This document shows, piece by piece, positions 1 to 64,000 of a stretch of 64,000 bases of DNA. Every line of letters starts with the position of its first letter. Positions within the stretch are counted from its first letter, which is position 1. Origin of the DNA: Sedimenticola thiotaurini (GTDB taxonomy: Bacteria > Pseudomonadota > Gammaproteobacteria > Chromatiales > Chromatiaceae). A model generated the notes under the pieces. The model was not told the origin of the DNA, did not search any database, and saw only the letters and a list, made by a program, of their open reading frames with translations. Where the stretch lies: NCBI GenBank assembly GCA_007713595.1, contig VMRY01000034.1, forward strand, positions 29,963 to 93,962, given 5' to 3'. A program made the position numbers and the translations under genes.

Positions 1-1192
1 CGGACATTTGCCCCAGTGCTGCGAGCTTTTCGGCCTGTATCAGCTCTTCATGGGTGTGGCGCAACTGTTCTTCAGTCTGTATACGACTCTCTATCTCTTC
101 AATCAATCGATTATTGGTTTCATTTAAATCACGGGTCCGTTTTTCCACGCGCTCTTCCAGCAATCGACGGCTCTGTGAGCGACTGACGATGATCATGCTG
201 ATCAGTACCAGCAGTACAGTGATCAGCATGCCGATCAGCAGGGCCGAACGTTTTTTATAGACAAGGTCTGTAAGATCGGAAAGGTAATAGAGCGTCCAGT
301 TCAGGTCGCTGAGTGGACGTTGATGCATGAGGAATGTTTTGTTTGTGTTTTTATCGTTACTGGTAAGTTTTATAATACGATGGCCTTGCGGAGAAGTGCG
401 CTGCTCCTGCATGGACAGTGGCATGATGTTGTTACGTCCGTACTTTTTTTCTGCGGTCAGTCGATCCAGTGTTGTGGCATCAATCGCAGATAAACTGCTG
501 TATTTCCAGCGTGGGTTGCTGGAGAGAAAAATAACCCCATCATTATCGGCCACCAACACCCACTCGCCACCCCGTTTCCAATCCTGTTCGAGTTGTGTCA
601 TGTCGATCTTTACAACAGCGACACCGATGATCTCGCTATTGTGCTCAACAGGCCGGGAGAGAAACAGCCCGGGTTGTCCGGTGCTGGCCCCAACGGCAAA
701 GAACTGTCCTCGGTTTCCATTAATGGCATCTTTAAAGTAGGGGCGGAAGTGATAGTTGTTGCCGATAAAACTCTCGGGTTCACTCCAGTTACTGGATGCA
801 ATCACTTGCCCCGATTGATTCATCAGATAGAGAACGGCTGCGTCGGATTCAGTTTGCCATGCCTTCAGTTTCTGATTCACTGACTCGCTATCCGCGCGAC
901 CGGTCAACAGCATACTCACCTGCAGGTCACGGGATACGATGTAGGGCAGATAGTCGAAACGTTGTTTCACCGCCTCGACCGTCGATGCATAGAGTTCAAG
1001 CCGGGCATTGCCTTGCTGGTTCAACGATTCAAAGTGCTGTTGCTCTGTCCATTGGGTCAGGCCAACAGAGAAGAGTACGCCTACCATCAGGGCAGCAGTG
1101 AGCAGAAGCAGGTATCGCATTAAAGGACGAGTAGCTGGTTTGGCTTCTTCCTCTGTTGCAGTGGTCTGGCTCATTACGACGTCTCTGTTCAT
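1..1192 (-). CDS. dctB: DctB-type sensor histidine kinase, 3' part cut by window edge
   Basis: Not in the ORF track because its stop lies outside the window; I translated the minus strand by hand. The product begins MNRDVVMSQ (a second start, MSQTT, lies at 1174), has a TM helix near residues 25-45, a long periplasmic dCache-like sensor region, a second TM near residue 315, and a coiled-coil linker ending in AEKLAALGQMS, which is the run-in to the phospho-acceptor His box. That architecture is typical of DctB, which senses C4-dicarboxylates and signals to the sigma-54 activator DctD. It diverges from dctPQM, as expected. The kinase core and any dctD lie beyond base 1. DctB subfamily is a confident call; the exact ligand is not readable. 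Confidence 0.85.
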   Translation of the reverse strand, partial: MNRDVVMSQTTATEEEAKPATRPLMRYLLLLTAALMVGVLFSVGLTQWTEQQHFESLNQQGNARLELYASTVEAVKQRFDYLPYIVSRDLQVSMLLTGRADSESVNQKLKAWQTESDAAVLYLMNQSGQVIASSNWSEPESFIGNNYHFRPYFKDAINGNRGQFFAVGASTGQPGLFLSRPVEHNSEIIGVAVVKIDMTQLEQDWKRGGEWVLVADNDGVIFLSSNPRWKYSSLSAIDATTLDRLTAEKKYGRNNIMPLSMQEQRTSPQGHRIIKLTSNDKNTNKTFLMHQRPLSDLNWTLYYLSDLTDLVYKKRSALLIGMLITVLLVLISMIIVSRSQSRRLLEERVEKRTRDLNETNNRLIEEIESRIQTEEQLRHTHEELIQAEKLAALGQMS

Positions 1193-1506
1193 GTTCGGTG
1201 TGCCTCTGTAGAGACAAGTCGGTAGATAGGAATGCACAAACCGCACCACCCCTCAGGCCGCATTGTTAGGGTGCTTTCGGCAATATCTTGCTTATCGTGC
1301 TGCGTATCATAGGCCAAATATGGCTTATCGTGTGGGGTGATTTTTTGTAACGCCAGTACGTTCTATCGTGACAATTTATGAATTTATATACAAAAACAAT
1401 AGGATAGTGTCACTTTGGCGTGTGATGGCCCGGATCTTGTAATACCACCCGGGAGTTCTGCCGGTGCGTGCATCGGTATCCATAAACAGATCGGAGGAGA
1501 TTCAAG
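1193..1506. promoter_or_regulatory. dctB-dctP divergent control region with three TATCGTG repeats
   Basis: This 314-bp gene-free region separates dctB (minus) from dctP (plus). The heptamer TATCGTG occurs at 1293-1299, 1326-1332 and 1364-1370; the first two are embedded in the identical 10-mer GCTTATCGTG, exactly 33 bp apart, about three helical turns. Such phased direct repeats fit an activator upstream of a regulated promoter, plausibly the partner of DctB. I searched for a sigma-54 GG-N10-GC core toward dctP and found only near misses (for example GGC...TTGC with nine bases between), so the sigma factor is not assigned. The dctP ribosome site is GGAGGAG. Confidence 0.45.
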
Positions 1507-2508
1507 ATGAAGATAAAGAAATTGGCACTGATCAGTGCCTTGGCAGCAAGTTTTGTAGCGGGTGAAGTGGCTGCGGCTACTGAGTGGAATGTATCAACCT
1601 GGGGTAAGCGCCGGGCCTTTACCGAAAACCTGGAGAAGCTGGCGGAGCTGGTTGCGCAGAAGACCAACGGTGATTTTACATTGAATATCTCCTATGGGGG
1701 GCTCTCAAAGGCCAAAGAGAATCTCGATGGCATCTCTATCGGCGCGTTTGAGATGGCACAGACCTGCGCCTTCTATCACAGTAAAAAGAATCCAACCATC
1801 ACCGTTGCAGAATTGCCGTTCTCTCGTGATGTGACGCTCACCCGAATGACTGAGATCTACATGGAGTTGTTCAAACACCCGCTGGTGGTTAAGGATCTGG
1901 CGCGCTGGAATGCCACGCTGCTGATGCCCACGCCGATGCCGCAGTACAACATTGTCAGCAAGAGTGAGCCACTGAAGGCGCTGTCTGAATTTACCGGACT
2001 GCGAGTCAGGGGGCCGGGCGGTATCATGGGAGTACTGGGTAAGTTGGGTGCGGTAAGCACAGGTGTGCCCTTTACTGAGGTACGCCAATCGATGGATTCG
2101 GGCGTGATTGATGCGGCCTCGTTTGCACCGCATGCCCATCTGGCTACCAACTCTTACAAAGTCGGTAAATGGGCCACGACCAACTTGAATCTGGGCACGG
2201 CTAACTGTCCTGTAATTGTCAATACCGATGCCTTGAATGCGTTGAGCCCTGCGTATAGGGAAGCCCTGCTCGGTTCAGTCGATGAGGCGTTGGCCTATTA
2301 CGTTAATAACTATGATAACAACACCACGGGAAAGTATGAGGCTGCTATCAAGGAAGCCGGCCTGACACAAATAACCTTTACCCCGGAGCAGACGGCTGAA
2401 CTGGACACCCTTTCAGAGTCCGTCAGACAGGAGTGGGTTAAAGCCAACAGCGGTGATTTTGATGCCCAGGTACTGCTCGACTATACAGCGGGATTATTTA
2501 AAAAATAG
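1507..2508 (+). CDS. dctP: TRAP transporter substrate-binding protein, DctP family
   Basis: A 333-residue periplasmic binding protein. Residues 1-24 form a Sec signal peptide (KK start, hydrophobic core, VAAA end). The body carries the DctP fold, including LRVRGPGG at residues 165-172 whose Arg pair is where the family clamps the ligand carboxylate. A strong GGAGGAG site lies 5 bases before the ATG. It is the first gene of dctPQM and diverges from the dctB sensor, so a dicarboxylate or related organic acid is the likely cargo. Specificity in this family cannot be read reliably from sequence, so the substrate is inferred from the DctB neighbour. Confidence 0.9.
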   Translation: MKIKKLALISALAASFVAGEVAAATEWNVSTWGKRRAFTENLEKLAELVAQKTNGDFTLNISYGGLSKAKENLDGISIGAFEMAQTCAFYHSKKNPTITVAELPFSRDVTLTRMTEIYMELFKHPLVVKDLARWNATLLMPTPMPQYNIVSKSEPLKALSEFTGLRVRGPGGIMGVLGKLGAVSTGVPFTEVRQSMDSGVIDAASFAPHAHLATNSYKVGKWATTNLNLGTANCPVIVNTDALNALSPAYREALLGSVDEALAYYVNNYDNNTTGKYEAAIKEAGLTQITFTPEQTAELDTLSESVRQEWVKANSGDFDAQVLLDYTAGLFKK

Positions 2509-2520
2509 CGGTGGGACAAT

Positions 2521-2551
2521 ACGTCCGTGTCAACCAGGTTGGCACGGACGT
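2521..2551 (+). terminator. Intra-operon hairpin between dctP and dctQ
   Basis: ACGTCCGTGTC and GGCACGGACGT form an 11-bp stem (one G-T pair) around a 9-base loop, 12 bases after the dctP stop. Only a short T stretch follows, so it looks more like an attenuator or mRNA 3'-end stabiliser than a full stop. That would let the binding protein be made in excess over the membrane subunits, which is common in TRAP operons. Confidence 0.6.
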
Positions 2552-2608
2552 TTATCAATAATCAAAGCGATATGCAGCTCCGTTTAACTGAACCCCTGTG
2601 AGTGAACT

Positions 2609-3238
2609 ATGTCTTCATCTGCTACTGTACTGGACGATCATTCCAGGCTGAGTTTGGCTGACCGTACCTTCTTCCGACTCGAGAGTGTACTAACACTGCT
2701 TGGTGGCGTTGTCATTCTACTGTTGGTCTTCCTGGCATCTGCAAATGTGCTGGGCCGTTGGCTGTTCAATATGCCGATCAATGGTTATGTCGATTGGGTA
2801 GAGCAGGCCATGGCTTTTTTTGCCTTTCTCGGTATCGCCTACACTCAGCGCATGGGTGGGCACATACGCATGGATATGGTGGTAAGTCATCTCAAGGGCC
2901 GTCTGCTCTGGCTCAGTGAACTGATCTCTATTTTGCTCATGTTGGGTGTAACGCTGGTATTGATTTACGGTTCTTATTTACACTTTTATCGTGCCTATCA
3001 AATTGGTGACTCTTCGCTGGATATTGATCTTCCGACTTGGCCGGCAAAGTTGGTTGTACCGGTAGCATTAACCATTCTTGCACTACGCCTGCTATTACAG
3101 ATCTGGGGTTATATCCGGGCCATAAAAGATGGAGGCGACTCACCCATTGCAGTTCCACTTATTGAAGATGCCGCTACCGTGGCTGCCAAAGAAGCAGAAG
3201 CCGTAATGGGCTCTTTGACAGAAACGGAGTCAAAGTGA
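2609..3238 (+). CDS. dctQ: TRAP transporter small permease, DctQ family
   Basis: A 209-residue membrane protein with four predicted TM segments (about residues 27-49, 64-82, 103-126, 148-168), the standard DctQ layout. It pairs with DctM to form the sodium- or proton-driven TRAP permease. The hydrophilic C-terminus (residues 175-209) is acidic and longer than the minimum. It ends in TGATG at the dctM start, so the two subunits are translationally coupled. Substrate as for dctP. Confidence 0.88.
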   Translation: MSSSATVLDDHSRLSLADRTFFRLESVLTLLGGVVILLLVFLASANVLGRWLFNMPINGYVDWVEQAMAFFAFLGIAYTQRMGGHIRMDMVVSHLKGRLLWLSELISILLMLGVTLVLIYGSYLHFYRAYQIGDSSLDIDLPTWPAKLVVPVALTILALRLLLQIWGYIRAIKDGGDSPIAVPLIEDAATVAAKEAEAVMGSLTETESK

Positions 3239-4644
3239 TGAGTCTCTTTGAAACAATGGGCAATATGGATAATATCAGTATCGGCATCTGGGTAACGGGT
3301 GTAATGCTGTTGTTGGTTGTTATTGGTGTGCGTGTGGCCTTTGCGGCGGCTATTGCCGGCTTCGTTGGGTTGGTGTGGATTTTTTCTGCCAAGATGGGGT
3401 TTGAAAAAGGTTTTCTGGTAGCGGTTAAAATGGCGGGTACCATTCCGCATTCCAAGGTCTCGACGTTGGCCTTATCACTAATACCGACGTTTATTCTGAT
3501 TGGCTTCCTCGCCTATCATGCCGGTTTAACCCGCGCCCTGTTTGAAGCGGCAAAACGCTGGGTGGGGTGGTTGCCCGGTGGCATGGGTGTGGCAACTGTT
3601 TTTTCCACCGCTGGCTTTGCGGCAGTATCCGGTGCCTCGGTTGCAACATCAGCGGTGTTTGCCCGGATTGCTATTCCAGAAATGTTGAAGCTGGGCTATG
3701 ACAAACGTTTTGCCGCCGGCGTTGTTGCCGCAGGTGGCACTCTTGCTTCGCTGATCCCGCCATCGGCTATCCTTGTAATTTATGCCATCATTGTTGAACA
3801 GGACGTAGGTGCTCTGCTCATGGCCGGGTTTATCCCGGGTGCTGTTTCCGCACTAATCTATGGCGGGCTGGTGATACTGCTGGCCAAGACACGTAAGAAT
3901 TTTGGCCCACCCATTACCGGCTTTAGCTGGAAGGAGCGATTTGAGTCGCTGCCTGGTGCATTCCCCATCTTTTTTGTCGTCGCCATAATTGTGATCTGTA
4001 TTTATGGTGGTGTCGGAACGCCTACAGAAGCCGGCTCGCTTGGCGCCTTGATGATTCTGGTTATTGCGCTCTACAAGGGTATGCGCATGCATGCACTGAA
4101 AGAGTCACTGCTGGAGACAGCGAAGCTAACCGTGATGATCTTTACCATCATCTGGGGTGTGTTGCTGTATGTGCGTTTTCTCGGCTTTGCTGATCTGCCC
4201 AGTGCCTTTTCTGATTGGATTACCAGCCTTGACCAGAGCCCAATGGTCACCTTTCTGCTTATTCTCTGTGCCTATGCCGTACTGGGTATGTTTATGGATG
4301 CGATCGGTATGCTGCTTCTGACCCTGCCGGTGGTTTATCCCGCCGTCATGGCGCTGAATGGTGGTGATGCGGTGACGGCCGCCGATTCGGCCTTTGGTGT
4401 CTCAAGTGTCGGTTGCTCTATCTGGTTCGGCATTATTGTTGTTAAGATGGCGGAACTCTGTCTGATTACACCGCCCATCGGCCTGAACTGCTTTGTGGTT
4501 GCGGGTGTCAGACCAGAGTGTTCAGTACAGGATGTGTTTCGTGGTTGTACTCCCTTTTTTGTGGCCGATGTGATTACTATCGCGGTGCTCATTATGCTGC
4601 CCGGCATCGTGCTGTGGTTGCCGGGGCAGATGGGATTTACCTGA
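3238..4644 (+). CDS. dctM: TRAP transporter large permease, DctM family
   Basis: About 468 residues with many TM helices (11-13 expected) and the DctM signatures GAVSALIYG and PPIGLNCFV near the C-terminus. It forms the transport core of the TRAP system with DctQ. The ORF track starts at a GTG (3235) that overlaps dctQ by four bases; I prefer the ATG at 3238, which shares the A of the dctQ TGA. Both give the same protein save one residue. It is the last gene before a strong terminator. Confidence 0.88.
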   Translation: MSLFETMGNMDNISIGIWVTGVMLLLVVIGVRVAFAAAIAGFVGLVWIFSAKMGFEKGFLVAVKMAGTIPHSKVSTLALSLIPTFILIGFLAYHAGLTRALFEAAKRWVGWLPGGMGVATVFSTAGFAAVSGASVATSAVFARIAIPEMLKLGYDKRFAAGVVAAGGTLASLIPPSAILVIYAIIVEQDVGALLMAGFIPGAVSALIYGGLVILLAKTRKNFGPPITGFSWKERFESLPGAFPIFFVVAIIVICIYGGVGTPTEAGSLGALMILVIALYKGMRMHALKESLLETAKLTVMIFTIIWGVLLYVRFLGFADLPSAFSDWITSLDQSPMVTFLLILCAYAVLGMFMDAIGMLLLTLPVVYPAVMALNGGDAVTAADSAFGVSSVGCSIWFGIIVVKMAELCLITPPIGLNCFVVAGVRPECSVQDVFRGCTPFFVADVITIAVLIMLPGIVLWLPGQMGFT

Positions 4645-4672
4645 ACGAAAAGTAAATTATCAGCTTGTTAGT

Positions 4673-4720
4673 CTGTAGATAGCCCCAGTAAATGTTGGTG
4701 GCTATCTACAGCAGATTTTT
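4673..4720 (+). terminator. Rho-independent terminator after dctM
   Basis: CTGTAGATAGCC (4673-4684) pairs perfectly with GGCTATCTACAG (4700-4711), a 12-bp stem with a 15-base loop, followed by ATTTTT. It sits 28 bases past the dctM stop and before the convergent OsmC gene. Confidence 0.75.
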
Positions 4721-4762
4721 ACGTGTTGTACCGATAGTACTGCTTTACAATTTGTCTACAGG

Positions 4763-5305
4763 TCATCCTACGTTAAGGCTCGTCTCTACAGAAACGCCGT
4801 CGCGTAATGTCTGCCAAACAACACAACTGTATTCCGATGCCGCAGCGAGTTTTTCTATAAGCCGGGGATCTGTGCCTTCTGCCGCCTGGATATTCACATG
4901 ACATTGCATTTTCTGAAAACCGACCTGTACAGTTCGATCCACAAGGAGTGTGCCACGCACATCCACGTTGGCTACTACCTCCACTTCAAGCGATGTAAGC
5001 GATATCCCCATTCGATTGGCGATAATTCGAAACGTTGAATCGAGACAGGCGGCCAGGGCCGCACAAAGAAGATCACCAGGATTAGGCGCATCGTGGTAAC
5101 CGCCTATGGCACGGTGAATTCCGAAAGGTACCGACACATCGTAGTCTGCTTTGCCCGGCTGGACCATTCCATGAAAGGGGTCGTTCGTGCTACCACCGGA
5201 AGTTTTTGCCCGGTCGCTGATAGACGCGTCCTGCGGCTTCTCCTGGTAGTGCTTACGTAATGGGTCCTGTCGATCACGCACAGTCATGTTGCTTTGATTA
5301 ATCAT
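4763..5305 (-). CDS. OsmC family protein
   Basis: About 180 residues from the ATG at 5305, which has a GGAGG site seven bases upstream; the longer ORF-track start adds 16 residues with no ribosome site. The two cysteines of the peroxidatic pair are visible in LAACLDS and YSCVVWQTL, the spacing expected for OsmC/Ohr thiol peroxidases, which reduce organic hydroperoxides in the cytoplasm. The N-terminal 50 residues (charged, with SGGSTNDPFHG) precede the domain, as in longer OsmC relatives. It is followed downstream by dctM in convergent orientation; the methyltransferase upstream may share its promoter. Substrate unknown. Confidence 0.82.
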   Translation of the reverse strand: MINQSNMTVRDRQDPLRKHYQEKPQDASISDRAKTSGGSTNDPFHGMVQPGKADYDVSVPFGIHRAIGGYHDAPNPGDLLCAALAACLDSTFRIIANRMGISLTSLEVEVVANVDVRGTLLVDRTVQVGFQKMQCHVNIQAAEGTDPRLIEKLAAASEYSCVVWQTLRDGVSVETSLNVG

Positions 5306-5410
5306 TGATTTACACCTCCACGTTCTTTCAGTAAGGGCCTGCTCCAGGCGCATGGGTATTTGCTATAACCGCAATACGTCGTCACCCATAAAGATTTCAG
5401 CTACTCTGGT

Positions 5411-6244
5411 TTACTTGACTACTACGATCTCCAGATACTCGGACGGAACCACCATCGTGCCGTCACCCGTCTTGTTGAATTTATGAATCAGGCTCAGTAC
5501 GTCTTCGCTCAACTTCGCGCCAGTAGATTCATCAAGTGCTTCGAAAGTCTTTAGTAACGGGCCATAATAGGTAGCGAACAAATCGAGCCAATGCTGGGGT
5601 GATTGATAGCGAAAGGTAAAGTTTCTCGCTTTGCTCTGTAACGTTGTAGTATGCGGGCCGAAGTTTTTATCCAGAAAAGCTTTTGTCCCCCAGGCGGCTG
5701 GAGAATTTACCCCGGCTGGCGGTGCGATGTACTGACCGATGGTCTTGAACAGTTGACCGATGAAACCCTCTGGTGTCCAGTTTGCCATGCCAATCTTTCC
5801 ACCTTGTTTACACACGCGGATCAACTCAGATGCTGCTTGCGCTTGATTGGGTGTAAACATCACGCCAAAGGTTGAAACGACATTGTCGAAGCTGTTGTTC
5901 GTGAAGGGCAGCGCCTCTGCATCCGCATGTTGGTATTCGATCGCCAGGCCATCCACTTCGGCACGACGTTGGGAGTGCGTCAGAAGTGCCGGGACATAGT
6001 CAGTGGAAACCACTTTACAAAAACGGCGCGCGGCGGCGAGGCTCATATTGCCATTACCACCAGCAACATCCAGGACACTTTGGCCTGCATGTATATCCAT
6101 CGCCTCACACAACTGTTCCCCTGAAATCTGCAGGGTTACGCCCACGCGGGCATAATCACCAGAACCCCAGGCGATCTGCTGTTTGGTCTTGATTGCATCG
6201 TAATTGGGTAGATTCGGTTGAATATTTTTCGCTGTGTTAGTCAT
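5411..6244 (-). CDS. Class I SAM-dependent methyltransferase
   Basis: A 277-residue Methyltransf_11/UbiE-like enzyme. Motif I is VLDVAGGNGNMSLAAAR (about residues 57-73), followed by an acidic STDY that binds the SAM ribose, and ADAEALPF as the adenine-binding motif. These show SAM binding; the methyl acceptor is unknown. The GAGGAG ribosome site is good. It stands between an OsmC gene and a winged-helix/TPR regulator, all on the minus strand. A second, different methyltransferase at 12078 also sits beside a regulator of the same type, which suggests the association is functional. Confidence 0.8.
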   Translation of the reverse strand: MTNTAKNIQPNLPNYDAIKTKQQIAWGSGDYARVGVTLQISGEQLCEAMDIHAGQSVLDVAGGNGNMSLAAARRFCKVVSTDYVPALLTHSQRRAEVDGLAIEYQHADAEALPFTNNSFDNVVSTFGVMFTPNQAQAASELIRVCKQGGKIGMANWTPEGFIGQLFKTIGQYIAPPAGVNSPAAWGTKAFLDKNFGPHTTTLQSKARNFTFRYQSPQHWLDLFATYYGPLLKTFEALDESTGAKLSEDVLSLIHKFNKTGDGTMVVPSEYLEIVVVK

Positions 6245-6388
6245 GTTGCTCTCCTCGGTATTTTACTGGTATGCAGGTCTCGAACCGTTTGGTTTGAGCC
6301 TGCCAGAGAAATACTAGTGATGATGAGTGCAATCCGCTTGTGGCTAACGTGGAGGTTTTATGGGGATCTTGTGCAGACGCGCGAATAC

Positions 6389-7909
6389 TTAGTTCAGCGC
6401 CCGCAGTTGTTGCCCCAGTCTGGAGGTAATCAAGGCATCCATCTCGGTGTCAGAAAGGTCGGGCTTGATCCTGTAGGCTTCAGCCAGTGCCTGCTGTGCG
6501 GCTTCGGGCTTCCTGCCGCATAGCAACACGGCGGCGAGTACTATGCGTGATAAGTAGGTTCGATCATCCCGTTGACAGGCGAGTTCTGCCCGATCCAGAG
6601 CGGCATCCAGGTTATGGGTGAGCATCAATGCCAACGCCAGCAGCGCTTCCCAGACGGCCAGCCGGTTATCCAGTGGGCTCATTTCAATCCCGCGAGTCAA
6701 GTGGGTAACGGCGAGTTCCGGATTGTTGTCAATCAGATAGGCAGAGCCAAGTGCGGCCCATGCTTGGGCATTGTTTGGATTGAGTTCAACGGCATTCTTG
6801 AGTATCGGAAGGGCGCGATTAACCAGACCAAGATCAGCCATCGCACAGCCGGCAAAACCCAGTACAGTGGAGTCCATATTATCCAGTTGCAGCGCATGCT
6901 CGGCAGCCTGAATGGCTTCGTCCTTCGTCTGCTCTCGTTCACTCAGCAGTCCAACGCGATGACCCAGTGCCAGAATCAAAGAGAGGTAAGCGGGTGCCAG
7001 TGCGAATTCAACATCCAGTTCTGCACTCCGGCGCAACAGGTTGGCGGCCTCCGAGAATGTCTCCAGATGCCAGCCTTTCATTGCCAGAATACCACTGGCT
7101 TCCAGGTACAATTCCCGTGCGCTGGGCTCTTCTTCGTTGGTCCTGACGCGGTTATAAATAGCACGGTTTAACTGCGGCTCAAGTTTAGCAATGATAGCAA
7201 TAATGCCACTGTCCATATTGCCCTTGATATCATTCAGCAACTGTTCGAACTGTCCGGCCCACAAGCGAAAACCTGATTGAGCGTCGACCAGTTGAATGTT
7301 TATTCTTATTTGATCTTCCAGTACTTGCACATTACCTTCAAGCACAAAGTCAACGCCGGTCTCCTCGTAGATTTTTCGGGCAGTCGGGGTTATGTCCCGG
7401 TTTGCATAGCTGGAAGCTTGTGAGCTTATACGCAACAGAGGAATACGAGTGAGGATTGTCTCCAGGTTGGCAACCAGGCCTTCAGTGAAGCCATCGATTG
7501 CCGGGTTATCACTGATGCTTTTGAACGGCAGCACAATCAACGATGGTTCAAAATGTTTTGCTCGCAGGGTTACTGAATTTTGTTGTTGTGCTTGGGTCCG
7601 TGCTAGATCGATCTCACCAATGAAGCGAAACCCCCGTCGCTGCACAGTCTCAATATAAATCTGTCGATTACCGCTGTCTCCCAATGCCTTCCGGGCAGAC
7701 TTTATACAACTTGACACTGTGGCATCGGACACAATACGTCCGTTCCATACCGCCGCAATAAGATCGTCGCGGCTGAAAATCGTATTCGGGTGTTGTGCGA
7801 AATGGATCAGTAGATCAAAGACCAGTGGTTCAACGGCAATCCGTTCACCTCGCCTGCGCAGTTCATAGCGGTCCGTGTCTAGCTCTATGTTGGCAAAACG
7901 GAGTAGCAC
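6389..7909 (-). CDS. Winged-helix (OmpR/CadC type) regulator with TolB-like and TPR regions
   Basis: 506 residues from a GTG start at 7909, with GGGAG seven bases ahead. Residues 1-100 are an OmpR/PhoB-type winged helix (VEPLVFDLLIHFAQ; VSSCIKSARKALGD; ETVQRRGFRF). Residues about 120-235 match the TolB-like domain often fused to such DNA-binding heads (LIVLPFKSIS...; LRISSQAS; LVDAQSGFRLWAGQFE). Residues 260-500 are TPR-like helical pairs. I see no TM helix, so unlike CadC it should be cytoplasmic. It probably controls the methyltransferase/OsmC genes downstream, or the divergent DJ-1 gene. The ligand is unknown. Confidence 0.8.
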   Translation of the reverse strand: MLLRFANIELDTDRYELRRRGERIAVEPLVFDLLIHFAQHPNTIFSRDDLIAAVWNGRIVSDATVSSCIKSARKALGDSGNRQIYIETVQRRGFRFIGEIDLARTQAQQQNSVTLRAKHFEPSLIVLPFKSISDNPAIDGFTEGLVANLETILTRIPLLRISSQASSYANRDITPTARKIYEETGVDFVLEGNVQVLEDQIRINIQLVDAQSGFRLWAGQFEQLLNDIKGNMDSGIIAIIAKLEPQLNRAIYNRVRTNEEEPSARELYLEASGILAMKGWHLETFSEAANLLRRSAELDVEFALAPAYLSLILALGHRVGLLSEREQTKDEAIQAAEHALQLDNMDSTVLGFAGCAMADLGLVNRALPILKNAVELNPNNAQAWAALGSAYLIDNNPELAVTHLTRGIEMSPLDNRLAVWEALLALALMLTHNLDAALDRAELACQRDDRTYLSRIVLAAVLLCGRKPEAAQQALAEAYRIKPDLSDTEMDALITSRLGQQLRALN

Positions 7910-8156
7910 GCTATAGCTCCCTCGCAGATAAGTTTCCCTGGTAGGCTTATGGGCTCAAGATTCAGAGAGATACTTCATCAGCAGATATGGATTGTCATAA
8001 GCATATAGGGTTCCGTTATGGGATGGAAGTAACGATTAAGCAGGAGAGCCTGACAAAATTCCACTGAAAGTTCACTTTATGTAGTAATGCGCTAATACCC
8101 ATTTAACTATTGCAACTGCTAGTCTCCAGGCTCAACTATCTAAAGGAGGCAGAGAA
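7910..8156. other. Divergent intergenic region, no gene seen
   Basis: About 250 bp between the GTG-start regulator and the DJ-1-like gene. It must hold both promoters. I see no clear palindrome or RNA element; the last part carries AAAGGAGG, the DJ-1-like gene's ribosome site. Confidence 0.4.
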
Positions 8157-8729
8157 ATGCAGAATAAAAAGATACTGATGATCACCGGTGATTTTACAGA
8201 GGACTATGAAACCATGGTCCCATTCCAGGCACTGCAGGCTGTTGGGCATACCGTCCATGCCGTCTGCCCGGATAAAAAATCTGGAGAAACTGTCGCAACA
8301 TCCATTCATGATTTTGAAGGCGATCAGACCTATACAGAGAAGCGTGGACACAACTTCACACTTAATGCCAGTTTTGATGAGATTAATACAGATGACTACG
8401 ATGCACTGGTCATACCCGGTGGGCGTGCGCCTGAGTATCTACGGCTGAACGAGAAAGTGAATGCCATGGTCCGGCACTTTTTCGTTGAGAACAAACCGGT
8501 TGCAGCCATCTGTCATGGTGCTCAACTGCTGGTAACGGCGGGTGTTCTTGAAGGGAAACGCTGTTCCGCCTATCCTGCCTGCATGCCAGAGGTGAAGATG
8601 GCAGGTGGAGAGTATGCCGAGATAGCGATTGATGCAGCCGTTACTGATGGGAATCTTGTTACAGCACCGGCTTGGCCTGCACACCCTGCATGGCTGGCAC
8701 AATTTATGGACCTGCTGGATAAACGCTAG
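8157..8729 (+). CDS. DJ-1/PfpI family protein
   Basis: 190 residues. The nucleophile elbow [10 protein letters not shown] puts the reactive cysteine at residue 119 followed by His, and Glu16 (FTEDYE) supplies the acidic partner, the DJ-1/PfpI pattern. Members act as glyoxalases/deglycases, chaperones or proteases; the exact activity is not readable. The ribosome site AAAGGAGG is very strong. A short hairpin (8759-8796) separates it from the small RHH gene downstream. Confidence 0.85.
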
Positions 8730-8758
8730 ACAACTTCTATCCATGTGCTGATATTCAG

Positions 8759-8796
8759 CTATGCTTGATGGGTTATAGGACGCTTATCAGGCATAG
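8759..8796 (+). other. Hairpin between the DJ-1-like and RHH genes
   Basis: CTATGCTTGAT and ATCAGGCATAG form an 11-bp stem (one G-T pair) with a 16-base loop. No T-run follows, so it may be a processing or attenuation structure rather than a terminator. Confidence 0.35.
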
Positions 8797-8819
8797 TCAG
8801 CATTAAACCGGAGATGAGC

Positions 8820-9170
8820 ATGTGCAAGCTTTTTATTAATGCCGATGCGAATAATTGGCTCAGTAGCACCAAGTCATTACGTATTGACGGAATGGTGACC
8901 AGCGTACGTTTGGAAAACTATTTCTGGGCCACTCTGGAAGAGATTGCGCAACGTGACTCGATGAATGTGCCACAGATGATCACCCGGCTCTATCATGAAT
9001 CAATCGATGCGGGACATGATCTGGGTAATTTTACTTCATTTCTGAGGGTTTGCTGCATGCGCTATCTGGCCCTGCAACTGAGTGGTGAAATACCTGATCA
9101 ACCTGAAGTCTCCATTGCATCACTAGATGCAGATCAGATTTTATTGCGGGAGTCTAAAGAGTTGCATTAG
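8820..9170 (+). CDS. Ribbon-helix-helix domain protein
   Basis: About 116 residues. The N-terminal SLRIDGMVTSVRLENYFWATLEEIA is a beta-strand then helix like the RHH_4 family (small DNA-binding-like proteins common in proteobacteria), continuing with MNVPQMITRLYHES. I prefer the ATG at 8820, six bases after GGAG; the ORF-track start at 8814 leaves no room between GGAG and ATG. Likely a DNA-binding protein, target unknown. A strong terminator follows. Confidence 0.65.
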   Translation: MCKLFINADANNWLSSTKSLRIDGMVTSVRLENYFWATLEEIAQRDSMNVPQMITRLYHESIDAGHDLGNFTSFLRVCCMRYLALQLSGEIPDQPEVSIASLDADQILLRESKELH

Positions 9171-9261
9171 CTGTACTATGTGAGGCTTAAAAAAATGATC
9201 GGCGGGGATATCAAAGCGCAACTGATTGTGCCGAATACAGAGTGTCGCTATTACCCATCGA

Positions 9262-9295
9262 ACTCACCGTCTGAACATTCAGGCGGTGAGTTTTT
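9262..9295 (+). terminator. Rho-independent terminator
   Basis: ACTCACCGTCTGAA and TTCAGGCGGTGAGT form a stem of about 13 bp (one G-T), then TTTTT at 9291-9295. It closes the DJ-1/RHH transcript just before the convergent DUF4399 gene. Confidence 0.75.
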
Positions 9296-9301
9296 CAGCA
9301 G

Positions 9302-9727
9302 TTACTTTACGTTAATCGTGATAATCTCGGAGACAACTGGCGGATCATGAGGTATATGACCCTTGTCACCAAGTATCAATTGTAATGTATGTGTCCCGGG
9401 CTCCAGAGTAAGCTCTGTCTGAGTCTGACCTCCACCAAAGTGTTTCGTCTCTTTACCAAGTGGCTGATCCAGTGGTGGCATCATCTTGCTGTCAATTAAG
9501 AGATGATGATGGCCGGTATTCTCTTTGTCAGTTCCCGCAGGCGCAACGCCCATTCCTTTAAGACCGAAGATAACATTGAATGTTGTAGGAACTGTAGCGC
9601 CATTTTTTGGTTCGATAATATAGGCAGATGCTCCATCAGGTGATTTGGATTTTGTCATCTCTCCGGCGATAGCTGTACTGGAAATGAGTACAGCTACACA
9701 GAGTGCAGCTTGCTTGATCAATTGCAT
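9302..9727 (-). CDS. Exported DUF4399 protein
   Basis: 141 residues with a Sec signal peptide (residues 1-22, ending SSTAIAG). The mature part, with AYIIEPKNGATVPTTFNV, GLKGMGVAPAG, NTGHHHLLID and LGDKGHIPHDPPVVSE, is the DUF4399 pattern; several His and Asp could bind metal, but no function is established for the family. The gene ends against a strong terminator, and a perfect 20-bp palindrome lies 61-80 bases before its start codon. Confidence 0.78.
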   Translation of the reverse strand: MQLIKQAALCVAVLISSTAIAGEMTKSKSPDGASAYIIEPKNGATVPTTFNVIFGLKGMGVAPAGTDKENTGHHHLLIDSKMMPPLDQPLGKETKHFGGGQTQTELTLEPGTHTLQLILGDKGHIPHDPPVVSEIITINVK

Positions 9728-9787
9728 ACATCCTCCTTGTTGTAATGCTGATAGCTATGTGGAGAAGTTACCAGAATTATCTGCTGA

Positions 9788-9807
9788 CTCTCATTAATTA
9801 ATGAGAG
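9788..9807. promoter_or_regulatory. Perfect 20-bp palindrome, candidate operator
   Basis: CTCTCATTAATTAATGAGAG is symmetrical over all ten base pairs. It lies 61-80 bases upstream of the DUF4399 start codon, a usual position for a dimeric repressor site. The binding protein is unknown. Confidence 0.5.
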
Positions 9808-9873
9808 AGAGCGATAGTAGCGAGTATGTATTGAAGAGAAAACAGAAAGAAAGTGTGTTTATCCTGGATAGCT

Positions 9874-9892
9874 CAGATCTGGTGTAGATCTG
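9874..9892. promoter_or_regulatory. Inverted repeat CAGATCT-N5-AGATCTG
   Basis: A perfect 7-bp inverted repeat with a 5-base spacer. It could be a protein-binding site for either flanking gene or a small RNA hairpin; nothing in the sequence decides. Confidence 0.35.
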
Positions 9893-9981
9893 ATGCGATA
9901 GCCCCGCCGATTATACGTCACTCCGCTTGAAGTGAGTGCCATTCAGACCATAAGTTCATTTTATAAAGGAGATTATTACTC

Positions 9982-10041
9982 ATGTATACGGCTAGCAAGC
10001 GTAATGCGGATATGTTTATTTGCAAACTCCAGCATGAGTAA
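9982..10041 (+). CDS. Possible 19-residue small protein or leader peptide
   Basis: An ATG with AAAGGAG ten bases upstream opens a 19-codon frame (MYTASKRNADMFICKLQHE). It is too short for the ORF track. The good ribosome site and position before the CadC-type regulator suggest a leader peptide, but codon evidence is too little to be sure. Confidence 0.25.
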   Translation: MYTASKRNADMFICKLQHE

Positions 10042-10159
10042 TTCGCACGGGTGCTATCATACGTTAGAGGGTATGCGGTTTAAGTAGGTGCCGATTACAG
10101 CTTTAGCTACTACGTAGGCACATCACTGTTGGAGTTCAATTAATATACCAGGTGAAAAT

Positions 10160-11815
10160 TTGAGTAACTCATTACCCGAGGAATTTATTCTTGGCGAATA
10201 CAGGGTATTACCGTCGTGCAATGAATTATATCGTCAGGGAGTTCCGATTCAGCTAGAACCAAAGGTTATGGCGCTGCTGTTACTTTTGGTGGAGAATGCT
10301 GGAGAGACGGTATCGCGTGATGAGATATTTAAGGTGCTCTGGCCGGGTGTTATTGTAACAGACGATACACTTACCCAAGCTGTTATAAAGTTGCGTAAGG
10401 CACTGGGAGACTCTGCAAAGGATTCGCGTTTTATTCAGACCGTAACCAAACGCGGATACCGATTGTGTGTGCCGGTAACCGTTCCTTCAGACCCGATTTC
10501 AAAATCTTCCAAAATATTCAAGCCACTGCTCCTGATCAGTCTACTGATGGTGATATTGGCTGGGGGGGTAATCAGCTATTGGAATGCCAATCCAGATGTT
10601 GCTGAGATACCTGCCGTAATCACAGTAGTCGAGTCATCAACAGATGGCTTGCCAACCTTGACGGTAGAGCCCTTTGTCTTGTTAGGTGAGGATACCTCCC
10701 AACTCTATCTGGCCCAGGGGCTCACTCAGGACCTGATCACTGATCTATCAAGACTCTCTGCATTGTGGGTGATTGGTTCACGTTCTGTAATGGGTCAGAA
10801 AGCAGATAAGACTAAGCTTACCCAAGTGCGCTATCGGGTTGTGGGTGAGGTCCAGCGTTCTGGAGATCAGTTGCGTGTCTATGTTGATCTTATTGAAGTA
10901 GAGAGTGGACGCCAGCTCTGGGCAGAACGCTACCAGCGACCCTTTAATGACCTGTTTAAACTGCAAACAGAGATCAGTCAACAGATTGCAACTACACTCT
11001 CGCTTAAGGTGAGCGAGGCAGAGCAGTTACGTCTGGCGCATCGCTATACAACGAATGTTCAGGCCTATGAACTGTTTTTAAAAGCGCAATCACTTTTATT
11101 GGTCAGGGAAGAGGCGGCGAATAATCAAGCCCGCCAAATTTACCGACAGGCCATTGCGCTGGACCCCTCTTTTGCCCGCGCCTATGCAGGGTTGGCTCTC
11201 AGTGCGGCGGCTGATTACCGAAACCAGTGGGCAGCAAATGGCGAGATTGCCCTGCAGCGTGCAAAAACCATGGCCCGTACAGCTCTGCAGATAAATCCGG
11301 ATATCCCCGAGGTCTATTGGGTACTTGCGTATGTCAATGCGCAACAGCGGCAACATGACAAAGCGCTCAGACTATTGAGTAAAGCGATATCCCTCGATCA
11401 CTCCTTCGCTGATGCCTATGCTTTGATGGGTGGTATTCATACCTACACAGGACACCCGGATGAAACGCCCAAGTTGCTGCGAACAGCGATTCGACTCAAC
11501 CCGGATGCCGGGTATCTCTATTATCTGTTGCTTGGGCGCGCCTACTTCTATACAGGTGATTGGGAGCAGTCGCTGATTAATCTTAATGAAGCATTGGATC
11601 GAAATCCTACCAATCTTGAGGCCAGGATCTACCTTGCTGCAGTCATGGAATCGATGGGTAATCATCAAGATGCCATATGGGAGGCAGATGAGATACGTAG
11701 TCTGCAAGATGATTTTAATATAGATATCTGGCTCAACACCTACCCAATGACCAGTGCGGATCTGACCCAGAAACTACGCCACTTCCTTGTGCCGCTTGGT
11801 TTGAGTAATAGCTGA
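10160..11815 (+). CDS. CadC-type membrane-anchored transcriptional regulator with TPR repeats
   Basis: 551 residues from a TTG start preceded by AGGTG. Residues 8-105 form an OmpR/PhoB-like winged helix (RDEIFKVLWPGVIV; LTQAVIKLRKALGD; QTVTKRGYRL). One TM helix (about 122-140) follows, then a TolB-like domain (TLTVEPFVLLGED; RVVGEVQRSGDQLRVYVDLIEV; LWAERYQRP) and TPR repeats (about 295-510). CadC-like proteins bind DNA on the inside and sense outside the inner membrane. It shares its domain plan with the regulator at 6389, which has no TM. The methyltransferase/nitrilase operon lies 260 bp downstream on the same strand and is the natural target. Confidence 0.82.
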   Translation: MSNSLPEEFILGEYRVLPSCNELYRQGVPIQLEPKVMALLLLLVENAGETVSRDEIFKVLWPGVIVTDDTLTQAVIKLRKALGDSAKDSRFIQTVTKRGYRLCVPVTVPSDPISKSSKIFKPLLLISLLMVILAGGVISYWNANPDVAEIPAVITVVESSTDGLPTLTVEPFVLLGEDTSQLYLAQGLTQDLITDLSRLSALWVIGSRSVMGQKADKTKLTQVRYRVVGEVQRSGDQLRVYVDLIEVESGRQLWAERYQRPFNDLFKLQTEISQQIATTLSLKVSEAEQLRLAHRYTTNVQAYELFLKAQSLLLVREEAANNQARQIYRQAIALDPSFARAYAGLALSAAADYRNQWAANGEIALQRAKTMARTALQINPDIPEVYWVLAYVNAQQRQHDKALRLLSKAISLDHSFADAYALMGGIHTYTGHPDETPKLLRTAIRLNPDAGYLYYLLLGRAYFYTGDWEQSLINLNEALDRNPTNLEARIYLAAVMESMGNHQDAIWEADEIRSLQDDFNIDIWLNTYPMTSADLTQKLRHFLVPLGLSNS

Positions 11816-11857
11816 TAAACGGCTGCCATCAGGTGGCTAACTGACTCGAGAGGTCAA

Positions 11858-11962
11858 ATGATCAGCAGGATTCTGTTTGATTATTATGCGTGTGACCCAC
11901 TGCTTGATCCTGAAGTAGTCGATGCTGCTGTTTCCGGTGTTTGGTATCTTGTTGAAAATTAA
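11858..11962 (+). CDS. Possible 34-residue small protein
   Basis: An ATG four bases after GAGAGG opens a 34-codon frame (MISRILFDYYACDPLLDPEVV...). Its codon use looks like that of the neighbours and it is acidic and hydrophobic, ending in WYLVEN. It lies between the CadC-type regulator and the methyltransferase operon and is too short for the ORF track. No family recognised. Confidence 0.35.
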   Translation: MISRILFDYYACDPLLDPEVVDAAVSGVWYLVEN

Positions 11963-12077
11963 AATAAAGTAATTTGTTCGTAACTTCTTCGTGCGCTTTT
12001 CGGGATACTGTTTGTGTTTACGTTTATACCTTAAGTCACATTATGCAGATCACTCTGTGACATAAGGAGAACACGCT

Positions 12078-12953
12078 ATGAGCACAACGACACAGCAAGC
12101 CGTATTTGATTCCGTTAAATACAAACAGACCACTCGGCAGCAATGGGATATGGCTGCAGAAGCGTGGTACAACTGGGGCCCATTACTTTCAAAATGGCTG
12201 GGTCCGGCTACTGAACTGATGTTGGACAGGGCACGCATAGTCAGTGGCTCCAGGGTATTGGATGTGGCTGCCGGAGCGGGCGAACAGACGATGGCCATAG
12301 CGAGACGTATCGGGCCTGAAGGGCAGGTGCTAGCCACTGACATTTCCAGCTCTATTCTTACCTATGTCGAAAATTCCGCCAAGCTGGCCGGCCACAGCAA
12401 CGTACAAGTGCGTGAGCTGGATGGTGAGTGTCTGGATCAGCTGGCAGCAGCCTCTTTTGATGCCGTCGTCTCACGTGTTGGTCTCATCTACTTTCCAGAT
12501 CAACAGAAAGCATTGCGTGGCATGATCCATGCGTTAAAGCCTGGTGGTTTGGTTGGTGCAATGGTTTACTCCACCGCAGAAAAGAATCCCTTCTTCTCCA
12601 TCCCGGTTTCTATAATACGCCGCCGTGCAGCCCTGCCACCGCCATTTCCTGGTCAGCCTGGTCCCTTCAGTTTAGGGGCCGAAGGTGTGTTAGAGCGTGT
12701 CTTCACCGAGGCCGGGTTAGTGAACATTGAAACCATCCGTATTGATGCACCTGTAAGACTTGAATCGGCGGCAGAGTGTTTGCGTTTTGAGAAAGAGTCT
12801 TTTGGCGCACTCCATCAGATGTTAGCGGGACTCTCAAAACAGGAGCAGGAAGAAGCCTGGGACGAGATAGAGCAGGCATTGAAGGCCTATGAAAATGAGG
12901 ATGGATTTTCCGGGCCGTGCGAGATGGTCGTTGTGGTAGGTACCAAGTTATGA
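12078..12953 (+). CDS. Class I SAM-dependent methyltransferase, first gene of nitrilase operon
   Basis: 291 residues. Motif I is VLDVAAGAGEQTMAIAR (about residues 60-76), followed by VLATDIS and ELDGECLD, so SAM binding is clear. The overall pattern (QQWDMAAEAWYNWGP at the start, FSGPCEMVVVVG at the end) is UbiE/Methyltransf_11-like; the acceptor is unknown. Ribosome site AAGGAGA. Its stop overlaps the nitrilase start by four bases (ATGA), so the two are translated together, which argues that methylation and nitrile or amide hydrolysis belong to one process. Confidence 0.82.
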   Translation: MSTTTQQAVFDSVKYKQTTRQQWDMAAEAWYNWGPLLSKWLGPATELMLDRARIVSGSRVLDVAAGAGEQTMAIARRIGPEGQVLATDISSSILTYVENSAKLAGHSNVQVRELDGECLDQLAAASFDAVVSRVGLIYFPDQQKALRGMIHALKPGGLVGAMVYSTAEKNPFFSIPVSIIRRRAALPPPFPGQPGPFSLGAEGVLERVFTEAGLVNIETIRIDAPVRLESAAECLRFEKESFGALHQMLAGLSKQEQEEAWDEIEQALKAYENEDGFSGPCEMVVVVGTKL

Positions 12954-13897
12954 AGAGTGCCACCAACAAACTGGCCATTGTGCAGGTACCACCAGTATTT
13001 CTGGACCGGCAGCAGACGCTCGAACGCGCAGTAAACTCTATTGATCAGGCAGCCTCTCAGGGCGCCAAACTGGTGGTCTTCCCAGAGGCGTTCATCCCCG
13101 GTTATCCAGCCTGGATCTGGCGCCTCAGGCCTGGCAGCGATTGGGGGTTATGTGAGAGTCTGCATGCACGTCTATTGGACCAGGCGGTGGATATTGAGCA
13201 TGGTGATCTTGCGCCTTTATCTGCTGCGGCAAGACAACATGGGATCACCATACTCTGTGGTATCAATGAACGTGACAGCACACTGAGTCGTACCACACTC
13301 TTTAACAGCTATGTGGTGATAGGAACGGACGGTGAATTGCAGAACGTACATCGCAAACTGATGCCGACTAATCCAGAACGCATGGTATGGGGCTTTGGTG
13401 ATGGTGCTGGATTGAATGCGGTAGATACACCTTGTGGGCGTGTGGGTTCATTGATCTGCTGGGAAAACTATATGCCGCTGGCACGTTATGCCCTCTATGC
13501 CCAAGGTGTAGAGATCTACTTTGCCCCGACCTATGACAGCGGTGATGACTGGGTTGAGTCACTGCGCCACATCGCTCGTGAGTCCGGCTGCTGGGTTGTG
13601 GGAGGTGGCACTCTACTGCGGGGTAGTGACATGCAGTTTGAGTTAGATGGTGCGAGTGAACTCTATCCTGATCACGAAGAGTGGGTCAATCCCGGCGACT
13701 CCGTGGTAATAGCGCCTGGTGGTAAGTTGGTGGCCGGACCCATGCATCAGGAACAGGGCATTCTCTATGCAGAGATTGATCTGATGCAGATTGGCACTGC
13801 ACGTCGGACAATGGATGTGACGGGTCATTATGCCCGCACCGATATTCTTCAGCTGCATGTAAATCGAAAACCACAAAGTCCAGTGAATTTTTCATGA
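12950..13897 (+). CDS. Nitrilase (carbon-nitrogen hydrolase)
   Basis: 315 residues from the ATG that overlaps the methyltransferase stop; the ORF track begins 11 codons too early. The catalytic triad is complete: Glu46 (VVFPEAF), Lys136 (VHRKLMP) and Cys170 (SLICWENYMP). CWEN-x-MP is characteristic of true nitrilases (nitrile to acid plus ammonia) rather than amidases or ureidopropionases, so hydrolysis of an organic nitrile is likely. Cytoplasmic, no signal peptide. Its stop overlaps the next gene's start by four bases. Confidence 0.87.
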   Translation: MKSATNKLAIVQVPPVFLDRQQTLERAVNSIDQAASQGAKLVVFPEAFIPGYPAWIWRLRPGSDWGLCESLHARLLDQAVDIEHGDLAPLSAAARQHGITILCGINERDSTLSRTTLFNSYVVIGTDGELQNVHRKLMPTNPERMVWGFGDGAGLNAVDTPCGRVGSLICWENYMPLARYALYAQGVEIYFAPTYDSGDDWVESLRHIARESGCWVVGGGTLLRGSDMQFELDGASELYPDHEEWVNPGDSVVIAPGGKLVAGPMHQEQGILYAEIDLMQIGTARRTMDVTGHYARTDILQLHVNRKPQSPVNFS

Positions 13898-14988
13898 AAC
13901 GCCAGTCAAACACACTGGCAATCGACCGAAGGCATTTTGTTGCCTGGTTGCTGGCGTGTTTGACTACAGGCGTCTCCCCCGGAAAGGGGATGGCATACAG
14001 TACGACTGATGAAAACAATACAATCAAGGTGGCCGCGTTACAGATGACGCCCAGACTGGGCGATTTTTCAGCCAATATGGAACAGGCAGAACAGCTGATT
14101 CGACAAGCGCAGCGTCAGGGTGCGCAATGGATTGTTTTACCTGAAATGTTTACCTCAGCCGTTGCTTTTCACCCAGACATGCTTGGGGTGATACGACCCA
14201 TAGAGGGTGCGCCCGCTCAGATGATGCTACGCCTTGCGCAGCAGAGTGGCAGCACAATAGGCGGCTCTTTTCTTGCCAGTGTTGATGGAGAAGTTCGAAA
14301 CAGTTTTTTATTGGTGTCTCCGAATGGTGATATTCAGCGCCATGACAAAGACCAACCCACTTATTGGGAAAACTGTTATTACCAGGGTGGGGCAGATGAA
14401 GGTGTACTGACTAATCCTCTCGGTCAAATTGGCGTGGCACTCTGTTGGGAGTTAATCCGCTCACGCACTATGCGACGGCTTAAAGATCGTGTTCGACTGG
14501 TGTTGAGTGGATCATGCTGGTGGACGCTCAGTGATGATGTGGATATTGCAAACCCTTTGCGATTAATCAATCTAAGTATGCTTCAGGATGCTCCGGTTCA
14601 CTGTGCCCGCATGCTTGGTGTGCCAGTTGTGCATGCTGCGCATGCGGGTTCATTTAAAGGCTTTTTTAGCCCGGATTTACCCGATATCCCCTATGACTCC
14701 TCATACATGGGGGAGTCAATGATCGTGGATGCGACAGGGGCTGTTTTGGCGAGACGAAGCGCCGAAGAGGGTGCGGGCACTCTTGTTGCTGAGATCACGC
14801 TGCCACTAGAGCCGAAGCCCTCTCTGGTTATACCACAACGGTTTTGGATGCCCGATACGATGCCAGTGCCCTGGAAAACTGCCTGGGTGAGGTGGCTCAA
14901 GTCTGGTTCGCACTATTATAAACGAGTGACCCGTGACTATCTGGCAACCGGTAAAACCAATGACTACACGCCTGAATATATGGAGTAA
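13894..14988 (+). CDS. Tat-exported carbon-nitrogen hydrolase
   Basis: 364 residues. The triad is Glu84 (VLPEMF), Lys152 (RHDKDQP) and Cys184 (VALCWEL), so the nitrilase fold is intact, but the Cys context (CWEL) fits amidase-like branches better than nitrilases. Residues 11-35 read DRRHFVAWLLACL..., a twin-arginine signal with a hydrophobic stretch, so the enzyme should be folded in the cytoplasm and exported. Exported members of this superfamily are uncommon. Coupled by ATGA overlap to the cytoplasmic nitrilase upstream. Confidence 0.8.
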   Translation: MKRQSNTLAIDRRHFVAWLLACLTTGVSPGKGMAYSTTDENNTIKVAALQMTPRLGDFSANMEQAEQLIRQAQRQGAQWIVLPEMFTSAVAFHPDMLGVIRPIEGAPAQMMLRLAQQSGSTIGGSFLASVDGEVRNSFLLVSPNGDIQRHDKDQPTYWENCYYQGGADEGVLTNPLGQIGVALCWELIRSRTMRRLKDRVRLVLSGSCWWTLSDDVDIANPLRLINLSMLQDAPVHCARMLGVPVVHAAHAGSFKGFFSPDLPDIPYDSSYMGESMIVDATGAVLARRSAEEGAGTLVAEITLPLEPKPSLVIPQRFWMPDTMPVPWKTAWVRWLKSGSHYYKRVTRDYLATGKTNDYTPEYME

Positions 14989-14995
14989 GTACTCA

Positions 14996-15691
14996 TTGAA
15001 CTCCCCTCATTCAATCTTTCCAGGTCAAGAAATACTTAAAACGTGCAAAAAACTCCTCGGGAAGATCTCAGCTTATTTTTGTTTCAAGATTGTTCTGGTG
15101 TTGGGAGTGGTGGCTTTTCTGAATAGTGCTGGAATATGGCTGGCACACAACATCAATACGCAATTTTTATCAAACAATCGAACGATGTTTTTCCTTTCGC
15201 TGCTGTGTCTGTTTTTTGTCTATATAGTTTTATTGGCATTACCCTTTATACCTGGTATTGAGATTGGTCTTGCGCTGATGTTCTTGATGGGAGCAAAAGG
15301 GGCGCTTCTGGTCTATATCAGTACCATTGTGGCGCTATCAATCAGCTATTTCATAGGGGGTGCCATACCTTCTGGTTTGATTTGCAAGGGATTGGAGTGG
15401 CTCCACATGAATAAGGCATGTGCCATGATTCGTCAACATGAAACCCTGAATGCGAATGCGCTACTCCAGGTGCTTAATAATAAAGCCCCCACTCGGTTTA
15501 TACCTTTTCTACTAAGACACCGTTACATCGCCATTGCAACGGCGTTGAATTTACCGGGAAATTCATTGATGGGTGGGGGTGGGGGCATCGCAATGATGGT
15601 AGGTATAAGTCGCCTGATCTCATACCCTAAGTTTCTATTGCTGCAGGTAGTAGCAATAGCACCGGTTCCGCTGTGGTTTATTGTATTTTGA
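14996..15691 (+). CDS. Polytopic membrane protein, possibly VTT/TMEM64-like
   Basis: About 231 residues with roughly five hydrophobic segments. The centre (LPFIPGIEIGLALMFLMGAKGALL) and the glycine run in NLPGNSLMGGGGGIAMM recall the VTT (DedA/TVP38) family, but the match is loose. The start is uncertain: the ORF track begins inside the previous gene; a TTG at 14996, ten bases after GGAG, is the best placed, with an ATG at 14960 as alternative. It is the fourth gene of the methyltransferase/nitrilase operon and may move or anchor its product. Confidence 0.6.
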   Translation: MNSPHSIFPGQEILKTCKKLLGKISAYFCFKIVLVLGVVAFLNSAGIWLAHNINTQFLSNNRTMFFLSLLCLFFVYIVLLALPFIPGIEIGLALMFLMGAKGALLVYISTIVALSISYFIGGAIPSGLICKGLEWLHMNKACAMIRQHETLNANALLQVLNNKAPTRFIPFLLRHRYIAIATALNLPGNSLMGGGGGIAMMVGISRLISYPKFLLLQVVAIAPVPLWFIVF

Positions 15692-15758
15692 TTGTCCGAA
15701 TAGCGGCGATCAGTCAATTCACTGAACAGAGCGGAGCTTCAGCATGGTCTAGGAATCG

Positions 15759-15788
15759 CTGAGGGGCCCGTTTTAGATGGCCCCGCAG
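15759..15788. terminator. GC-rich hairpin between convergent genes
   Basis: CTG-A-GGGGCC and GGCCCC-G-CAG pair around a 10-base loop. It lies between the convergent membrane-protein and lipoprotein genes; no clean T-run follows on either strand, so termination is only likely. Confidence 0.45.
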
Positions 15789-15801
15789 TGATGCGCTGAA
15801 A

Positions 15802-16248
15802 TTATTTAATTTCTGTGTCGGCTAATTTACATTCACCAACACCTTTCTTTCCAATCTCTTCTGATACTTCATGAAGCTGGGAACGGGCAGTCCACATGCC
15901 CATTTTAACTTCTTGCCAGATAAAATGATTCTTCCCCTCAACAGCGTTTATTTTGATCTTGGCTGTATTTTCAGTCAGAGAAGTAACTTCATGCTCCCCG
16001 GGCTCTACTGACCACAGAAAATATGTTTGAGCACCAGTTTTTCCTGCGACCATCCCATCCAGGCTAACCGGCATGGCAATTGCGGCGCCAAATGATTCAT
16101 TTCGGTAGAGGTAGATGTTAGCCTTGTTAGATTCGGTAATATATTGTTTTGCTTGAGTATCTTTTTCTATTGATGCCATGGGTACAGATGCACACCCAGT
16201 GAGCAAGAGATAAAGCGAAGCAATTATGGGTAACAAAAGTTTTTTCAT
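15802..16248 (-). CDS. DUF2846 lipoprotein
   Basis: 148 residues with a lipoprotein signal (MKKLLLPIIASLYLLLTGC, lipobox LTGC, Cys19). The mature part (IYLYRNESFGAAIAMPVSLDG, YFLWSVEPGEHEV) matches the DUF2846 family of small envelope lipoproteins with a beta-sandwich. No enzymatic role is known. It stands alone between two unrelated operons. Confidence 0.75.
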   Translation of the reverse strand: MKKLLLPIIASLYLLLTGCASVPMASIEKDTQAKQYITESNKANIYLYRNESFGAAIAMPVSLDGMVAGKTGAQTYFLWSVEPGEHEVTSLTENTAKIKINAVEGKNHFIWQEVKMGMWTARSQLHEVSEEIGKKGVGECKLADTEIK

Positions 16249-16406
16249 TTCACTGTCTCGTGTTGAATTTATATTGTTTATTAGTACTTCTGCAGTACAC
16301 AGGTTATTAAGCCGCCCTGGTTGATGCCTGACGAGTTAAGCCGGTGTTGTTTTTAGTTTCCCGTCAAGACGGGTAATCTATTAATTACTAATACTATCAG
16401 GCAGTA

Positions 16407-17276
16407 TTACAGTATTAAATGTTTTGTCAATTGCAGGTAATACTTACGGCACTCATCTTCACGTCCGCGAATGACTCTTTTCCCAATCAGGTCGCCCTGT
16501 GTTTCAGTTACTACTGTCTGTTGACCCTCCTGATGATGCTCATCGTAAAAGTAGATGACGACCCAGTCCCTGGTCATGTTCAGCTGATGGGCAAGCGCTG
16601 AATTGGAATAGAGCGCAGTAAAATGCCAGCCTTTCTGATCGGTATGGAGAATGGGTAGCCATGCCTCATGTCCTGGATTAAAACGCTTAGGTGCAATCAG
16701 TGGTAAACTCCCAGTAATTGCACTCTCCAGATAGAGGCGGTCGATATCAAGTAATAGGGCAACATCAGGGCTCTCTTTTTGTGGCAGATGATGGATTCTT
16801 CTTGTGCGACCAAGAATGGAAGAGAGGGCATTGCGAATGGCGGCCAGTCTTCGTTTTCCGATACCCTTAATCTGTTCAAGTTTGCCGTTGTAAGCAGCAA
16901 TCTCAAGCGCCTCCAGTGAGTCAATGTGCAGGCCCTGATAAATCTTGCTCGCGAGGTCTGCGCCAATGCCGGGTATCGTCTGGAATAGATGAGCCGGATC
17001 CAGATTTCCACGCAGACGTTCAAATTGTGTCCAGTGTCCTGTCGTGATTATCTCCGCAATAGCTGTGGCAATACCCTGGCCAATGCTTGGCAGTGCGATC
17101 AATCCCTTGCTGCCATCCTTCTTCAGGATGTCTTCTATGTCCTTTTTGAGTCCACTCACTGTTTCTGCGGCGCGGCGATAGGCGCGTATGCGGAAAGGAT
17201 TGGCACCTTGCTGTTGTAGCAAATCAGCCATCTCATCCAGTTTTTTGGCAATCTTTTTATTGAGTTGAAAGTCCAT
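16407..17276 (-). CDS. HhH protein resembling the PolX N-terminal domain
   Basis: About 289 residues from MDFQLNKK (17276), which has AGAGGC upstream; the ORF-track start adds six residues. Residues 1-75 are the PolX-type HHH_8 region (NPFRIRAYRRAAETV), followed by helix-hairpin-helix motifs: ALPSIGQGIATAI, TIPGIGADLAS and QIKGIGKRRLAAI. In PolX these are followed by polymerase and PHP domains; here a different roughly 130-residue C-terminus follows with no catalytic Asp pattern. So it should bind DNA but not polymerise. It is the next gene after the Lon-like protease, 54 bases apart. Confidence 0.72.
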   Translation of the reverse strand: MDFQLNKKIAKKLDEMADLLQQQGANPFRIRAYRRAAETVSGLKKDIEDILKKDGSKGLIALPSIGQGIATAIAEIITTGHWTQFERLRGNLDPAHLFQTIPGIGADLASKIYQGLHIDSLEALEIAAYNGKLEQIKGIGKRRLAAIRNALSSILGRTRRIHHLPQKESPDVALLLDIDRLYLESAITGSLPLIAPKRFNPGHEAWLPILHTDQKGWHFTALYSNSALAHQLNMTRDWVVIYFYDEHHQEGQQTVVTETQGDLIGKRVIRGREDECRKYYLQLTKHLIL

Positions 17277-17330
17277 GCTCTTGCCTCTCAACACTTAATG
17301 AACTGAATATGTGATTAATGTTAATTCCAT

Positions 17331-19718
17331 TCATGTTTCACTTTTTATACTGACGCCCGCATAGTGCAGACGCAGTGCGATCCACTCAGCGAGTTTGACC
17401 TGAATGAGAAAGTTAAAAGTGCCTTCCGGGAAGATTCCTTCTTCATTGGTAATGCCAGCAGGCAGGCCTGAAAGTATTTCCATGGCCTGCTCAGCGTGTT
17501 CAACGGCATAGACATTGAAGAGCCCAGCGGCGTTTGCTTCGACTATCTCCTGTTTTAGCATCAGGTCTTTGATATTCGAAGAAGGGATAATCACACCCTG
17601 TTCACCGGTTAATCCACGTGCTTTACAAATATCAAAGAAGCCCTCTATTTTCTGACAAACACCACCAATCGCCTGCACTTCACCGTGCTGGTTGATTGAG
17701 CCTGTAATGGCCAGCGACTGCTTGATTGGAATATCGCCGATGGCGGAGAGTAGTGCGCAAAGTTCGGCTGCGGATGCGCTGTCACCTTCAATTTCTCCGT
17801 AGGTCTGCTCAAAGACCAGACTGGCCGTCATGCTCAGAGGTTGATTCCTTGCATAGCGTTGACCCAGATAGGAGGTCAATATCAGCACACCCTTTGAGTG
17901 AATGGGGCCACCTTGTTTTGTTTCCCGTTCTATGTCGATAAATTCACCGCCACCCATACGGGCAGTTGCACTGATCCGGGTGGGTGCACCGAAACTGTGA
18001 TCACCCAGTTGTAGAAAAGAGAGTCCGTTGACTTGCGCCAGCTGAACGCCCTTAGTCTCTATCTTGATCGTCTCTTTTAAAATGGCTTCATGCAGGTGCT
18101 GCTCATATTGATTGCCACGGAAGGCCTGGGCATGAATAGCTGCATCTACATCCTTTTGAGCAATTGTATTTGCACCTCGTTTTTCTGCCCGATAATTGGC
18201 CTCCTGCAGCAAATCAAGAATAGTGCTGAGGTGGAGAGAGATCTTATCGCCATCATTGGCTATTCGGATGTTGTGCTCAATGATTCGTGCGACGCCGTTA
18301 CGGGTGATATCACGAACACCCTCGCGTTTTTGTAGTGTTGCGATCAGGCGCGCATAGAGCAGCTCATTATTATCCTCCCGCGCGAGTCGCTCTGAAAAGT
18401 CAGCTGTTACCTTGAATAGCAGGCCAAACTCTGGATCATACTCCTTGAGTAGATAGAATAGTGATCGACTACCGATCAGTACGACCTTGAGGTTCATGGG
18501 GATCGTTTCAGGTTCCAGTGAAATTGTACTGATGAGGCTAAGCTGGCGCTCCAGAGATTCAATGCGAATCTCCCGTGATTTAATGGCGCGCTTTAACCCA
18601 TCCCAGGCAAACGGATTGGCGAGTACCTTTTCTGCGTCGATAATAAGATAACCACCATTAGCGCGATGTAGCGCACCCAGCTTGATCAGCGTAAAGTCGG
18701 TATGGAGTGTTCCCATTCTTGCCAGGTGTTCAATGCGCCCAACCAGATTCTGGTAAGTAGGATTATCTTCAAAAATAACCGGTGCACCTATTGTATCTGC
18801 ATTGTCGATAAGAACATTTATCCGATAACGCACAAATTCAGGGTCATCTGCTGTGATATTGCGTTCTTCAGATTCACCGGCAAGTCGAAACTGGTCAACA
18901 TTTTCGATGATGTCCTGTTTTACATGGCCGAGGTAGGCACTGATTTTTTGGTCTGCTGCGTAAGCATCTTCCAGTTCCTTCATGAATTCGGTAACCGTGA
19001 GTTCCATGGTCTCACGGTTTAATTTACTGAATTGCTGTTGCAGTTCGCGTTGCCACTCAGGTATGTGGCTCATCGTCTCTTTCAGCTGTTTCTTTATCTC
19101 GTCCAGACCTTCATTAAGCTTTTTCTGCTCGGTATCTGGCAAAGCATCAAATTGCTCAGTTGAGAGCATTTTTCCCTCTTTAACAGGGGCCAGGGTAAAA
19201 CCAGTAGGTCCCTGCATCAGTGTGATACCCAACTCTTTTGCTTTCGCTTCAAGACGTTTCACCATCTCGCGTTGACGTTCATTGAAGTTGCTTTGAATCT
19301 CTTTAGCCTGGCGTTGATACTCATCGCCTCTAAATGCCGCCGGTATAGCCTTGATGAGATCATCAATCAACTGCTCCATATCATGACGCAGTTTACGTCC
19401 GGTTCCTGCCCGAATACCAAGTGCAGTCGGTGTGTTCGGATGCTCAAAGTTGGCGACATAACACCAGTCAAGTGGAGTGGGTGTATCCATGGACTGCTTT
19501 ATCAGGGCTTCATGAACAAGGGTATGCCGGCCGAGGCCGTTAGAGCCCATAACATATAGGTTAAATCCCGCATGGGGCATGCCGATGCCAAAGTCAATTG
19601 CTTCCAGGGCACGTTCCTGACCGATTGTTTCAGAGAGGTGTTCCAGTTCAGCCGTTGTCTCAAAAGTAAGGAGATCCATGTTGCAGGCGTGATAGAGCTG
19701 GTTGGGTTTTAACAACAT
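17331..19718 (-). CDS. Lon-related ATP-dependent protease, AAA_32/Lon-C type
   Basis: 795 residues. The N-terminal part has the degenerate AAA nucleotide pocket of this family (GSNGLGRHTLVHEAL), a long charged coiled-coil middle (about residues 130-260) and a C-terminal Lon protease domain with Ser647 (EGDSASAAEL) and Lys690 (VCQKIEGF), spaced 43 apart as in Lon. These proteases differ from housekeeping Lon in lacking the substrate-binding LAN domain. Ribosome site GGAG. It is likely co-transcribed with the HhH protein. Substrates unknown. Confidence 0.85.
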   Translation of the reverse strand: MLLKPNQLYHACNMDLLTFETTAELEHLSETIGQERALEAIDFGIGMPHAGFNLYVMGSNGLGRHTLVHEALIKQSMDTPTPLDWCYVANFEHPNTPTALGIRAGTGRKLRHDMEQLIDDLIKAIPAAFRGDEYQRQAKEIQSNFNERQREMVKRLEAKAKELGITLMQGPTGFTLAPVKEGKMLSTEQFDALPDTEQKKLNEGLDEIKKQLKETMSHIPEWQRELQQQFSKLNRETMELTVTEFMKELEDAYAADQKISAYLGHVKQDIIENVDQFRLAGESEERNITADDPEFVRYRINVLIDNADTIGAPVIFEDNPTYQNLVGRIEHLARMGTLHTDFTLIKLGALHRANGGYLIIDAEKVLANPFAWDGLKRAIKSREIRIESLERQLSLISTISLEPETIPMNLKVVLIGSRSLFYLLKEYDPEFGLLFKVTADFSERLAREDNNELLYARLIATLQKREGVRDITRNGVARIIEHNIRIANDGDKISLHLSTILDLLQEANYRAEKRGANTIAQKDVDAAIHAQAFRGNQYEQHLHEAILKETIKIETKGVQLAQVNGLSFLQLGDHSFGAPTRISATARMGGGEFIDIERETKQGGPIHSKGVLILTSYLGQRYARNQPLSMTASLVFEQTYGEIEGDSASAAELCALLSAIGDIPIKQSLAITGSINQHGEVQAIGGVCQKIEGFFDICKARGLTGEQGVIIPSSNIKDLMLKQEIVEANAAGLFNVYAVEHAEQAMEILSGLPAGITNEEGIFPEGTFNFLIQVKLAEWIALRLHYAGVSIKSET

Positions 19719-20040
19719 CTACTGTTCTCCTTTTGATGAGCGAGACTACGCGATCAGTTATTTAGTGTGAAAACAATTGGCTATTACCCCTGGCCTCAGA
19801 TAGGGGGCTAGCGCATAGTTTAGATAAATGAACCTCCGTTACCCTCCTGTAAGCATAGCCACACCTGCCGTGCTGTACCATGACGAAGCACAATTAACCT
19901 GTAGTTTATGGAAAGGGTGTATGGGGGCTAGGGTGGGAGGTAACAACTGTGGCAGGAGAGTATGCAATGATGTTGGCGATCAAATATTCCCCTATAGATT
20001 ACCGGTTGAGACAGGCTATTAGCTGGCGGCAGATTAATGC
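19719..20040. other. Intergenic region, nothing recognised
   Basis: About 320 bp between phnP (end of the phn operon) and the start of the Lon-like gene, both on the minus strand. It must hold the Lon-like promoter and the phn operon 3' end. I find no convincing hairpin with T-run; a 64-codon plus-strand frame (19828-20022) has no ribosome site or family match. Confidence 0.4.
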
Positions 20041-20829
20041 TTAGAGACACCCATAAGTCCTACTGGGAATAAGCTGAATTCGCATGCCATCCTGCGCTAT
20101 TTGGATATTGTCAGGTAGCGTATTTGGGTTGTGCAAGAGCCAATGTTCAAAGCGGTGGCTGATATGTGTCAGCCATGTTTTGGTGGGTGCCAATTGTTGA
20201 ATGATTTCAAGGGCGCTGTTCAGGTCATTATGATTATACATAATCTTGCTGGATGGTGGCTCAGCACAGTCAAGTATCAGATAATCGATGCGCTTGTTTT
20301 TGAGAAAATCTTTAGTAACTACCGGTAGTCCCGCTGTATCGCAGATATAGGCGAGTCGGTTGCCGCCATATTCCAGTAGATAGCCTAACGTAGGTTTCGA
20401 GTGATTCAGTGGGAGTGCGGTGAGCGCGAAATCATCCCAGACAATGGTATCCAGTTCGCGAAAGGGTTTTTGAAATTCAAAAATACCGGGGTGTTTGTAC
20501 AAGTCATCACAACCGATAGGGTCGTCAGGGCGATAGACTGGAATCTTCCGGCCATGTTCCGACCAGCGTAGATGGAATAACCCCTGTACATGATCCATGT
20601 GAAAGTGAGTTAAAATAATGCGTGAAATCTGCTCTACACTAAAACAGTCTGCCAAGTCATTTCTACCGGCGTCAATCAGCGTTACGCCCTTAGGGGAAGT
20701 AATTGACAGACCTGCAGGTTTACGCTTGAAAGTAGTGATATTTTTAGCCCGGACACAGGCCGTACAGCCACAACCCCAAACCGGTATCTGTGCGGCATCA
20801 CCTGTACCGGTAAATGCTATATCAAGCAT
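20041..20829 (-). CDS. phnP: Phosphoribosyl cyclic phosphodiesterase PhnP
   Basis: 262 residues from the ATG at 20829, overlapping phnN by 8 bases; the ORF track starts nine codons earlier. It is a metallo-beta-lactamase-fold enzyme: THFHMDH is the metal-binding HxHxDH, with His in LPLNHSK, Asp in YICDTAG and His in THISH completing the site. The CGCTAC cluster near residue 25 matches the structural zinc site of PhnP. It opens 5-phosphoribosyl 1,2-cyclic phosphate, the sugar product left by C-P lyase. Last gene of the phn operon. Confidence 0.92.
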   Translation of the reverse strand: MLDIAFTGTGDAAQIPVWGCGCTACVRAKNITTFKRKPAGLSITSPKGVTLIDAGRNDLADCFSVEQISRIILTHFHMDHVQGLFHLRWSEHGRKIPVYRPDDPIGCDDLYKHPGIFEFQKPFRELDTIVWDDFALTALPLNHSKPTLGYLLEYGGNRLAYICDTAGLPVVTKDFLKNKRIDYLILDCAEPPSSKIMYNHNDLNSALEIIQQLAPTKTWLTHISHRFEHWLLHNPNTLPDNIQIAQDGMRIQLIPSRTYGCL

Positions 20830-21391
20830 TGGTCGCTTCCTTGGCAAGTTGCTCAATCAGCAGTTCAAACTGCAGTACTGCCCTGTCCAGAGTTCCATTA
20901 TTGTCGAGGATATGTAATGGCTCACTGATCTGCGCCGGGTAGTCGTTCGCCCGTTGAATTCGTAATGCTATTGTTGCTTCATCCTCCCGGCCGCGAGCAA
21001 GAAGGCGGGATCTGAGTGTCGATTCATTGGTCATTACCATTACGGGAATCAACTTATCTTTATACCGTGACTTTGCATTATCCAGGTAGGATCTGGAGCC
21101 ATTCACTAGCACCAAGTTCTTGGCTTGTATCCAGGCATCCACTTCACAGCCGATCGCATATTTATTCTGATTGGCTTCCCAGTGCATGGAAAACAGGTTG
21201 AGTGACTTGCGGAGTTCAAACTCGGTGTCTGATAGTTCAACATGGTTTTCACCACCCGATTGCCAGTGACGGGTTATATAACGATGCGCAATGATCAGGC
21301 GAGACTGAGGATGCAGCTGCTGCCTTAATCGGGAGAGTATGGAGTCCTTTCCACTGCCGGATGGACCCATGAGATAGATCAGTTTGCCCAT
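20822..21391 (-). CDS. phnN: Ribose 1,5-bisphosphokinase PhnN
   Basis: 189 residues from MGKLIYLMG, four bases after the phnM stop; the ORF track starts 21 codons too early. The P-loop GPSGSGKDS is the PhnN form of Walker A, and the guanylate-kinase-like fold continues through AHRYITR and ARGREDEA. It phosphorylates ribose 1,5-bisphosphate to PRPP, salvaging the ribose used in C-P lyase chemistry. Sits between phnM and phnP. Confidence 0.9.
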   Translation of the reverse strand: MGKLIYLMGPSGSGKDSILSRLRQQLHPQSRLIIAHRYITRHWQSGGENHVELSDTEFELRKSLNLFSMHWEANQNKYAIGCEVDAWIQAKNLVLVNGSRSYLDNAKSRYKDKLIPVMVMTNESTLRSRLLARGREDEATIALRIQRANDYPAQISEPLHILDNNGTLDRAVLQFELLIEQLAKEATNA

Positions 21392-21395
21392 GAGT

Positions 21396-22532
21396 CTAGT
21401 ACACCCGTTTGCCGGCTTTCCACACATGCTCAATATGAATGTGATCATTGGCACGACTACTCCAGATCAGATCGGCCTGCGCCCCTGGTTCAATCCGCCC
21501 ACGGTCTTTTAGTTTAACCGCATCGGCTGGATTGCGGGTCACCAGAGCGACGGCCGCTGACAGGTCATAATCGTTTGACTCCAGTTCTGCAATTTTAAAA
21601 GCGGCATCAAGTAGGCTGGCTGGATAATAGTCACTCGACAGGATATCCAGAACACCCTCTGAGGCTAACTCATAGGCCGCGATGTTACCCGAGTGTGAAC
21701 CGCCCCGTACCACATTGGGGGCACCCATCATGACAAACATGCCTTTTTTATGTGCGGCAACGGCGGCTTCGGCGGTGGTGGGAAATTCTGCCACCACCAT
21801 GTTGAGAGCATGTGATTCATCCACGTGTGCCTGGGTAGCATCATCATGGCTGGCCAAGGGGATACGGCGTTGATTACAGAGTTCGCATATCGCCTTGCGA
21901 TAAGGATCGCTGTATTGACGACTGGCTTCAGTCTGGCGTTCGATAAAGGAGGCTAGTTCGCTGTCCGATAGCTTGTACTTCCCTTGATAGTACTGCCGAT
22001 ATTTTTCCAGACTGGCAAATTGTCGCTGCCCTGGCGAATGATCCATCACCGAGACCAGCTGGGCGGTATTACCTTCCATCAGGGACAGGAACATCTCCAG
22101 TGTGTCGGCATGACTCACTTCACAGCGTAGGTGCAGCAAGTGTTCTGCCCGGCTTAACCTGCGTGCCTTGGATTCAGTCAGTGCGGCTACCATGCGTGTC
22201 AGGTTGTTGAGTCGTTCACTGCCTTCTATGACATCGCCGATGGAGACAGCGTCAAACACGGTAGTGATTCCAGCACTGATCATCTGGGCATCATGAACCT
22301 TGAATGCCTGTATGCCTGGCCAGGCAACACCGGGGCGGGGCGTAAAATGTTTTTCCATATTGTCTGTATGCAGTTCAATCATGCCCGGCGTTACGTAGCC
22401 ACCCAGACAGTCAATTACGCCGGGTAGGTTCACCCAACCTTGATCAATGGATTGAATAACGCCTTGGTCAATGGTCAGTGTTCCATTGATTACCTCGTCC
22501 GGCAGTACAATTTGTGCATTGGTTAAAATCAC
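21396..22532 (-). CDS. phnM: Ribose 1-methylphosphonate 5-triphosphate diphosphatase PhnM
   Basis: 378 residues if translation starts at the GTG at 22532, which has AAGGGA eight bases upstream and follows phnL by 16 bases; that is also the E. coli PhnM length. The ORF-track start 33 codons earlier would run through phnL. Amidohydrolase features are visible: GYVTPGMIELHTDN (metal-binding His and Asp), LHLRCEVSH, MDHSPGQ and LASHDDAT. It removes pyrophosphate from the PhnGHI product before PhnJ acts. Confidence 0.92.
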   Translation of the reverse strand: MILTNAQIVLPDEVINGTLTIDQGVIQSIDQGWVNLPGVIDCLGGYVTPGMIELHTDNMEKHFTPRPGVAWPGIQAFKVHDAQMISAGITTVFDAVSIGDVIEGSERLNNLTRMVAALTESKARRLSRAEHLLHLRCEVSHADTLEMFLSLMEGNTAQLVSVMDHSPGQRQFASLEKYRQYYQGKYKLSDSELASFIERQTEASRQYSDPYRKAICELCNQRRIPLASHDDATQAHVDESHALNMVVAEFPTTAEAAVAAHKKGMFVMMGAPNVVRGGSHSGNIAAYELASEGVLDILSSDYYPASLLDAAFKIAELESNDYDLSAAVALVTRNPADAVKLKDRGRIEPGAQADLIWSSRANDHIHIEHVWKAGKRVY

Positions 22533-22548
22533 AATGTTTTCCCTTGCG

Positions 22549-23259
22549 TTAATAATTCGCGGCGGTGGCAAAGGTCGTCTGGTCCAGATCAAATAGCTGG
22601 CTGGCGACTGTTTCGCGCACCTCGATGTCATGAAAGATACCGACTACCGCAGTTCCCTGTGCCAGGGTTGACTGGATCAGTTCCACTACTACATGCGCGT
22701 TGCGTCGATCCAAAGAGGCGGTTGGTTCATCCAGTAACAGGATTGGATACTGGGCGATAAACCCCCGGGCGATATTTATTCTTTGTTGTTCGCCGCCGGA
22801 GAATGTGTTTGGGGCCAACGACCAGAGCCGTTCAGGAATATGCAGTTGGCGTAGCAGTGCACAGGCACGTGCTTCCGCTTCGTCATCAACAATGCCGCGC
22901 TCACGTAGCGGCTGTTTTACTACCTCAAGGGCCGATACCCGTGGAATCACCCGTAGAAACTGACTGACGTATCCTAGTGTCTCCTTACGTATCTCCAGTT
23001 GCTGGCGACTACTAGCCGTTGCAAGGTCAACCATTTCCTTGCGATGCAAAACGCGGATGCTTCCGCTGCTGGGTAAATAGTTGGCATACAGCGTACGTAG
23101 CAGGGTACTTTTCCCTGTTCCGCTTTCACCATGCAGTACCATGCATTCCCCTGCGTTTACCTGCAGATTGATATTATTAAGCACTTGTAACTTGGCTCCA
23201 CCCTGATTGTGCAGGGTGAAGCTTTTTGATAATGCCTTTACTTCGATAACCGTTTTCAT
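22549..23259 (-). CDS. phnL: C-P lyase ABC-type ATPase PhnL
   Basis: 236 residues. Walker [10 protein letters not shown] (about residues 44-52), ABC signature [13 protein letters not shown] and Walker [10 protein letters not shown] are intact. PhnL is not a transporter subunit; together with PhnK it docks on the PhnGHIJ core. It sits between phnK and phnM in the standard order. Confidence 0.92.
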
Positions 23260-23276
23260 TCATCACTCCTGTTGCG

Positions 23277-24056
23277 TCATGGAGTCAGTACAGAAGAGAC
23301 CAGCAGCTGGGTATAGGGGTGTTGTGGATCATCCAGCACCTGATCAGTGAGGCCACACTCCACGATATGTCCGTGTCGCATCACGACCAACCGTTCAGCT
23401 AACAGACGGGCAACGGCCAGGTCGTGGGTGACAATAACTACGGCCAGATCAAGATGGGTGACCAGGTTACGTAGCAGATCCAGCAGACGGGCCTGAACTG
23501 AAACATCCAGTCCGCCCGTTGGTTCATCCATAAATACGAGTCGTGGATGAGTGACCAGGTTGCGCGCAATCTGTAGTCTTTGTTGCATGCCGCCAGAGTA
23601 GGTGGTGGGTTTGTCATCGATGCGATGGATATCCAATTCCACATCCTGCATCCACTGCAGACCGCGTGCCCTGATATCTCCGTAGTGTCGTTCGCCCACG
23701 GCCATCAGGCGTTCGCCTATATTGGCCCCGGCGGAAACACCCATGCGCAGGCCGTCTCTGGCATGCTGGTGGACCATGCCCCACTCAGTACGCAACAATC
23801 GTCGACGCTCAAATTCAGAAAGCGTATAGAGATTCAGCCACTGATCACTCCTGTTACGGTAGCGTATCTCGCCTGCAGTGGGTGCCAGACGGCCGGAAAG
23901 AGAGTTAAGCAGCGTCGATTTGCCAGAACCCGACTCACCCACGATACCCAGCACTTCGCCCGGATAGAGTTCGAAGTCAACTGCTTCACAGCCCTTTCCA
24001 GGAGCGTAGAGTTTAGTGAGATTTGTGACCTGCAACAGTGGTTCCTGAGACATCAT
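23277..24056 (-). CDS. phnK: C-P lyase ABC-type ATPase PhnK
   Basis: 259 residues. Walker A GESGSGKST, signature YSGGMQQRLQIAR and Walker B LVFMDEPTG are intact, with the CxxVD stretch GCEAVDFELYPGE near the start as in PhnK. It binds to PhnJ in the core complex and is needed for activity in vivo. Its ATG overlaps the phnJ stop by four bases. Confidence 0.92.
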   Translation of the reverse strand: MMSQEPLLQVTNLTKLYAPGKGCEAVDFELYPGEVLGIVGESGSGKSTLLNSLSGRLAPTAGEIRYRNRSDQWLNLYTLSEFERRRLLRTEWGMVHQHARDGLRMGVSAGANIGERLMAVGERHYGDIRARGLQWMQDVELDIHRIDDKPTTYSGGMQQRLQIARNLVTHPRLVFMDEPTGGLDVSVQARLLDLLRNLVTHLDLAVVIVTHDLAVARLLAERLVVMRHGHIVECGLTDQVLDDPQHPYTQLLVSSVLTP

Positions 24057-24910
24057 GTCAGCGCCTCCTGTTGAATACGTTGACTGCAGTAATCGGTATC
24101 GGAGCAGATATAACTCCGGGTGCCCTGATCATCCGTGATTACTTCGTCAAGGAAGCTGTGATCGGAGCCACAGATGGCACAGGTCTCTTCCCAGTGTTGT
24201 ATCTCGAACGGGTGATCGAGAAAGTCGAGGCTGAGGACTTCTGTATAGGGGGGGACGGCGTAGATGCGCTTCTCTCGTCCGGCCCCAAACAGTTGCAGCG
24301 CAGGCATGCGATCCATCTTCGGGTTATCAAATTTAGGAATAGGTGATGGGTCCATGATGTAGCGACCGTTAACCCGTACCGGATAGGCATAGGTCGTGGC
24401 GATTGAACCAAAACGTGCAATGTCTTCGTAGAGCTTGACGTGCATGACACCGTAATCTTCCAAGGCGTGCATTTTGCGCGTCTCCACTTCACTCGGTTCA
24501 ATAAATCGCAGGGGTTCAGGAATAGGAACCTGATAGATCAGTATCTGATCGGCCTGCAGCGGTACTTCGGGAATCCGATGACGGGTCTGGATCAGGGTTG
24601 CATCACAGGTTTTCTCTGTGGTTTTTACACCAGTTAGATCTTTAAAGAAGGTGCGGATGCTGACAGCGTTGGTCGTATCATCCGCCCCTTGATCAATGAC
24701 CTTCAGTACATCGTCTTGTCCAATCACTGCCGCTGTTAGCTGTATGCCGCCAGTACCCCAACCGTAAGGCATAGGCATCTCTCTTCCACCGAATGGAACC
24801 TGATATCCGGGTATGGCAATCGCTTTTAATAGTGCACGGCGAATCATTCGTTTAGTCTGTTCATCAAGATAGGCAAAGTTATAGCCATCCCGAATAGCTG
24901 TTGCCTTCAT
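24053..24910 (-). CDS. phnJ: C-P lyase radical SAM enzyme PhnJ
   Basis: 285 residues. The C-terminal cysteines follow C-x2-C-x21-C-x5-C (CAICG ... YICSDTDYC), exactly the E. coli spacing that holds the 4Fe-4S cluster and the thiyl Cys. The glycine-rich region PFGGREMPMPYGWGTGG near residue 40-56 holds the radical Gly. PhnJ breaks the carbon-phosphorus bond of ribose 1-phosphonate 5-phosphate, giving an alkane (methane from methylphosphonate) and the cyclic phosphate for PhnP. Starts inside the phnI stop (ATGA). Confidence 0.95.
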   Translation of the reverse strand: MKATAIRDGYNFAYLDEQTKRMIRRALLKAIAIPGYQVPFGGREMPMPYGWGTGGIQLTAAVIGQDDVLKVIDQGADDTTNAVSIRTFFKDLTGVKTTEKTCDATLIQTRHRIPEVPLQADQILIYQVPIPEPLRFIEPSEVETRKMHALEDYGVMHVKLYEDIARFGSIATTYAYPVRVNGRYIMDPSPIPKFDNPKMDRMPALQLFGAGREKRIYAVPPYTEVLSLDFLDHPFEIQHWEETCAICGSDHSFLDEVITDDQGTRSYICSDTDYCSQRIQQEALT

Positions 24911-26022
24911 GCTGGTTGCTCCTGTGCTTCTGCAACGACGGTTTGCTTGTTTTGTAATTTTCTCAACAGTTCAAGTTCAGACTGAAAGTCGACGTAGTGG
25001 GGGAGTTTGAGATGGGAAACAAATCCAGACGCCTCGACATTGTCGCAGTGGGACAGTACAAACTCTTCCTGCTGTGCTGGCGAGGTGCGCTCTTCATCAT
25101 AACTATCCGCCTGTAGTGCACGATCAACAAGCGCCATTGCCATGCATTTGCGCTCGCTTTGTCCAAAGGCAAGACCATAGCCCCGGGTAAATTTGATTTC
25201 ACCGTCTGGAAGTCGGCTAAAACCGTTAATCATTTCGCACTCAGTAACCTGGATGATGCCGATCTCAATGCTGAATCCCAATTCATCCGGGGTGAGGCAG
25301 AGTTCGACTTCACCGATGCGGATCTCACCGGCAAATGGGTGATTACGCCCGTAACCCCGCTGGGTTGAATAACCCAGAGCCAATAGAAAGCCTTCATCAC
25401 CCCGTACCAATGATTGGAGTCGTGCACTGCGATCACAGGGGTAGCTGGGTGCATCCTGAGTAATATCTGCTGGCGCCGTACCATCATCGACCTCTTCAAC
25501 GAGCAGTGCTTCACGCTCCAGCATGGGCAGCACCCGGCTCATCAGGTGCGGGTCTGAGTCTGCAGGGTCATCTGAGGTTTGTTCGGGTGCGGATTGTCCG
25601 GTGTTGATGGACCCTTCGGCCAGCAGTTTGAAATCAAGCAGGCGATGGGTGTAGTCGAAGGTCGCGCCTAGCACTTGGCCGCCAGGAAGATCTTTGAAGG
25701 TAGCCGAGATGCGTCGTTCTACCTGCATCTTGCCTGTATCAATGGGGTCAGTCGTATAGAGACGACTCAGTGTAGTGCGATAGGCGCGCAGGAGAAAAAT
25801 CGCCTCCACCAGATCGCCAGCGGATTGTTTGATCGCCAGTGCTGCAAGCTCATGATCATAGATTGATCCTTCGGTCATTACACGATCCACAGCCAGGGGT
25901 AACTGCTCATGGATCTGTTGTACCGAAAGTTCAGCAACAGCGGTATCTCCCCTCCGACGCTTTTCCTGTAGTTTATGCGCCTGACTGATAGCCTGTTCGC
26001 CACCTTTTACAGCAACATACAT
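24907..26022 (-). CDS. phnI: C-P lyase core subunit PhnI
   Basis: 371 residues from MYVAVKGGE, two bases after the phnH stop and preceded by GGAGGTG that lies inside the phnH 3' end; the ORF track begins 13 codons too early. PhnI carries the nucleosidase activity that, with PhnG, H and L, joins the phosphonate to ribose triphosphate from ATP. The family landmarks KGGEQAI, EIRIGEVE and GFVSHLKLPHYVDFQSEL are present. Slightly longer than E. coli PhnI (354), with an acidic insert near residues 150-165. Confidence 0.93.
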   Translation of the reverse strand: MYVAVKGGEQAISQAHKLQEKRRRGDTAVAELSVQQIHEQLPLAVDRVMTEGSIYDHELAALAIKQSAGDLVEAIFLLRAYRTTLSRLYTTDPIDTGKMQVERRISATFKDLPGGQVLGATFDYTHRLLDFKLLAEGSINTGQSAPEQTSDDPADSDPHLMSRVLPMLEREALLVEEVDDGTAPADITQDAPSYPCDRSARLQSLVRGDEGFLLALGYSTQRGYGRNHPFAGEIRIGEVELCLTPDELGFSIEIGIIQVTECEMINGFSRLPDGEIKFTRGYGLAFGQSERKCMAMALVDRALQADSYDEERTSPAQQEEFVLSHCDNVEASGFVSHLKLPHYVDFQSELELLRKLQNKQTVVAEAQEQPA

Positions 26023-26023
26023 A

Positions 26024-26635
26024 TCAGCACACCTCCAGTTGTGTTGTCCTTGGAATAGCAACCAACGATTGCTCCGCGGTAAAGATAAAATCGATACCTA
26101 ACGGAAAAGGATCGGGACGCTCAGTCAGATAGTGAATAATCGCTTGGCTGAGACCTGCAATAACGATTTGGTGCTCTGTTTCGATTCCTGGTCCGGAGAG
26201 TTTCAGCGTTGTGCTGTTCTGGTCAGTTGATGGAGACTCAGAAATCGTATGAACCTGCAGAATAAGGGTGCAGTTGCGCTCTGGATATTCGGCCGTACCC
26301 TTTTTAAAGCAATCCAGTGTGGCAATCTCACCGGCATAGGCAAGGGCGAACTGCGCGTCCATTGAGTGCCTGGCCAGCGGCATACCGGTATGAAAGTGCA
26401 GGTTGTGTTGAATCTCCGGGTTACTGAACTCCTTTGATAACCACAGAGTTGTCTGCTGATCCAATAAAGTCTGACAGACTGCAAATGTGCTGGGATAGAG
26501 GTGAAGTAATGCTTCTGGTGAATATGCAGAAACAATCACACCCGGTTCACCCATCGCCTTGAGTACTTTTCTGAAGGTCTGCTGGGCGTCTCTAACAGGG
26601 TCTGCAAAACCAGCCACAATAACAGTATTTTGCAT
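26024..26635 (-). CDS. phnH: C-P lyase core subunit PhnH
   Basis: 203 residues from MQNTVIV, two bases after the phnG stop with GAGGA upstream; the ORF track runs 29 codons into phnG. Family features: GFADPVRDAQQTFRKVLKAMGEPG at the start and LPLGIDF-like PFPLGIDFIF near the end. Structural member of the PhnGHIJ core. Confidence 0.92.
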   Translation of the reverse strand: MQNTVIVAGFADPVRDAQQTFRKVLKAMGEPGVIVSAYSPEALLHLYPSTFAVCQTLLDQQTTLWLSKEFSNPEIQHNLHFHTGMPLARHSMDAQFALAYAGEIATLDCFKKGTAEYPERNCTLILQVHTISESPSTDQNSTTLKLSGPGIETEHQIVIAGLSQAIIHYLTERPDPFPLGIDFIFTAEQSLVAIPRTTQLEVC

Positions 26636-26637
26636 GT

Positions 26638-27087
26638 TCAGTCCTCGCCTCTTACCAGGGTAAAGAATTTGACTTTTGTAGCGTCGGTCTCTGAGCGCTT
26701 GTATTTCTGTTGTGCATACCATTGTTGCTGTAATGGTTCTATGACCTGTGCATCGATAGCATTAGCTAATGGACTCTGTTGCATCAATGCATCCAGTTTG
26801 GCGGCGCATTGTGCATGGGCTTTATCTCTGCCACGAATGAAGGCGTAGCCGTAGTGGCCGGCCGTCGACTGTACTACGCAGCGTGTAATGGTCGTGTCAC
26901 CAAGATTGAATGTGTTGCCAGTACCACCCATACGGCCACGTATTTGCGCAAGACCAATCTCTGGTGCGCGAATGGTTTTAAAGTCGTCAGACTCAATAAA
27001 AGAAGAGGCAAGTTCTGTCAGTTTCTCACTTGGAGCTTTGGCCATCACTGACATCCAGTGCTGCCGTTGCGATCGTGTTGTGTTCAT
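26638..27087 (-). CDS. phnG: C-P lyase core subunit PhnG
   Basis: 149 residues. RQHWMSVMAKA at the start and NLGDTTITRCVVQ in the middle are the PhnG signatures. It starts two bases after the phnF stop. Part of the PhnGHIJ complex. Confidence 0.92.
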   Translation of the reverse strand: MNTTRSQRQHWMSVMAKAPSEKLTELASSFIESDDFKTIRAPEIGLAQIRGRMGGTGNTFNLGDTTITRCVVQSTAGHYGYAFIRGRDKAHAQCAAKLDALMQQSPLANAIDAQVIEPLQQQWYAQQKYKRSETDATKVKFFTLVRGED

Positions 27088-27089
27088 AT

Positions 27090-27782
27090 TCAGGGTTCCA
27101 CGCTGTATTCAAAAATGTCACTGCGACTGATACTGATGGCATACTCCATCAAATGGCTGGTCTGCTTAAGGTAGTAACGGCTATGTATCTCCATCACCGG
27201 GATGCCACGACCCATGGCCAGTTGTCGACACTCATCGAAAGTCGGCATGCGTGCACGCAAGCGGGTGTTTCCTCGTGTGGCCTCATAGCCGTAATGCTTA
27301 TGCAGAAATTGATGCAATGATCCGCTTGCAAACCGCTGCATCTGCTCAATATCGACATTGAACAGGTGGTGGCGGATTAAAGTAGAGGGTTTGTTATCAA
27401 TGCAGCGACAGGTCTTTATCACTACCACTGGAGTGTCCATGGCAAGATCAAGTTTTTCTGCCAGGAGTGGATTTAATGTCTCTGCTTTACACCCAAGTAC
27501 GACCGTATCTAAAGGCAAGCCTTTTTTGGATAGGTTGTAGGTAAAGCATGAGGGGTTATCCAAGGCGTAATCGATAGGTGTACTGACGACTTGATTACCC
27601 AGGCCCTGGAAGCGTCTGATCAGGCCATCTTGCACCAACTCATCAACTGCACGGCGAACGGTGTGTCGATTAACATTAAAACGTTTCGCCAACTGATGTT
27701 CCGATGGTAAAAGATCACCAGCGGCATACTGGGTGTGAATTTCATCCCGCAGTTGTGTTGCGATATTCAGGTAAACAGCCAT
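27090..27782 (-). CDS. phnF: GntR/HutC-family regulator PhnF
   Basis: 230 residues: an N-terminal GntR winged helix (PSEHQLAKRFNVNRHTVRRAVDEL, about residues 26-49) and a UTRA ligand-binding domain (IRHHLFNVD; MEIHSRYY). PhnF sits inside the operon between phnE and phnG, as in E. coli. A 12-mer TTGTCTATACAA lies 6-17 bases before its start, and a close copy lies before phnC; both are candidate binding sites, so it probably represses the operon and itself. Confidence 0.88.
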   Translation of the reverse strand: MAVYLNIATQLRDEIHTQYAAGDLLPSEHQLAKRFNVNRHTVRRAVDELVQDGLIRRFQGLGNQVVSTPIDYALDNPSCFTYNLSKKGLPLDTVVLGCKAETLNPLLAEKLDLAMDTPVVVIKTCRCIDNKPSTLIRHHLFNVDIEQMQRFASGSLHQFLHKHYGYEATRGNTRLRARMPTFDECRQLAMGRGIPVMEIHSRYYLKQTSHLMEYAISISRSDIFEYSVEP

Positions 27783-27787
27783 AGTTG

Positions 27788-27799
27788 TTGTCTATACAA
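27788..27799. promoter_or_regulatory. Candidate PhnF operator before phnF
   Basis: TTGTCTATACAA in the 34-bp phnE-phnF gap. It has TTGT/ACAA outer arms, the form of HutC-subfamily sites, and matches TTATCTATACAT upstream of phnC at 10 of 12 positions. Confidence 0.5.
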
Positions 27800-27816
27800 A
27801 TTTGCAGAATAAAGAA

Positions 27817-28605
27817 TCAGATAAATGCCTTACGTAGGCGTTGAGAAGTCAGGTCGATCAAGGTAACGCTGAGGATAATTACAATCATCACGGCACAGGT
27901 CTGTTGAAATTGAAAGCCACGTACACTTTCCCAAAGAATGACACCGATACCACCTGCACCGACCATCCCTACAACTGTGGCGGAACGTACATTGGACTCG
28001 AAGCGGTAGAGTGAAAAAGAGATCCAGAGCGGTAGCACTTGGGGAATGACTCCGTAAAGAATCTCTTCAAACAAAGTGGCACCGGTTGCTCTTACCCCTT
28101 CGACAGGGAGTGGATCGATGGCTTCTACGGCTTCTGAAAAAAGTTTGGCCAGTACCCCTGTGGTATGGATAAACAGTGCCATGACGCCGGCAAATGGACC
28201 TAAACCAACCGCTACGACAAATAGCATAGCGAAAACCATCTCATTAATTGCACGAGTGGCATCCATCAAACGTCGGGTGGGTTGATAGACCCAGGCAGGT
28301 GCAAGGTTTTCGGAGCTCATCAGGCCCAAAGGGATAGAACAGACAATCGCCAGCATGGTTCCCCAAAGGGCAATATGCAGTGTGATGATCATCTCATCGA
28401 GGTAATAGCTGATGTCCGTAAAATCAGGCGGAAAAAAATCACCTGCAAATTCCACCATGTTGCTGGCGTCGGAAAACAGAACCAGAGGTTTCATTTCCGC
28501 AGCTTGCCAACCCCAGCCCAGCATCATGAATAGCACTCCCCAGCTCAGGGCGCCAATCCAGTTAAAAGGCTGTCTTGGTATCTTGTTGATATCTGTTGAT
28601 GTCAT
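27817..28605 (-). CDS. phnE: Phosphonate ABC transporter permease PhnE
   Basis: 262 residues from MTSTDINK; the ORF track begins 17 codons earlier without a ribosome site. Six hydrophobic segments and the permease loop ([23 protein letters not shown]) that contacts the ATPase are visible, with [22 protein letters not shown]-like [13 protein letters not shown] typical for PhnE. Unlike the split phnE of E. coli K-12, the frame is intact. Partner of PhnC and PhnD. Confidence 0.92.
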
Positions 28606-28661
28606 GTGGGAGTCCGTTATTAAAACCAGGGCGGCGTATTGCCGCCCTGTGATCACTCTGC

Positions 28662-29678
28662 TTAATTGCTGGATGCAACGGATAATGAATCCATGCGACG
28701 GTTAAGCTCGGACAGTTGATCGTCGATTGCCCGGATCTGTTTTGTCTTATCTGCCTCATTCAAGCTGGAGTTGTTCATCAACTTGATGCGGTTTTTGTAC
28801 AGCACCAGTTGGCGGATAGGCAGCAATTGATCATCGTTGGAAGATTTAAAGGGCGCCCAACCCAGGTCAGCAAGGATCTGCTTTTCTTTAGAATCTTTAT
28901 TTTTCCCGTAGGTCATAAAGAAGTCGTAGACCTTGCTTTTGGTGCTTTCTGGCAGGTTTTTACGCCAAACAATAGGATCAGAGGGGATCAGGGGTGATTT
29001 CCAGATAATCTTTACCTTGTCCAGTTTTTCGGGGTGGGTGACTTTTACGCGAGCCAGGTTTTCGGTGTTGTTGGTGGCTACATCAACCTGACCGTTGGCA
29101 ACGGCAAGGAAGTTTGATTCATGACTTGTGTTGGTCATGCGCTTGAAGGCTTTTTTAGGATCGACTCCATTTTTAGCAAATACATAGTAACTTGGCACCA
29201 GGAATCCGGACGTTGAATTAGGGTCGCCATTACCAAATGCCAGTTCACCACTCTGTTTAAGCATATCTTCCACGGAGTTGATCTTGTTGTTACTCTTGTT
29301 TGCCAGCAATACACTCCAGTAGCCAGGGTTACCGTCTACATCAACGGTTTGTGCAAAGATTTCTCCACCTGCACGATCAACCGCTTCCATTGCAGATTTG
29401 TTTCCGTACCAAGCAATGTCTACTTTATCGAAACGCATGCCTTGAATAATGCCGGCATAGTCAGGGGCAAAAAATGGCTTCACTTCCATCCCCAGTCTTG
29501 CTGACATGTCTTTCAGGAATGGAACCCAAATAGTTTTCAGGTTTTGCGAAGACTCGGTCGAGATAATGCCAAAGTTGATGGTTTTGGTTTCATCAGCCTG
29601 TGCAATATGAATTCCAGAGAGGGATGTGGCCAGTACCAGTCCCGCTGTTATTTTCCTGAACACTGTTTTTACTTTCAT
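28662..29678 (-). CDS. phnD: Phosphonate-binding periplasmic protein PhnD
   Basis: 338 residues with a signal peptide (about 1-28, ending IHIAQA). Family motifs: [32 protein letters not shown] and [18 protein letters not shown]. It delivers phosphonates to PhnCE. The gap to phnC is 30 bases. Confidence 0.93.
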
Positions 29679-29708
29679 TGATTGACTCCGCTAGGGTTAT
29701 AGTTAAAG

Positions 29709-30545
29709 TTATGCAACTGCTAACCGCCGATTCGTCACCGATCCGCCGGTATAAATGTCATCCCGTTTCAGGTGGGATGGTCGTGTGCCATAGAGTTGGT
29801 TGATCTGTTCCGTTTTTAGTGCATCAACCCGCTGATCAAAAAAGATTTCACCTTGTCGAAGCGCAATGGCGCGCTGACAATATTGCTGTGCGTAATCCAC
29901 TTGATGCAGTGTCACAACTACCGTTATTCCGTCGCTCTCGTTGATGCGTTTTAACGTCTCCATGACTTGTCTGGATGATTCGGGGTCGAGTGATGCAATT
30001 GGTTCATCGGCCAGAATCACTTCAGCCTTTTGCATGATTGCCCTTGCAATGGCTACACGCTGCTGTTGTCCACCTGAGAGATCGGATGCACGTTTAAGGG
30101 CGAATTCCCGCAGTCCAACGCGTTCAAGTGACTCCAGTGCTGCCAGCTTCTCCTCTTCGGTAAACCAGCCAATTAATGCGCGATAGGAAGGGGTGCGGCT
30201 CAGGCCACCAATCAGGACATTGGTTAATACTGAGAGACGATTGATCAGATTGAATTGTTGGAAGATGTGGCCGATCTGTGCACGGGTCTGGCGTATATCT
30301 TTATCCAGTCGTCCCCGCTTCTGTATCGGCTTACCCAGCACCTGTACTATTCCAGGTGATTGTTTATCTGCCAGGGTTAATCCTGACAGATGACGCATCA
30401 GGGTGGATTTCCCAGACCCGGAAGGACCAATCAGAGCCACCATATCGCCTCGCTCTATATGCAGGTCGATATTTTTAAGTGCGGACTCACTGTTTTTGTC
30501 TTTTGAAAAAGTTTTTGTTAACGCAGAAATAGCAATGGCCGACAT
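29709..30545 (-). CDS. phnC: Phosphonate ABC transporter ATPase PhnC
   Basis: 278 residues from MSAIAISAL, with GAGGAG upstream; the ORF track runs 17 codons further. Walker [10 protein letters not shown], signature [13 protein letters not shown] and Walker [11 protein letters not shown] are intact. First gene of the phn operon and therefore next to its promoter. Confidence 0.93.
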
Positions 30546-30601
30546 AGCGTGCTCCTCATGTTTATGCAGAGGCATGCTAACGACGGATTGTGACAAGTTA
30601 G

Positions 30602-30613
30602 TTATCTATACAT
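30602..30613. promoter_or_regulatory. Candidate PhnF operator before phnC
   Basis: TTATCTATACAT, 57-68 bases upstream of the phnC start codon. It differs at two positions from the 12-mer before phnF. Its place between the candidate Pho box and the gene fits a repressor site near the transcription start. Confidence 0.5.
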
Positions 30614-30641
30614 GTCGATGTTGTTAAAGTTTTATTATCGG

Positions 30642-30661
30642 ATTTGACAGAATTGTCACAT
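30642..30661 (-). promoter_or_regulatory. Candidate Pho box before phnC
   Basis: Read on the minus strand, ATGTGACAATTCTGTCAAAT resembles two CTGTCAT repeats 11 bp apart: the second half is strong, the first is weak. Located about 100 bases before phnC, it would put the operon under PhoB as in E. coli. Confidence 0.35.
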
Positions 30662-30792
30662 AACAGATTAAAGTGATTGAGCAGGCTTGAATAAAAGTCC
30701 ATTCAATGCAAAAAAAATAATCTGGGGTTGATGGGGGGTGCAACGCATTAACACTAGCTAAGCTCTTGCGTGGTGGGTGAGAGGCATAACTG

Positions 30793-31332
30793 CTAGGGAA
30801 AGAAAGAGTTCATCATACCCATGGGGCGGGCGATCTGCCGTACATTCTGTCGTATCAGCGAGACATTACCGGTCATATGGCCGGTTCGTTGTTCTATATT
30901 GAAAAGGCTGAATGTCATTAGTCCCATGTCCTGATTGATTACGTCGACATTCACGGCCATATCTGACATGGCATTACCAATTCTGGGTAACGATTGCGAC
31001 ATCTCCGCCGTGTGGATACTGATGTTGTCCATATATTGAATACTGTTATCAATTGACTGAACATGTTCTGCAATAGTCGACATGTTGCCGGTCACTTCAC
31101 TTAGGTTGTGATGCATGGAGTCCATGTTCTGGACGATGCCATCCAGGTCTTTATAAAGTACACGGACGTAGTAGACATTAAAGACGGCCAGTATGACTAA
31201 CAGAAGTGAGATGATAATGATCACCAGGTTGGTGATCCAGAAGTGGCGGGCCCGTTCATCAAGGTGCAGTTGAGTCTCCCGTCCTATGCGGGCAACTGTC
31301 TCGATCAGTACGCGTCTTGGATCATCAGCCAC
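30793..31332 (-). CDS. Single-pass membrane coiled-coil protein, unknown function (B)
   Basis: 179 residues. A charged N-terminus (1-31) is followed by one TM helix (about 32-54) and a long heptad-rich region (65-165) with repeated N, M, S and I (VTGNMSTIAEHVQSID), ending in ARPMGMMNSFFP. The last ten residues echo the end of its neighbour (ARSFNKMVPFP). No catalytic motif. It lies 15 bases downstream of its paralogue and ends 247 bases before phnC. Proteins of this look are sometimes mislabelled as initiation factor 2; there is no GTPase motif here. Confidence 0.6.
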   Translation of the reverse strand: MADDPRRVLIETVARIGRETQLHLDERARHFWITNLVIIIISLLLVILAVFNVYYVRVLYKDLDGIVQNMDSMHHNLSEVTGNMSTIAEHVQSIDNSIQYMDNISIHTAEMSQSLPRIGNAMSDMAVNVDVINQDMGLMTFSLFNIEQRTGHMTGNVSLIRQNVRQIARPMGMMNSFFP

Positions 31333-31347
31333 GTTTATGCTCCAGCA

Positions 31348-31929
31348 TCAGGGAAAGGGAACCATTTTGTTAAAGGAGCGAGCCGGTTGCCCCATTCGAT
31401 GCATCTCCAGACCCATGCCACTGACTTCGTTGTCCATGTGATTCATGATGGTGGAGATATTGTCTACATTACCGCGTACAGTATTCATATGCCCACTGAT
31501 CTGATTAACCGAAGTGCGCATGGTTTCCAAATCCGTGGCGATGTCATTCATCTCCTTCGTCATAACATCCGTGTGCTGGTCGAGTCCTTGCAGCAGCGCG
31601 ACACGGTGCTCCATGGAGGCAACAGCCGCATCGATTTGGGACATGCGTTCAGATACAGTGCTGAAGTCCCGGTTCATCTTGGTGACAACATCAGAGATGC
31701 GGTTGATCTGGGAAGAGAGGGTGAGAAGCAGTATGAGTATTGAGGCGGCGATCAGCCCAAGAATAACCAAGCCCGTGCCGATTCCGTAATTGAGTCGGTT
31801 AGCCAGTTTGTTCTTGATATTGATCTGGCTGAGCATGATGCCTTCAAAGGAACTAACGGCCCGCATGAACTGCTGTTGCAGAACGGTATCGTCAGTGCTG
31901 GAAGGGGCATTGTTATTCTCTTCGGCCAT
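31348..31929 (-). CDS. Single-pass membrane coiled-coil protein, unknown function (A)
   Basis: 193 residues from MAEENNN; the ORF-track start adds 15 residues. The plan matches the neighbour: about 45 cytoplasmic residues, a TM helix (about 49-72), then a heptad-rich stretch (SERMSQIDAAVASMEHRVAL; MNTVRGNVDNISTIMNHM) and a final PARSFNKMVPFP. Both probably form a paired envelope structure. No known domain recognised. The recQ gene upstream is on the same strand, 115 bases away. Confidence 0.6.
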   Translation of the reverse strand: MAEENNNAPSSTDDTVLQQQFMRAVSSFEGIMLSQINIKNKLANRLNYGIGTGLVILGLIAASILILLLTLSSQINRISDVVTKMNRDFSTVSERMSQIDAAVASMEHRVALLQGLDQHTDVMTKEMNDIATDLETMRTSVNQISGHMNTVRGNVDNISTIMNHMDNEVSGMGLEMHRMGQPARSFNKMVPFP

Positions 31930-32044
31930 ATACTTCTTGTCCGTCTGATATAGCTCAGAGAATACCCAAATCACAAGGGGTTTACCAGAGAATCCTTATG
32001 TAGATTGGTGGACTGGAATCAGATAAGTTAAATGACGCAGTGCA

Positions 32045-33883
32045 TCATGAAGGAGAAGCTGTTTCTGCCTCATGCAGGGCAATGGCATTCATGAACTCGT
32101 CACCATAGCGTTCCAGTTTGGCCTGACCGACACCACTGATGGCAAGAAATTCATCCACCTCGGTTGGTTTGTCCCGTGCCATCAGCAGCAGTGAGTTATC
32201 TCCAAACACTACGTAAGGTGGCACGTTAGCCTCATCTGCCAGTGACTTGCGTAGGGTGCGCAGGCGCTCAAACAGGGCCTCATCGTAGGGTCCAATCTCG
32301 GCTGCGCCCTTGGGGGCCTTAGCTTTGCGCTGCGCCTTTTCCTTGATGCGGGGCAGGGCGAGTTGCAGGGGCTTTTCGCCACGCAGGACCGGTCGCGATT
32401 CGGGCGTCAGGCGTAGCACGGAGTAGTGCTCGATATCCTGTAGCAGGTAGCCGTGATGGATCAGTTGACGAATCAGGCTGGACCACTCGATCTCTGTTTT
32501 ATCGTTGCCAATGCCATAGGTACTGAGTTGGTTGTGACCCAGCCGACGTATACGCTCATTATCGGCGCCACGAAGGACATCGATAACGTGTTTAATACCA
32601 AACGCCTGTCCTACCCGATAGACACAGGAGAGTGCCTTGCGGGCATCTTCGGTGGCATCGAATGTCTCTGGCGGGTCAAGACAGAGGTCGCAGTTGCCGC
32701 AGCCGCCATCAATCTGTTCACCAAAGTAGTTCAGCAACACCTGGCGGCGACAGGTCACACTCTCGGCCAGTGCAATCATGGTATTGAGTTTATGGATTTC
32801 GATGCGTACCCGATCCGGGTTGTCACCGCTCTCAACCAGTTGGCGCACCAGCACGATATCCTGGGTACCAAACAGCAAGAGTGCTTCCGCAGGCAGGCCG
32901 TCGCGGCCGGCACGCCCGGTCTCCTGATAATAGCTCTCGATATTTTTTGGTAGATCATAGTGCACCACAAAGCGCACATTGGGTTTGTCTATGCCCATGC
33001 CAAAGGCCACAGTGGCCACCACAATATCGATCTCATCTCGCAGGAACTGCTCCTGAACCCAGTTGCGCTGTTCCGAAGAGAGTCCAGCATGATAGGCCGC
33101 CGCACGAATGCCTTTCTCGTAGAGTTGCGCGGTGAGTCGTTCTACCCGTTTTCTACTCAACGCATAAATAATACCAGCATCATTCTTGTGGCTATCCAGA
33201 AACTGGCGCAATTGATTAAACGGATTGTGCTTTTCCAGCACCGCATAACGGATATTTGGCCGATCAAATCCGGTGATGTGACAGGCGGCCTTCTCCAATC
33301 CCAGTACCCGCCGGATATCCTTGCGGGTCTGCGGATCTGCGGTGGCCGTCAGGGCGATACGGGGGATAGTTGGGAACAGTTCTGCCAGTCGTCCGAGTTG
33401 GGCGTACTCGGGCCTGAAGTCATGACCCCACTGTGAGACACAGTGCGCCTCATCAATGGCGATCAGTGCGATCTCTATCTGTTGCAGACGCTCAATAAAA
33501 TCTGGCCGCATGAGTCGTTCGGGGGCCACATAGAGCAGATCCAGTTCACCGTTATGTAGCTGGGACAATATTCGTCGGGCACTCTCGGCATCCAGCGATG
33601 AGTTATAAAAGGCGGCTGATACGCCGTTGGCCTTGAGGGCGTCCACCTGATCCTTCATCAGGGAGATGAGAGGTGATATCACGATGCCCAAACCTTGACG
33701 TAGCAGGGTGGGGAGTTGGTAACAGAGCGATTTACCTCCTCCTGTCGGCATCAGCACAAATGCTGAGTCACCCGCGATGACCTGTTCAATGATTTCACGC
33801 TGATGCGGGCGGAATTCGCCATACCCGAAAACCTTGCTGAGTGTCTGGCTGAGTTGGTCAGTTGTCTGGGGGGCGACATTCAT
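32045..33883 (-). CDS. recQ: ATP-dependent DNA helicase RecQ
   Basis: 612 residues. Helicase motifs are intact: motif 0 region FGYGEFRPHQREII, Walker A MPTGGGKSLCYQ, DEAH in AIDEAHCVSQWGHDF, and QETGRAGRDG (motif VI). The RQC zinc site shows CRRQVLLNYFGE and CGNCDLCL, and the HRDC domain occupies about residues 530-605. It unwinds DNA in recombination and fork repair. Length equals the usual RecQ (about 610). Confidence 0.96.
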   Translation of the reverse strand: MNVAPQTTDQLSQTLSKVFGYGEFRPHQREIIEQVIAGDSAFVLMPTGGGKSLCYQLPTLLRQGLGIVISPLISLMKDQVDALKANGVSAAFYNSSLDAESARRILSQLHNGELDLLYVAPERLMRPDFIERLQQIEIALIAIDEAHCVSQWGHDFRPEYAQLGRLAELFPTIPRIALTATADPQTRKDIRRVLGLEKAACHITGFDRPNIRYAVLEKHNPFNQLRQFLDSHKNDAGIIYALSRKRVERLTAQLYEKGIRAAAYHAGLSSEQRNWVQEQFLRDEIDIVVATVAFGMGIDKPNVRFVVHYDLPKNIESYYQETGRAGRDGLPAEALLLFGTQDIVLVRQLVESGDNPDRVRIEIHKLNTMIALAESVTCRRQVLLNYFGEQIDGGCGNCDLCLDPPETFDATEDARKALSCVYRVGQAFGIKHVIDVLRGADNERIRRLGHNQLSTYGIGNDKTEIEWSSLIRQLIHHGYLLQDIEHYSVLRLTPESRPVLRGEKPLQLALPRIKEKAQRKAKAPKGAAEIGPYDEALFERLRTLRKSLADEANVPPYVVFGDNSLLLMARDKPTEVDEFLAISGVGQAKLERYGDEFMNAIALHEAETASPS

Positions 33884-34379
33884 GGGCGCATTCTAAAGGG
33901 TACTGGCAGAGGATGATAGCCGGTCTGCGGAAAGCGCTCCTGAGCCTTGTTCTGACTAGATGGCAGAGAGTCAGTTGAGGCGTATTGCTGTATGAGTACT
34001 GTGTTTCCCGTGTACCCACTAAACTTAGCCAGAAAACAACACACGTAAGCATTTATATTCAATCAGTTACCTTTGCTGTTATGGCGCAATTCATTTGATC
34101 GGGGCTCGCGCGCCCCTGTGGCGTGTCACTTTTGTTTCGGCAAAAGTGACCAAAACCATCGCTCCGTCATACCACCCTGCGGGTGCCCTGCGCTACTCAT
34201 AAACCAGGGTCGTCGCAAAACTCGCTTGCGCTCAAACAGTTGCGACTCTGATCCCTGGTTTATTCCGTTGCTCGGTGGTATGAAAGTCGCAGCTTGTGCT
34301 GTACCTGAACATTCGAGTATCTCATCTTGCGTCTGTGATGCTATGGCTGAATTGTGTGGATAATAAGGTAGCGTTTTGT
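33884..34379. other. Gene-free region carrying a structured repeat-like element
   Basis: About 500 bp between recQ and the mscK 3' end. The first 200 bp, the recQ promoter region, show nothing further to me. From 34101 on it is full of inverted repeats, described separately. The minus-strand frames listed here in the ORF track have no ribosome sites. Confidence 0.5.
34101..34282. repeat. Structured element of nested inverted repeats
   Basis: Five stems are visible: GGGGC/GCCCC (34101-34116); GTCACTTTTG/CAAAAGTGAC (34125-34150, 10 bp perfect, loop TTTCGG); CATACCACC/GGTGGTATG (34168-34176 with 34274-34282) enclosing ATAAACCAGGG/CCCTGGTTTAT (34199-34209 with 34253-34263), which in turn encloses GTCGCAA/TTGCGAC (34212-34246). 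The CACTTTTG...CAAAAGTGACCAAAACC block resembles dispersed intergenic repeats I know from other gammaproteobacterial genomes. Copy number cannot be judged from one window. Confidence 0.6.
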
Positions 34380-37300
34380 TTAGGCCTTACCCTCATCCTC
34401 ATCACCCCGAAGATTGATCTTTGGATCAACAGATCGCAGATGTAAGTCCCGCTGTGGGAAGGGTATCTCGATGCCAGCTGCCGCCAACGCCTTGTTTAGT
34501 GCCATGTGCAGATCATGAATCAACGGCATCCTTTTCAGATGGTCACTGACAAAGACGCGGATATCGAAGTTGAGGGAGCTGTCCCCAAAGCCGGTGAAGA
34601 ACACCGTGGGACGGGGTTCCACCAGAACATCAGAGTGGCTCTTGACCACCTCCATCATGACCTTGTGTGCTTTTTCTGTATCGGAACCATAGGCCACGCC
34701 TACCTTGATCACCACACGGGTAACGGGATCAGTGAGAGTCCAGTTGACCAGTGGATCGGTAATGAAATTTTTGTTGGGCACTACCAGTTCCTTGTTATCC
34801 CAGTCGGTAATGGTGGTGGCACGAATACGAATACGGGAGACGGTTCCGCTGATATCGCCAATGGTGACGGTATCACCGATGCGTATCGGGCGCTCAAACA
34901 GGATCAGGATGCCGGAGAAGAAGTTGGCAAATATCTCTTTCAGTCCAAAGCCCAGACCGACACCCATAGCAGCCACCAGCCACTGCACATCATCCCACTT
35001 CAGGCCAATCAGACTTAGTACCAGCAATGTACCACCAGCATAGATGGTATATCGACTGATGGTTGAGACGGCATAGCGATTACCTATTGCCAGGTTCATG
35101 GGTTGCAGCAGGGCGATCTCCAGGAAGCCAGGTAGATTGCTGCCGGCAATAAGGGTGATAGCCAATACGGCCAATGCAAGCAGGCCGTCACCAATGGATA
35201 TGGCGGATACTACGCCTGTACTACTCTTAAATTGCCAGAGGGCAATCTCGTTCAGCCAGGTCAGGGCGGGAGTGAGTTGATCCCAGATCAGATAGAGCAG
35301 TGTAGCGAACAGCAGTCCCGTCCCAACCCGCAGCATGCGCCGTGTCTGTTCATTAATGGTTGTGAGGTTTACCTCTTCAAACTCGGAGAGTTCCGGCATA
35401 CCTTCTCCGGCAGCGTCGGCGACCTCTTTGGAAACTCTGGCATCTATTGCTGCCTGGCGTTTTGCCTTTGCCCTGGCCAGGGCCAAGCGTCGTTCTGCAA
35501 CCAGTAGCCAGCGAACCAGCAGGTTATAGACCAGATAGGCCAATATGCCGGCAAACAGTGATACAAACAGCATCCGCTCCAGATTGAGGGCACTGTAGTA
35601 GTAACCCTCTATGGCGAGCAGTGCCAGACCCAGGCAGAGCAGAAGCGCAATGGGGTACCAGATACCTTTGGGTCGACGGCTGCTGTTTGGATTGAGCGTA
35701 GTTAAAAATCCTGTCCAGGGATTAAGTGCCCGATGAAAGAAGAGCCCAGTAACGAACAGGCCGAGTATGAATGCCAATCGACCGATAGCATGGGTATAGG
35801 CCTCGTTTTCAACCCATTCGAAAACCCCGACGGTAAAGGCCAGAGGCACCAACGCCACCACCAGCCAGTGCAGATCTCTTCTAAAGGCCTTACCAGTTTC
35901 AGGGTTCCAGCGGAAGTGCACCTCGGCGAGACCATTTTTAATAAATAGATAACGCAGTATCTGTATCACCAGGAAAAAGACGGCCAGTCGACGCAGACCG
36001 ATGGAGAGTGCGGTGATAAAAGGCTGTTCTGAACCCTTGGTCAGCCACCAGCCGCATGCTGACATCAGCAAGGGCCAGGGCAGGGCGAGCATAATGGTTA
36101 TACTGAAGGCCTTGATGGTGTGTCGAAAACTGTCATTACTGACATTGCCGACCATAGGGGCAATCTGTTCCAGTGTGCGGGACATTTTTGGCCGCCCATA
36201 GAGTAACAGTGCAAGAATTGCGAATAGGGCGATGATCCGGTAAGGGTAGCGTTCAAATCCAGTCCAGATGGCTTCGAAGCTCAATGCCCAGTTTTGCGGG
36301 GAGAAAAACCACCCAAGTGCACGAATCGCGTCGGTAAAAGTATGGCTATTGATTCTAGTGGTAGAGGGAATCCATAGCAGATGCCTATCGAGCAGCGCAC
36401 CGTACTGTTCTACCCCATCATAAAGCTGCAGTAACTCAGCACTCAGATCGGCCAGTGCCTTCTCCTGTCGGTTATAGGCCGCTTTGACTTTGTCCAGTAA
36501 CAGTAATCTATTCTCTAACAGTGGTTGCAGCTCATCTTGAAGCGTCTTCCATTCGGTATCTGACATCTGATCAGGTCGGTAACTGTTTAATAATCCATGG
36601 CTGAGTTCGCTTTGAAGCTGCAGGCGTTGGTCTTCGATCTGAAATGACTCCAGCCGGGAAGTAGTAATGCGTGAGCGTAACTGCTGAACACGACTATTTA
36701 TTTGAGCCAACTTTGGTAGTGAGGTACGCTGTTTTTGCAACAACCGGCCTGGTTGTTCATCCAGGCTGCCAATCAGGATCTGTTGTTGTAGTCGTTCCTG
36801 ATTTTGACGGATAGCCTCTTTCTGACGGGCGCTTTTTTCAGACTCAAGAATCGCCGTCTCGGTCTGGGTTGTCAGCTGCGTTAATCTGAGACTTATTTCG
36901 GCGTTTTTATCGGCATTTTGCAAGACCAGGGGGTGTTTCCCAACCGCTTTTTGCTGTGCCTGCTGAGCATCCAATTGTGTCAGCTCTGCATCCTGGGTCT
37001 GTAGAGCGGTGATACGTTCCTGCATCTGTTGAATCAGTGTGTCCTGCTGCTGTAGTGTGGCCTGGGCGATTGCAATCTGCAGGGTCAACTGATCCATACG
37101 GTGGGCGTGACTGAGTCGTTCCATCTCCAGTCGGTTAACACGCTCTTTTAGTTGAACGCGCTTGGCAAGTAGTAGATCTCTTTGCTGGGCAGGCATTCCA
37201 GTCGCTGTGTCTGCAACCAGACGGTTTTCGACCTCAATCAGCTCCTTCTTGGCATCGGCCAGCTCTACACCCGATTGCTCCGGGCGTATGCGCTCGGTAA

Positions 37301-37844
37301 TTCGTCTGTTCTCCAGCTCTTGTAGCTGTGCCTGATTCAGTTGGCGTTCTGACTGGGTCTGGTTTTGTCGGCGGACTAATTCATCAACTGTCAGCGTGGC
37401 AGGAATATGATTGTTAGCACCTTCTTTACTAATCTTGGCCAGGGCCTGGCTCAGCTGATTGAGTTGTGATTCGGCATTGTCAACTGTCTGTTTGAAGAGG
37501 TGCGCCCGTTCCCGCTCTTTTTCAGCGCTCTGTAACTGGACAAGCACTTGACGATAGGCATCAAGCTCTGCTGTGTCACTACCTTTTTGGTCGGCCACAC
37601 TTTCCAGCTGACTGATTTTTTTATTAACGGCCTCTATGCTGGGAGCAGCACTGCTGGTATTTACGGTAGTGGATCGCATTTCAGCTGCCGAAGCAGTTGC
37701 AGTCCATACCGATATAAGCAGGAGTACAAGTATGATAGGGCGGCTCAGAAGCGCATGTAGGTACTGCTTATACACTGTTTTTCCCCGGATCCGCCGACTT
37801 GTCCTACCAGATAGAACAGAGGCAGATCCAAAATTATGATTCAT
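34380..37844 (-). CDS. mscK: Mechanosensitive channel of the MscK/KefA type
   Basis: About 1154 residues from MNHNFGSAS; the ORF track starts 40 codons earlier and the start is uncertain. A signal peptide ends at TASAA (about residue 53), followed by a large periplasmic coiled-coil region to about residue 440, then some ten TM helices and a C-terminal MscS domain (GLGFGLKEIFANFFSGILILFE; RIGDTVTIGDISGTV; VPNKNFI). The size and plan match MscK (E. coli 1120 residues), which opens under turgor and releases K+ and solutes. No partner gene nearby. Confidence 0.85.
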   Translation of the reverse strand: MNHNFGSASVLSGRTSRRIRGKTVYKQYLHALLSRPIILVLLLISVWTATASAAEMRSTTVNTSSAAPSIEAVNKKISQLESVADQKGSDTAELDAYRQVLVQLQSAEKERERAHLFKQTVDNAESQLNQLSQALAKISKEGANNHIPATLTVDELVRRQNQTQSERQLNQAQLQELENRRITERIRPEQSGVELADAKKELIEVENRLVADTATGMPAQQRDLLLAKRVQLKERVNRLEMERLSHAHRMDQLTLQIAIAQATLQQQDTLIQQMQERITALQTQDAELTQLDAQQAQQKAVGKHPLVLQNADKNAEISLRLTQLTTQTETAILESEKSARQKEAIRQNQERLQQQILIGSLDEQPGRLLQKQRTSLPKLAQINSRVQQLRSRITTSRLESFQIEDQRLQLQSELSHGLLNSYRPDQMSDTEWKTLQDELQPLLENRLLLLDKVKAAYNRQEKALADLSAELLQLYDGVEQYGALLDRHLLWIPSTTRINSHTFTDAIRALGWFFSPQNWALSFEAIWTGFERYPYRIIALFAILALLLYGRPKMSRTLEQIAPMVGNVSNDSFRHTIKAFSITIMLALPWPLLMSACGWWLTKGSEQPFITALSIGLRRLAVFFLVIQILRYLFIKNGLAEVHFRWNPETGKAFRRDLHWLVVALVPLAFTVGVFEWVENEAYTHAIGRLAFILGLFVTGLFFHRALNPWTGFLTTLNPNSSRRPKGIWYPIALLLCLGLALLAIEGYYYSALNLERMLFVSLFAGILAYLVYNLLVRWLLVAERRLALARAKAKRQAAIDARVSKEVADAAGEGMPELSEFEEVNLTTINEQTRRMLRVGTGLLFATLLYLIWDQLTPALTWLNEIALWQFKSSTGVVSAISIGDGLLALAVLAITLIAGSNLPGFLEIALLQPMNLAIGNRYAVSTISRYTIYAGGTLLVLSLIGLKWDDVQWLVAAMGVGLGFGLKEIFANFFSGILILFERPIRIGDTVTIGDISGTVSRIRIRATTITDWDNKELVVPNKNFITDPLVNWTLTDPVTRVVIKVGVAYGSDTEKAHKVMMEVVKSHSDVLVEPRPTVFFTGFGDSSLNFDIRVFVSDHLKRMPLIHDLHMALNKALAAAGIEIPFPQRDLHLRSVDPKINLRGDEDEGKA

Positions 37845-38093
37845 AGTCAAATAGTGAGAGGGCGAGCTGTTTTTTTCAAGCCATGACGTATTTTTAAAGC
37901 AGGCTTCCTCCTCCATGGACATTAAGGTGACTGTAATGTTCACATCATTGGGATGCCAAAGCATCTGCGATGAGAACTCAAGCCTCTATATAGGGTGAAC
38001 CTTTAGCTGTTTAAAGCAAGAACCGGGTGGTAATCACACAGGATTTACTTAAAACTAGCGCATCAAGCATAGCAACTGCTTTCAGGTGTTGGA
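37845..38093. other. Divergent promoter region, nothing specific seen
   Basis: About 250 bp between mscK and the EamA transporter gene. The EamA gene has an AGGTG ribosome-like site. I see no marked symmetry or RNA element. Confidence 0.35.
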
Positions 38094-38978
38094 ATGAGTG
38101 CTGCCAGTCTAAGTCGTTTACTTCTACTCTCTGCCATCTGGGGCGGTTCATTTCTGTTTATGCGTATCGGGGCTCCTGTACTGGGGCCAGTGATGCTTAT
38201 TATCTTTCGCGTTGGGCTCGCTGCACTGTTCCTGTTGGGTGTGGCTCTGATCCTGAAAAAGCGTATGTCACTGAAGGTTCATTGGAAACACTACCTGGTG
38301 TTAGGCCTGATCAATTCGGCACTGCCCTTTTTGTTGTTTGCCTATGCGGCGCAGACACTCTCAGCGTCACTGCTCTCTATTTTGAATGCGACTGCGCCGA
38401 TTTGGGGGGCGATCATTGGCGCGCTCTGGACCAGAACCCTGTTATCGGGGAAGGCGGTTATGGGACTGCTCAGTGGCGTGGTTGGGGTGATGTTACTGGT
38501 GGGCTTTGATAGTCTGGTTCTGCTGCCGGGCGCAGGCATCGCTATCGTAGCGGCGCTGGGTGCCTCGTTCTGTTACGGCATCACCAGTGTGTATGCCCGG
38601 TCCATTCCATCGATAGGCCCCTTTGCCAACGCTCATGGCAGCATGTGGGCGGCAACAGTGATCATCCTGCCGTTGGTGCCGTTCTTTCCCGTCAATCAAG
38701 CGCCCACCAGTGGTGCTGTGTTGTCTGTCGTTGCACTGGGTGTGCTCTGTAGCGGCATCGCCTATCTGCTCTATTTTCGTCTGATTGCCGATATTGGTTC
38801 GACCTCTGCACTCACTGTCACCTTTCTGGTTCCACTGTTTGGTGTGCTGTTCGGTACGCTTTTTCTGGATGAAATTATCGGCTGGTATACCTGGATCGGA
38901 GCGCTGTTGGTTATTGTCGGTACGGCTCTGGTCACCAGTTTTTCTCCTCGGTTGCTGTTTCGGAAAAAGATGCCATAG
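38094..38978 (+). CDS. EamA/DMT family transporter
   Basis: 294 residues with ten hydrophobic segments in two EamA repeats (AIWGGSFLFMRIGAPVLGP in the first; GVLCSGIAYLLYFRLIADIGSTSA in the second). Drug/metabolite transporters of this family export amino acids or related small molecules; the substrate cannot be read. Stands alone between mscK and the nickel operon. Confidence 0.85.
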   Translation: MSAASLSRLLLLSAIWGGSFLFMRIGAPVLGPVMLIIFRVGLAALFLLGVALILKKRMSLKVHWKHYLVLGLINSALPFLLFAYAAQTLSASLLSILNATAPIWGAIIGALWTRTLLSGKAVMGLLSGVVGVMLLVGFDSLVLLPGAGIAIVAALGASFCYGITSVYARSIPSIGPFANAHGSMWAATVIILPLVPFFPVNQAPTSGAVLSVVALGVLCSGIAYLLYFRLIADIGSTSALTVTFLVPLFGVLFGTLFLDEIIGWYTWIGALLVIVGTALVTSFSPRLLFRKKMP

Positions 38979-39108
38979 GTGTTTTAGAGTAGTGGTCCGA
39001 TAGGAAGGAAAAAAGCTAAACAATTGACCTGTAGAGTTTCTGGTTATCAAGCGTCTCTTGAAGTCTTACTTAAGGTTGCGAGTGATGCGCTTGAAATTGC
39101 ATTCACCA

Positions 39109-39162
39109 GTCTCCGTTAAACGGGGGAGGTCATATTGAAGCCCCTAGTTTAGCGGGGACTTC
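39109..39162. terminator. Two adjacent hairpins between convergent genes
   Basis: CTCCGTT/AACGGGGGAG-like and GAAGCCCC/GGGG-A-CTTC stems lie between the EamA gene and nikO, which converge. Neither has a clear T-run, so they are possible rather than certain terminators. Confidence 0.3.
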
Positions 39163-39179
39163 TAAAAAGCACCCACCCC

Positions 39180-39968
39180 TCAATCCCCCTCAACCACCTC
39201 TCCATGACTATGGTGATGTTTTGGTGCGTCGGTACTATGTTCATGCCCGGCATCTAGGCCCGCTGCATGTATATGCATATGTGAATGGGTATGCACATGG
39301 GGATGGCTGTGCATCACGCCTTCTACCAGGGTGCCATCCTGGATCATCACGGCACGGGTAGAGAGTCGTTCGACCAGTTTTCTGTCATGGGAGACAAAGA
39401 CCATTGCTTGAGTGAGTGACTCCAGATGTTCCAGTAATCGTTTTTCTGCCTTCTCATCCAATCCATTGGTTGGTTCATCCATTAGCAGCACTTCAGGCTG
39501 CATGGCCAACACGGTGGCCAGCGATATCATGCGCTTTTCCCCACCTGAGAGTTTATGTGTGACACGTTGGAGATAGTTGGACATGCCCAGTGATGCCAGC
39601 GTCTCTTCAGCAATTGTCTTGGCTTCCGCTTCGCTTTTGCGCAGATTAAGCGGGCCAAACATGACATCTTCTAAAACGGTAGGACAGAACAGTTGATCAT
39701 CCGCATCCTGGAACAGCAGGCCTGCCTTGGCGCGTACTTCGCGGAAATCGCTTTCACACTGGCGTGTCTGACCAAAGGCTGAGATGGTTCCTGTTGTAGG
39801 TTTGTGCAGACCCACCATGAGCTGCAAGAGGGTTGATTTTCCTGCGCCATTCTCACCCAGTAGCGCAACCCGCTCACCCGCATGGAGTGTGAAATTTACA
39901 TCAGAGAGCACCGAATGGGCGGGATAGTCGAATCCGATCTGATCCAGCGTAATGAGTGGCCCATTCAT
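39180..39968 (-). CDS. nikO: Nickel/cobalt ECF transporter ATPase NikO
   Basis: 262 residues. Walker A LLGENGAGKST, signature LSGGEKRMISLA and Walker B LLMDEPTNGL are intact. The C-terminus (about residues 219-258) is very His-rich (HSHPHVHTHSHMHIH, HHHSHG), suggesting nickel storage or sensing attached to the ATPase. It overlaps nikQ by four bases (ATGA). CbiO is the cobalt paralogue; the NikK/NikL/NikR neighbours favour nickel. Confidence 0.88.
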   Translation of the reverse strand: MNGPLITLDQIGFDYPAHSVLSDVNFTLHAGERVALLGENGAGKSTLLQLMVGLHKPTTGTISAFGQTRQCESDFREVRAKAGLLFQDADDQLFCPTVLEDVMFGPLNLRKSEAEAKTIAEETLASLGMSNYLQRVTHKLSGGEKRMISLATVLAMQPEVLLMDEPTNGLDEKAEKRLLEHLESLTQAMVFVSHDRKLVERLSTRAVMIQDGTLVEGVMHSHPHVHTHSHMHIHAAGLDAGHEHSTDAPKHHHSHGEVVEGD

Positions 39969-40723
39969 AGCGTCTGATCCAGTAACAGGGCGAACAGGCA
40001 GAGGAGACTCAGCGTCAGCAACACAAGCGTGTCGCGCATTTGCCAGCAGTTGGTTGTTATGAGATAGAGCTTGCCATTAAAACCACGACACTTCATCGCC
40101 GCCAGAATACGTTGCGAGCGCTCCAGGCTGCGCACCAGCAGCATCCCGATCAGCCAGCCAAAGCTGCGCCAGGTGTGGCGGTTACTACTGGCGATAAAGG
40201 CACGGGCGCGCATCGCCATGCGCAGGCGTTGATACTCATCGAACAGTACGCTTATATAGCGCACGGTAAACAGAAAAAGATGAATCAGTTTCTCAGGCAG
40301 TTTCAGTTGCGCCAACGCATGCCCAAGTACGACCGGTTCGAGTGTGCCGATCATGGTCATCAGCATAATGACAATGGCATTGGCCTTGAGCACAATCTGT
40401 ATAGCGCGCTGAATTCCCTCTATGCTGGCACTGAGTGCACCCAGAGTGAACAAGCTTTCACCCGGTATTGAAAAAGGTAGCATGATTAGCAGTACCAGCA
40501 TGAATCCTTCCATGGCCAGCAGGCGTTTCAATAACACGCTTCGGCTAATCCCTGTTACCCAGGCGACTAACAATGCGGCAAAGAGGATCAGAATCAGCAG
40601 GGATATCTGTTGCAGAGCGACTGTAGTCAGGGCAAACAGCAGGGCGGTCATCAAGCGCATGCGTGGATCGAACTGTTCAAGCCAGTCTGATCGTGCATTC
40701 TCCTCTGCCACGGTTAGCTGCAT
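39965..40723 (-). CDS. nikQ: ECF transporter T component NikQ/CbiQ
   Basis: 252 residues with several TM helices and the two coupling motifs of the T subunit visible as AMRARAF and RILAAMKCRGF (A-x-R-x/A-x-R-G type), which bind the ATPase grooves. Its ATG shares a base with the nikL stop (TAATG). Joins NikM to NikO. Confidence 0.88.
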   Translation of the reverse strand: MQLTVAEENARSDWLEQFDPRMRLMTALLFALTTVALQQISLLILILFAALLVAWVTGISRSVLLKRLLAMEGFMLVLLIMLPFSIPGESLFTLGALSASIEGIQRAIQIVLKANAIVIMLMTMIGTLEPVVLGHALAQLKLPEKLIHLFLFTVRYISVLFDEYQRLRMAMRARAFIASSNRHTWRSFGWLIGMLLVRSLERSQRILAAMKCRGFNGKLYLITTNCWQMRDTLVLLTLSLLCLFALLLDQTL

Positions 40724-41292
40724 TACTTTTTACCCGGAGTCTGTTTGCTGCGCCACCAGAGCGCGATACCGGCGAGTCCAAATATGAAACCGACACCACC
40801 CAGTATGTCACTCAGACGAGCGCGGTCATCACTGCGTTGCAGTGATTCACGCAGGGGGCCAATCTGTTTGGCCACAGCCTGTTCCACTAGCAGTGCAAGT
40901 TGCTGATCTGTTTTTGTTGATGTCGCTGGTGATGAGGCCGGGTAGGATTGATTTGAGGAGTCTGTGGTGTCAGATGTTGAGTTGAATGTATCCGCTTTAA
41001 TCAACCATTCGGCCTGATGACCCTCACCTGTATTAGCTTGAATCTTGTAATCATCAGGTCGCGATGCAGTGAATAAAAATTCACCTTTGGCATCACTCTT
41101 CAGGTTGCTTTGTTCCTTGTCAGTCAAACTTGTAAGAGTGATCGCCGCCCCTTCGACGCCTGCTCCACCGGCAAAATAGGTGGAACCATGTATGGTATTA
41201 CCTTCAACATAGGCAAACAGTTTAAGCAGGTGAGCGTCTGCCGATGTATGTATCAGCAACAGAGCTAAACAGAGCATACGCTTGTGATACAT
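40723..41292 (-). CDS. nikL: Nickel transporter accessory protein NikL
   Basis: 189 residues: signal peptide (about 1-20, ending SADA, next residues HLLKLF), a periplasmic Ig-like/carboxypeptidase-regulatory fold (FAYVEGNTIHGSTYFAGGAGVEGAAITL; SDAKGEFLFTA), a Ser/Thr-rich linker, a short coiled coil and a C-terminal TM helix (about 165-182). That is the NikL plan. The His following the signal cleavage site may bind metal. Ribosome site GGAG at the nikM 3' end. Confidence 0.78.
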   Translation of the reverse strand: MYHKRMLCLALLLIHTSADAHLLKLFAYVEGNTIHGSTYFAGGAGVEGAAITLTSLTDKEQSNLKSDAKGEFLFTASRPDDYKIQANTGEGHQAEWLIKADTFNSTSDTTDSSNQSYPASSPATSTKTDQQLALLVEQAVAKQIGPLRESLQRSDDRARLSDILGGVGFIFGLAGIALWWRSKQTPGKK

Positions 41293-41298
41293 AAACAG

Positions 41299-41907
41299 TT
41301 ACTCCTGCACCCGGATCAGCTCCGGTGCCACTTTAATAATGAAGGCCAGGGTAAAGCCGGTGACCGCGGCCTCGGCCAGCATCAAAGGGGCATAGGTTGC
41401 CAGCACAATCTTGGCGGCTGGCAGATAAGCAGATCCACTTAAACCCAGTGACAGGCTGACCAGTGTGCCCGTCAATAAAACGCCCACGGCACCGCAGAGT
41501 GCACCCAGATAAAAGAGCTGCCTGCCGCTTGAGCGATGCAGTATCGGCGCAAACAGGGCGCTACAGATCAGTGCCGGCAGTGCAATATTCAAGGTATTCA
41601 CGCCCAGGACCAGCAGACCGCCATAACCAAAAAACACCGCCTGCATAATCAGGGCGATCAGGATGGCAGGCACGGCAGACCAGCCCAGTATGATACCCAT
41701 CAGTCCATTGAGAATCAGATGAACACTGGAAGGACCCACTGGAACGCTCAGCAGCGAGGCGATAAAAAAAGTAGCGGCAAGAACCGCAGCCTGCGGTATG
41801 CGCTCAAAATTGAGTCGGCGTGTTGCGACCACCAGCAGGGCGGTGGAGAGTACAGCGCCTGTTATTAGTACGGGTGCAGAGAGTACGCCATCGGGTATGT
41901 GTGCGAT
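41299..41907 (-). CDS. nikM: Nickel ECF transporter S component NikM/CbiM with an ATC start
   Basis: The ORF track begins at an internal GTG (41832), but reading upstream in frame gives AHIPDGVLSAPVLITGAV, the conserved NikM/CbiM N-terminus. The codon where Met belongs is ATC (41907-41905), with GAGAGGAG upstream at normal distance; no ATG, GTG or TTG lies between it and the upstream in-frame stop. From the ATC the protein has 202 residues, with SSVHLILNGLMG containing the second metal-binding His. In this family the N-terminal amine and the following His hold the metal, so the extended form is needed for function. Confidence 0.82.
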   Translation of the reverse strand: MAHIPDGVLSAPVLITGAVLSTALLVVATRRLNFERIPQAAVLAATFFIASLLSVPVGPSSVHLILNGLMGIILGWSAVPAILIALIMQAVFFGYGGLLVLGVNTLNIALPALICSALFAPILHRSSGRQLFYLGALCGAVGVLLTGTLVSLSLGLSGSAYLPAAKIVLATYAPLMLAEAAVTGFTLAFIIKVAPELIRVQE

Positions 41908-41911
41908 GAGC

Positions 41912-42694
41912 CTATCTCCTCTCCGGTGTCATGTCGCGGGCGTAGATCCAGATCAGCGCGCCCTGTTCAAGTGGTACCGATTCACCCTGTGGGTTTGTTA
42001 CCGTCTCAGCCCCTTCAAGCAGGGCTGCAAAGCCCCACCAACCGGATCGGGGCAGGGCATAGCTGAAGGTGCCGTTGGCATCGGCTTTGATGATCTGGGT
42101 AACGTAGGGATCGGCGGGCGGGCTGATGGAGCCGTCATTCAACCACTCCACTTCAATTTCTGCGAAGGGAACGGGTTGACCTGCTTGCTTCACCACGCCC
42201 TGGAACAGATTGCCGGTCCAGAGTCCATAGGGACGCGTTAATGGATCGATTTCAACGGGGAAGCCGATGAGTTGATCCCAACCTGCCTCGCCGGCAAAGG
42301 CACCCACAACCACTTTGGTGTAGTGCTTGATCATCACCCCTTCGCTGGGTTCCCAGTACGGGGAAGGCTCTATATAGAAGAGATAATCACCCGGCCGGGT
42401 GAAACGGTAATTGGCTTGGTAGGCGGGCTGTCCTTGGCGTTCAAGTGGCTTCAGCTGGGCTTTGAGATCTTCCCGGCCGTTGGGCCCGATGACGCCAAAT
42501 TGCAGCGGCTTGCCCATCGTCATCACCGGTCCTTGCTGCATCGGGTGGGTAAAAGCGAGATCCAGTGTCACTCGGTGCTCACTCGCTTGTGAGACGATAT
42601 CCAGTGACGGGATTAACGTCTGAAAGTGAGCTGGGGAAAGGCCTGGCAACATGATGAGCAGCAGGGCCATCCAGAGGATAAGCTTGGTTTGCAT
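41912..42694 (-). CDS. nikK: Nickel transporter accessory protein NikK (DUF4198)
   Basis: 260 residues from the ATG at 42694 (GGAG upstream; the ORF track adds one TTG codon). A signal peptide (about 1-23) ends LSPA, leaving HFQTLIPS, so a His is at or near the mature N-terminus, as in NikK. The body is the DUF4198 beta-sandwich (EHRVTLDLAFTHPM; GDYLFYIEPSPYWEPSEG). It likely hands nickel to NikM. First gene of nikKMLQO, with a palindromic site 56 bases upstream. Confidence 0.83.
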   Translation of the reverse strand: MQTKLILWMALLLIMLPGLSPAHFQTLIPSLDIVSQASEHRVTLDLAFTHPMQQGPVMTMGKPLQFGVIGPNGREDLKAQLKPLERQGQPAYQANYRFTRPGDYLFYIEPSPYWEPSEGVMIKHYTKVVVGAFAGEAGWDQLIGFPVEIDPLTRPYGLWTGNLFQGVVKQAGQPVPFAEIEVEWLNDGSISPPADPYVTQIIKADANGTFSYALPRSGWWGFAALLEGAETVTNPQGESVPLEQGALIWIYARDMTPERR

Positions 42695-42752
42695 CAATAG
42701 ACTCCGATAAGAGAGCGGGGTCGATACTGCGGGCTCCCCGGTAGTTATGAAA

Positions 42753-42777
42753 TATTACAAAAAAATAATTTGTAATA
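42753..42777. promoter_or_regulatory. Candidate NikR operator before nikK
   Basis: TATTACAAA and TTTGTAATA form a perfect 9-bp inverted repeat around a 7-base spacer, in the nikR-nikK gap. Wide-spaced AT-rich palindromes with TTAC/GTAA arms are typical NikR targets outside enterobacteria. Nickel-loaded NikR bound here would shut off import. Confidence 0.65.
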
Positions 42778-42813
42778 CAATCGGAGCGAAAGGGTAGGAA
42801 ATTTTGCTCAGCA

Positions 42814-43281
42814 TCAGGTCTGCGGATGAGTGTGGCTGTGCTTGTGGGCTGACCCGCCATGATGGTGTTGCTCTTGCTCCACCTCGACAGGAATCAGGTT
42901 CAGTTTTCCGTGGCGTACACCGGGCTGGGTGATTACCGCGTTGGCAAACTCTTTCACCTCGCGGATCGGCCCATTGACCACTACCGTCTCCAGGCAGTTC
43001 ACATGATCCAGATGGACGTGCAGGGTGGAGATTGAGACATCGTGGTGGTGGTGATGGGCGTGGGTCAGCCTTCTGGCCAGCTCGCGCTCTTCGTGGTTAA
43101 AGACATAGGTGAGGGTGCCAATGCAGTGCCCGGCATCGGACTTCGCCATGCGGTCGGCCTCCAGGGTGTCTCTGATCATATCCCGTATTGCCTCTGAGCG
43201 ATTTTTGTAATTGCGCTGCTTGAGGTACTCCTCAAACTGACTGACCAGCTCTTCATCCAGGGATATGGTGATGCGTTCCAT
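42814..43281 (-). CDS. nikR: Nickel-responsive regulator NikR
   Basis: 155 residues. Residues 1-45 are a ribbon-helix-helix (ERITISLDEELVSQFEEYL; NRSEAIRDMIR). The high-affinity nickel ligands are His77, His88, His90 and Cys96 (HHHHHD...; LHVHLDHVNCLE), the same spacing as His76/87/89/Cys95 in E. coli. The C-terminus is unusual: an added His-rich tail (EQEQHHHGGSAHKHSHTHPQ, about 136-154). Lies just upstream of nikK. Confidence 0.92.
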   Translation of the reverse strand: MERITISLDEELVSQFEEYLKQRNYKNRSEAIRDMIRDTLEADRMAKSDAGHCIGTLTYVFNHEERELARRLTHAHHHHHDVSISTLHVHLDHVNCLETVVVNGPIREVKEFANAVITQPGVRHGKLNLIPVEVEQEQHHHGGSAHKHSHTHPQT

Positions 43282-43402
43282 TGTGCTTCCTCTTGATCAC
43301 GGGCATGCTATTGGTGAATGATCGCAGGTGTTCCAGGGCGGGGCAAACATTCCTTGGCAGCCTGATTTTACGATGACCCAATTTACAGCAGGAGCGTGAG
43401 AT

Positions 43403-43957
43403 ATGGGGCAACGCTATAACGAGATTCCGCAAAAGGTGATGACCTTCATCCAGAACCAGAAGGTCTTTTTTGTCGGCACGGCTGCGGCGGATGGCCGGGT
43501 CAATATCTCTCCAAAAGGGATGGATTCACTGCGCGTCATCGACAGCCAGCGGGTGCTCTGGCTCAATGTCACCGGCAGTGGCAATGAAACGGCGGCCCAT
43601 GTGGCGGAACTGCCCCGCATGACCCTGATGTTTTGTGCCTTCGAGGGAAATCCGATGATCCTGCGGCTGTATGGGACCGCCCGGGTGATTCATACCTATG
43701 ATGAAGAGTGGGAGAGACTCTATCCCTTGTTTAATCCGACGCCTGGTGTGCGGCAGATCTTCGATCTCTCAGTTGATCTGGTACAGACCTCCTGTGGCAT
43801 GGGGGTGCCCTTTTATGATTATGCTGGTGAGCGGGATCAGCTTATGGCCTGGACAGTGAAAAAGGGCGATGAGGGTATCCGAGACTACTGGCAAGAGAAG
43901 AATCAGCAGAGCCTGGATGGCAAGCCGACTTTTATATTCAAGCCGGATAATCGCTAA
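43403..43957 (+). CDS. Pyridoxamine 5'-phosphate oxidase-like flavoprotein
   Basis: 184 residues with the split-barrel FMN-binding fold of the PNPOx family (FFVGTAAADGRVNISPKGMDSLRVID; VTGSGNETAAHV). Members are usually FMN- or F420-binding reductases of unknown substrate; the vitamin B6 enzyme itself is longer and has other motifs. Divergent from nikR. Confidence 0.8.
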   Translation: MGQRYNEIPQKVMTFIQNQKVFFVGTAAADGRVNISPKGMDSLRVIDSQRVLWLNVTGSGNETAAHVAELPRMTLMFCAFEGNPMILRLYGTARVIHTYDEEWERLYPLFNPTPGVRQIFDLSVDLVQTSCGMGVPFYDYAGERDQLMAWTVKKGDEGIRDYWQEKNQQSLDGKPTFIFKPDNR

Positions 43958-44032
43958 TCACTGGAGTTGTTTTACGCATCCTGCTGATCAGGCAGGGTGC
44001 GCAGTTTCATCTCATTTGAAGAGCCCAGTTCT

Positions 44033-46813
44033 TTAACGCGAGGGTAGTTGCAGTCTCGGCGCAGGTCGCATTGGTTGTGGTGTGGCTGTCTCGTCAGTAG
44101 CCTCGTTCTTCGGTAATCCCAACCGACCGGCAGGACGACAGCTTCCCGTTACCTCTATCTGCAGTGGCCTCATGCTTGGCATGCTGGTGCTGTTGGCCAA
44201 TAGTGTCAGTCGATTTTGTCCGGGCTTTAACAGCAGTCTGTCGACTAATTCAATGCCACCTGGGATCAGCTGTTCAGCGCTTCTATGGGCTGTTGCACCG
44301 GTGGGTATAGCCTGCCAAAGTCGGCGACTGACATGCTCTGTTGTCAGCCCTGATCCGCTCCACTGCTGTCGCAATTCGAAGCTACAGAGGCCATTGCTGA
44401 TTGCTGTTGCCTGTTGATCAGGCAAGATGATTCGATCACCCCAATTCCACTGTCGGCCTCCGAGCCAGATGGTCACGGTGGGCTGGGCAATAGTGCCACC
44501 CCGCAGGGTAGGTGTGGGCGTGTTGGTCCGGGGTAAGGAGGGCATCGTATTTTTCGTATCTGTTGGCAGTGATCCATGGAGTGCCTTCTGATTTGCCAAG
44601 CCCGAATTGACTTCCTGTCCGGGTATGAAGGTCTTGGTAATTGGAACTTGCTTTAGATTACCCATCCCGGGTCCAGCTCTCTGTGGTACAAAACCGCCTT
44701 TCTGTCGGCTGTCCTTCGGCAGCTCCCCTTGCATGATCTTCTGCTGGGGAAGGGACCCGCCTCCGTCGGGACCTGGCAGCTGAGGTGCGGTTATCGGTAT
44801 TTGCTGCATGTTACCCAGAGATTGAACCGACTGTTGCGGTACAAAACCGCCACGGTTCTGCATTCCATTCTGTTGCTGAGGGAGCTTCTGGCCATTGGCA
44901 ATACCGGCGGCCAGCGGGTTTGCTGCTACAGTGTCGGGCAGTTTTTCGACGTCACCTTGATTAATCACAGGGTTGATAATGGGGTTAATCAAATCGAGTT
45001 TTTTCTCAAAGGGATTTTTCTTTTCTACCGGGAAATTTTTGTCAAATTGATGTTCATACATCAGCAAGGGCGTATCGACGCCGTCGATCAGCTTGGGAAT
45101 GCTTCCGAGTAGATGATACTCAAAGCCCTTGCTTGTGCTGGGTGGACCAAAGCCGAAATCCTGATTGGGCAGGGATTGAACGGCGGCAACCACACTACTG
45201 CTTGCTGCCAGAATGACCAGCGGATCATACTGAGAGGGTCCTATAACGGGCATTCCTGACAGGCTGTTGAGCTGATTGACTTTGGTTTTTACAGCCTTCT
45301 CTAGTGCAGCATAGTTGCTGTCCATTTTCAGGTCACAGCTGAGTAAGTCCTGCGGGAGATTTGGATAAAGGGTTTTGTATGTCTCCTTGCAATGGTGTTG
45401 CAGCGTTGGACGTGAGCAGACCAGATGAGTCTTTGTCGCCAGTTTTAGTTTGCCACTGACTGTGCACGGGTATTTTGATCCCTTGGCTATCAGGGCATCT
45501 CGAACGGCCTTGGCCACTTCGCTGCCCATGGTGCCACTTGGCAGGCAGCTACTGTTCTGCCCAACACTCTGCATTAAAGCACTGCAGTTGTTGTAGCTTG
45601 TTATGGTACTGCATTTGAGCTTTTCATTGACTACAGAACAGCCATGGGTTTTCAGGTAGTCATAAAAATGCTGGGCAAATTGTGACTTGTTCCCTTTCCA
45701 GAATATTGCGTCACACCACTGCTTGTGCGTGAGCGCCTTGATCTTTGTGGCCTCCGACGAGTGAGTTTGTATCCAGCGGTCAACATGGGCAAAGGTCGGA
45801 TCATAGGAAAAACTATCCGCACACTGTTTAATGACATCGCTGGCCACAGCAGATGCGCTGCTCTTATTTAAACCAGACACAACATTGGCGCTGGCAGTAA
45901 CCTGATTTGCATTGTTGTATTGACTTCGCTTGCTACCCAGCTGCGCCAGCACATCCTGGACAATATGTTTGGTCCATTGTGCATCGACTGCATCTGTAAA
46001 AATATGAGAAGCAATATCAACGGCAGATTTTGGCAGGCCATTTGTATAGACCCAGTTTGGGATGCCTGCAATGCTCCACACCGGTGGCGCGTGCAGTGCG
46101 TTCTGCTCCAATTGCTGTTTCAGCGCATAGAAGCCGGCCGGATTGATCGCCTCCATGGCGGTTAAGCCCTGACCGACTTTTGGTTGAAATACCCAGGCAT
46201 AGGCGATCTGTTCTGGTGGTGAGCTCTCTCCACAACCACCCAGTCCAAGGGAGCAACCGACAGCCTTTGCCGCCTCCCAGGCACCTTCACCCACCGATTG
46301 GAAAAACTTGGCCACGGCCTTGGCGGCATCCAGTAGCTCCTCCGCCACCTTGACCAGATCCTCGATCAGGCCGCAGACATCGACGGCGCCACCGGTCATT
46401 ACCTGCGCAACAACGCACATAGCCGCCTTGCCAAGGTACTTTACGACACCCCAGTAATCACCTTCCCGGTAACTGATATAGAGCTCCAGCAGATCAAACA
46501 CCCAGGAGGGGATTCCGGCCTGGCCTGAAAGGCTACTGCCGATAGGGGTGTTCTCATAATCATTGATGCAGTTGGCAACGGCTACATCATTACCGGCATT
46601 ATCCAGGCAGACGATCAATCCTTTTGATGCGCGAATATCGCCGCTCTTGATCGGCAGCCAGTTGGGCGGCACGCCTGCATCCTCGACCTTTTCCAATAGA
46701 TTGGCCAGGCCATCAATGGCATCGGCCAGGGAGGGTGGTGACCAGAAGAGTACCAGTAGCAGTGGCAGGGCCAGTATCAGGCCAGTGCGTCTGAGAAGAG
46801 AGGGCTGTTTCAT
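44033..46813 (-). CDS. Large secreted Cys-rich protein with Q/P-rich repeats, unknown function
   Basis: 926 residues, signal peptide (1-31). The middle (about 310-500) holds many cysteines in pairs (CSVVNEKLKC, CSALMQ..., CDLKMD), as in disulfide-bonded secreted proteins. A Q/P/G-rich segment (about 635-760) has two imperfect copies of GGFVPQ...GN(M/L)(Q/K)Q(I/V)PIT. The C-terminus (about 780-895) looks like a beta-sandwich (TVTIWLGGRQWNWGD; GLCSFELRQQW; LLLKPGQNRLTLLA). No catalytic motif recognised. AAGGAGG before the ATG overlaps the stop of the 220-residue partner gene upstream, so they are coupled. Confidence 0.65.
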   Translation of the reverse strand: MKQPSLLRRTGLILALPLLLVLFWSPPSLADAIDGLANLLEKVEDAGVPPNWLPIKSGDIRASKGLIVCLDNAGNDVAVANCINDYENTPIGSSLSGQAGIPSWVFDLLELYISYREGDYWGVVKYLGKAAMCVVAQVMTGGAVDVCGLIEDLVKVAEELLDAAKAVAKFFQSVGEGAWEAAKAVGCSLGLGGCGESSPPEQIAYAWVFQPKVGQGLTAMEAINPAGFYALKQQLEQNALHAPPVWSIAGIPNWVYTNGLPKSAVDIASHIFTDAVDAQWTKHIVQDVLAQLGSKRSQYNNANQVTASANVVSGLNKSSASAVASDVIKQCADSFSYDPTFAHVDRWIQTHSSEATKIKALTHKQWCDAIFWKGNKSQFAQHFYDYLKTHGCSVVNEKLKCSTITSYNNCSALMQSVGQNSSCLPSGTMGSEVAKAVRDALIAKGSKYPCTVSGKLKLATKTHLVCSRPTLQHHCKETYKTLYPNLPQDLLSCDLKMDSNYAALEKAVKTKVNQLNSLSGMPVIGPSQYDPLVILAASSSVVAAVQSLPNQDFGFGPPSTSKGFEYHLLGSIPKLIDGVDTPLLMYEHQFDKNFPVEKKNPFEKKLDLINPIINPVINQGDVEKLPDTVAANPLAAGIANGQKLPQQQNGMQNRGGFVPQQSVQSLGNMQQIPITAPQLPGPDGGGSLPQQKIMQGELPKDSRQKGGFVPQRAGPGMGNLKQVPITKTFIPGQEVNSGLANQKALHGSLPTDTKNTMPSLPRTNTPTPTLRGGTIAQPTVTIWLGGRQWNWGDRIILPDQQATAISNGLCSFELRQQWSGSGLTTEHVSRRLWQAIPTGATAHRSAEQLIPGGIELVDRLLLKPGQNRLTLLANSTSMPSMRPLQIEVTGSCRPAGRLGLPKNEATDETATPQPMRPAPRLQLPSR

Positions 46814-46819
46814 GACGGC

Positions 46820-47482
46820 CTACCTCCTTAGCGCAGGTAGAGAGGTTTTCTCAGATGCCAGTCGCTGCTTGATGTCGGCCACTGTAATGATGGTGCCATC
46901 AGGGGCCTGCAAGCGCGTACCATCGGGTTTTTGCAGGATTGCCTTCCAATCGGCCTGTGGCCCAACCGGAATCGGCGGTGTGTTACTGGCTCTACTACGA
47001 GTTAATGAGCCACCTATCCGCTGTTCCAGCATGGGCCTTATAAACTTCAGTTGGGCAACGGTAACCCTTTTTCCTGATGGAAGTTGCAGCGTCTCATTAT
47101 CTGGAAGGGTGAGCGCTTCTTCTAAATCCGCCCGGTTATTTAGGGGGCTGCCTTTGTCAGCAGGCAGGGTGCGCAATGCCGAGGGTAAACGGGAACCACT
47201 GTTTCGCGATGACTTCATACGTTGTGAAAGGGCGGTCAACCGGCGAAGATCGGCTACACGAACCTCTCCTCCTGCGGGCAAACGCACGCGAGTCGCGTCC
47301 GGAAGGGCGACAAGCGATCCTTGTGGGAGTGTTGGCTTGAACAGGATTGATTGCCCAGTTATCTGTGCAGAGGCAGTCGGTTGAGTTAGCTCGGCAGCGT
47401 AAAATGAATAGCTCGTAAAAAAGAGGCAGGGCAACAACAGTATAAAATAATAGCGAATTATTTTTGGGAAAAGACCACGCAT
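46820..47482 (-). CDS. Small secreted protein with three internal repeats, unknown function
   Basis: 220 residues, signal peptide (about 1-30). Three copies of a roughly 22-residue unit are visible at 60-82, 126-148 and 184-207, consensus (L/K)PD-x-T-(R)-(V/L)-x-(L/A)P-x-G-x3-(V/I)-x-VA(D/Q)(L/I), for example LPDATRVRLPAGG. The spacing between copies is 58-66 residues. Rich in Arg, Pro and Leu. GGAGG ribosome site. First of a two-gene unit with the 926-residue protein. Confidence 0.65.
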   Translation of the reverse strand: MRGLFPKIIRYYFILLLPCLFFTSYSFYAAELTQPTASAQITGQSILFKPTLPQGSLVALPDATRVRLPAGGEVRVADLRRLTALSQRMKSSRNSGSRLPSALRTLPADKGSPLNNRADLEEALTLPDNETLQLPSGKRVTVAQLKFIRPMLEQRIGGSLTRSRASNTPPIPVGPQADWKAILQKPDGTRLQAPDGTIITVADIKQRLASEKTSLPALRR

Positions 47483-47724
47483 GGCGACCTCCTGTCACTC
47501 AGTACTGAGCTATTGGTAACGCCCCGACACAGGGGATATAACACTAAGTCGCAAACCTGGTCGTGATGGTTCAATCGAGGCAAGTTTCTTATCTTAGTGT
47601 TTGAATTGTAGACGTGGATAAGAGGAGTTTCCTAAACTGTTTTACACGCCTCAGTTCGCCGGTCTCCGGCTGTGCTGCTGGTTTAATGCGGAAAACTGAT
47701 CGGTTGCATTATCCCTATGTGATT

Positions 47725-48507
47725 TCAAGCCAACCCCTTCCATAGGCCAATGAGGCTGATAAGCAGCAGGGCAGAGCCCAGCACGCGGAAGAAGAGGGGT
47801 GACTCTGCGGTGAGCATCTTTTTGTGAAAACGTAATCCAATCAAGTGACCGACAGTGGCACAGGGCAACAGCCAGAGCTGGTGGATCAGCTGCAGATCGA
47901 TGCCTACAGCAATGAAGGCTGTCATCTTGATAGTAACCAGGATGAACCAGAGCAGGAACAGGGTATCCCTCAGTTGATGTTTATCTACATGGTTGGCAAA
48001 TACCGCAATGATCAGCGGAGCGCCAATCAATGAAGAGCCACTGATATAGCCGCCCAGCATCAGGAACAGGGCATCAATGGTTTTACTGTTGCTGCGGAAA
48101 GGCCGGTTCAGGATGTAGCCAATGGCATAGATAGAGACAATGGCAAAGATAATGCTACTCATCAGTACAGCAGGGAGCGTGATCAATCCGAACACTCCCA
48201 ACAGTTTTGGGATAATCATGATCATGAGTGCATAGCGCAGATATCCCCAATCAATGCCGTTACTGAAGGCCGCAGCTGTTCCGCCTTTTAGCCGGTTATT
48301 TCTTGCGCTTAACAGCACGGTGGATGAGGAGAAGACCAGGAGGTGGATAGCAATAATAGGCAGGAAAACGAGCGGATTATTATTGATCAATAATAAAAAG
48401 GGTAGGGATAGTGCCGCACCGCCAAAACCGAGCCCGGAGCGTACAAAGCCACTCCAGACAAAGATCAGCGCAATAAGCAGATAGTGATACCAGATGAGAT
48501 CTGCCAT
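47725..48507 (-). CDS. TauE/SafE family membrane transporter
   Basis: 260 residues with about eight TM helices and the family pattern (FVWSGFVRSGLGFGGAALSLPFLL; GGYISGSSLIGAPLII). TauE/SafE proteins export sulfite, sulfoacetate or related anions, but the substrate cannot be told from sequence. It starts three bases after the stop of the TetR gene, so the regulator is co-transcribed. Confidence 0.83.
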   Translation of the reverse strand: MADLIWYHYLLIALIFVWSGFVRSGLGFGGAALSLPFLLLINNNPLVFLPIIAIHLLVFSSSTVLLSARNNRLKGGTAAAFSNGIDWGYLRYALMIMIIPKLLGVFGLITLPAVLMSSIIFAIVSIYAIGYILNRPFRSNSKTIDALFLMLGGYISGSSLIGAPLIIAVFANHVDKHQLRDTLFLLWFILVTIKMTAFIAVGIDLQLIHQLWLLPCATVGHLIGLRFHKKMLTAESPLFFRVLGSALLLISLIGLWKGLA

Positions 48508-48510
48508 GCG

Positions 48511-49077
48511 TCATGCTGTCCTGAATTTTAAAATAGGTATAAGAAACAGATCCAGCAGTTGGTCTCCGTTCTTTTTCAAATCCAACTTGTTCAATCCTGG
48601 CTCCAGGTAAATATGAATTAACCCAAGCAGATAACTCATGAATGCCTGGCTCAGAAGGCTGGCAGGGAGTGGTGAGTTAAGAGCCTTACGTCGTTTGAGT
48701 GTTAAGAAGGCCTGTTCCATGGTGCTGTGTAATTCTAAATGTTTTTTATTCAGGAATCGCCGTAGATCTGTCTGTTCGTCAGTGAATTCTACACTGTGCA
48801 TGACAATTCGTATGGTCTGCCCCAGCTCTGGCCGGGTGACGACCTGTTGCACCAGTTCTTTAATCGTCTGCTGGAAATGCCTGGCCGGTTCAATCCGGTC
48901 GAGATGTCTCAGTTCGATAGTGAATGATTCGCGCGATGTGCTGGCATTTCGTTCCCACAGGGCGCGAATTACCGTATCCTTATTGTCAAAATGCCAGTAG
49001 ACGGTCCCCCGCGTCATGCCGGCTGTGTTTGCAATGTCATTCAAGGTCGGGTTTGCCACACTACTGACGTTGCTCAT
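48511..49077 (-). CDS. TetR family regulator lacking helix 1
   Basis: 188 residues. Helices 2-3 of the HTH are clear (LNDIANTAGMTRGTVYWHFDNKDTVIRALW, about 12-41), and the C-terminal ligand domain resembles AcrR-type proteins. But TetR proteins normally have about 20 further residues holding helix 1 before this point; here the ATG begins too late. The bases just upstream, in another frame, read KTEQTAQEL then TGA, which looks like the usual TetR opening. So a small deletion or frameshift is possible, or a short form. Upstream of the TauE gene it may control. Confidence 0.72.
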   Translation of the reverse strand: MSNVSSVANPTLNDIANTAGMTRGTVYWHFDNKDTVIRALWERNASTSRESFTIELRHLDRIEPARHFQQTIKELVQQVVTRPELGQTIRIVMHSVEFTDEQTDLRRFLNKKHLELHSTMEQAFLTLKRRKALNSPLPASLLSQAFMSYLLGLIHIYLEPGLNKLDLKKNGDQLLDLFLIPILKFRTA

Positions 49078-49393
49078 AATTCCTGTGCTGTTTGCTCTGT
49101 TTTATCAGGTAAAAGGCTTCTAAATCACTGGTTGGCTACCTTTTGAATAGACGTTTACTGATCTCGGTCAATCTTTCGCAGGTAATTTCAGATTATCGAG
49201 CCAGATGGTTAAAGTCTCTCCCCGGGGTGACCGATAAGCACCCTAATTACAGTCCGTAGTTACAGCTCGTGATGCTTTTTCGCCTGCCCGTATGATCGAA
49301 TGGCGGAAATTAAGATAAAAATAGTTTGATTATCAGCCTATTGTCATCACGGGCGAGTTGTCAGCTACCAAAAATATGGGGAAGTCCAATATC
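49078..49393. other. Divergent intergenic region
   Basis: About 315 bp between the TetR gene (minus) and the chemotaxis receptor (plus). Apart from the possible remnant of a TetR N-terminus at 49078-49104, I see no RNA element, repeat or clear operator. Confidence 0.4.
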
Positions 49394-50545
49394 ATGAAAT
49401 CGCTCTTTTTACGTATGCGCAGTATCCATTGGGTCGGGATTATTATCCTGGTGGCTAATGCCCTTATCCTGACTGAAAACAAATGGTCGATGATCATTCA
49501 ACTGGTAGTGGCTGCTGTGGTACTGGTTCATGATCTGGATGAAAAGCGTTGGGGTGTGGATGCCCTGAAGCAGATGTCCCACTATATGGAAAACTTCGCT
49601 CGACGGGATCTCTCCCAGGAGTGTCATGTCAATGCCCGGTTCAATACGGAATTGAGTCAGGTGTTATCGGTTATCGATAGTTTTCGTAACAGTATCCGTA
49701 CTGCCCTGGTCGAGACGAAACAGTTTGCCAGTTCCAATAAAAATGCTGTGCATGATATCAACCGAATGACGGGTGAGATCAATCAGCGTATTAACAGCAT
49801 TGCGACACTCATCCAGCAGGTGGATAGTGAACTGGCAGAACTGGATCAGATAACAGATAGTCTGGTAGTTGATGCCGAAGCAAGTCAGTCACTGATTCGC
49901 CAGGTCAGTAATAATCTGAATAGCTCCCAGCAAGGTATTAGCGAATTTGGCGATAAACTGCGGCGTTACTCGAGTAGCAACAGTGAACTGGTCAATGAGA
50001 TTGCACAGTTGTCGACAAATACTGATCAGGTCAAGGGTGTATTAACTGTCGTCAGTAGTATTGCCGAACAGACCAATCTGCTGGCACTCAATGCCGCCAT
50101 TGAGGCGGCGCGTGCTGGTGAACAAGGACGCGGATTTGCCGTAGTCGCTGATGAGGTAAGGGGATTAGCCGTTCGTACCCAGCAGAGTCTGGAAGAGATA
50201 CACAAGATTATTGCCGATATCACGTCATCAGTTACCAACTCAACAAATAAAATGGCCAGTCAGACGTCCCTGCTTGAGGATGTGATGAGCAGCATGGAGG
50301 GTACGATTGAACTGATCCATGCAGCCACCACAGATGCGGCTTCGGCCTCCAGTCAAATGGAGCACACAGTTAAAGTATCTTCACTTTCACAACAGAAAAA
50401 TGCTCATATTGTTGATTGTGTTTCTCAGGTCAACCAATATTCACAAGCCAATCTGAACGATATTGCTGAAATTTCAGGGCGAGTCCAACAGCAGGAGTCA
50501 ATGGAAGAATCCATGCAGTTGAAGCTGGCTGAATTTAAACTGTAA
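49394..50545 (+). CDS. Methyl-accepting chemotaxis protein
   Basis: 383 residues from MKSLFLRMR, with GGGGAAG upstream; the ORF track starts at a TTG 12 codons earlier. Two close TM helices (about 13-48) with almost no periplasmic loop are followed by a short linker and the signalling domain, whose hairpin tip reads [32 protein letters not shown]. The receptor therefore senses from the membrane or cytoplasm rather than through a periplasmic domain. No che genes nearby. Confidence 0.88.
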
Positions 50546-50614
50546 GCTGACTGTGCTTGGCTCTAGCGGGCTGTACTTAGATGAACAGGTGTTCTTGGCG
50601 TTTATCAATACGGC

Positions 50615-50637
50615 CCGCTTTTATAGAGCGGTTTTTT
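50615..50637 (+). terminator. Terminator after the chemotaxis receptor gene
   Basis: CCGCT and AGCGG form a short stem with a 7-base loop, followed by TTTTTT. Confidence 0.6.
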
Positions 50638-50668
50638 AATCAGTAGTCATGACCACTCTGCAGCGTGT

Positions 50669-51613
50669 TCAAGTTCTTGCATACAGACCCATCTCATCCT
50701 GTGACAGGAAATCAATCTCTGGTCCTTTCGGTACAATGCCACTCGGATTCAGGAATGGATGACTCACATAATAGTGTGTCTTGATGTGATCCATGTTGAC
50801 ACTGTCTGCAATGCCCGGATGCTGATAGAGTGCGCGCAGATAAGCCCATAGATGGGGATAGTCGATGATGCGCTGCCGGTTACATTTGAAATGGCTGTAA
50901 TAGACCGAATCAAATCGGACCAGGGTGGGGAATAATCGCCAATCAGCCTCGCTGATCCTGTCGCCTGCCAGATAGCGCTGCTCACTGATGCGGCGTTCTA
51001 ACTCATCCAGTGCTTTAAACAGATTATCATAGGCCTGCTCGTAGGCTTGTTGACTGTTGGCAAAGCCGGTTTTGTAGACGCCATTATTGATGTGGTCGTA
51101 AACAAAGGCGTTAATCTCATCAATCTCGGCTCGCAGCGCCTCAGGATAATAATCAACGCTGCTATCGCCCCACTCATCGAAGGCGCTATTAAGCATACGG
51201 ATAATCTCTGAGGATTCATTATTGACAATCATATCCCGTTTTTTGTCGTACAGTACGGGAACGGTCACTATGCCATCATAGTTGGGTGACACCCGATTAT
51301 AGAGTTGCTCCAGCCTCTGGTAGCCATGGAGATGATCAACTGTAGAGCCAGGATAGGTGCCAAATACCCAACTCTCCTCGGGCATCACCGGATGGACAAC
51401 TGATACCGTGATCAGCTTTTCCAGACCTTTAAGTTTACGATAGATCATTGTGCGGTGTGCCCACGGGCAGGCATGAGATATATAGAGATGATAGCGTCCA
51501 GGCTCCGCCTTGAACCCTTCCTGTCCACTTGGGCCGGCATCGCCAGTTGGGGTTACCCAGTTTCTGAACCGGGATTCCCAGCGAACGAATTCTCCCTTCT
51601 CATTGTTTTTCAT
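50669..51613 (-). CDS. yqjG: Glutathionyl-hydroquinone reductase (YqjG type)
   Basis: 314 residues. The omega-GST-like site SHACPWAHRTMIYRKLKGL gives the catalytic Cys in CPWAHR, and YPEALRAEIDEIN and GDRISEADWRLFPTLVRFD are family marks. It reduces glutathionyl-hydroquinones with glutathione. Lies beside the pirin gene on the same strand. Confidence 0.9.
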   Translation of the reverse strand: MKNNEKGEFVRWESRFRNWVTPTGDAGPSGQEGFKAEPGRYHLYISHACPWAHRTMIYRKLKGLEKLITVSVVHPVMPEESWVFGTYPGSTVDHLHGYQRLEQLYNRVSPNYDGIVTVPVLYDKKRDMIVNNESSEIIRMLNSAFDEWGDSSVDYYPEALRAEIDEINAFVYDHINNGVYKTGFANSQQAYEQAYDNLFKALDELERRISEQRYLAGDRISEADWRLFPTLVRFDSVYYSHFKCNRQRIIDYPHLWAYLRALYQHPGIADSVNMDHIKTHYYVSHPFLNPSGIVPKGPEIDFLSQDEMGLYART

Positions 51614-51660
51614 ATATCACGTCCATCAATCAATTGAGGTCTAATTCAAGATCCCAGCCA

Positions 51661-52362
51661 TTACCGGGGAAGATCAAACAGCACTATTTCTGCTTGTTTT
51701 ATTCCATGTAGTTCTACTGTGGGTTCGTCGCTCAGGGTAATGGCATCACCGGCCTTAACTGCTTCGCCACTCACGGTTGCTTCACCCCGGGCGATATGCA
51801 CATAGGCTATTCGGTCATCTGACAGTTTATAGCTGACGGATTCTCCATCATTCAGCAGTGTGCCATAAAGTAGTCCATTCAGATTTGCGCTGATCGAGTT
51901 ATCACGGCCGTCCGGAGAAACCAGCAGTTGCAATTTCCCTTGCCGCTCTTTGAGTGGAAAGTGCTGCTGCGCATAGCCGGGTTTAACGCCTTTCTGATTC
52001 GGCAATAGCCAGATCTGTAATAGATGCACGGTTGTGTTATCAGAAGGGTTGTATTCGCTGTGCGACACCCCTGTTCCTGCACTCATGCGTTGCACATCCC
52101 CCGGCCGGATTATGGAGCCATTACCCATGCTGTCCTTGTGTTCCAGCTCCCCCTCCAGCACATAGGTGACAATCTCCATATCCCGGTGGCTGTGGGTAGC
52201 AAAACCAGAGGAGGGTGCAATACGGTCCTCATTAATAACCCGTAGGATAGAGACCCCCATATGGGCTGGGTCATAGTAGTCGGCGAAGGAGAAGCTGTGG
52301 TAGCTCTCCAGCCAGTCATGGCGGCCTGTGCCGCGATCTTCTGCCCGTCTGATCTGTCTCAT
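51661..52362 (-). CDS. yhaK: Pirin family protein
   Basis: 233 residues in a bicupin fold. Metal-binding residues are seen in THSHRDMEIVTYVLEGELEHKD (His, His, Glu) typical for pirin/quercetinase-like enzymes. Divergent from a LysR regulator, next to yqjG; the same trio is a neighbourhood in E. coli (yqjG, yhaJ, yhaK), so quinone stress is the likely theme. The symbol follows that context. Confidence 0.85.
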   Translation of the reverse strand: MRQIRRAEDRGTGRHDWLESYHSFSFADYYDPAHMGVSILRVINEDRIAPSSGFATHSHRDMEIVTYVLEGELEHKDSMGNGSIIRPGDVQRMSAGTGVSHSEYNPSDNTTVHLLQIWLLPNQKGVKPGYAQQHFPLKERQGKLQLLVSPDGRDNSISANLNGLLYGTLLNDGESVSYKLSDDRIAYVHIARGEATVSGEAVKAGDAITLSDEPTVELHGIKQAEIVLFDLPR

Positions 52363-52448
52363 GTGGACCTCCTCAGGTTGATAGAGAGAGTTTAGTTATC
52401 TACTATGAGGTAATAAATACATAAATTAGCAATTAACTGTTACTAATA

Positions 52449-53339
52449 ATGAAACAATATGATCTCATTTCTCTGCGCAGCTTTGTTGCTGTGGTCAATG
52501 CGGGCAGTTTTAACAAGGCGGCAGAACTGCTGCAGACCAGCACGGCGGCGATCAGCCGGCGCGTGGCTGCACTTGAGACAGAGCTGGGTATTCGACTACT
52601 GAACAGAACCACCCGTCGTATCGACCTGACAGAATCAGGACGCCAGTACCATCGTGATGTCACGGCCATTCTTGAGGCGTTGGAAGAGGCGGAAGAGCGG
52701 ATCAACTGTGAGCGTCACTCAATAAGCGGCACCCTCCGTATAGCGGCTCCTCTCAGTTTTGGCACCCTCTGCCTCGGGCCGTTGTTGCCGCCTTTTTTAA
52801 TGCAGTACCCTGAGCTGCGACTGCAGGTTCAGTTAGAGGATCGCTTTACCGATCTGATTGCGGATCAGGTGGATCTCGCTATTCGTATTGGCTCGCTGAC
52901 TGATTCAAGCTATGTAGCGACCCATATTGCTGAACTGCCACGGGTTGTCTGTGCTTCACCCGCCTATCTGGAGCGGATGGGCACACCCCGTGTGCCAGCA
53001 GAGCTGAAATCTCACAATTGTCTGCACTACAATAACCTCAGTATGCGGGAAGAGTGGAGCTTTCAGGATGAGCGCGGGACCATGGCTGTCGAAGTAGGCG
53101 GGACCTTTTGTGCCAACAATGGTGAGCTGCTGCGTGATGCCGCTTTGCAGGGTATTGGCATCATTTCCTTGCCGCAGTTTATTGTCCAGGAGGCACTGGA
53201 TAACGGAAAATTGATGCCGTTGTTATCCACCTATACGAATGCAACATTGGGGCTGCATGTGTTGCGACCGACCCGCAGTTATATGCCCGCCCGGATACAA
53301 CGATTTATAGAGTATCTGAAGTCAGCCTATGTAAAATAA
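52449..53339 (+). CDS. LysR family transcriptional regulator (YhaJ-like)
   Basis: 296 residues. The winged HTH (SFVAVVNAGSFNKAAELLQTSTAAISRRVAALETELG) and the substrate-binding domain are complete. It is divergent from the pirin gene with 86 bp between, so it likely controls pirin and yqjG; E. coli YhaJ responds to quinone-type compounds and has the same neighbours. The gap contains AT-rich T-N11-A-like sequence. Confidence 0.87.
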   Translation: MKQYDLISLRSFVAVVNAGSFNKAAELLQTSTAAISRRVAALETELGIRLLNRTTRRIDLTESGRQYHRDVTAILEALEEAEERINCERHSISGTLRIAAPLSFGTLCLGPLLPPFLMQYPELRLQVQLEDRFTDLIADQVDLAIRIGSLTDSSYVATHIAELPRVVCASPAYLERMGTPRVPAELKSHNCLHYNNLSMREEWSFQDERGTMAVEVGGTFCANNGELLRDAALQGIGIISLPQFIVQEALDNGKLMPLLSTYTNATLGLHVLRPTRSYMPARIQRFIEYLKSAYVK

Positions 53340-53399
53340 ACCCAGATAAGTTTAGCTAGCTACGTGTGAATAAACTCAAAAACCAGTTCAACAGAGGGC

Positions 53400-53678
53400 A
53401 TGATGGGACTGCTAACATTTCTTAAGTCGCTGGTCAGTTCGATTGAGAGTGACTCATCACCACCACTCCCAACGGAGGAGTATAAAGGTTTCCAGATAAC
53501 CCCTGATCCATTGCTGGAGAATGGGCAGTACCGCGTGCGTGGGGATATCAGGCAGGGCGAACAGAGTCATACATTCATTCGGGCTGACCAACTGCCTACC
53601 CGTGAACTCTGTGCCAAGGAGACACAACGCAAGGCGCGGGTGTTAATTGACCAACAGGGCAACGCGCTGTTTAAGTGA
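53400..53678 (+). CDS. HlyU-like protein
   Basis: 92 residues (two possible Met starts, AGAGGGC upstream). EYKGFQITPDPLLENGQYRVRGDI and HTFIRADQLPTRELCAKETQRKARVLIDQ match the HlyU_family small-protein domain, not the winged-helix HlyU of vibrios. Function not established. Confidence 0.72.
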   Translation: MMGLLTFLKSLVSSIESDSSPPLPTEEYKGFQITPDPLLENGQYRVRGDIRQGEQSHTFIRADQLPTRELCAKETQRKARVLIDQQGNALFK

Positions 53679-53705
53679 TAGCCTGTTGACTGTGCTGTGT
53701 CGGCT

Positions 53706-54384
53706 CTAGACAGTCAGAAGTGTAATTGACGGCGTGTTCAGTTTTGGATTTGATGCAAAGCCCCGCACCAATACAACATAGTCTCCCTCTGCAGCCACAT
53801 CGGATTCCCGTGCAATGCGTCGTGCCTACTTGTTTGGATGGGTGTTGCCTGCATCCTTTGCCAGAATCGGCAAAGTCCCCCATTGCGGGTTAAAGCGGCG
53901 ATAGGTTCCCGGGTTACAGGAGATGGCCAGCAGGGGGACAGTGGGCCTGGCAGAGCGTATTGTTATGGCTGACATGCCACTGTTGGAGAGACTAATAATC
54001 ATTTTTGCACGCATCTGTTTCGCCAGTGTGGCGGTGCTATGTGCTACGGCATGACCAAATGGAATAGGCTGGTCAATCTGAAGCAGATGTCGTTCCAGAT
54101 CAGTGTTATCTGTCCGTTCTTGAACAGACCGGTACGAATCTTTGGCCCGCAGAGATCGGCAAAATAGCGATTGGATTATTCAGCTCGTTTGCAATGGTGC
54201 GGACGGTGGCATATGTCGTTTCGTGGTATTCGTGTTCTACATGCGACATATTCAGGCGGAAAACATTTGCCCCGGCCTCAATAAGCTGTCAGATAATAGA
54301 AGGATCTGAGTTGGATGGCCCCAGAGTGGCAATAATCTTGGTTCTCCTGCTGTGCAATAGATCCCACTCTGTTTTGATGCTTAC
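53706..54384 (-). pseudogene. pyk: Decayed pyruvate kinase
   Basis: Hand translation of the minus strand shows pyruvate kinase in pieces: RRTKIIATLGPSNSDPSII, then an in-frame TGA (54291-54289), then QLIEAGANVFRLNMSHVEHEYH, a one-base deletion near 54160 inside ILADLCGPKIRTG, a jump from about residue 85 to the C-terminal domain (AKMIISLSNSGMSA), another stop (53828-53826) and finally ARESDVAAEGDYVVLVRGF ... TPSITLLTV. Less than half of a normal gene remains. The start codon also appears lost although GAGGAG persists. Clear pseudogene. Confidence 0.85.
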
Positions 54385-54561
54385 CGCTATTTTCTCCTCT
54401 ATTTCAAGATAATAGCGACAGCGTCACCAATAACGGAATAGCACCGGTAAACAGGGGGACTGGTGATGTCATGCTGAGTTTGTTAAAGCTGTGTATAATT
54501 GACGACGAATAGAGAATAGTTACTCCATCACTCCCATCCATACAGTTTCTGTTGGTAAGCC

Positions 54562-57225
54562 ATGTTGAAAAAGGATGCTGTATCCATCAGAAGAATAGGA
54601 AGAGGGCGGCTCCTTCTCTCCCCCGAGTGGTTACTCCTCTCTCTGTTATTGATCGGCGCTATATTATTTGCCCTCAACACCCAGACCCTCTGGCGAATGG
54701 ATCAGTTGCTCTATGATGTTCAACTAAAGCTCTGGTCACGTCCGCCACCCGAGGACATTGTTATCGTAGCCATTGATAGTGGCAGTCTTGCCGAGTTGGG
54801 TCGTTGGCCGTGGCAGCGTGGTGTACATGCAGAATTGATAGACCGGCTAACTGATAGCGGTGCCAAGGGTATCTTCATGGATATCCTGTTTTCTGAACCT
54901 GATACCCAGGACAGTGATGGAGATGAGCGATTGGCCGCAGCTATTCTCCGCAGTGACCGGGTCTTTCTACCAGTGATTATTGAGCAGCTGAAACAGGATG
55001 GGCAGCTCCAGGAGACCCTGCCACTGCCTTCTCTTACTACCGCCGCAAAGGGTGTTGGGCATGTGGATATTGATCTGGATCCAGATGGTATTGCCCGCCG
55101 GGTTTTCCTCAGGGAGGGGGTTGGCTCAGCCAATTGGCCAAGTATCAGTGTGGTAATGCTGCAAACCATCTATCCTGAATTGCTCACCTCATTACCGGGT
55201 GGCCGGAATCCTGCTGCGCTGTCCGTTGGGTCTCCGGCCATTGTGCGGGATAATCATGTACTTTTGCCGTTCGCAGGACCGCCGGGTCATTTCAACCGCA
55301 TCTCCTATGCCAGTGTCCTGCGGGGTGAATATCCTGCGGAATATTTCAGGAACAAGATTGTCCTGGTAGGTGCTACGGCCCCTGGACTGGGTGATCTGAT
55401 CCCGACGCCTGTTTCCGGCTATAACCGGCCCATGTCCGGGGTTGAGATCAATGCCAACCTGATTGATGCGCTGAGACGGGGCATCACAATAGAAACGGTT
55501 GGTTTGAATTGGCAGATCAGGATCAGCGGCACAATCCTGCTGCTGTCACTCCTCTCATTTCCGTTTGTTAAGCCAAGAATGGTTTTTCTGCTGGTCGGTG
55601 CGCTATTTTTCAGTACGCTTGGCTTGAGCAGTCTGCTGCTGCATGGCTTTTATCTGTGGTTCCCACCTACGGCGATCCTGACGGGATTGCTGTTGGGCTT
55701 CCCGCTCTGGAGTTGGCGAAGGCTGGTACGTACGGCACGCTATTTTGAACAGGAGTTGACTCGCCTGCGTGAAGAGCCGCGGAGTATTCAGTTTTATGCG
55801 GAACCGACTCACATCACCAGGGGGTTAAGATTTCTGCAGGAGGTCTTACAGTTTGAAGACTGGATATTGTGTGATCCGACCGGCCAAGTTATGAGCAGCA
55901 GTGACACGGCCTTCGTTGCTAAGCCGCCCGCGTCACTTAACCTGCTTGGTCAGACCAGAAAGATGGATCTGCTGTGGCTGATTATTCCACGCGGCGATAC
56001 ACACTGGCAGTTGGGTTTGAAGATTAATGAGGAGCTGTATCACGATAGCAGCGCTATGGAGCTGTTGACAGAGTATATAACGCAGTTTGGAGTCAACTAT
56101 AAGCGTGAAAGAAGAGGCAATGTTGAGCTGGTTGAGCGGCAGGTGCGCCGTGTCCAGTCAGCCATTGCTGATCTGCGTTCTACGCGCCGCCTCCTGTCAG
56201 ATATTCTGCGACAGATGGTGGACGGGGTTTTGGTGATCAATCTGGGTGGACAGGTTGTGATGTCCAACCGACAGGCCGCACATTTTCTCGGACTCGACTC
56301 TGATAAAGAGCAGTTGCATATCAATATCAGATACTTAAAAGATCATCTGACAATAAAAGACTCCAGTTCTATTAGCGATGTATTCAAACAGGTTCTGGTG
56401 GATGGAAAAGTTGTCTCGATTGAGGGGGAAATCGCACAGCGTGGAGAATTGCTGATCCAGATATCGCCCTTGTCGGAGGCAGGTGGACGATTCAATGGTG
56501 CTATTATTATTCTGTCAGATATCTCACGATTGAAAGAGAGCGAACGAAAACGCAACCAGACACTAAATTTCCTCTCCCATGACTTGCGCTCGCCACTGAC
56601 TTCAATGATATCGATGTTGGAGATCGCGCAATCGGATGCAGGGATAATAACGCAGGCAGAGATGGCGGAACGAATCAGCCGTTACGCCCACAAGGCATTG
56701 AGGCTGGCAGATGATTTTCTCGGTTTGGCCAAGGCCGAAAATGCCATCTACGAAAATTTCAGTGAAGCAGATATAACCGCTGTTGCACATAATGCTGTAG
56801 ACGCGGTATTTGCGGAGGCCAGGACAAAAGCCATTACCTTAAAGCGGGTTATTCAGGATGAACCTGTCTGGATTAAGATGGATGCAACCTTGCTGGAACG
56901 GGCGTTGATTAACCTGCTGGAAAATGCCATACGATACAGTCCGCATGATTCTATAATTACCCTCCGACTTGACTCGACAGAGGATAAGGTCAGTTGTTGT
57001 GTAGAAGATCAGGGGCGAGGTATTGCCAAAGAAGATCAGGAGAAGATCTTTGCCCCCTACCAGCAGATTCGCAAGGGTGTGAATAGCGGCGAGAAAGGGA
57101 CAGGGCTGGGATTGGCATTTGTAAAAGTGGTCGCTGAGAAACATCGGGGAAAAATAACTGTCCAAAGCGATGTCGATGAGGGTACCAATTTTTGTTTGGC
57201 ACTCCCCCTTGATTCTGAAGAGTAA
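54562..57225 (+). CDS. CHASE2-domain sensor histidine kinase
   Basis: 887 residues. One TM (about 20-38), an extracytoplasmic CHASE2 domain (about 40-310: DIVIVAIDSGSLAELGRWPWQR; VLVGATAPGLGD), three TM helices (about 315-390), a PAS-like region (about 545-660), then a HisKA box with phospho-acceptor His673 (SHDLRSPL) and an HATPase (LLENAIRYSP; DQGRGIAKEDQEKIFAPY; GTGLGLAFVK). Signal unknown; no response regulator is adjacent. A TerB-like gene follows 29 bases downstream. Confidence 0.9.
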   Translation: MLKKDAVSIRRIGRGRLLLSPEWLLLSLLLIGAILFALNTQTLWRMDQLLYDVQLKLWSRPPPEDIVIVAIDSGSLAELGRWPWQRGVHAELIDRLTDSGAKGIFMDILFSEPDTQDSDGDERLAAAILRSDRVFLPVIIEQLKQDGQLQETLPLPSLTTAAKGVGHVDIDLDPDGIARRVFLREGVGSANWPSISVVMLQTIYPELLTSLPGGRNPAALSVGSPAIVRDNHVLLPFAGPPGHFNRISYASVLRGEYPAEYFRNKIVLVGATAPGLGDLIPTPVSGYNRPMSGVEINANLIDALRRGITIETVGLNWQIRISGTILLLSLLSFPFVKPRMVFLLVGALFFSTLGLSSLLLHGFYLWFPPTAILTGLLLGFPLWSWRRLVRTARYFEQELTRLREEPRSIQFYAEPTHITRGLRFLQEVLQFEDWILCDPTGQVMSSSDTAFVAKPPASLNLLGQTRKMDLLWLIIPRGDTHWQLGLKINEELYHDSSAMELLTEYITQFGVNYKRERRGNVELVERQVRRVQSAIADLRSTRRLLSDILRQMVDGVLVINLGGQVVMSNRQAAHFLGLDSDKEQLHINIRYLKDHLTIKDSSSISDVFKQVLVDGKVVSIEGEIAQRGELLIQISPLSEAGGRFNGAIIILSDISRLKESERKRNQTLNFLSHDLRSPLTSMISMLEIAQSDAGIITQAEMAERISRYAHKALRLADDFLGLAKAENAIYENFSEADITAVAHNAVDAVFAEARTKAITLKRVIQDEPVWIKMDATLLERALINLLENAIRYSPHDSIITLRLDSTEDKVSCCVEDQGRGIAKEDQEKIFAPYQQIRKGVNSGEKGTGLGLAFVKVVAEKHRGKITVQSDVDEGTNFCLALPLDSEE

Positions 57226-57254
57226 CCTGATTAGCCGAGCTGGAAGGTACAGCT

Positions 57255-57716
57255 ATGATACAGAAGATCAAACAGTTTTTTGACAAACACCTGGCCCCAG
57301 GCTCAAGTGGTGTGAGCCGGGATCCACAACAGGCGATTCAATTAGCCGTCGCCGTGCTGCTGTTTGAGGTAGCCGAGTCAGATTATAAGCAACGCCCTGA
57401 AGAGAAGGCGACGCTGTTGAAGACCGTTCAGGAGTCATTCAATTTGACGGATGTAGAGAGTGCAGAGTTGTTGGCTCTGGCCGAGTCTGAACATGCCGAG
57501 TCGACGGACTATTTTCAGTTCACCAGTCTGATCAATCAGCACTACTCGGCGGAGCAGAAAAATCACCTCATAGAAAAACTCTGGAGAATTGCATTTTCTG
57601 ATCAGCAGCTCCATCATTATGAAGAGCATGTAATCCGTCGACTGGCGGAACTGCTGTATGTGCCGCATTCTGTTTTTATTTCAACCAAGTATAAGATCCA
57701 GAATAATCTGGGATGA
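57255..57716 (+). CDS. TerB-like (tellurite resistance family) protein
   Basis: 153 residues, all helical. AIQLAVAVLLFEVAESDYKQRPEEKATL with acidic positions and KLWRIAFSDQQLHHYEEHVIRRLAELLYV are the two halves of the TerB domain, where acidic residues bind metal. Solitary TerB proteins are common and their role is unclear. Probably co-transcribed with the CHASE2 kinase. Confidence 0.8.
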   Translation: MIQKIKQFFDKHLAPGSSGVSRDPQQAIQLAVAVLLFEVAESDYKQRPEEKATLLKTVQESFNLTDVESAELLALAESEHAESTDYFQFTSLINQHYSAEQKNHLIEKLWRIAFSDQQLHHYEEHVIRRLAELLYVPHSVFISTKYKIQNNLG

Positions 57717-57795
57717 CACAGCGTCTGACCAGTTATGTGTAGCGATAATTGATATCGAATAAATCTATCATCAATGTATTCACGGAGTATTGCCA

Positions 57796-58260
57796 ATGAA
57801 CAAAAGGACAATTAAGTTCTCACTCGTTTCCTGTCTGATAGGGAGTCTCTGTTACGGCTCGGCTCTGATTGCCTCTGAATCGACCCAGGGAGCGATAGAT
57901 TTTCGGGAGTCTGTGATGACTACCTTTAAATGGTATCTGCAGCCCATGGGCGCTATGACCAAGGGTGACATGCCATTCGATGCAACCCTGTTCAAGAGTC
58001 GTGCTGAAGGCCTTGCCAATGCCACGCGCCTGGATGTAACGGAGGGATTTCCACTGGGATCAGCGGAAGATACAGAGGCACAGCCAAAGATTTGGGATGA
58101 TTGGGATGATTTTAAGTTGAAATACGAGGCGCTCCAGAAAGAAGCGACGGAGCTGCAGCGTGTAGCGTCAAGTGGAGATGAAGCCGCTATGAAGGCCCAA
58201 TTTGGAAAAACGGCCAAGACCTGTGGCGGTTGCCATAAAGAGTATCGAAAGAAAAAGTAA
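57796..58260 (+). CDS. Cytochrome c', class II c-type cytochrome
   Basis: 154 residues from the ATG after GGAG (the ORF track adds a TTG two codons earlier). Signal peptide 1-25; a four-helix bundle with one haem site CGGCHKEYR at the C-terminal end, the class II arrangement (c'/c-556). Periplasmic; c' proteins bind NO or shuttle electrons. A 14-bp hairpin follows. Confidence 0.87.
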   Translation: MNKRTIKFSLVSCLIGSLCYGSALIASESTQGAIDFRESVMTTFKWYLQPMGAMTKGDMPFDATLFKSRAEGLANATRLDVTEGFPLGSAEDTEAQPKIWDDWDDFKLKYEALQKEATELQRVASSGDEAAMKAQFGKTAKTCGGCHKEYRKKK

Positions 58261-58281
58261 ATCACGGGACAAGCAACGGGA

Positions 58282-58315
58282 CAACTAGGGCAGCAGAACC
58301 ATGCTGCCCTAGTTG
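58282..58315 (+). terminator. Long perfect hairpin after cytochrome c' gene
   Basis: CAACTAGGGCAGCA and TGCTGCCCTAGTTG pair over 14 bp with a 6-base loop. Only ATTGT follows rather than a T-run, so it may act as a terminator or a 3' stabiliser. Confidence 0.6.
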
Positions 58316-58375
58316 ATTGTAGAAATGATTTGATCAGCGAAACTGAGTCGAAGCACATCTTTGGGTGACGCAACA

Positions 58376-59482
58376 ATGATCGATAACTGCTCTCTCTTTA
58401 AGCCCTATCAACTCGGTAACCTGGCGTTGTCGAACAGGGTGGTTATGGCACCACTCACGCGTAGTCGTGCGGCGGCAGGGCATACAGCGACAGACTTAAT
58501 GGCAGAGTACTATGCCCAGCGTGCATCGGCCGGATTGATTATTGCGGAAGCCTCCCAAATATCACCCCAGGGCCAAGGCTATCAGGATACCCCGGGCATC
58601 TATAGCGAAGCGCAGATTGCGGGCTGGCGTTTGGTTACCGATGCGGTACACAAACAGGGTGGTGACATCTTTCTCCAGCTCTGGCATGTGGGGCGTGTAT
58701 CCCATCATGCGCTACAACAGGACGGAGGCCAGCCGGTTGCCCCTTCGGCTATCCAGGCCGATGCCATGACCTTCGTGGATGGTGAATTTGTACCTGCCAG
58801 TGCGCCCCGGGCGCTGGGTCTGCATGAGATCCCCGGAATTGTAGATGATTACAGGCAGGCGACAGTGAATGCACTGGCCGCCGGCTTTGATGGTGTGGAG
58901 ATTCATGCCGCGAATGGCTATCTGATTGATCAGTTCCTGCGGGATGGCTCAAACCATCGAACGGATATGTATGGTGGTTCAATTGAGAACCGGTCACGTT
59001 TCCTGTTACAGGTGATGGAAGCGGTGATAGGTGTGGCCGGCGCCGATCGAGTTGGTATCCGCCTGTCGCCCGTCAGTCCGGCCAACGGGGTCAGTGATAC
59101 CGATAACTGGTCATTGTTTAGCTATCTGGTCGATCAACTCGAACAGCTCCACCCGATTTATCTGCATGTGATCGAAGGGGCTACCATGTCTTCGCGCGAT
59201 TATGATCCTGCATTTGACTTTAAAAGATTGCGGGAGCGCTACAGCGGCACCTATATTGCCAATAATGGTTATACTCGGGAGCTGGCATTGCAACTAACCG
59301 AGTCTGATCCGAAGGCGCTGGTGGCCTTTGGTCGAAAGTTTATTTCCAATCCCGACCTGGTTCAGCGACTTGCCGAAGATGCCCCCTTACAGAGTCTGGA
59401 TAAACAGACACTCTATGGCGGTGGGGCGAAGGGCTACACCGACTATCCAACACTAGCTGATCTTTTACATCCAGACGATTAA
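58376..59482 (+). CDS. Old Yellow Enzyme family alkene reductase
   Basis: 368 residues from MIDNCSLF (ORF track starts five codons earlier). FMN-binding OYE barrel: NRVVMAPLTRSRA near the start, the catalytic pair in GVEIHAANGYLIDQFLRDGSN (His and Asn) and TDMYGGSIENRSRF. Such NAD(P)H enzymes reduce activated C=C bonds or nitro groups (NemA-like). Its last four bases overlap the convergent cytochrome c4 gene. Confidence 0.88.
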   Translation: MIDNCSLFKPYQLGNLALSNRVVMAPLTRSRAAAGHTATDLMAEYYAQRASAGLIIAEASQISPQGQGYQDTPGIYSEAQIAGWRLVTDAVHKQGGDIFLQLWHVGRVSHHALQQDGGQPVAPSAIQADAMTFVDGEFVPASAPRALGLHEIPGIVDDYRQATVNALAAGFDGVEIHAANGYLIDQFLRDGSNHRTDMYGGSIENRSRFLLQVMEAVIGVAGADRVGIRLSPVSPANGVSDTDNWSLFSYLVDQLEQLHPIYLHVIEGATMSSRDYDPAFDFKRLRERYSGTYIANNGYTRELALQLTESDPKALVAFGRKFISNPDLVQRLAEDAPLQSLDKQTLYGGGAKGYTDYPTLADLLHPDD

Positions 59483-60072
59483 TTCATACCGCTGATGTAA
59501 TTCGCCAATGCCTCGATTTCAAATTCGGTCAGCTTGGAGGCAATGGAGTGCATAACTGCGTTGTCATTGGTTCGCACCCGCTTGTTGAAATCCTGTAACT
59601 GGCTGACCAGATAACGTTTGTGTTGCCCGGCCAGGCGGGGCAGGTTTTTGGTCCCCTTGCCTTCATCGCCGTGGCAATTCTTACAGGCGGCCACACCTGA
59701 GTAGGAATTACCCTTGTTGTAGAGATAGTAGCCCACGGCCTCAAACTCTTTATCCCTGACCCTGTGTGCCTGTGGGGGTTTGGCAGAAAAATATTCTCCC
59801 AGTGCCGCCATCTCTTCAGTAGTAAGGTCGGCGGCCATCTCATTCATGGTGCCTTTACGGCGTCCTGCCTTGAAGTCCGCCAGTTGCTTGGCGATGTACT
59901 CGGCATGTTGCCCTGCCAGTCTCGGGTAGATAGCGCTGGAACTCTCACCCTCTGCGCCGTGGCAGAGATAGCACTTCTCATTGACAATCTGCTTGGCTCG
60001 ATCAGCTGCCTGATCGGCTCCAGCCGGTGTGATACTCAGTGCGAGTATGACGAAGCCTAAGATTCTATTCAT
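59479..60072 (-). CDS. Diheme cytochrome c4
   Basis: 197 residues with a signal peptide (1-19) and two haem sites, CYLCH (about 34) and CKNCH (about 132), each in a cytochrome c fold (GESSSAIYPRLAGQHAEYIAKQL; GTKNLPRLAGQHKRYLVSQL). The two halves are homologous, as in c4, which feeds terminal oxidases or other respiratory enzymes in the periplasm. Confidence 0.9.
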   Translation of the reverse strand: MNRILGFVILALSITPAGADQAADRAKQIVNEKCYLCHGAEGESSSAIYPRLAGQHAEYIAKQLADFKAGRRKGTMNEMAADLTTEEMAALGEYFSAKPPQAHRVRDKEFEAVGYYLYNKGNSYSGVAACKNCHGDEGKGTKNLPRLAGQHKRYLVSQLQDFNKRVRTNDNAVMHSIASKLTEFEIEALANYISGMN

Positions 60073-60151
60073 AACATCTCCCTGGATACTGCTCTCCCTC
60101 TACTGTAATAGAGTTCATGGCGCCTTTGCAAAGGCAATGAGTGGCAGCGTG

Positions 60152-61816
60152 TCAGGGACTCTGAATGAGCAGCGCTATGCGGGCAAGTATCTCTGCAGCC
60201 AACTCATCATCACTCGCGATCTGTTTCTGCTCTTTCAATATCTCGGTAAGAATCTCAGGCGTGGTGAGCGGATTGGCGAGTACGACGCGGAAGACGGTGA
60301 TGGTGTCGCCATTGTAGCGGGCTGGAGCCAAACGGGTTCGAGAAACAAATGAGATGCCCGAGGCGCGCTGGCTCTTCTGGATCTGTTTTGTCAGCTGGTT
60401 CAGTTCGGCATTAATGGCAGATTGTTTCTCTGTATTGGCTGTTTTTAGTAGCTTCTGTATCCGTGCTGGCACATAGCGATAGGTCAGCAGGTTGAGCTCT
60501 GGTCGCGTGATCAGTTCAAAATCGCCCGCCGCCTCAATCAGATCAGCAAAGTTACTGGCCGTAGCGATGCCTTTGTCGATCAGCAGTTCATAGCCCTTAC
60601 GACCAATAATATTCAGTGCGGAGTGGACCAGCATGGCGGTGCCAGGGCGTGATCCTTCCAGAGTATGGCTGCCAAGATCCTTTGATCCCTTACGCAGAAT
60701 ATACTCGGCGTGATGTTCAATGCTGGCCAGTGAGGCGGGATTTTTAAACAGCACCATGCCGGCGCCCATGGGTACATAGAGCTGTTTATGGGCGTCAATC
60801 GTGACCGAATCAGCCCGCTCTATCCCTTTCAACAGATGCTTGTATTTGGATGAGAAGAGAGTTGGTCCTCCCCAGGCGGCATCCACATGGAAATGACAAC
60901 CTTCAGCGGCAGCGATATCGGCTAACTTGTCCAGCGGGTCAACATTACCGGTCTCTGTGGTGCCGGCGATGCCGACCAGACTGAGAATCTTGATGCCCTG
61001 CTGCTTCAGTTCGACAAGTGTGTCCTGCAACTGATCAGTATCGATCTTGTTATCCGTATCTGTCGGAATAGCGATAATGGAGTCTCGACCAATACCCAGA
61101 ATATCGGCGGCCTTGCCGAAAGAGTAGTGTCCGCGCTGGGAGATGAGTACAGCGACACCCTCGCAATTGTAATGACTGAGCGCCTTATAGAATCCCTCCC
61201 GGGCAATACCGCGAAAGCCTTCGCAGGCTGGGAACAGGCTGTTTCTGGCGACCCAGAGTGCGGTAATGTTGGCCAGCGTACCACCAGAGCAGAACGCACC
61301 AAGGGCACTTTCAGCGTTGTGCATCCAGGTTTGGTAAAAACCTTCATCCCGGTCATAGATCAGGGCGTGCAGCATGCCCAATACCTGGCGTTCCATCGGC
61401 GTAAAGGCCTTGGAAGTCTCAATCTTGACCAGATTCTGGTTGAGCGCCGTCATGATGCGGGAGAGCGGCAGCATGAAGCTGGGCAGGGCGGTGGTCATAT
61501 GCCCGACAAAACCCGGGGAGGCGGTATGTACCGACTGCGCCACCAGGGTGTCCATCAGGAACTCCGTGTAGTCAGAGACAAAGCTCGGCTGCTCAGGGAT
61601 CGTGGCTGATGAGAACTCCTCCTCGATCAGTGCCAGATCTTTCTCTGTGGCGACGATACGGTTGCGTAGGAAACCAACCAGATTCTGGGAGATCTCCTGA
61701 TCGATTTTTCCCAGTGTGGTATCAGGAGACTCCTGAACGGTAAAAATACGATAGAGATTGCTGAGATTAGCAACAGCAGGCTTCTGATCGTTATCAGGAA
61801 CTGGAGTCATCATCAC
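60152..61816 (-). CDS. panP: PLP-dependent decarboxylase, PanP-type aspartate 1-decarboxylase
   Basis: 554 residues. The PLP lysine is Lys344 in DAHKQLYVP, with CSGGTLAN (phosphate loop) and HVDAAWGG upstream. Overall it follows the glutamate decarboxylase-like PanP of vibrios and other gammaproteobacteria, which makes beta-alanine for pantothenate where PanD is absent. Three Met codons (MMMTP) leave the exact start open. Other group II decarboxylases are possible but PanP fits length and motifs best. Confidence 0.78.
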   Translation of the reverse strand: MMMTPVPDNDQKPAVANLSNLYRIFTVQESPDTTLGKIDQEISQNLVGFLRNRIVATEKDLALIEEEFSSATIPEQPSFVSDYTEFLMDTLVAQSVHTASPGFVGHMTTALPSFMLPLSRIMTALNQNLVKIETSKAFTPMERQVLGMLHALIYDRDEGFYQTWMHNAESALGAFCSGGTLANITALWVARNSLFPACEGFRGIAREGFYKALSHYNCEGVAVLISQRGHYSFGKAADILGIGRDSIIAIPTDTDNKIDTDQLQDTLVELKQQGIKILSLVGIAGTTETGNVDPLDKLADIAAAEGCHFHVDAAWGGPTLFSSKYKHLLKGIERADSVTIDAHKQLYVPMGAGMVLFKNPASLASIEHHAEYILRKGSKDLGSHTLEGSRPGTAMLVHSALNIIGRKGYELLIDKGIATASNFADLIEAAGDFELITRPELNLLTYRYVPARIQKLLKTANTEKQSAINAELNQLTKQIQKSQRASGISFVSRTRLAPARYNGDTITVFRVVLANPLTTPEILTEILKEQKQIASDDELAAEILARIALLIQSP

Positions 61817-62087
61817 TGCGTTAAAACACCCGGGTTAAGGCCAGTAGCTAAATGTAGTGGTTGATTCGGGCGCTGTCGAGTTTTTTTGCTGCTCTGCGTC
61901 AAATTGTATCAGCTAAGGGGGTGCTACGGACTTTTTGGTAAGTCCATACATGAGACTCGTTCCGAGAGATTAGTATCTTCTGAAATTATGGTGCAGCTTT
62001 TAATACTAGTTAGTCAGTTGATTCGAGTGCCAATCGAGTCTTTAAAGGGGAGTTGCCCCGGCAAAAGTGAGTTCTGGCAAGCACAAC
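61817..62087. other. Intergenic region, nothing recognised
   Basis: About 270 bp between panP and the YjbR gene. The plus-strand 82-codon frame here has no ribosome site or family match. Confidence 0.35.
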
Positions 62088-62444
62088 TCACAGCATCTTC
62101 AAACGATTTTTATCTGCTTTTGTCAGTTTACTGACTACCAACGCATAAGATTTGGCGAAAAGCTCAGTCAGTATTGTATCTGGTAGATCACCACCGAGTG
62201 AAATGGTGATCCAGTGTTTCTTGTTCATGTAGTAGCCTGGAATGACTGATTCAAATTGGCTTACCAGCACTTCCGCTTCGGCAGGGATGCACTTGAGTGT
62301 CACCTTGGGTGTCGTTTCATTTTGTGATACGAGGGCGAACATCTTACCCATGACCTTAAACACCAATGCATCGGGTCCAAACGGATAGGTTCCTTCAGCC
62401 GCTTTGAATTGTCCCAGAAATATTTCAACTGACCGTTTATCCAT
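62088..62444 (-). CDS. YjbR/MmcQ family protein
   Basis: 118 residues with the YjbR fold (EGTYPFGPDALVFKVMGKMFALVS; PGYYMNKKHWITISLGGDLP). Often called a DNA-binding protein from structure, though its role is not settled. Stands alone. Confidence 0.82.
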   Translation of the reverse strand: MDKRSVEIFLGQFKAAEGTYPFGPDALVFKVMGKMFALVSQNETTPKVTLKCIPAEAEVLVSQFESVIPGYYMNKKHWITISLGGDLPDTILTELFAKSYALVVSKLTKADKNRLKML

Positions 62445-62557
62445 GGCTGATTTAATCGCTACTGTTTAATGTGACTTCACCTGACTTACTGAGCTGCTCA
62501 ACTCCTTCTCATCAATGTTAGGCAGGATCTGCTTTTCTTTCCACTGATTGGTGCAAC

Positions 62558-62995
62558 TCATGGCCCTATCTGAAGCAATCCTACAAGATGGATTGTGCCG
62601 AACAGCAGGCAGATCAGTGAGCTCCATAGCCAGAACACGGGTGTTCGTCCCAGCGGTCGGGAGATGAGAAACAGACCGCCAACACCGCGCAACAAGTATA
62701 CAGCCGTGGTTAATGAGATGACCCACAATAGCAGAGGCAGTTCGGCAATCACCCCGGCTCCAGAAAGGGCATAGAGAGACCAGATTGATAACGCAACAAC
62801 GATTAGTGAGGTGATCAGGGTAGGCCAGATACTGCCTCTCTCTGCCAGTAGAGCCATCTTTTCACCGGCACCAAAAAAGCGGTACCAAGGTGCGCCATAG
62901 CGGATGCAGCCGAGATGCAGAATTGCCACAATCGCGGTCAAGATGCCACCGATCAGCAAATAGGGGTTGATCGCACTATCAAAGTTAAATGCCAT
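62558..62995 (-). CDS. Small membrane protein, unknown function
   Basis: 145 residues with four TM segments (about 13-31, 56-77, 83-101, 122-140). IRYGAPWYRFFGAGEKMA after the first TM is conserved-looking but I know no family name for it. Not linked to its neighbours by spacing. Confidence 0.6.
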   Translation of the reverse strand: MAFNFDSAINPYLLIGGILTAIVAILHLGCIRYGAPWYRFFGAGEKMALLAERGSIWPTLITSLIVVALSIWSLYALSGAGVIAELPLLLWVISLTTAVYLLRGVGGLFLISRPLGRTPVFWLWSSLICLLFGTIHLVGLLQIGP

Positions 62996-63088
62996 ATCGC
63001 TTTTGTACTCCCTGTATCGGTATGGATAGGCCGATCACCCGGATCATCTATGCAGAATTTGTTGAGTGAAGTGAAACTTGCTAGGCCG

Positions 63089-63502
63089 TTATATACTATT
63101 AACCGGTGGCCCTTTCAATTCAACTACATTACCTTCAGGATCGGTAAGATAGATAGAAGGCCCTGCACCCTCCGCCCCATAGCGTGATTCCATATCACCC
63201 ACCTCAATATCAAACTCCTCCAGGTGAGCGCGAATCCCGGCTTCATCAAAGGGATCAATACGCAGACAGAAGTGATCAAGATTGCGTGCATCCTTATCCG
63301 GCGCTGCACCACCGGCTCTACCTAACTGCCCATCTACAGTTACCAGATCTATAAGTGAACGTCCTGCGCGCAGCTGAATCAGGCCAATGTCATCCTTGCG
63401 GCGTTCCACAGTACAGCCCAGTGCACTGCAGTAGAAGTGGAGCATGGCATCGAGATCAACAATACGAAGTACAAGATGATCGATTTCTCGAATATGTATC
63501 AT
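63089..63502 (-). CDS. VOC family (glyoxalase-like) protein
   Basis: 137 residues with the paired beta-alpha-beta modules of the vicinal-oxygen-chelate fold (IDHLVLRIVDLDAMLHFY; LDHFCLRI; IYLTDPEGNVVEL). Metal ligands are likely His and Glu of each module. GAAGGAAGCAGGTC upstream contains a good ribosome site. Could be a lyase or dioxygenase; substrate unknown. Confidence 0.83.
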   Translation of the reverse strand: MIHIREIDHLVLRIVDLDAMLHFYCSALGCTVERRKDDIGLIQLRAGRSLIDLVTVDGQLGRAGGAAPDKDARNLDHFCLRIDPFDEAGIRAHLEEFDIEVGDMESRYGAEGAGPSIYLTDPEGNVVELKGPPVNSI

Positions 63503-63617
63503 GACCTGCTTCCTTCAAAATCACTGTCGCAGTTTATAATATTTTTCATATGGCTTGTGGTGAGTGTCACGGAGATCAACACTCGTTAAGATAGAAAAAC
63601 TGATAGAACTTATTCGT

Positions 63618-63980
63618 TTACTCCAATCTACGGCGCTCTGCATCAAATGAGAATAGTATATAAAAAAATAGCAGAGCATACATGATGCAGATAAAGATAA
63701 AATTAATCTGAGCAGATACATCACCAACGAGCGCAAACAGCAGGAATAGGATAAGAGAATTCATAGATATCATGACTTTCCATCGTTCCCAATTATTAAC
63801 TGCGTCATTGCTTATGAGTCCAACCGCCGGTATGAAAACTAACAAGCTATATACGGCATTCAAATTTTCTGGACGATGACCCACAAGTCCAAGATTATAA
63901 AAGGCCAGGAAAATAATCAGTACATCGATAATATCAAGCACAAAAGATCCAAAACTATAATCCGAAATGAATTTGTCCAA
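63618..63980 (-). CDS. Small membrane protein, 5' end may lie outside the window
   Basis: 120 residues with four TM segments and a charged tail (SFDAERRRLE). The ORF-track start is a TTG without a visible ribosome site, and the frame stays open to the window edge, so the true start may be upstream. No family recognised. Base use is noticeably AT-richer than the genes to its right. Confidence 0.5.
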   Translation of the reverse strand: MDKFISDYSFGSFVLDIIDVLIIFLAFYNLGLVGHRPENLNAVYSLLVFIPAVGLISNDAVNNWERWKVMISMNSLILFLLFALVGDVSAQINFIFICIMYALLFFYILFSFDAERRRLE

Positions 63981-64000
63981 GTGAAGATTGGTGAATGGTA

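Follow-up and report, generated by a model that had tools for sequence, protein, structure and literature searches.

Where does translation of nikM start in Sedimenticola thiotaurini? In the window, that is, the whole stretch of 64,000 nucleotides analysed here, the conserved N-terminus of the encoded protein is preceded, as read from the sequence, by the initiation codon ATC (positions 41907–41905, minus strand).

The nikM operon

The nikM gene (41299–41907, minus strand) encodes a protein of 202 amino acids, the S component of a nickel ECF transporter. The CbiM domain (Pfam PF01891, 180.1 bits) covers residues 3–197, that is, the whole protein, and the score of the NCBIfam model NF004905 is 240 bits with a cut-off of 173. 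According to the Pfam and NCBIfam matches, the gene order is nikR-nikK-nikM-nikL-nikQ-nikO, all on the minus strand. The nikR gene, encoding the nickel-responsive regulator (42814–43281; NF002815, 185.5 bits, cut-off 83), is situated upstream of nikK, whose product matches Pfam DUF4198 (41912–42694; 193 bits). The other genes are nikL (40723–41292; NikL family NF058648, 180.7 bits, cut-off 100), nikQ or cbiQ, encoding the T component (39965–40723; TIGR02454, 149 bits), and nikO or cbiO, encoding the ATPase (39180–39968; Pfam ABC_tran, the best NCBIfam matches being ECF ATPase models with scores below the cut-offs). All three start at ATG.

The nikR/nikK intergenic region contains a candidate NikR operator, ATATTAC-N13-GTAATAC (42752–42778), with a perfect 9-bp inverted repeat. 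Its layout matches that described for NikR, GTGTTAC-N13/14-GTAACAC (PMC545781). Hence transcription of the operon is probably controlled by nickel in the usual way. The gene content and the upstream 27-bp inverted repeat are the same as in the proteobacterial nikKMLQO nickel ECF transporters under NikR, but an AUC start is not described for those operons, as far as the searchable literature shows (PMC545781). No Rfam families or riboswitches were found at 39000–44000 of the window, and start-site folding yielded no RNA structure at the nikM start common to different species.

The start region of nikM

The minus strand from position 41939 onward reads CCGCGACATGACACCGGAGAGGAGATAGGCTCATCGCACACATACCCGATGGC. 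The nikM frame is open from 41928 to 41299. It begins with CAC CGG AGA GGA GAT AGG CTC, the only codons between the limit of the open frame and the ATC, and continues with ATC GCA CAC ATA CCC GAT GGC, the whole being translated as HRRGDRL-I-AHIPDG. None of ATG, GTG, TTG and CTG occurs in frame between the upstream stop and the ATC (41905–41907), which is the sole start-like codon between this stop and AHIPDG. The Shine-Dalgarno (SD) sequence GGAGAGGAG (41916–41924, minus strand) has the AGGAG core, lies 8 nucleotides 5' of the ATC, and forms a duplex of −9.1 kcal/mol with the anti-SD. The first-pass annotation had proposed an ATC initiator in frame with AHIPDG, behind a ribosome site and with no ATG, GTG or TTG between it and the upstream stop; its coordinates are right, and the sequence agrees with it on each of these points.

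The first canonical codon of the frame is GTG at codon 26 (41832–41830, minus strand), selected by a mechanical ORF caller and an unlikely start. It had been argued that such a start would cost NikM its N-terminal metal-binding residues, and the structural comparison concurs. His3 of NikM aligns with His2 of the solved NikM2/CbiM chains 4m58 and 4m5b, and substrate binding by NikM/CbiM involves the two N-terminal residues (PMC6828968). The N-terminal metal-binding histidine, found in starts of the M-H-I-P or M-A-H-I-P type, is present in this protein only if AUC is the start.

Conservation of the start codon

Seven genomes of the genus yielded a nikM gene. ATC occupies the orthologous codon in five of them, the window's genome, S. 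selenatireducens BK-1 (G002; 86% protein identity to the window's NikM), S. hydrogenitrophicus SB48 and SN1189 (G001 and G007; 80% each) and G004 (74%). The remaining two, G003 and G006, have ATG, and the leader of the former, GAGGAGCCACG.CC, is common to the ATC relatives G001 and G007. Further members of the wider family with ATC are L008, L023, L026 and L045, beside orthologs with ATG, TTG and GTG.

When 84,980 genomes were scanned for AHIP(D/E)G(V/I)L preceded by ATH, 17 stretches matched. Ten of them are nikM N-termini, nine with ATC and one with ATA. The ATC genes include those of a Thioalkalivibrio MAG, a Thiotrichales MAG, Thiococcus pfennigii, a Chromatiales MAG and an alphaproteobacterial MAG; the ATA gene comes from an Aestuariirhabdus MAG. 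The other seven stretches (L079, L082, L083, L086–L089) are chance matches and not nikM. A class-wide pattern search gave two matches in 369 genomes, this set being too diverse.

The non-redundant nikM set used for the tests below contains 14 ATC genes (the window's included), one ATA, 34 ATG, eight TTG and three GTG; ATT is absent. The ATC and ATA genes are spread over several groups of Gammaproteobacteria, with one in an alphaproteobacterial MAG. The third base of the start is C in 14 of these 15 genes, while the true isoleucine codon three positions on varies.

A separate observation concerns L015, a homolog from the MHIVDG-type CbiM/NikM subfamily (G030:C1:1026471-1026860). It has ATC where near relatives, e.g. 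L078, have ATG, its short upstream frame contains no canonical start, and a clear SD is absent. The match covers only a part of the protein, and hence L015 may be a decaying copy.

Alternative readings of the start

Several readings would do without an AUC start. Translation from the GTG at codon 26, as the first canonical codon in frame, would yield a protein shorter by 25 residues, without its first helix and the residues that bind metal. Among 14 relatives compared, only L002 and L007 have GTG at this codon, most others having GCG, GCC, GCA, GTC, CTC or ATC, and orthologs starting at the internal GTG, which the first-pass annotation had named as the refuting outcome, were looked for in this set and not found. 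There is no SD within 20 nucleotides before this GTG. Changes in codons 2–25 within the genus are mostly synonymous (ten synonymous and three non-synonymous relative to S. selenatireducens BK-1), thus the region before the GTG is translated and constrained at the protein level, and a start at codon 26 is very improbable. The sequence upstream of the ATC, on the other hand, varies between species and shows no conservation at the protein level, whereas AHIPDG is constant. Another reading is a NikK-NikM fusion, formed when ribosomes shift frame or read through the stop codon of nikK. The arrangement could suggest it, as the stop codon TAG (41914–41912) is 4 nucleotides before the ATC and in a different frame from nikM. 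But both the sequence of the junction and the distance vary between species, several relatives have a stop in the nikM frame 4–7 codons before the ATC, and orthologs carry ATG, TTG or GTG in place of the ATC, making a fusion extremely improbable. The first-pass annotation had also considered a sequencing or point-mutation change from ATG, which would be an error or a recent event confined to this genome. While ATG does occur most often at this codon across the wider family, the ATC is conserved in separate, independently sequenced genomes of different species and genera (S. hydrogenitrophicus SN1189 and SB48, S. selenatireducens BK-1, Sedimenticola sp. BM503, Thiococcus pfennigii); this reading is hence refuted, and we regard its probability as negligible.

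The position of the AUC start is well supported by the lack of another start codon, its conservation and its association with an SD, and the start codon proposed for nikM by the first-pass annotation stands, with ATC kept at the orthologous codon and alternative starts absent. Judging from these comparisons, AUC is almost certainly the position of the start. The composite claim that the AUC start is genuine, conserved and gives a lower yield than AUG would is, taken jointly, likely.

History of the AUC start

In the NikM tree, all sequences with ATC or ATA lie outside a 40-member clade (support 85/99) with ATG, TTG and GTG starts. One three-member clade outside this canonical clade uses ATG. 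At least four changes between the ATC/ATA and the canonical class are needed, in a tree where many of the deep forks lack resolution, L045 and L085, both long branches with ATC, come together, and gain and loss are indistinguishable. AUC may be the ancestral state on its side of the tree, some members having reverted to ATG, or may have been gained a few times. To judge by its distribution, the AUC start of nikM is old and not a recent accident. At that, it is not indispensable, since ATG is used by two congeners and by the three-member clade.

Shine-Dalgarno sequences and initiation at AUC

We considered an SD to be strong if AGGA, GGAG or GAGG was present at positions −20 to −5. By this criterion, a strong SD precedes all 15 ATC and ATA genes and 15 of the 45 orthologs with ATG, GTG or TTG (Fisher p=2.9e-6, shared descent ignored). 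The median anti-SD energy is −8.6 kcal/mol for ATC and −4.7 kcal/mol for ATG genes (p=3e-6 for ATC/ATA against ATG), again with shared descent ignored. The association of SD with the start codon is not phylogenetically independent, only two to four independent pairs being available for a sign test. Weak starts in general are paired with stronger SDs, and GUG and UUG starts with such compensation resemble nikM in combining a weak start with a strong SD (PMC5622118). However, GUG and UUG are common and tolerated by initiation factor IF3, whereas AUC is discriminated against and very rare.

The strong SD 8 nucleotides away would set the initiator fMet-tRNA on the AUC although the third base is mismatched, and ribosomes finishing nikK 4 nucleotides upstream probably help to place it. 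The residue inserted at the AUC would then be formylmethionine. Alanine in the second position should allow removal of methionine. The expected mature N-terminus is AHIPDGVLSAPVL, beginning with Ala-His-Ile-Pro and having the histidine in the metal-binding place. The AUC would have been kept or repeatedly re-acquired in this lineage with compensation by the SD.

From the known biology of initiation, AUC is expected to limit NikM synthesis, holding it below the level that AUG would give. A stoichiometric or regulatory role is a further step of inference: it may serve subunit stoichiometry or restraint of nickel uptake, or have no purpose.

Comparison with infC and sigR

IF3 represses starts other than ATG, GTG and TTG (PMC5472188). 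The infC gene encodes this factor and is the textbook case of a gene under its control. It starts at ATT in E. coli and at ATC in Streptomyces, where sigR starts at GTC (PMC5472188). In each of six genomes examined within the genus (loci L121, L118–L120, L122, L123) infC starts at ATC, the start region being GGAGGAAYTGA-(G/A)TT-ATC-GCY GCA CCA AAA AGA, so that, as in nikM, the ATC is followed by an alanine codon. ATC is present at the matching position in the other parsable members of the window's family. In three genomes outside this family that have nikM with ATC, infC appears to start at ATT (G455, locus L128, and the Thioalkalivibrio MAG, L131) or ATA (the Chromatiales MAG, L125). Hence the nikM start does not simply follow that of infC.

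Like nikM, infC with its AUU or AUC has a start outside AUG, GUG and UUG, a strong SD, and conservation across species. Unlike nikM, it encodes the fidelity factor itself, so that its control is autoregulatory; the product of nikM transports metal and does not feed back on IF3. The Streptomyces sigR gene also resembles nikM in its conserved unusual start, its strong SD and its annotation at a wrong start. The differences are that sigR starts at GTC and encodes a regulator, and that repression by IF3 and loss of formylmethionine from the mature protein were shown for it by experiment (PMC5472188), while nikM is known by comparison only. Of the features of this class, a start other than ATG, GTG or TTG with no in-frame alternative, conservation between species and a strong SD are found in nikM; initiation with formylmethionine and repression by IF3 are predicted for it.

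By analogy, IF3 would be expected to repress nikM, and NikM synthesis should be sensitive to IF3 as is the expression of infC, the other gene with an AUC start considered in this genome. It is a tentative suggestion that the AUC start serves IF3-linked regulation of nickel uptake. Equally speculative is the idea that nikM and infC form a small set of AUC-starting genes, in which the level of IF3 or the status of the ribosomes might gate nickel uptake through the rate of NikM synthesis, atop the transcriptional control by NikR.

The AUC could also be genuine and yet a nearly neutral relic, persisting without any regulation as the strong SD, with or without coupling to nikK, suffices. We give this a substantial probability, somewhat short of even. 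It agrees with the generality of SD compensation for weak starts (PMC5622118), present in nikM too, and with L005, where ATG stands at the same codon behind much the same leader. Arguing in the opposite direction are retention of the AUC over deep divergence and in several groups, while AUG is generally favoured by selection (PMC5622118), and the near-constancy of the third base noted above.

To our knowledge, conserved bacterial starts outside ATG, GTG and TTG are limited to a handful of genes. On the comparative evidence, nikM joins this tiny set with a conserved weak start, represented by infC and Streptomyces sigR. No earlier report of an unusual nikM start was found in the searchable literature, most subscription papers being outside the search. 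If true, a transporter gene with an AUC start and a strong SD across genera would extend the IF3-class control of starts past infC and sigR. It also indicates a systematic annotation error, as NikM of these species would lose its metal-binding N-terminus in pipelines limited to ATG, GTG and TTG.

Starts of other genes

The start positions of 55 ORFs of the window having a homolog on the S. selenatireducens BK-1 contig were compared using a simple rule followed by inspection. The rule flagged 11 ORFs. Inspection of eight of these revealed a plausible canonical start slightly further in or a shifted alignment; the remaining ones are a degenerate fragment, an ORF at the window edge, and nikM. Thus, as judged by inspection, nikM is the only intact gene of the 55 without a canonical start shared with the ortholog near the conserved N-terminus. 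In the nikM loci, a canonical start candidate is available for nikL in 49 of 50 cases and for nikQ in 44 of 44. A published reconstruction covering 61,358 ancestral AUG starts lists one switch to AUU and none to AUC (PMC5622118). The rarity of AUC in such surveys is partly a matter of ascertainment, since the annotation they use seldom calls AUC.

Finally, a short ORF at 53829–54179 of the window (minus strand) has no canonical start for 55 codons. It matches a longer ORF of S. selenatireducens BK-1 in the C-terminal portion only, from residue 356 onward, and has the look of a gene fragment, resembling pyruvate kinase on visual inspection.
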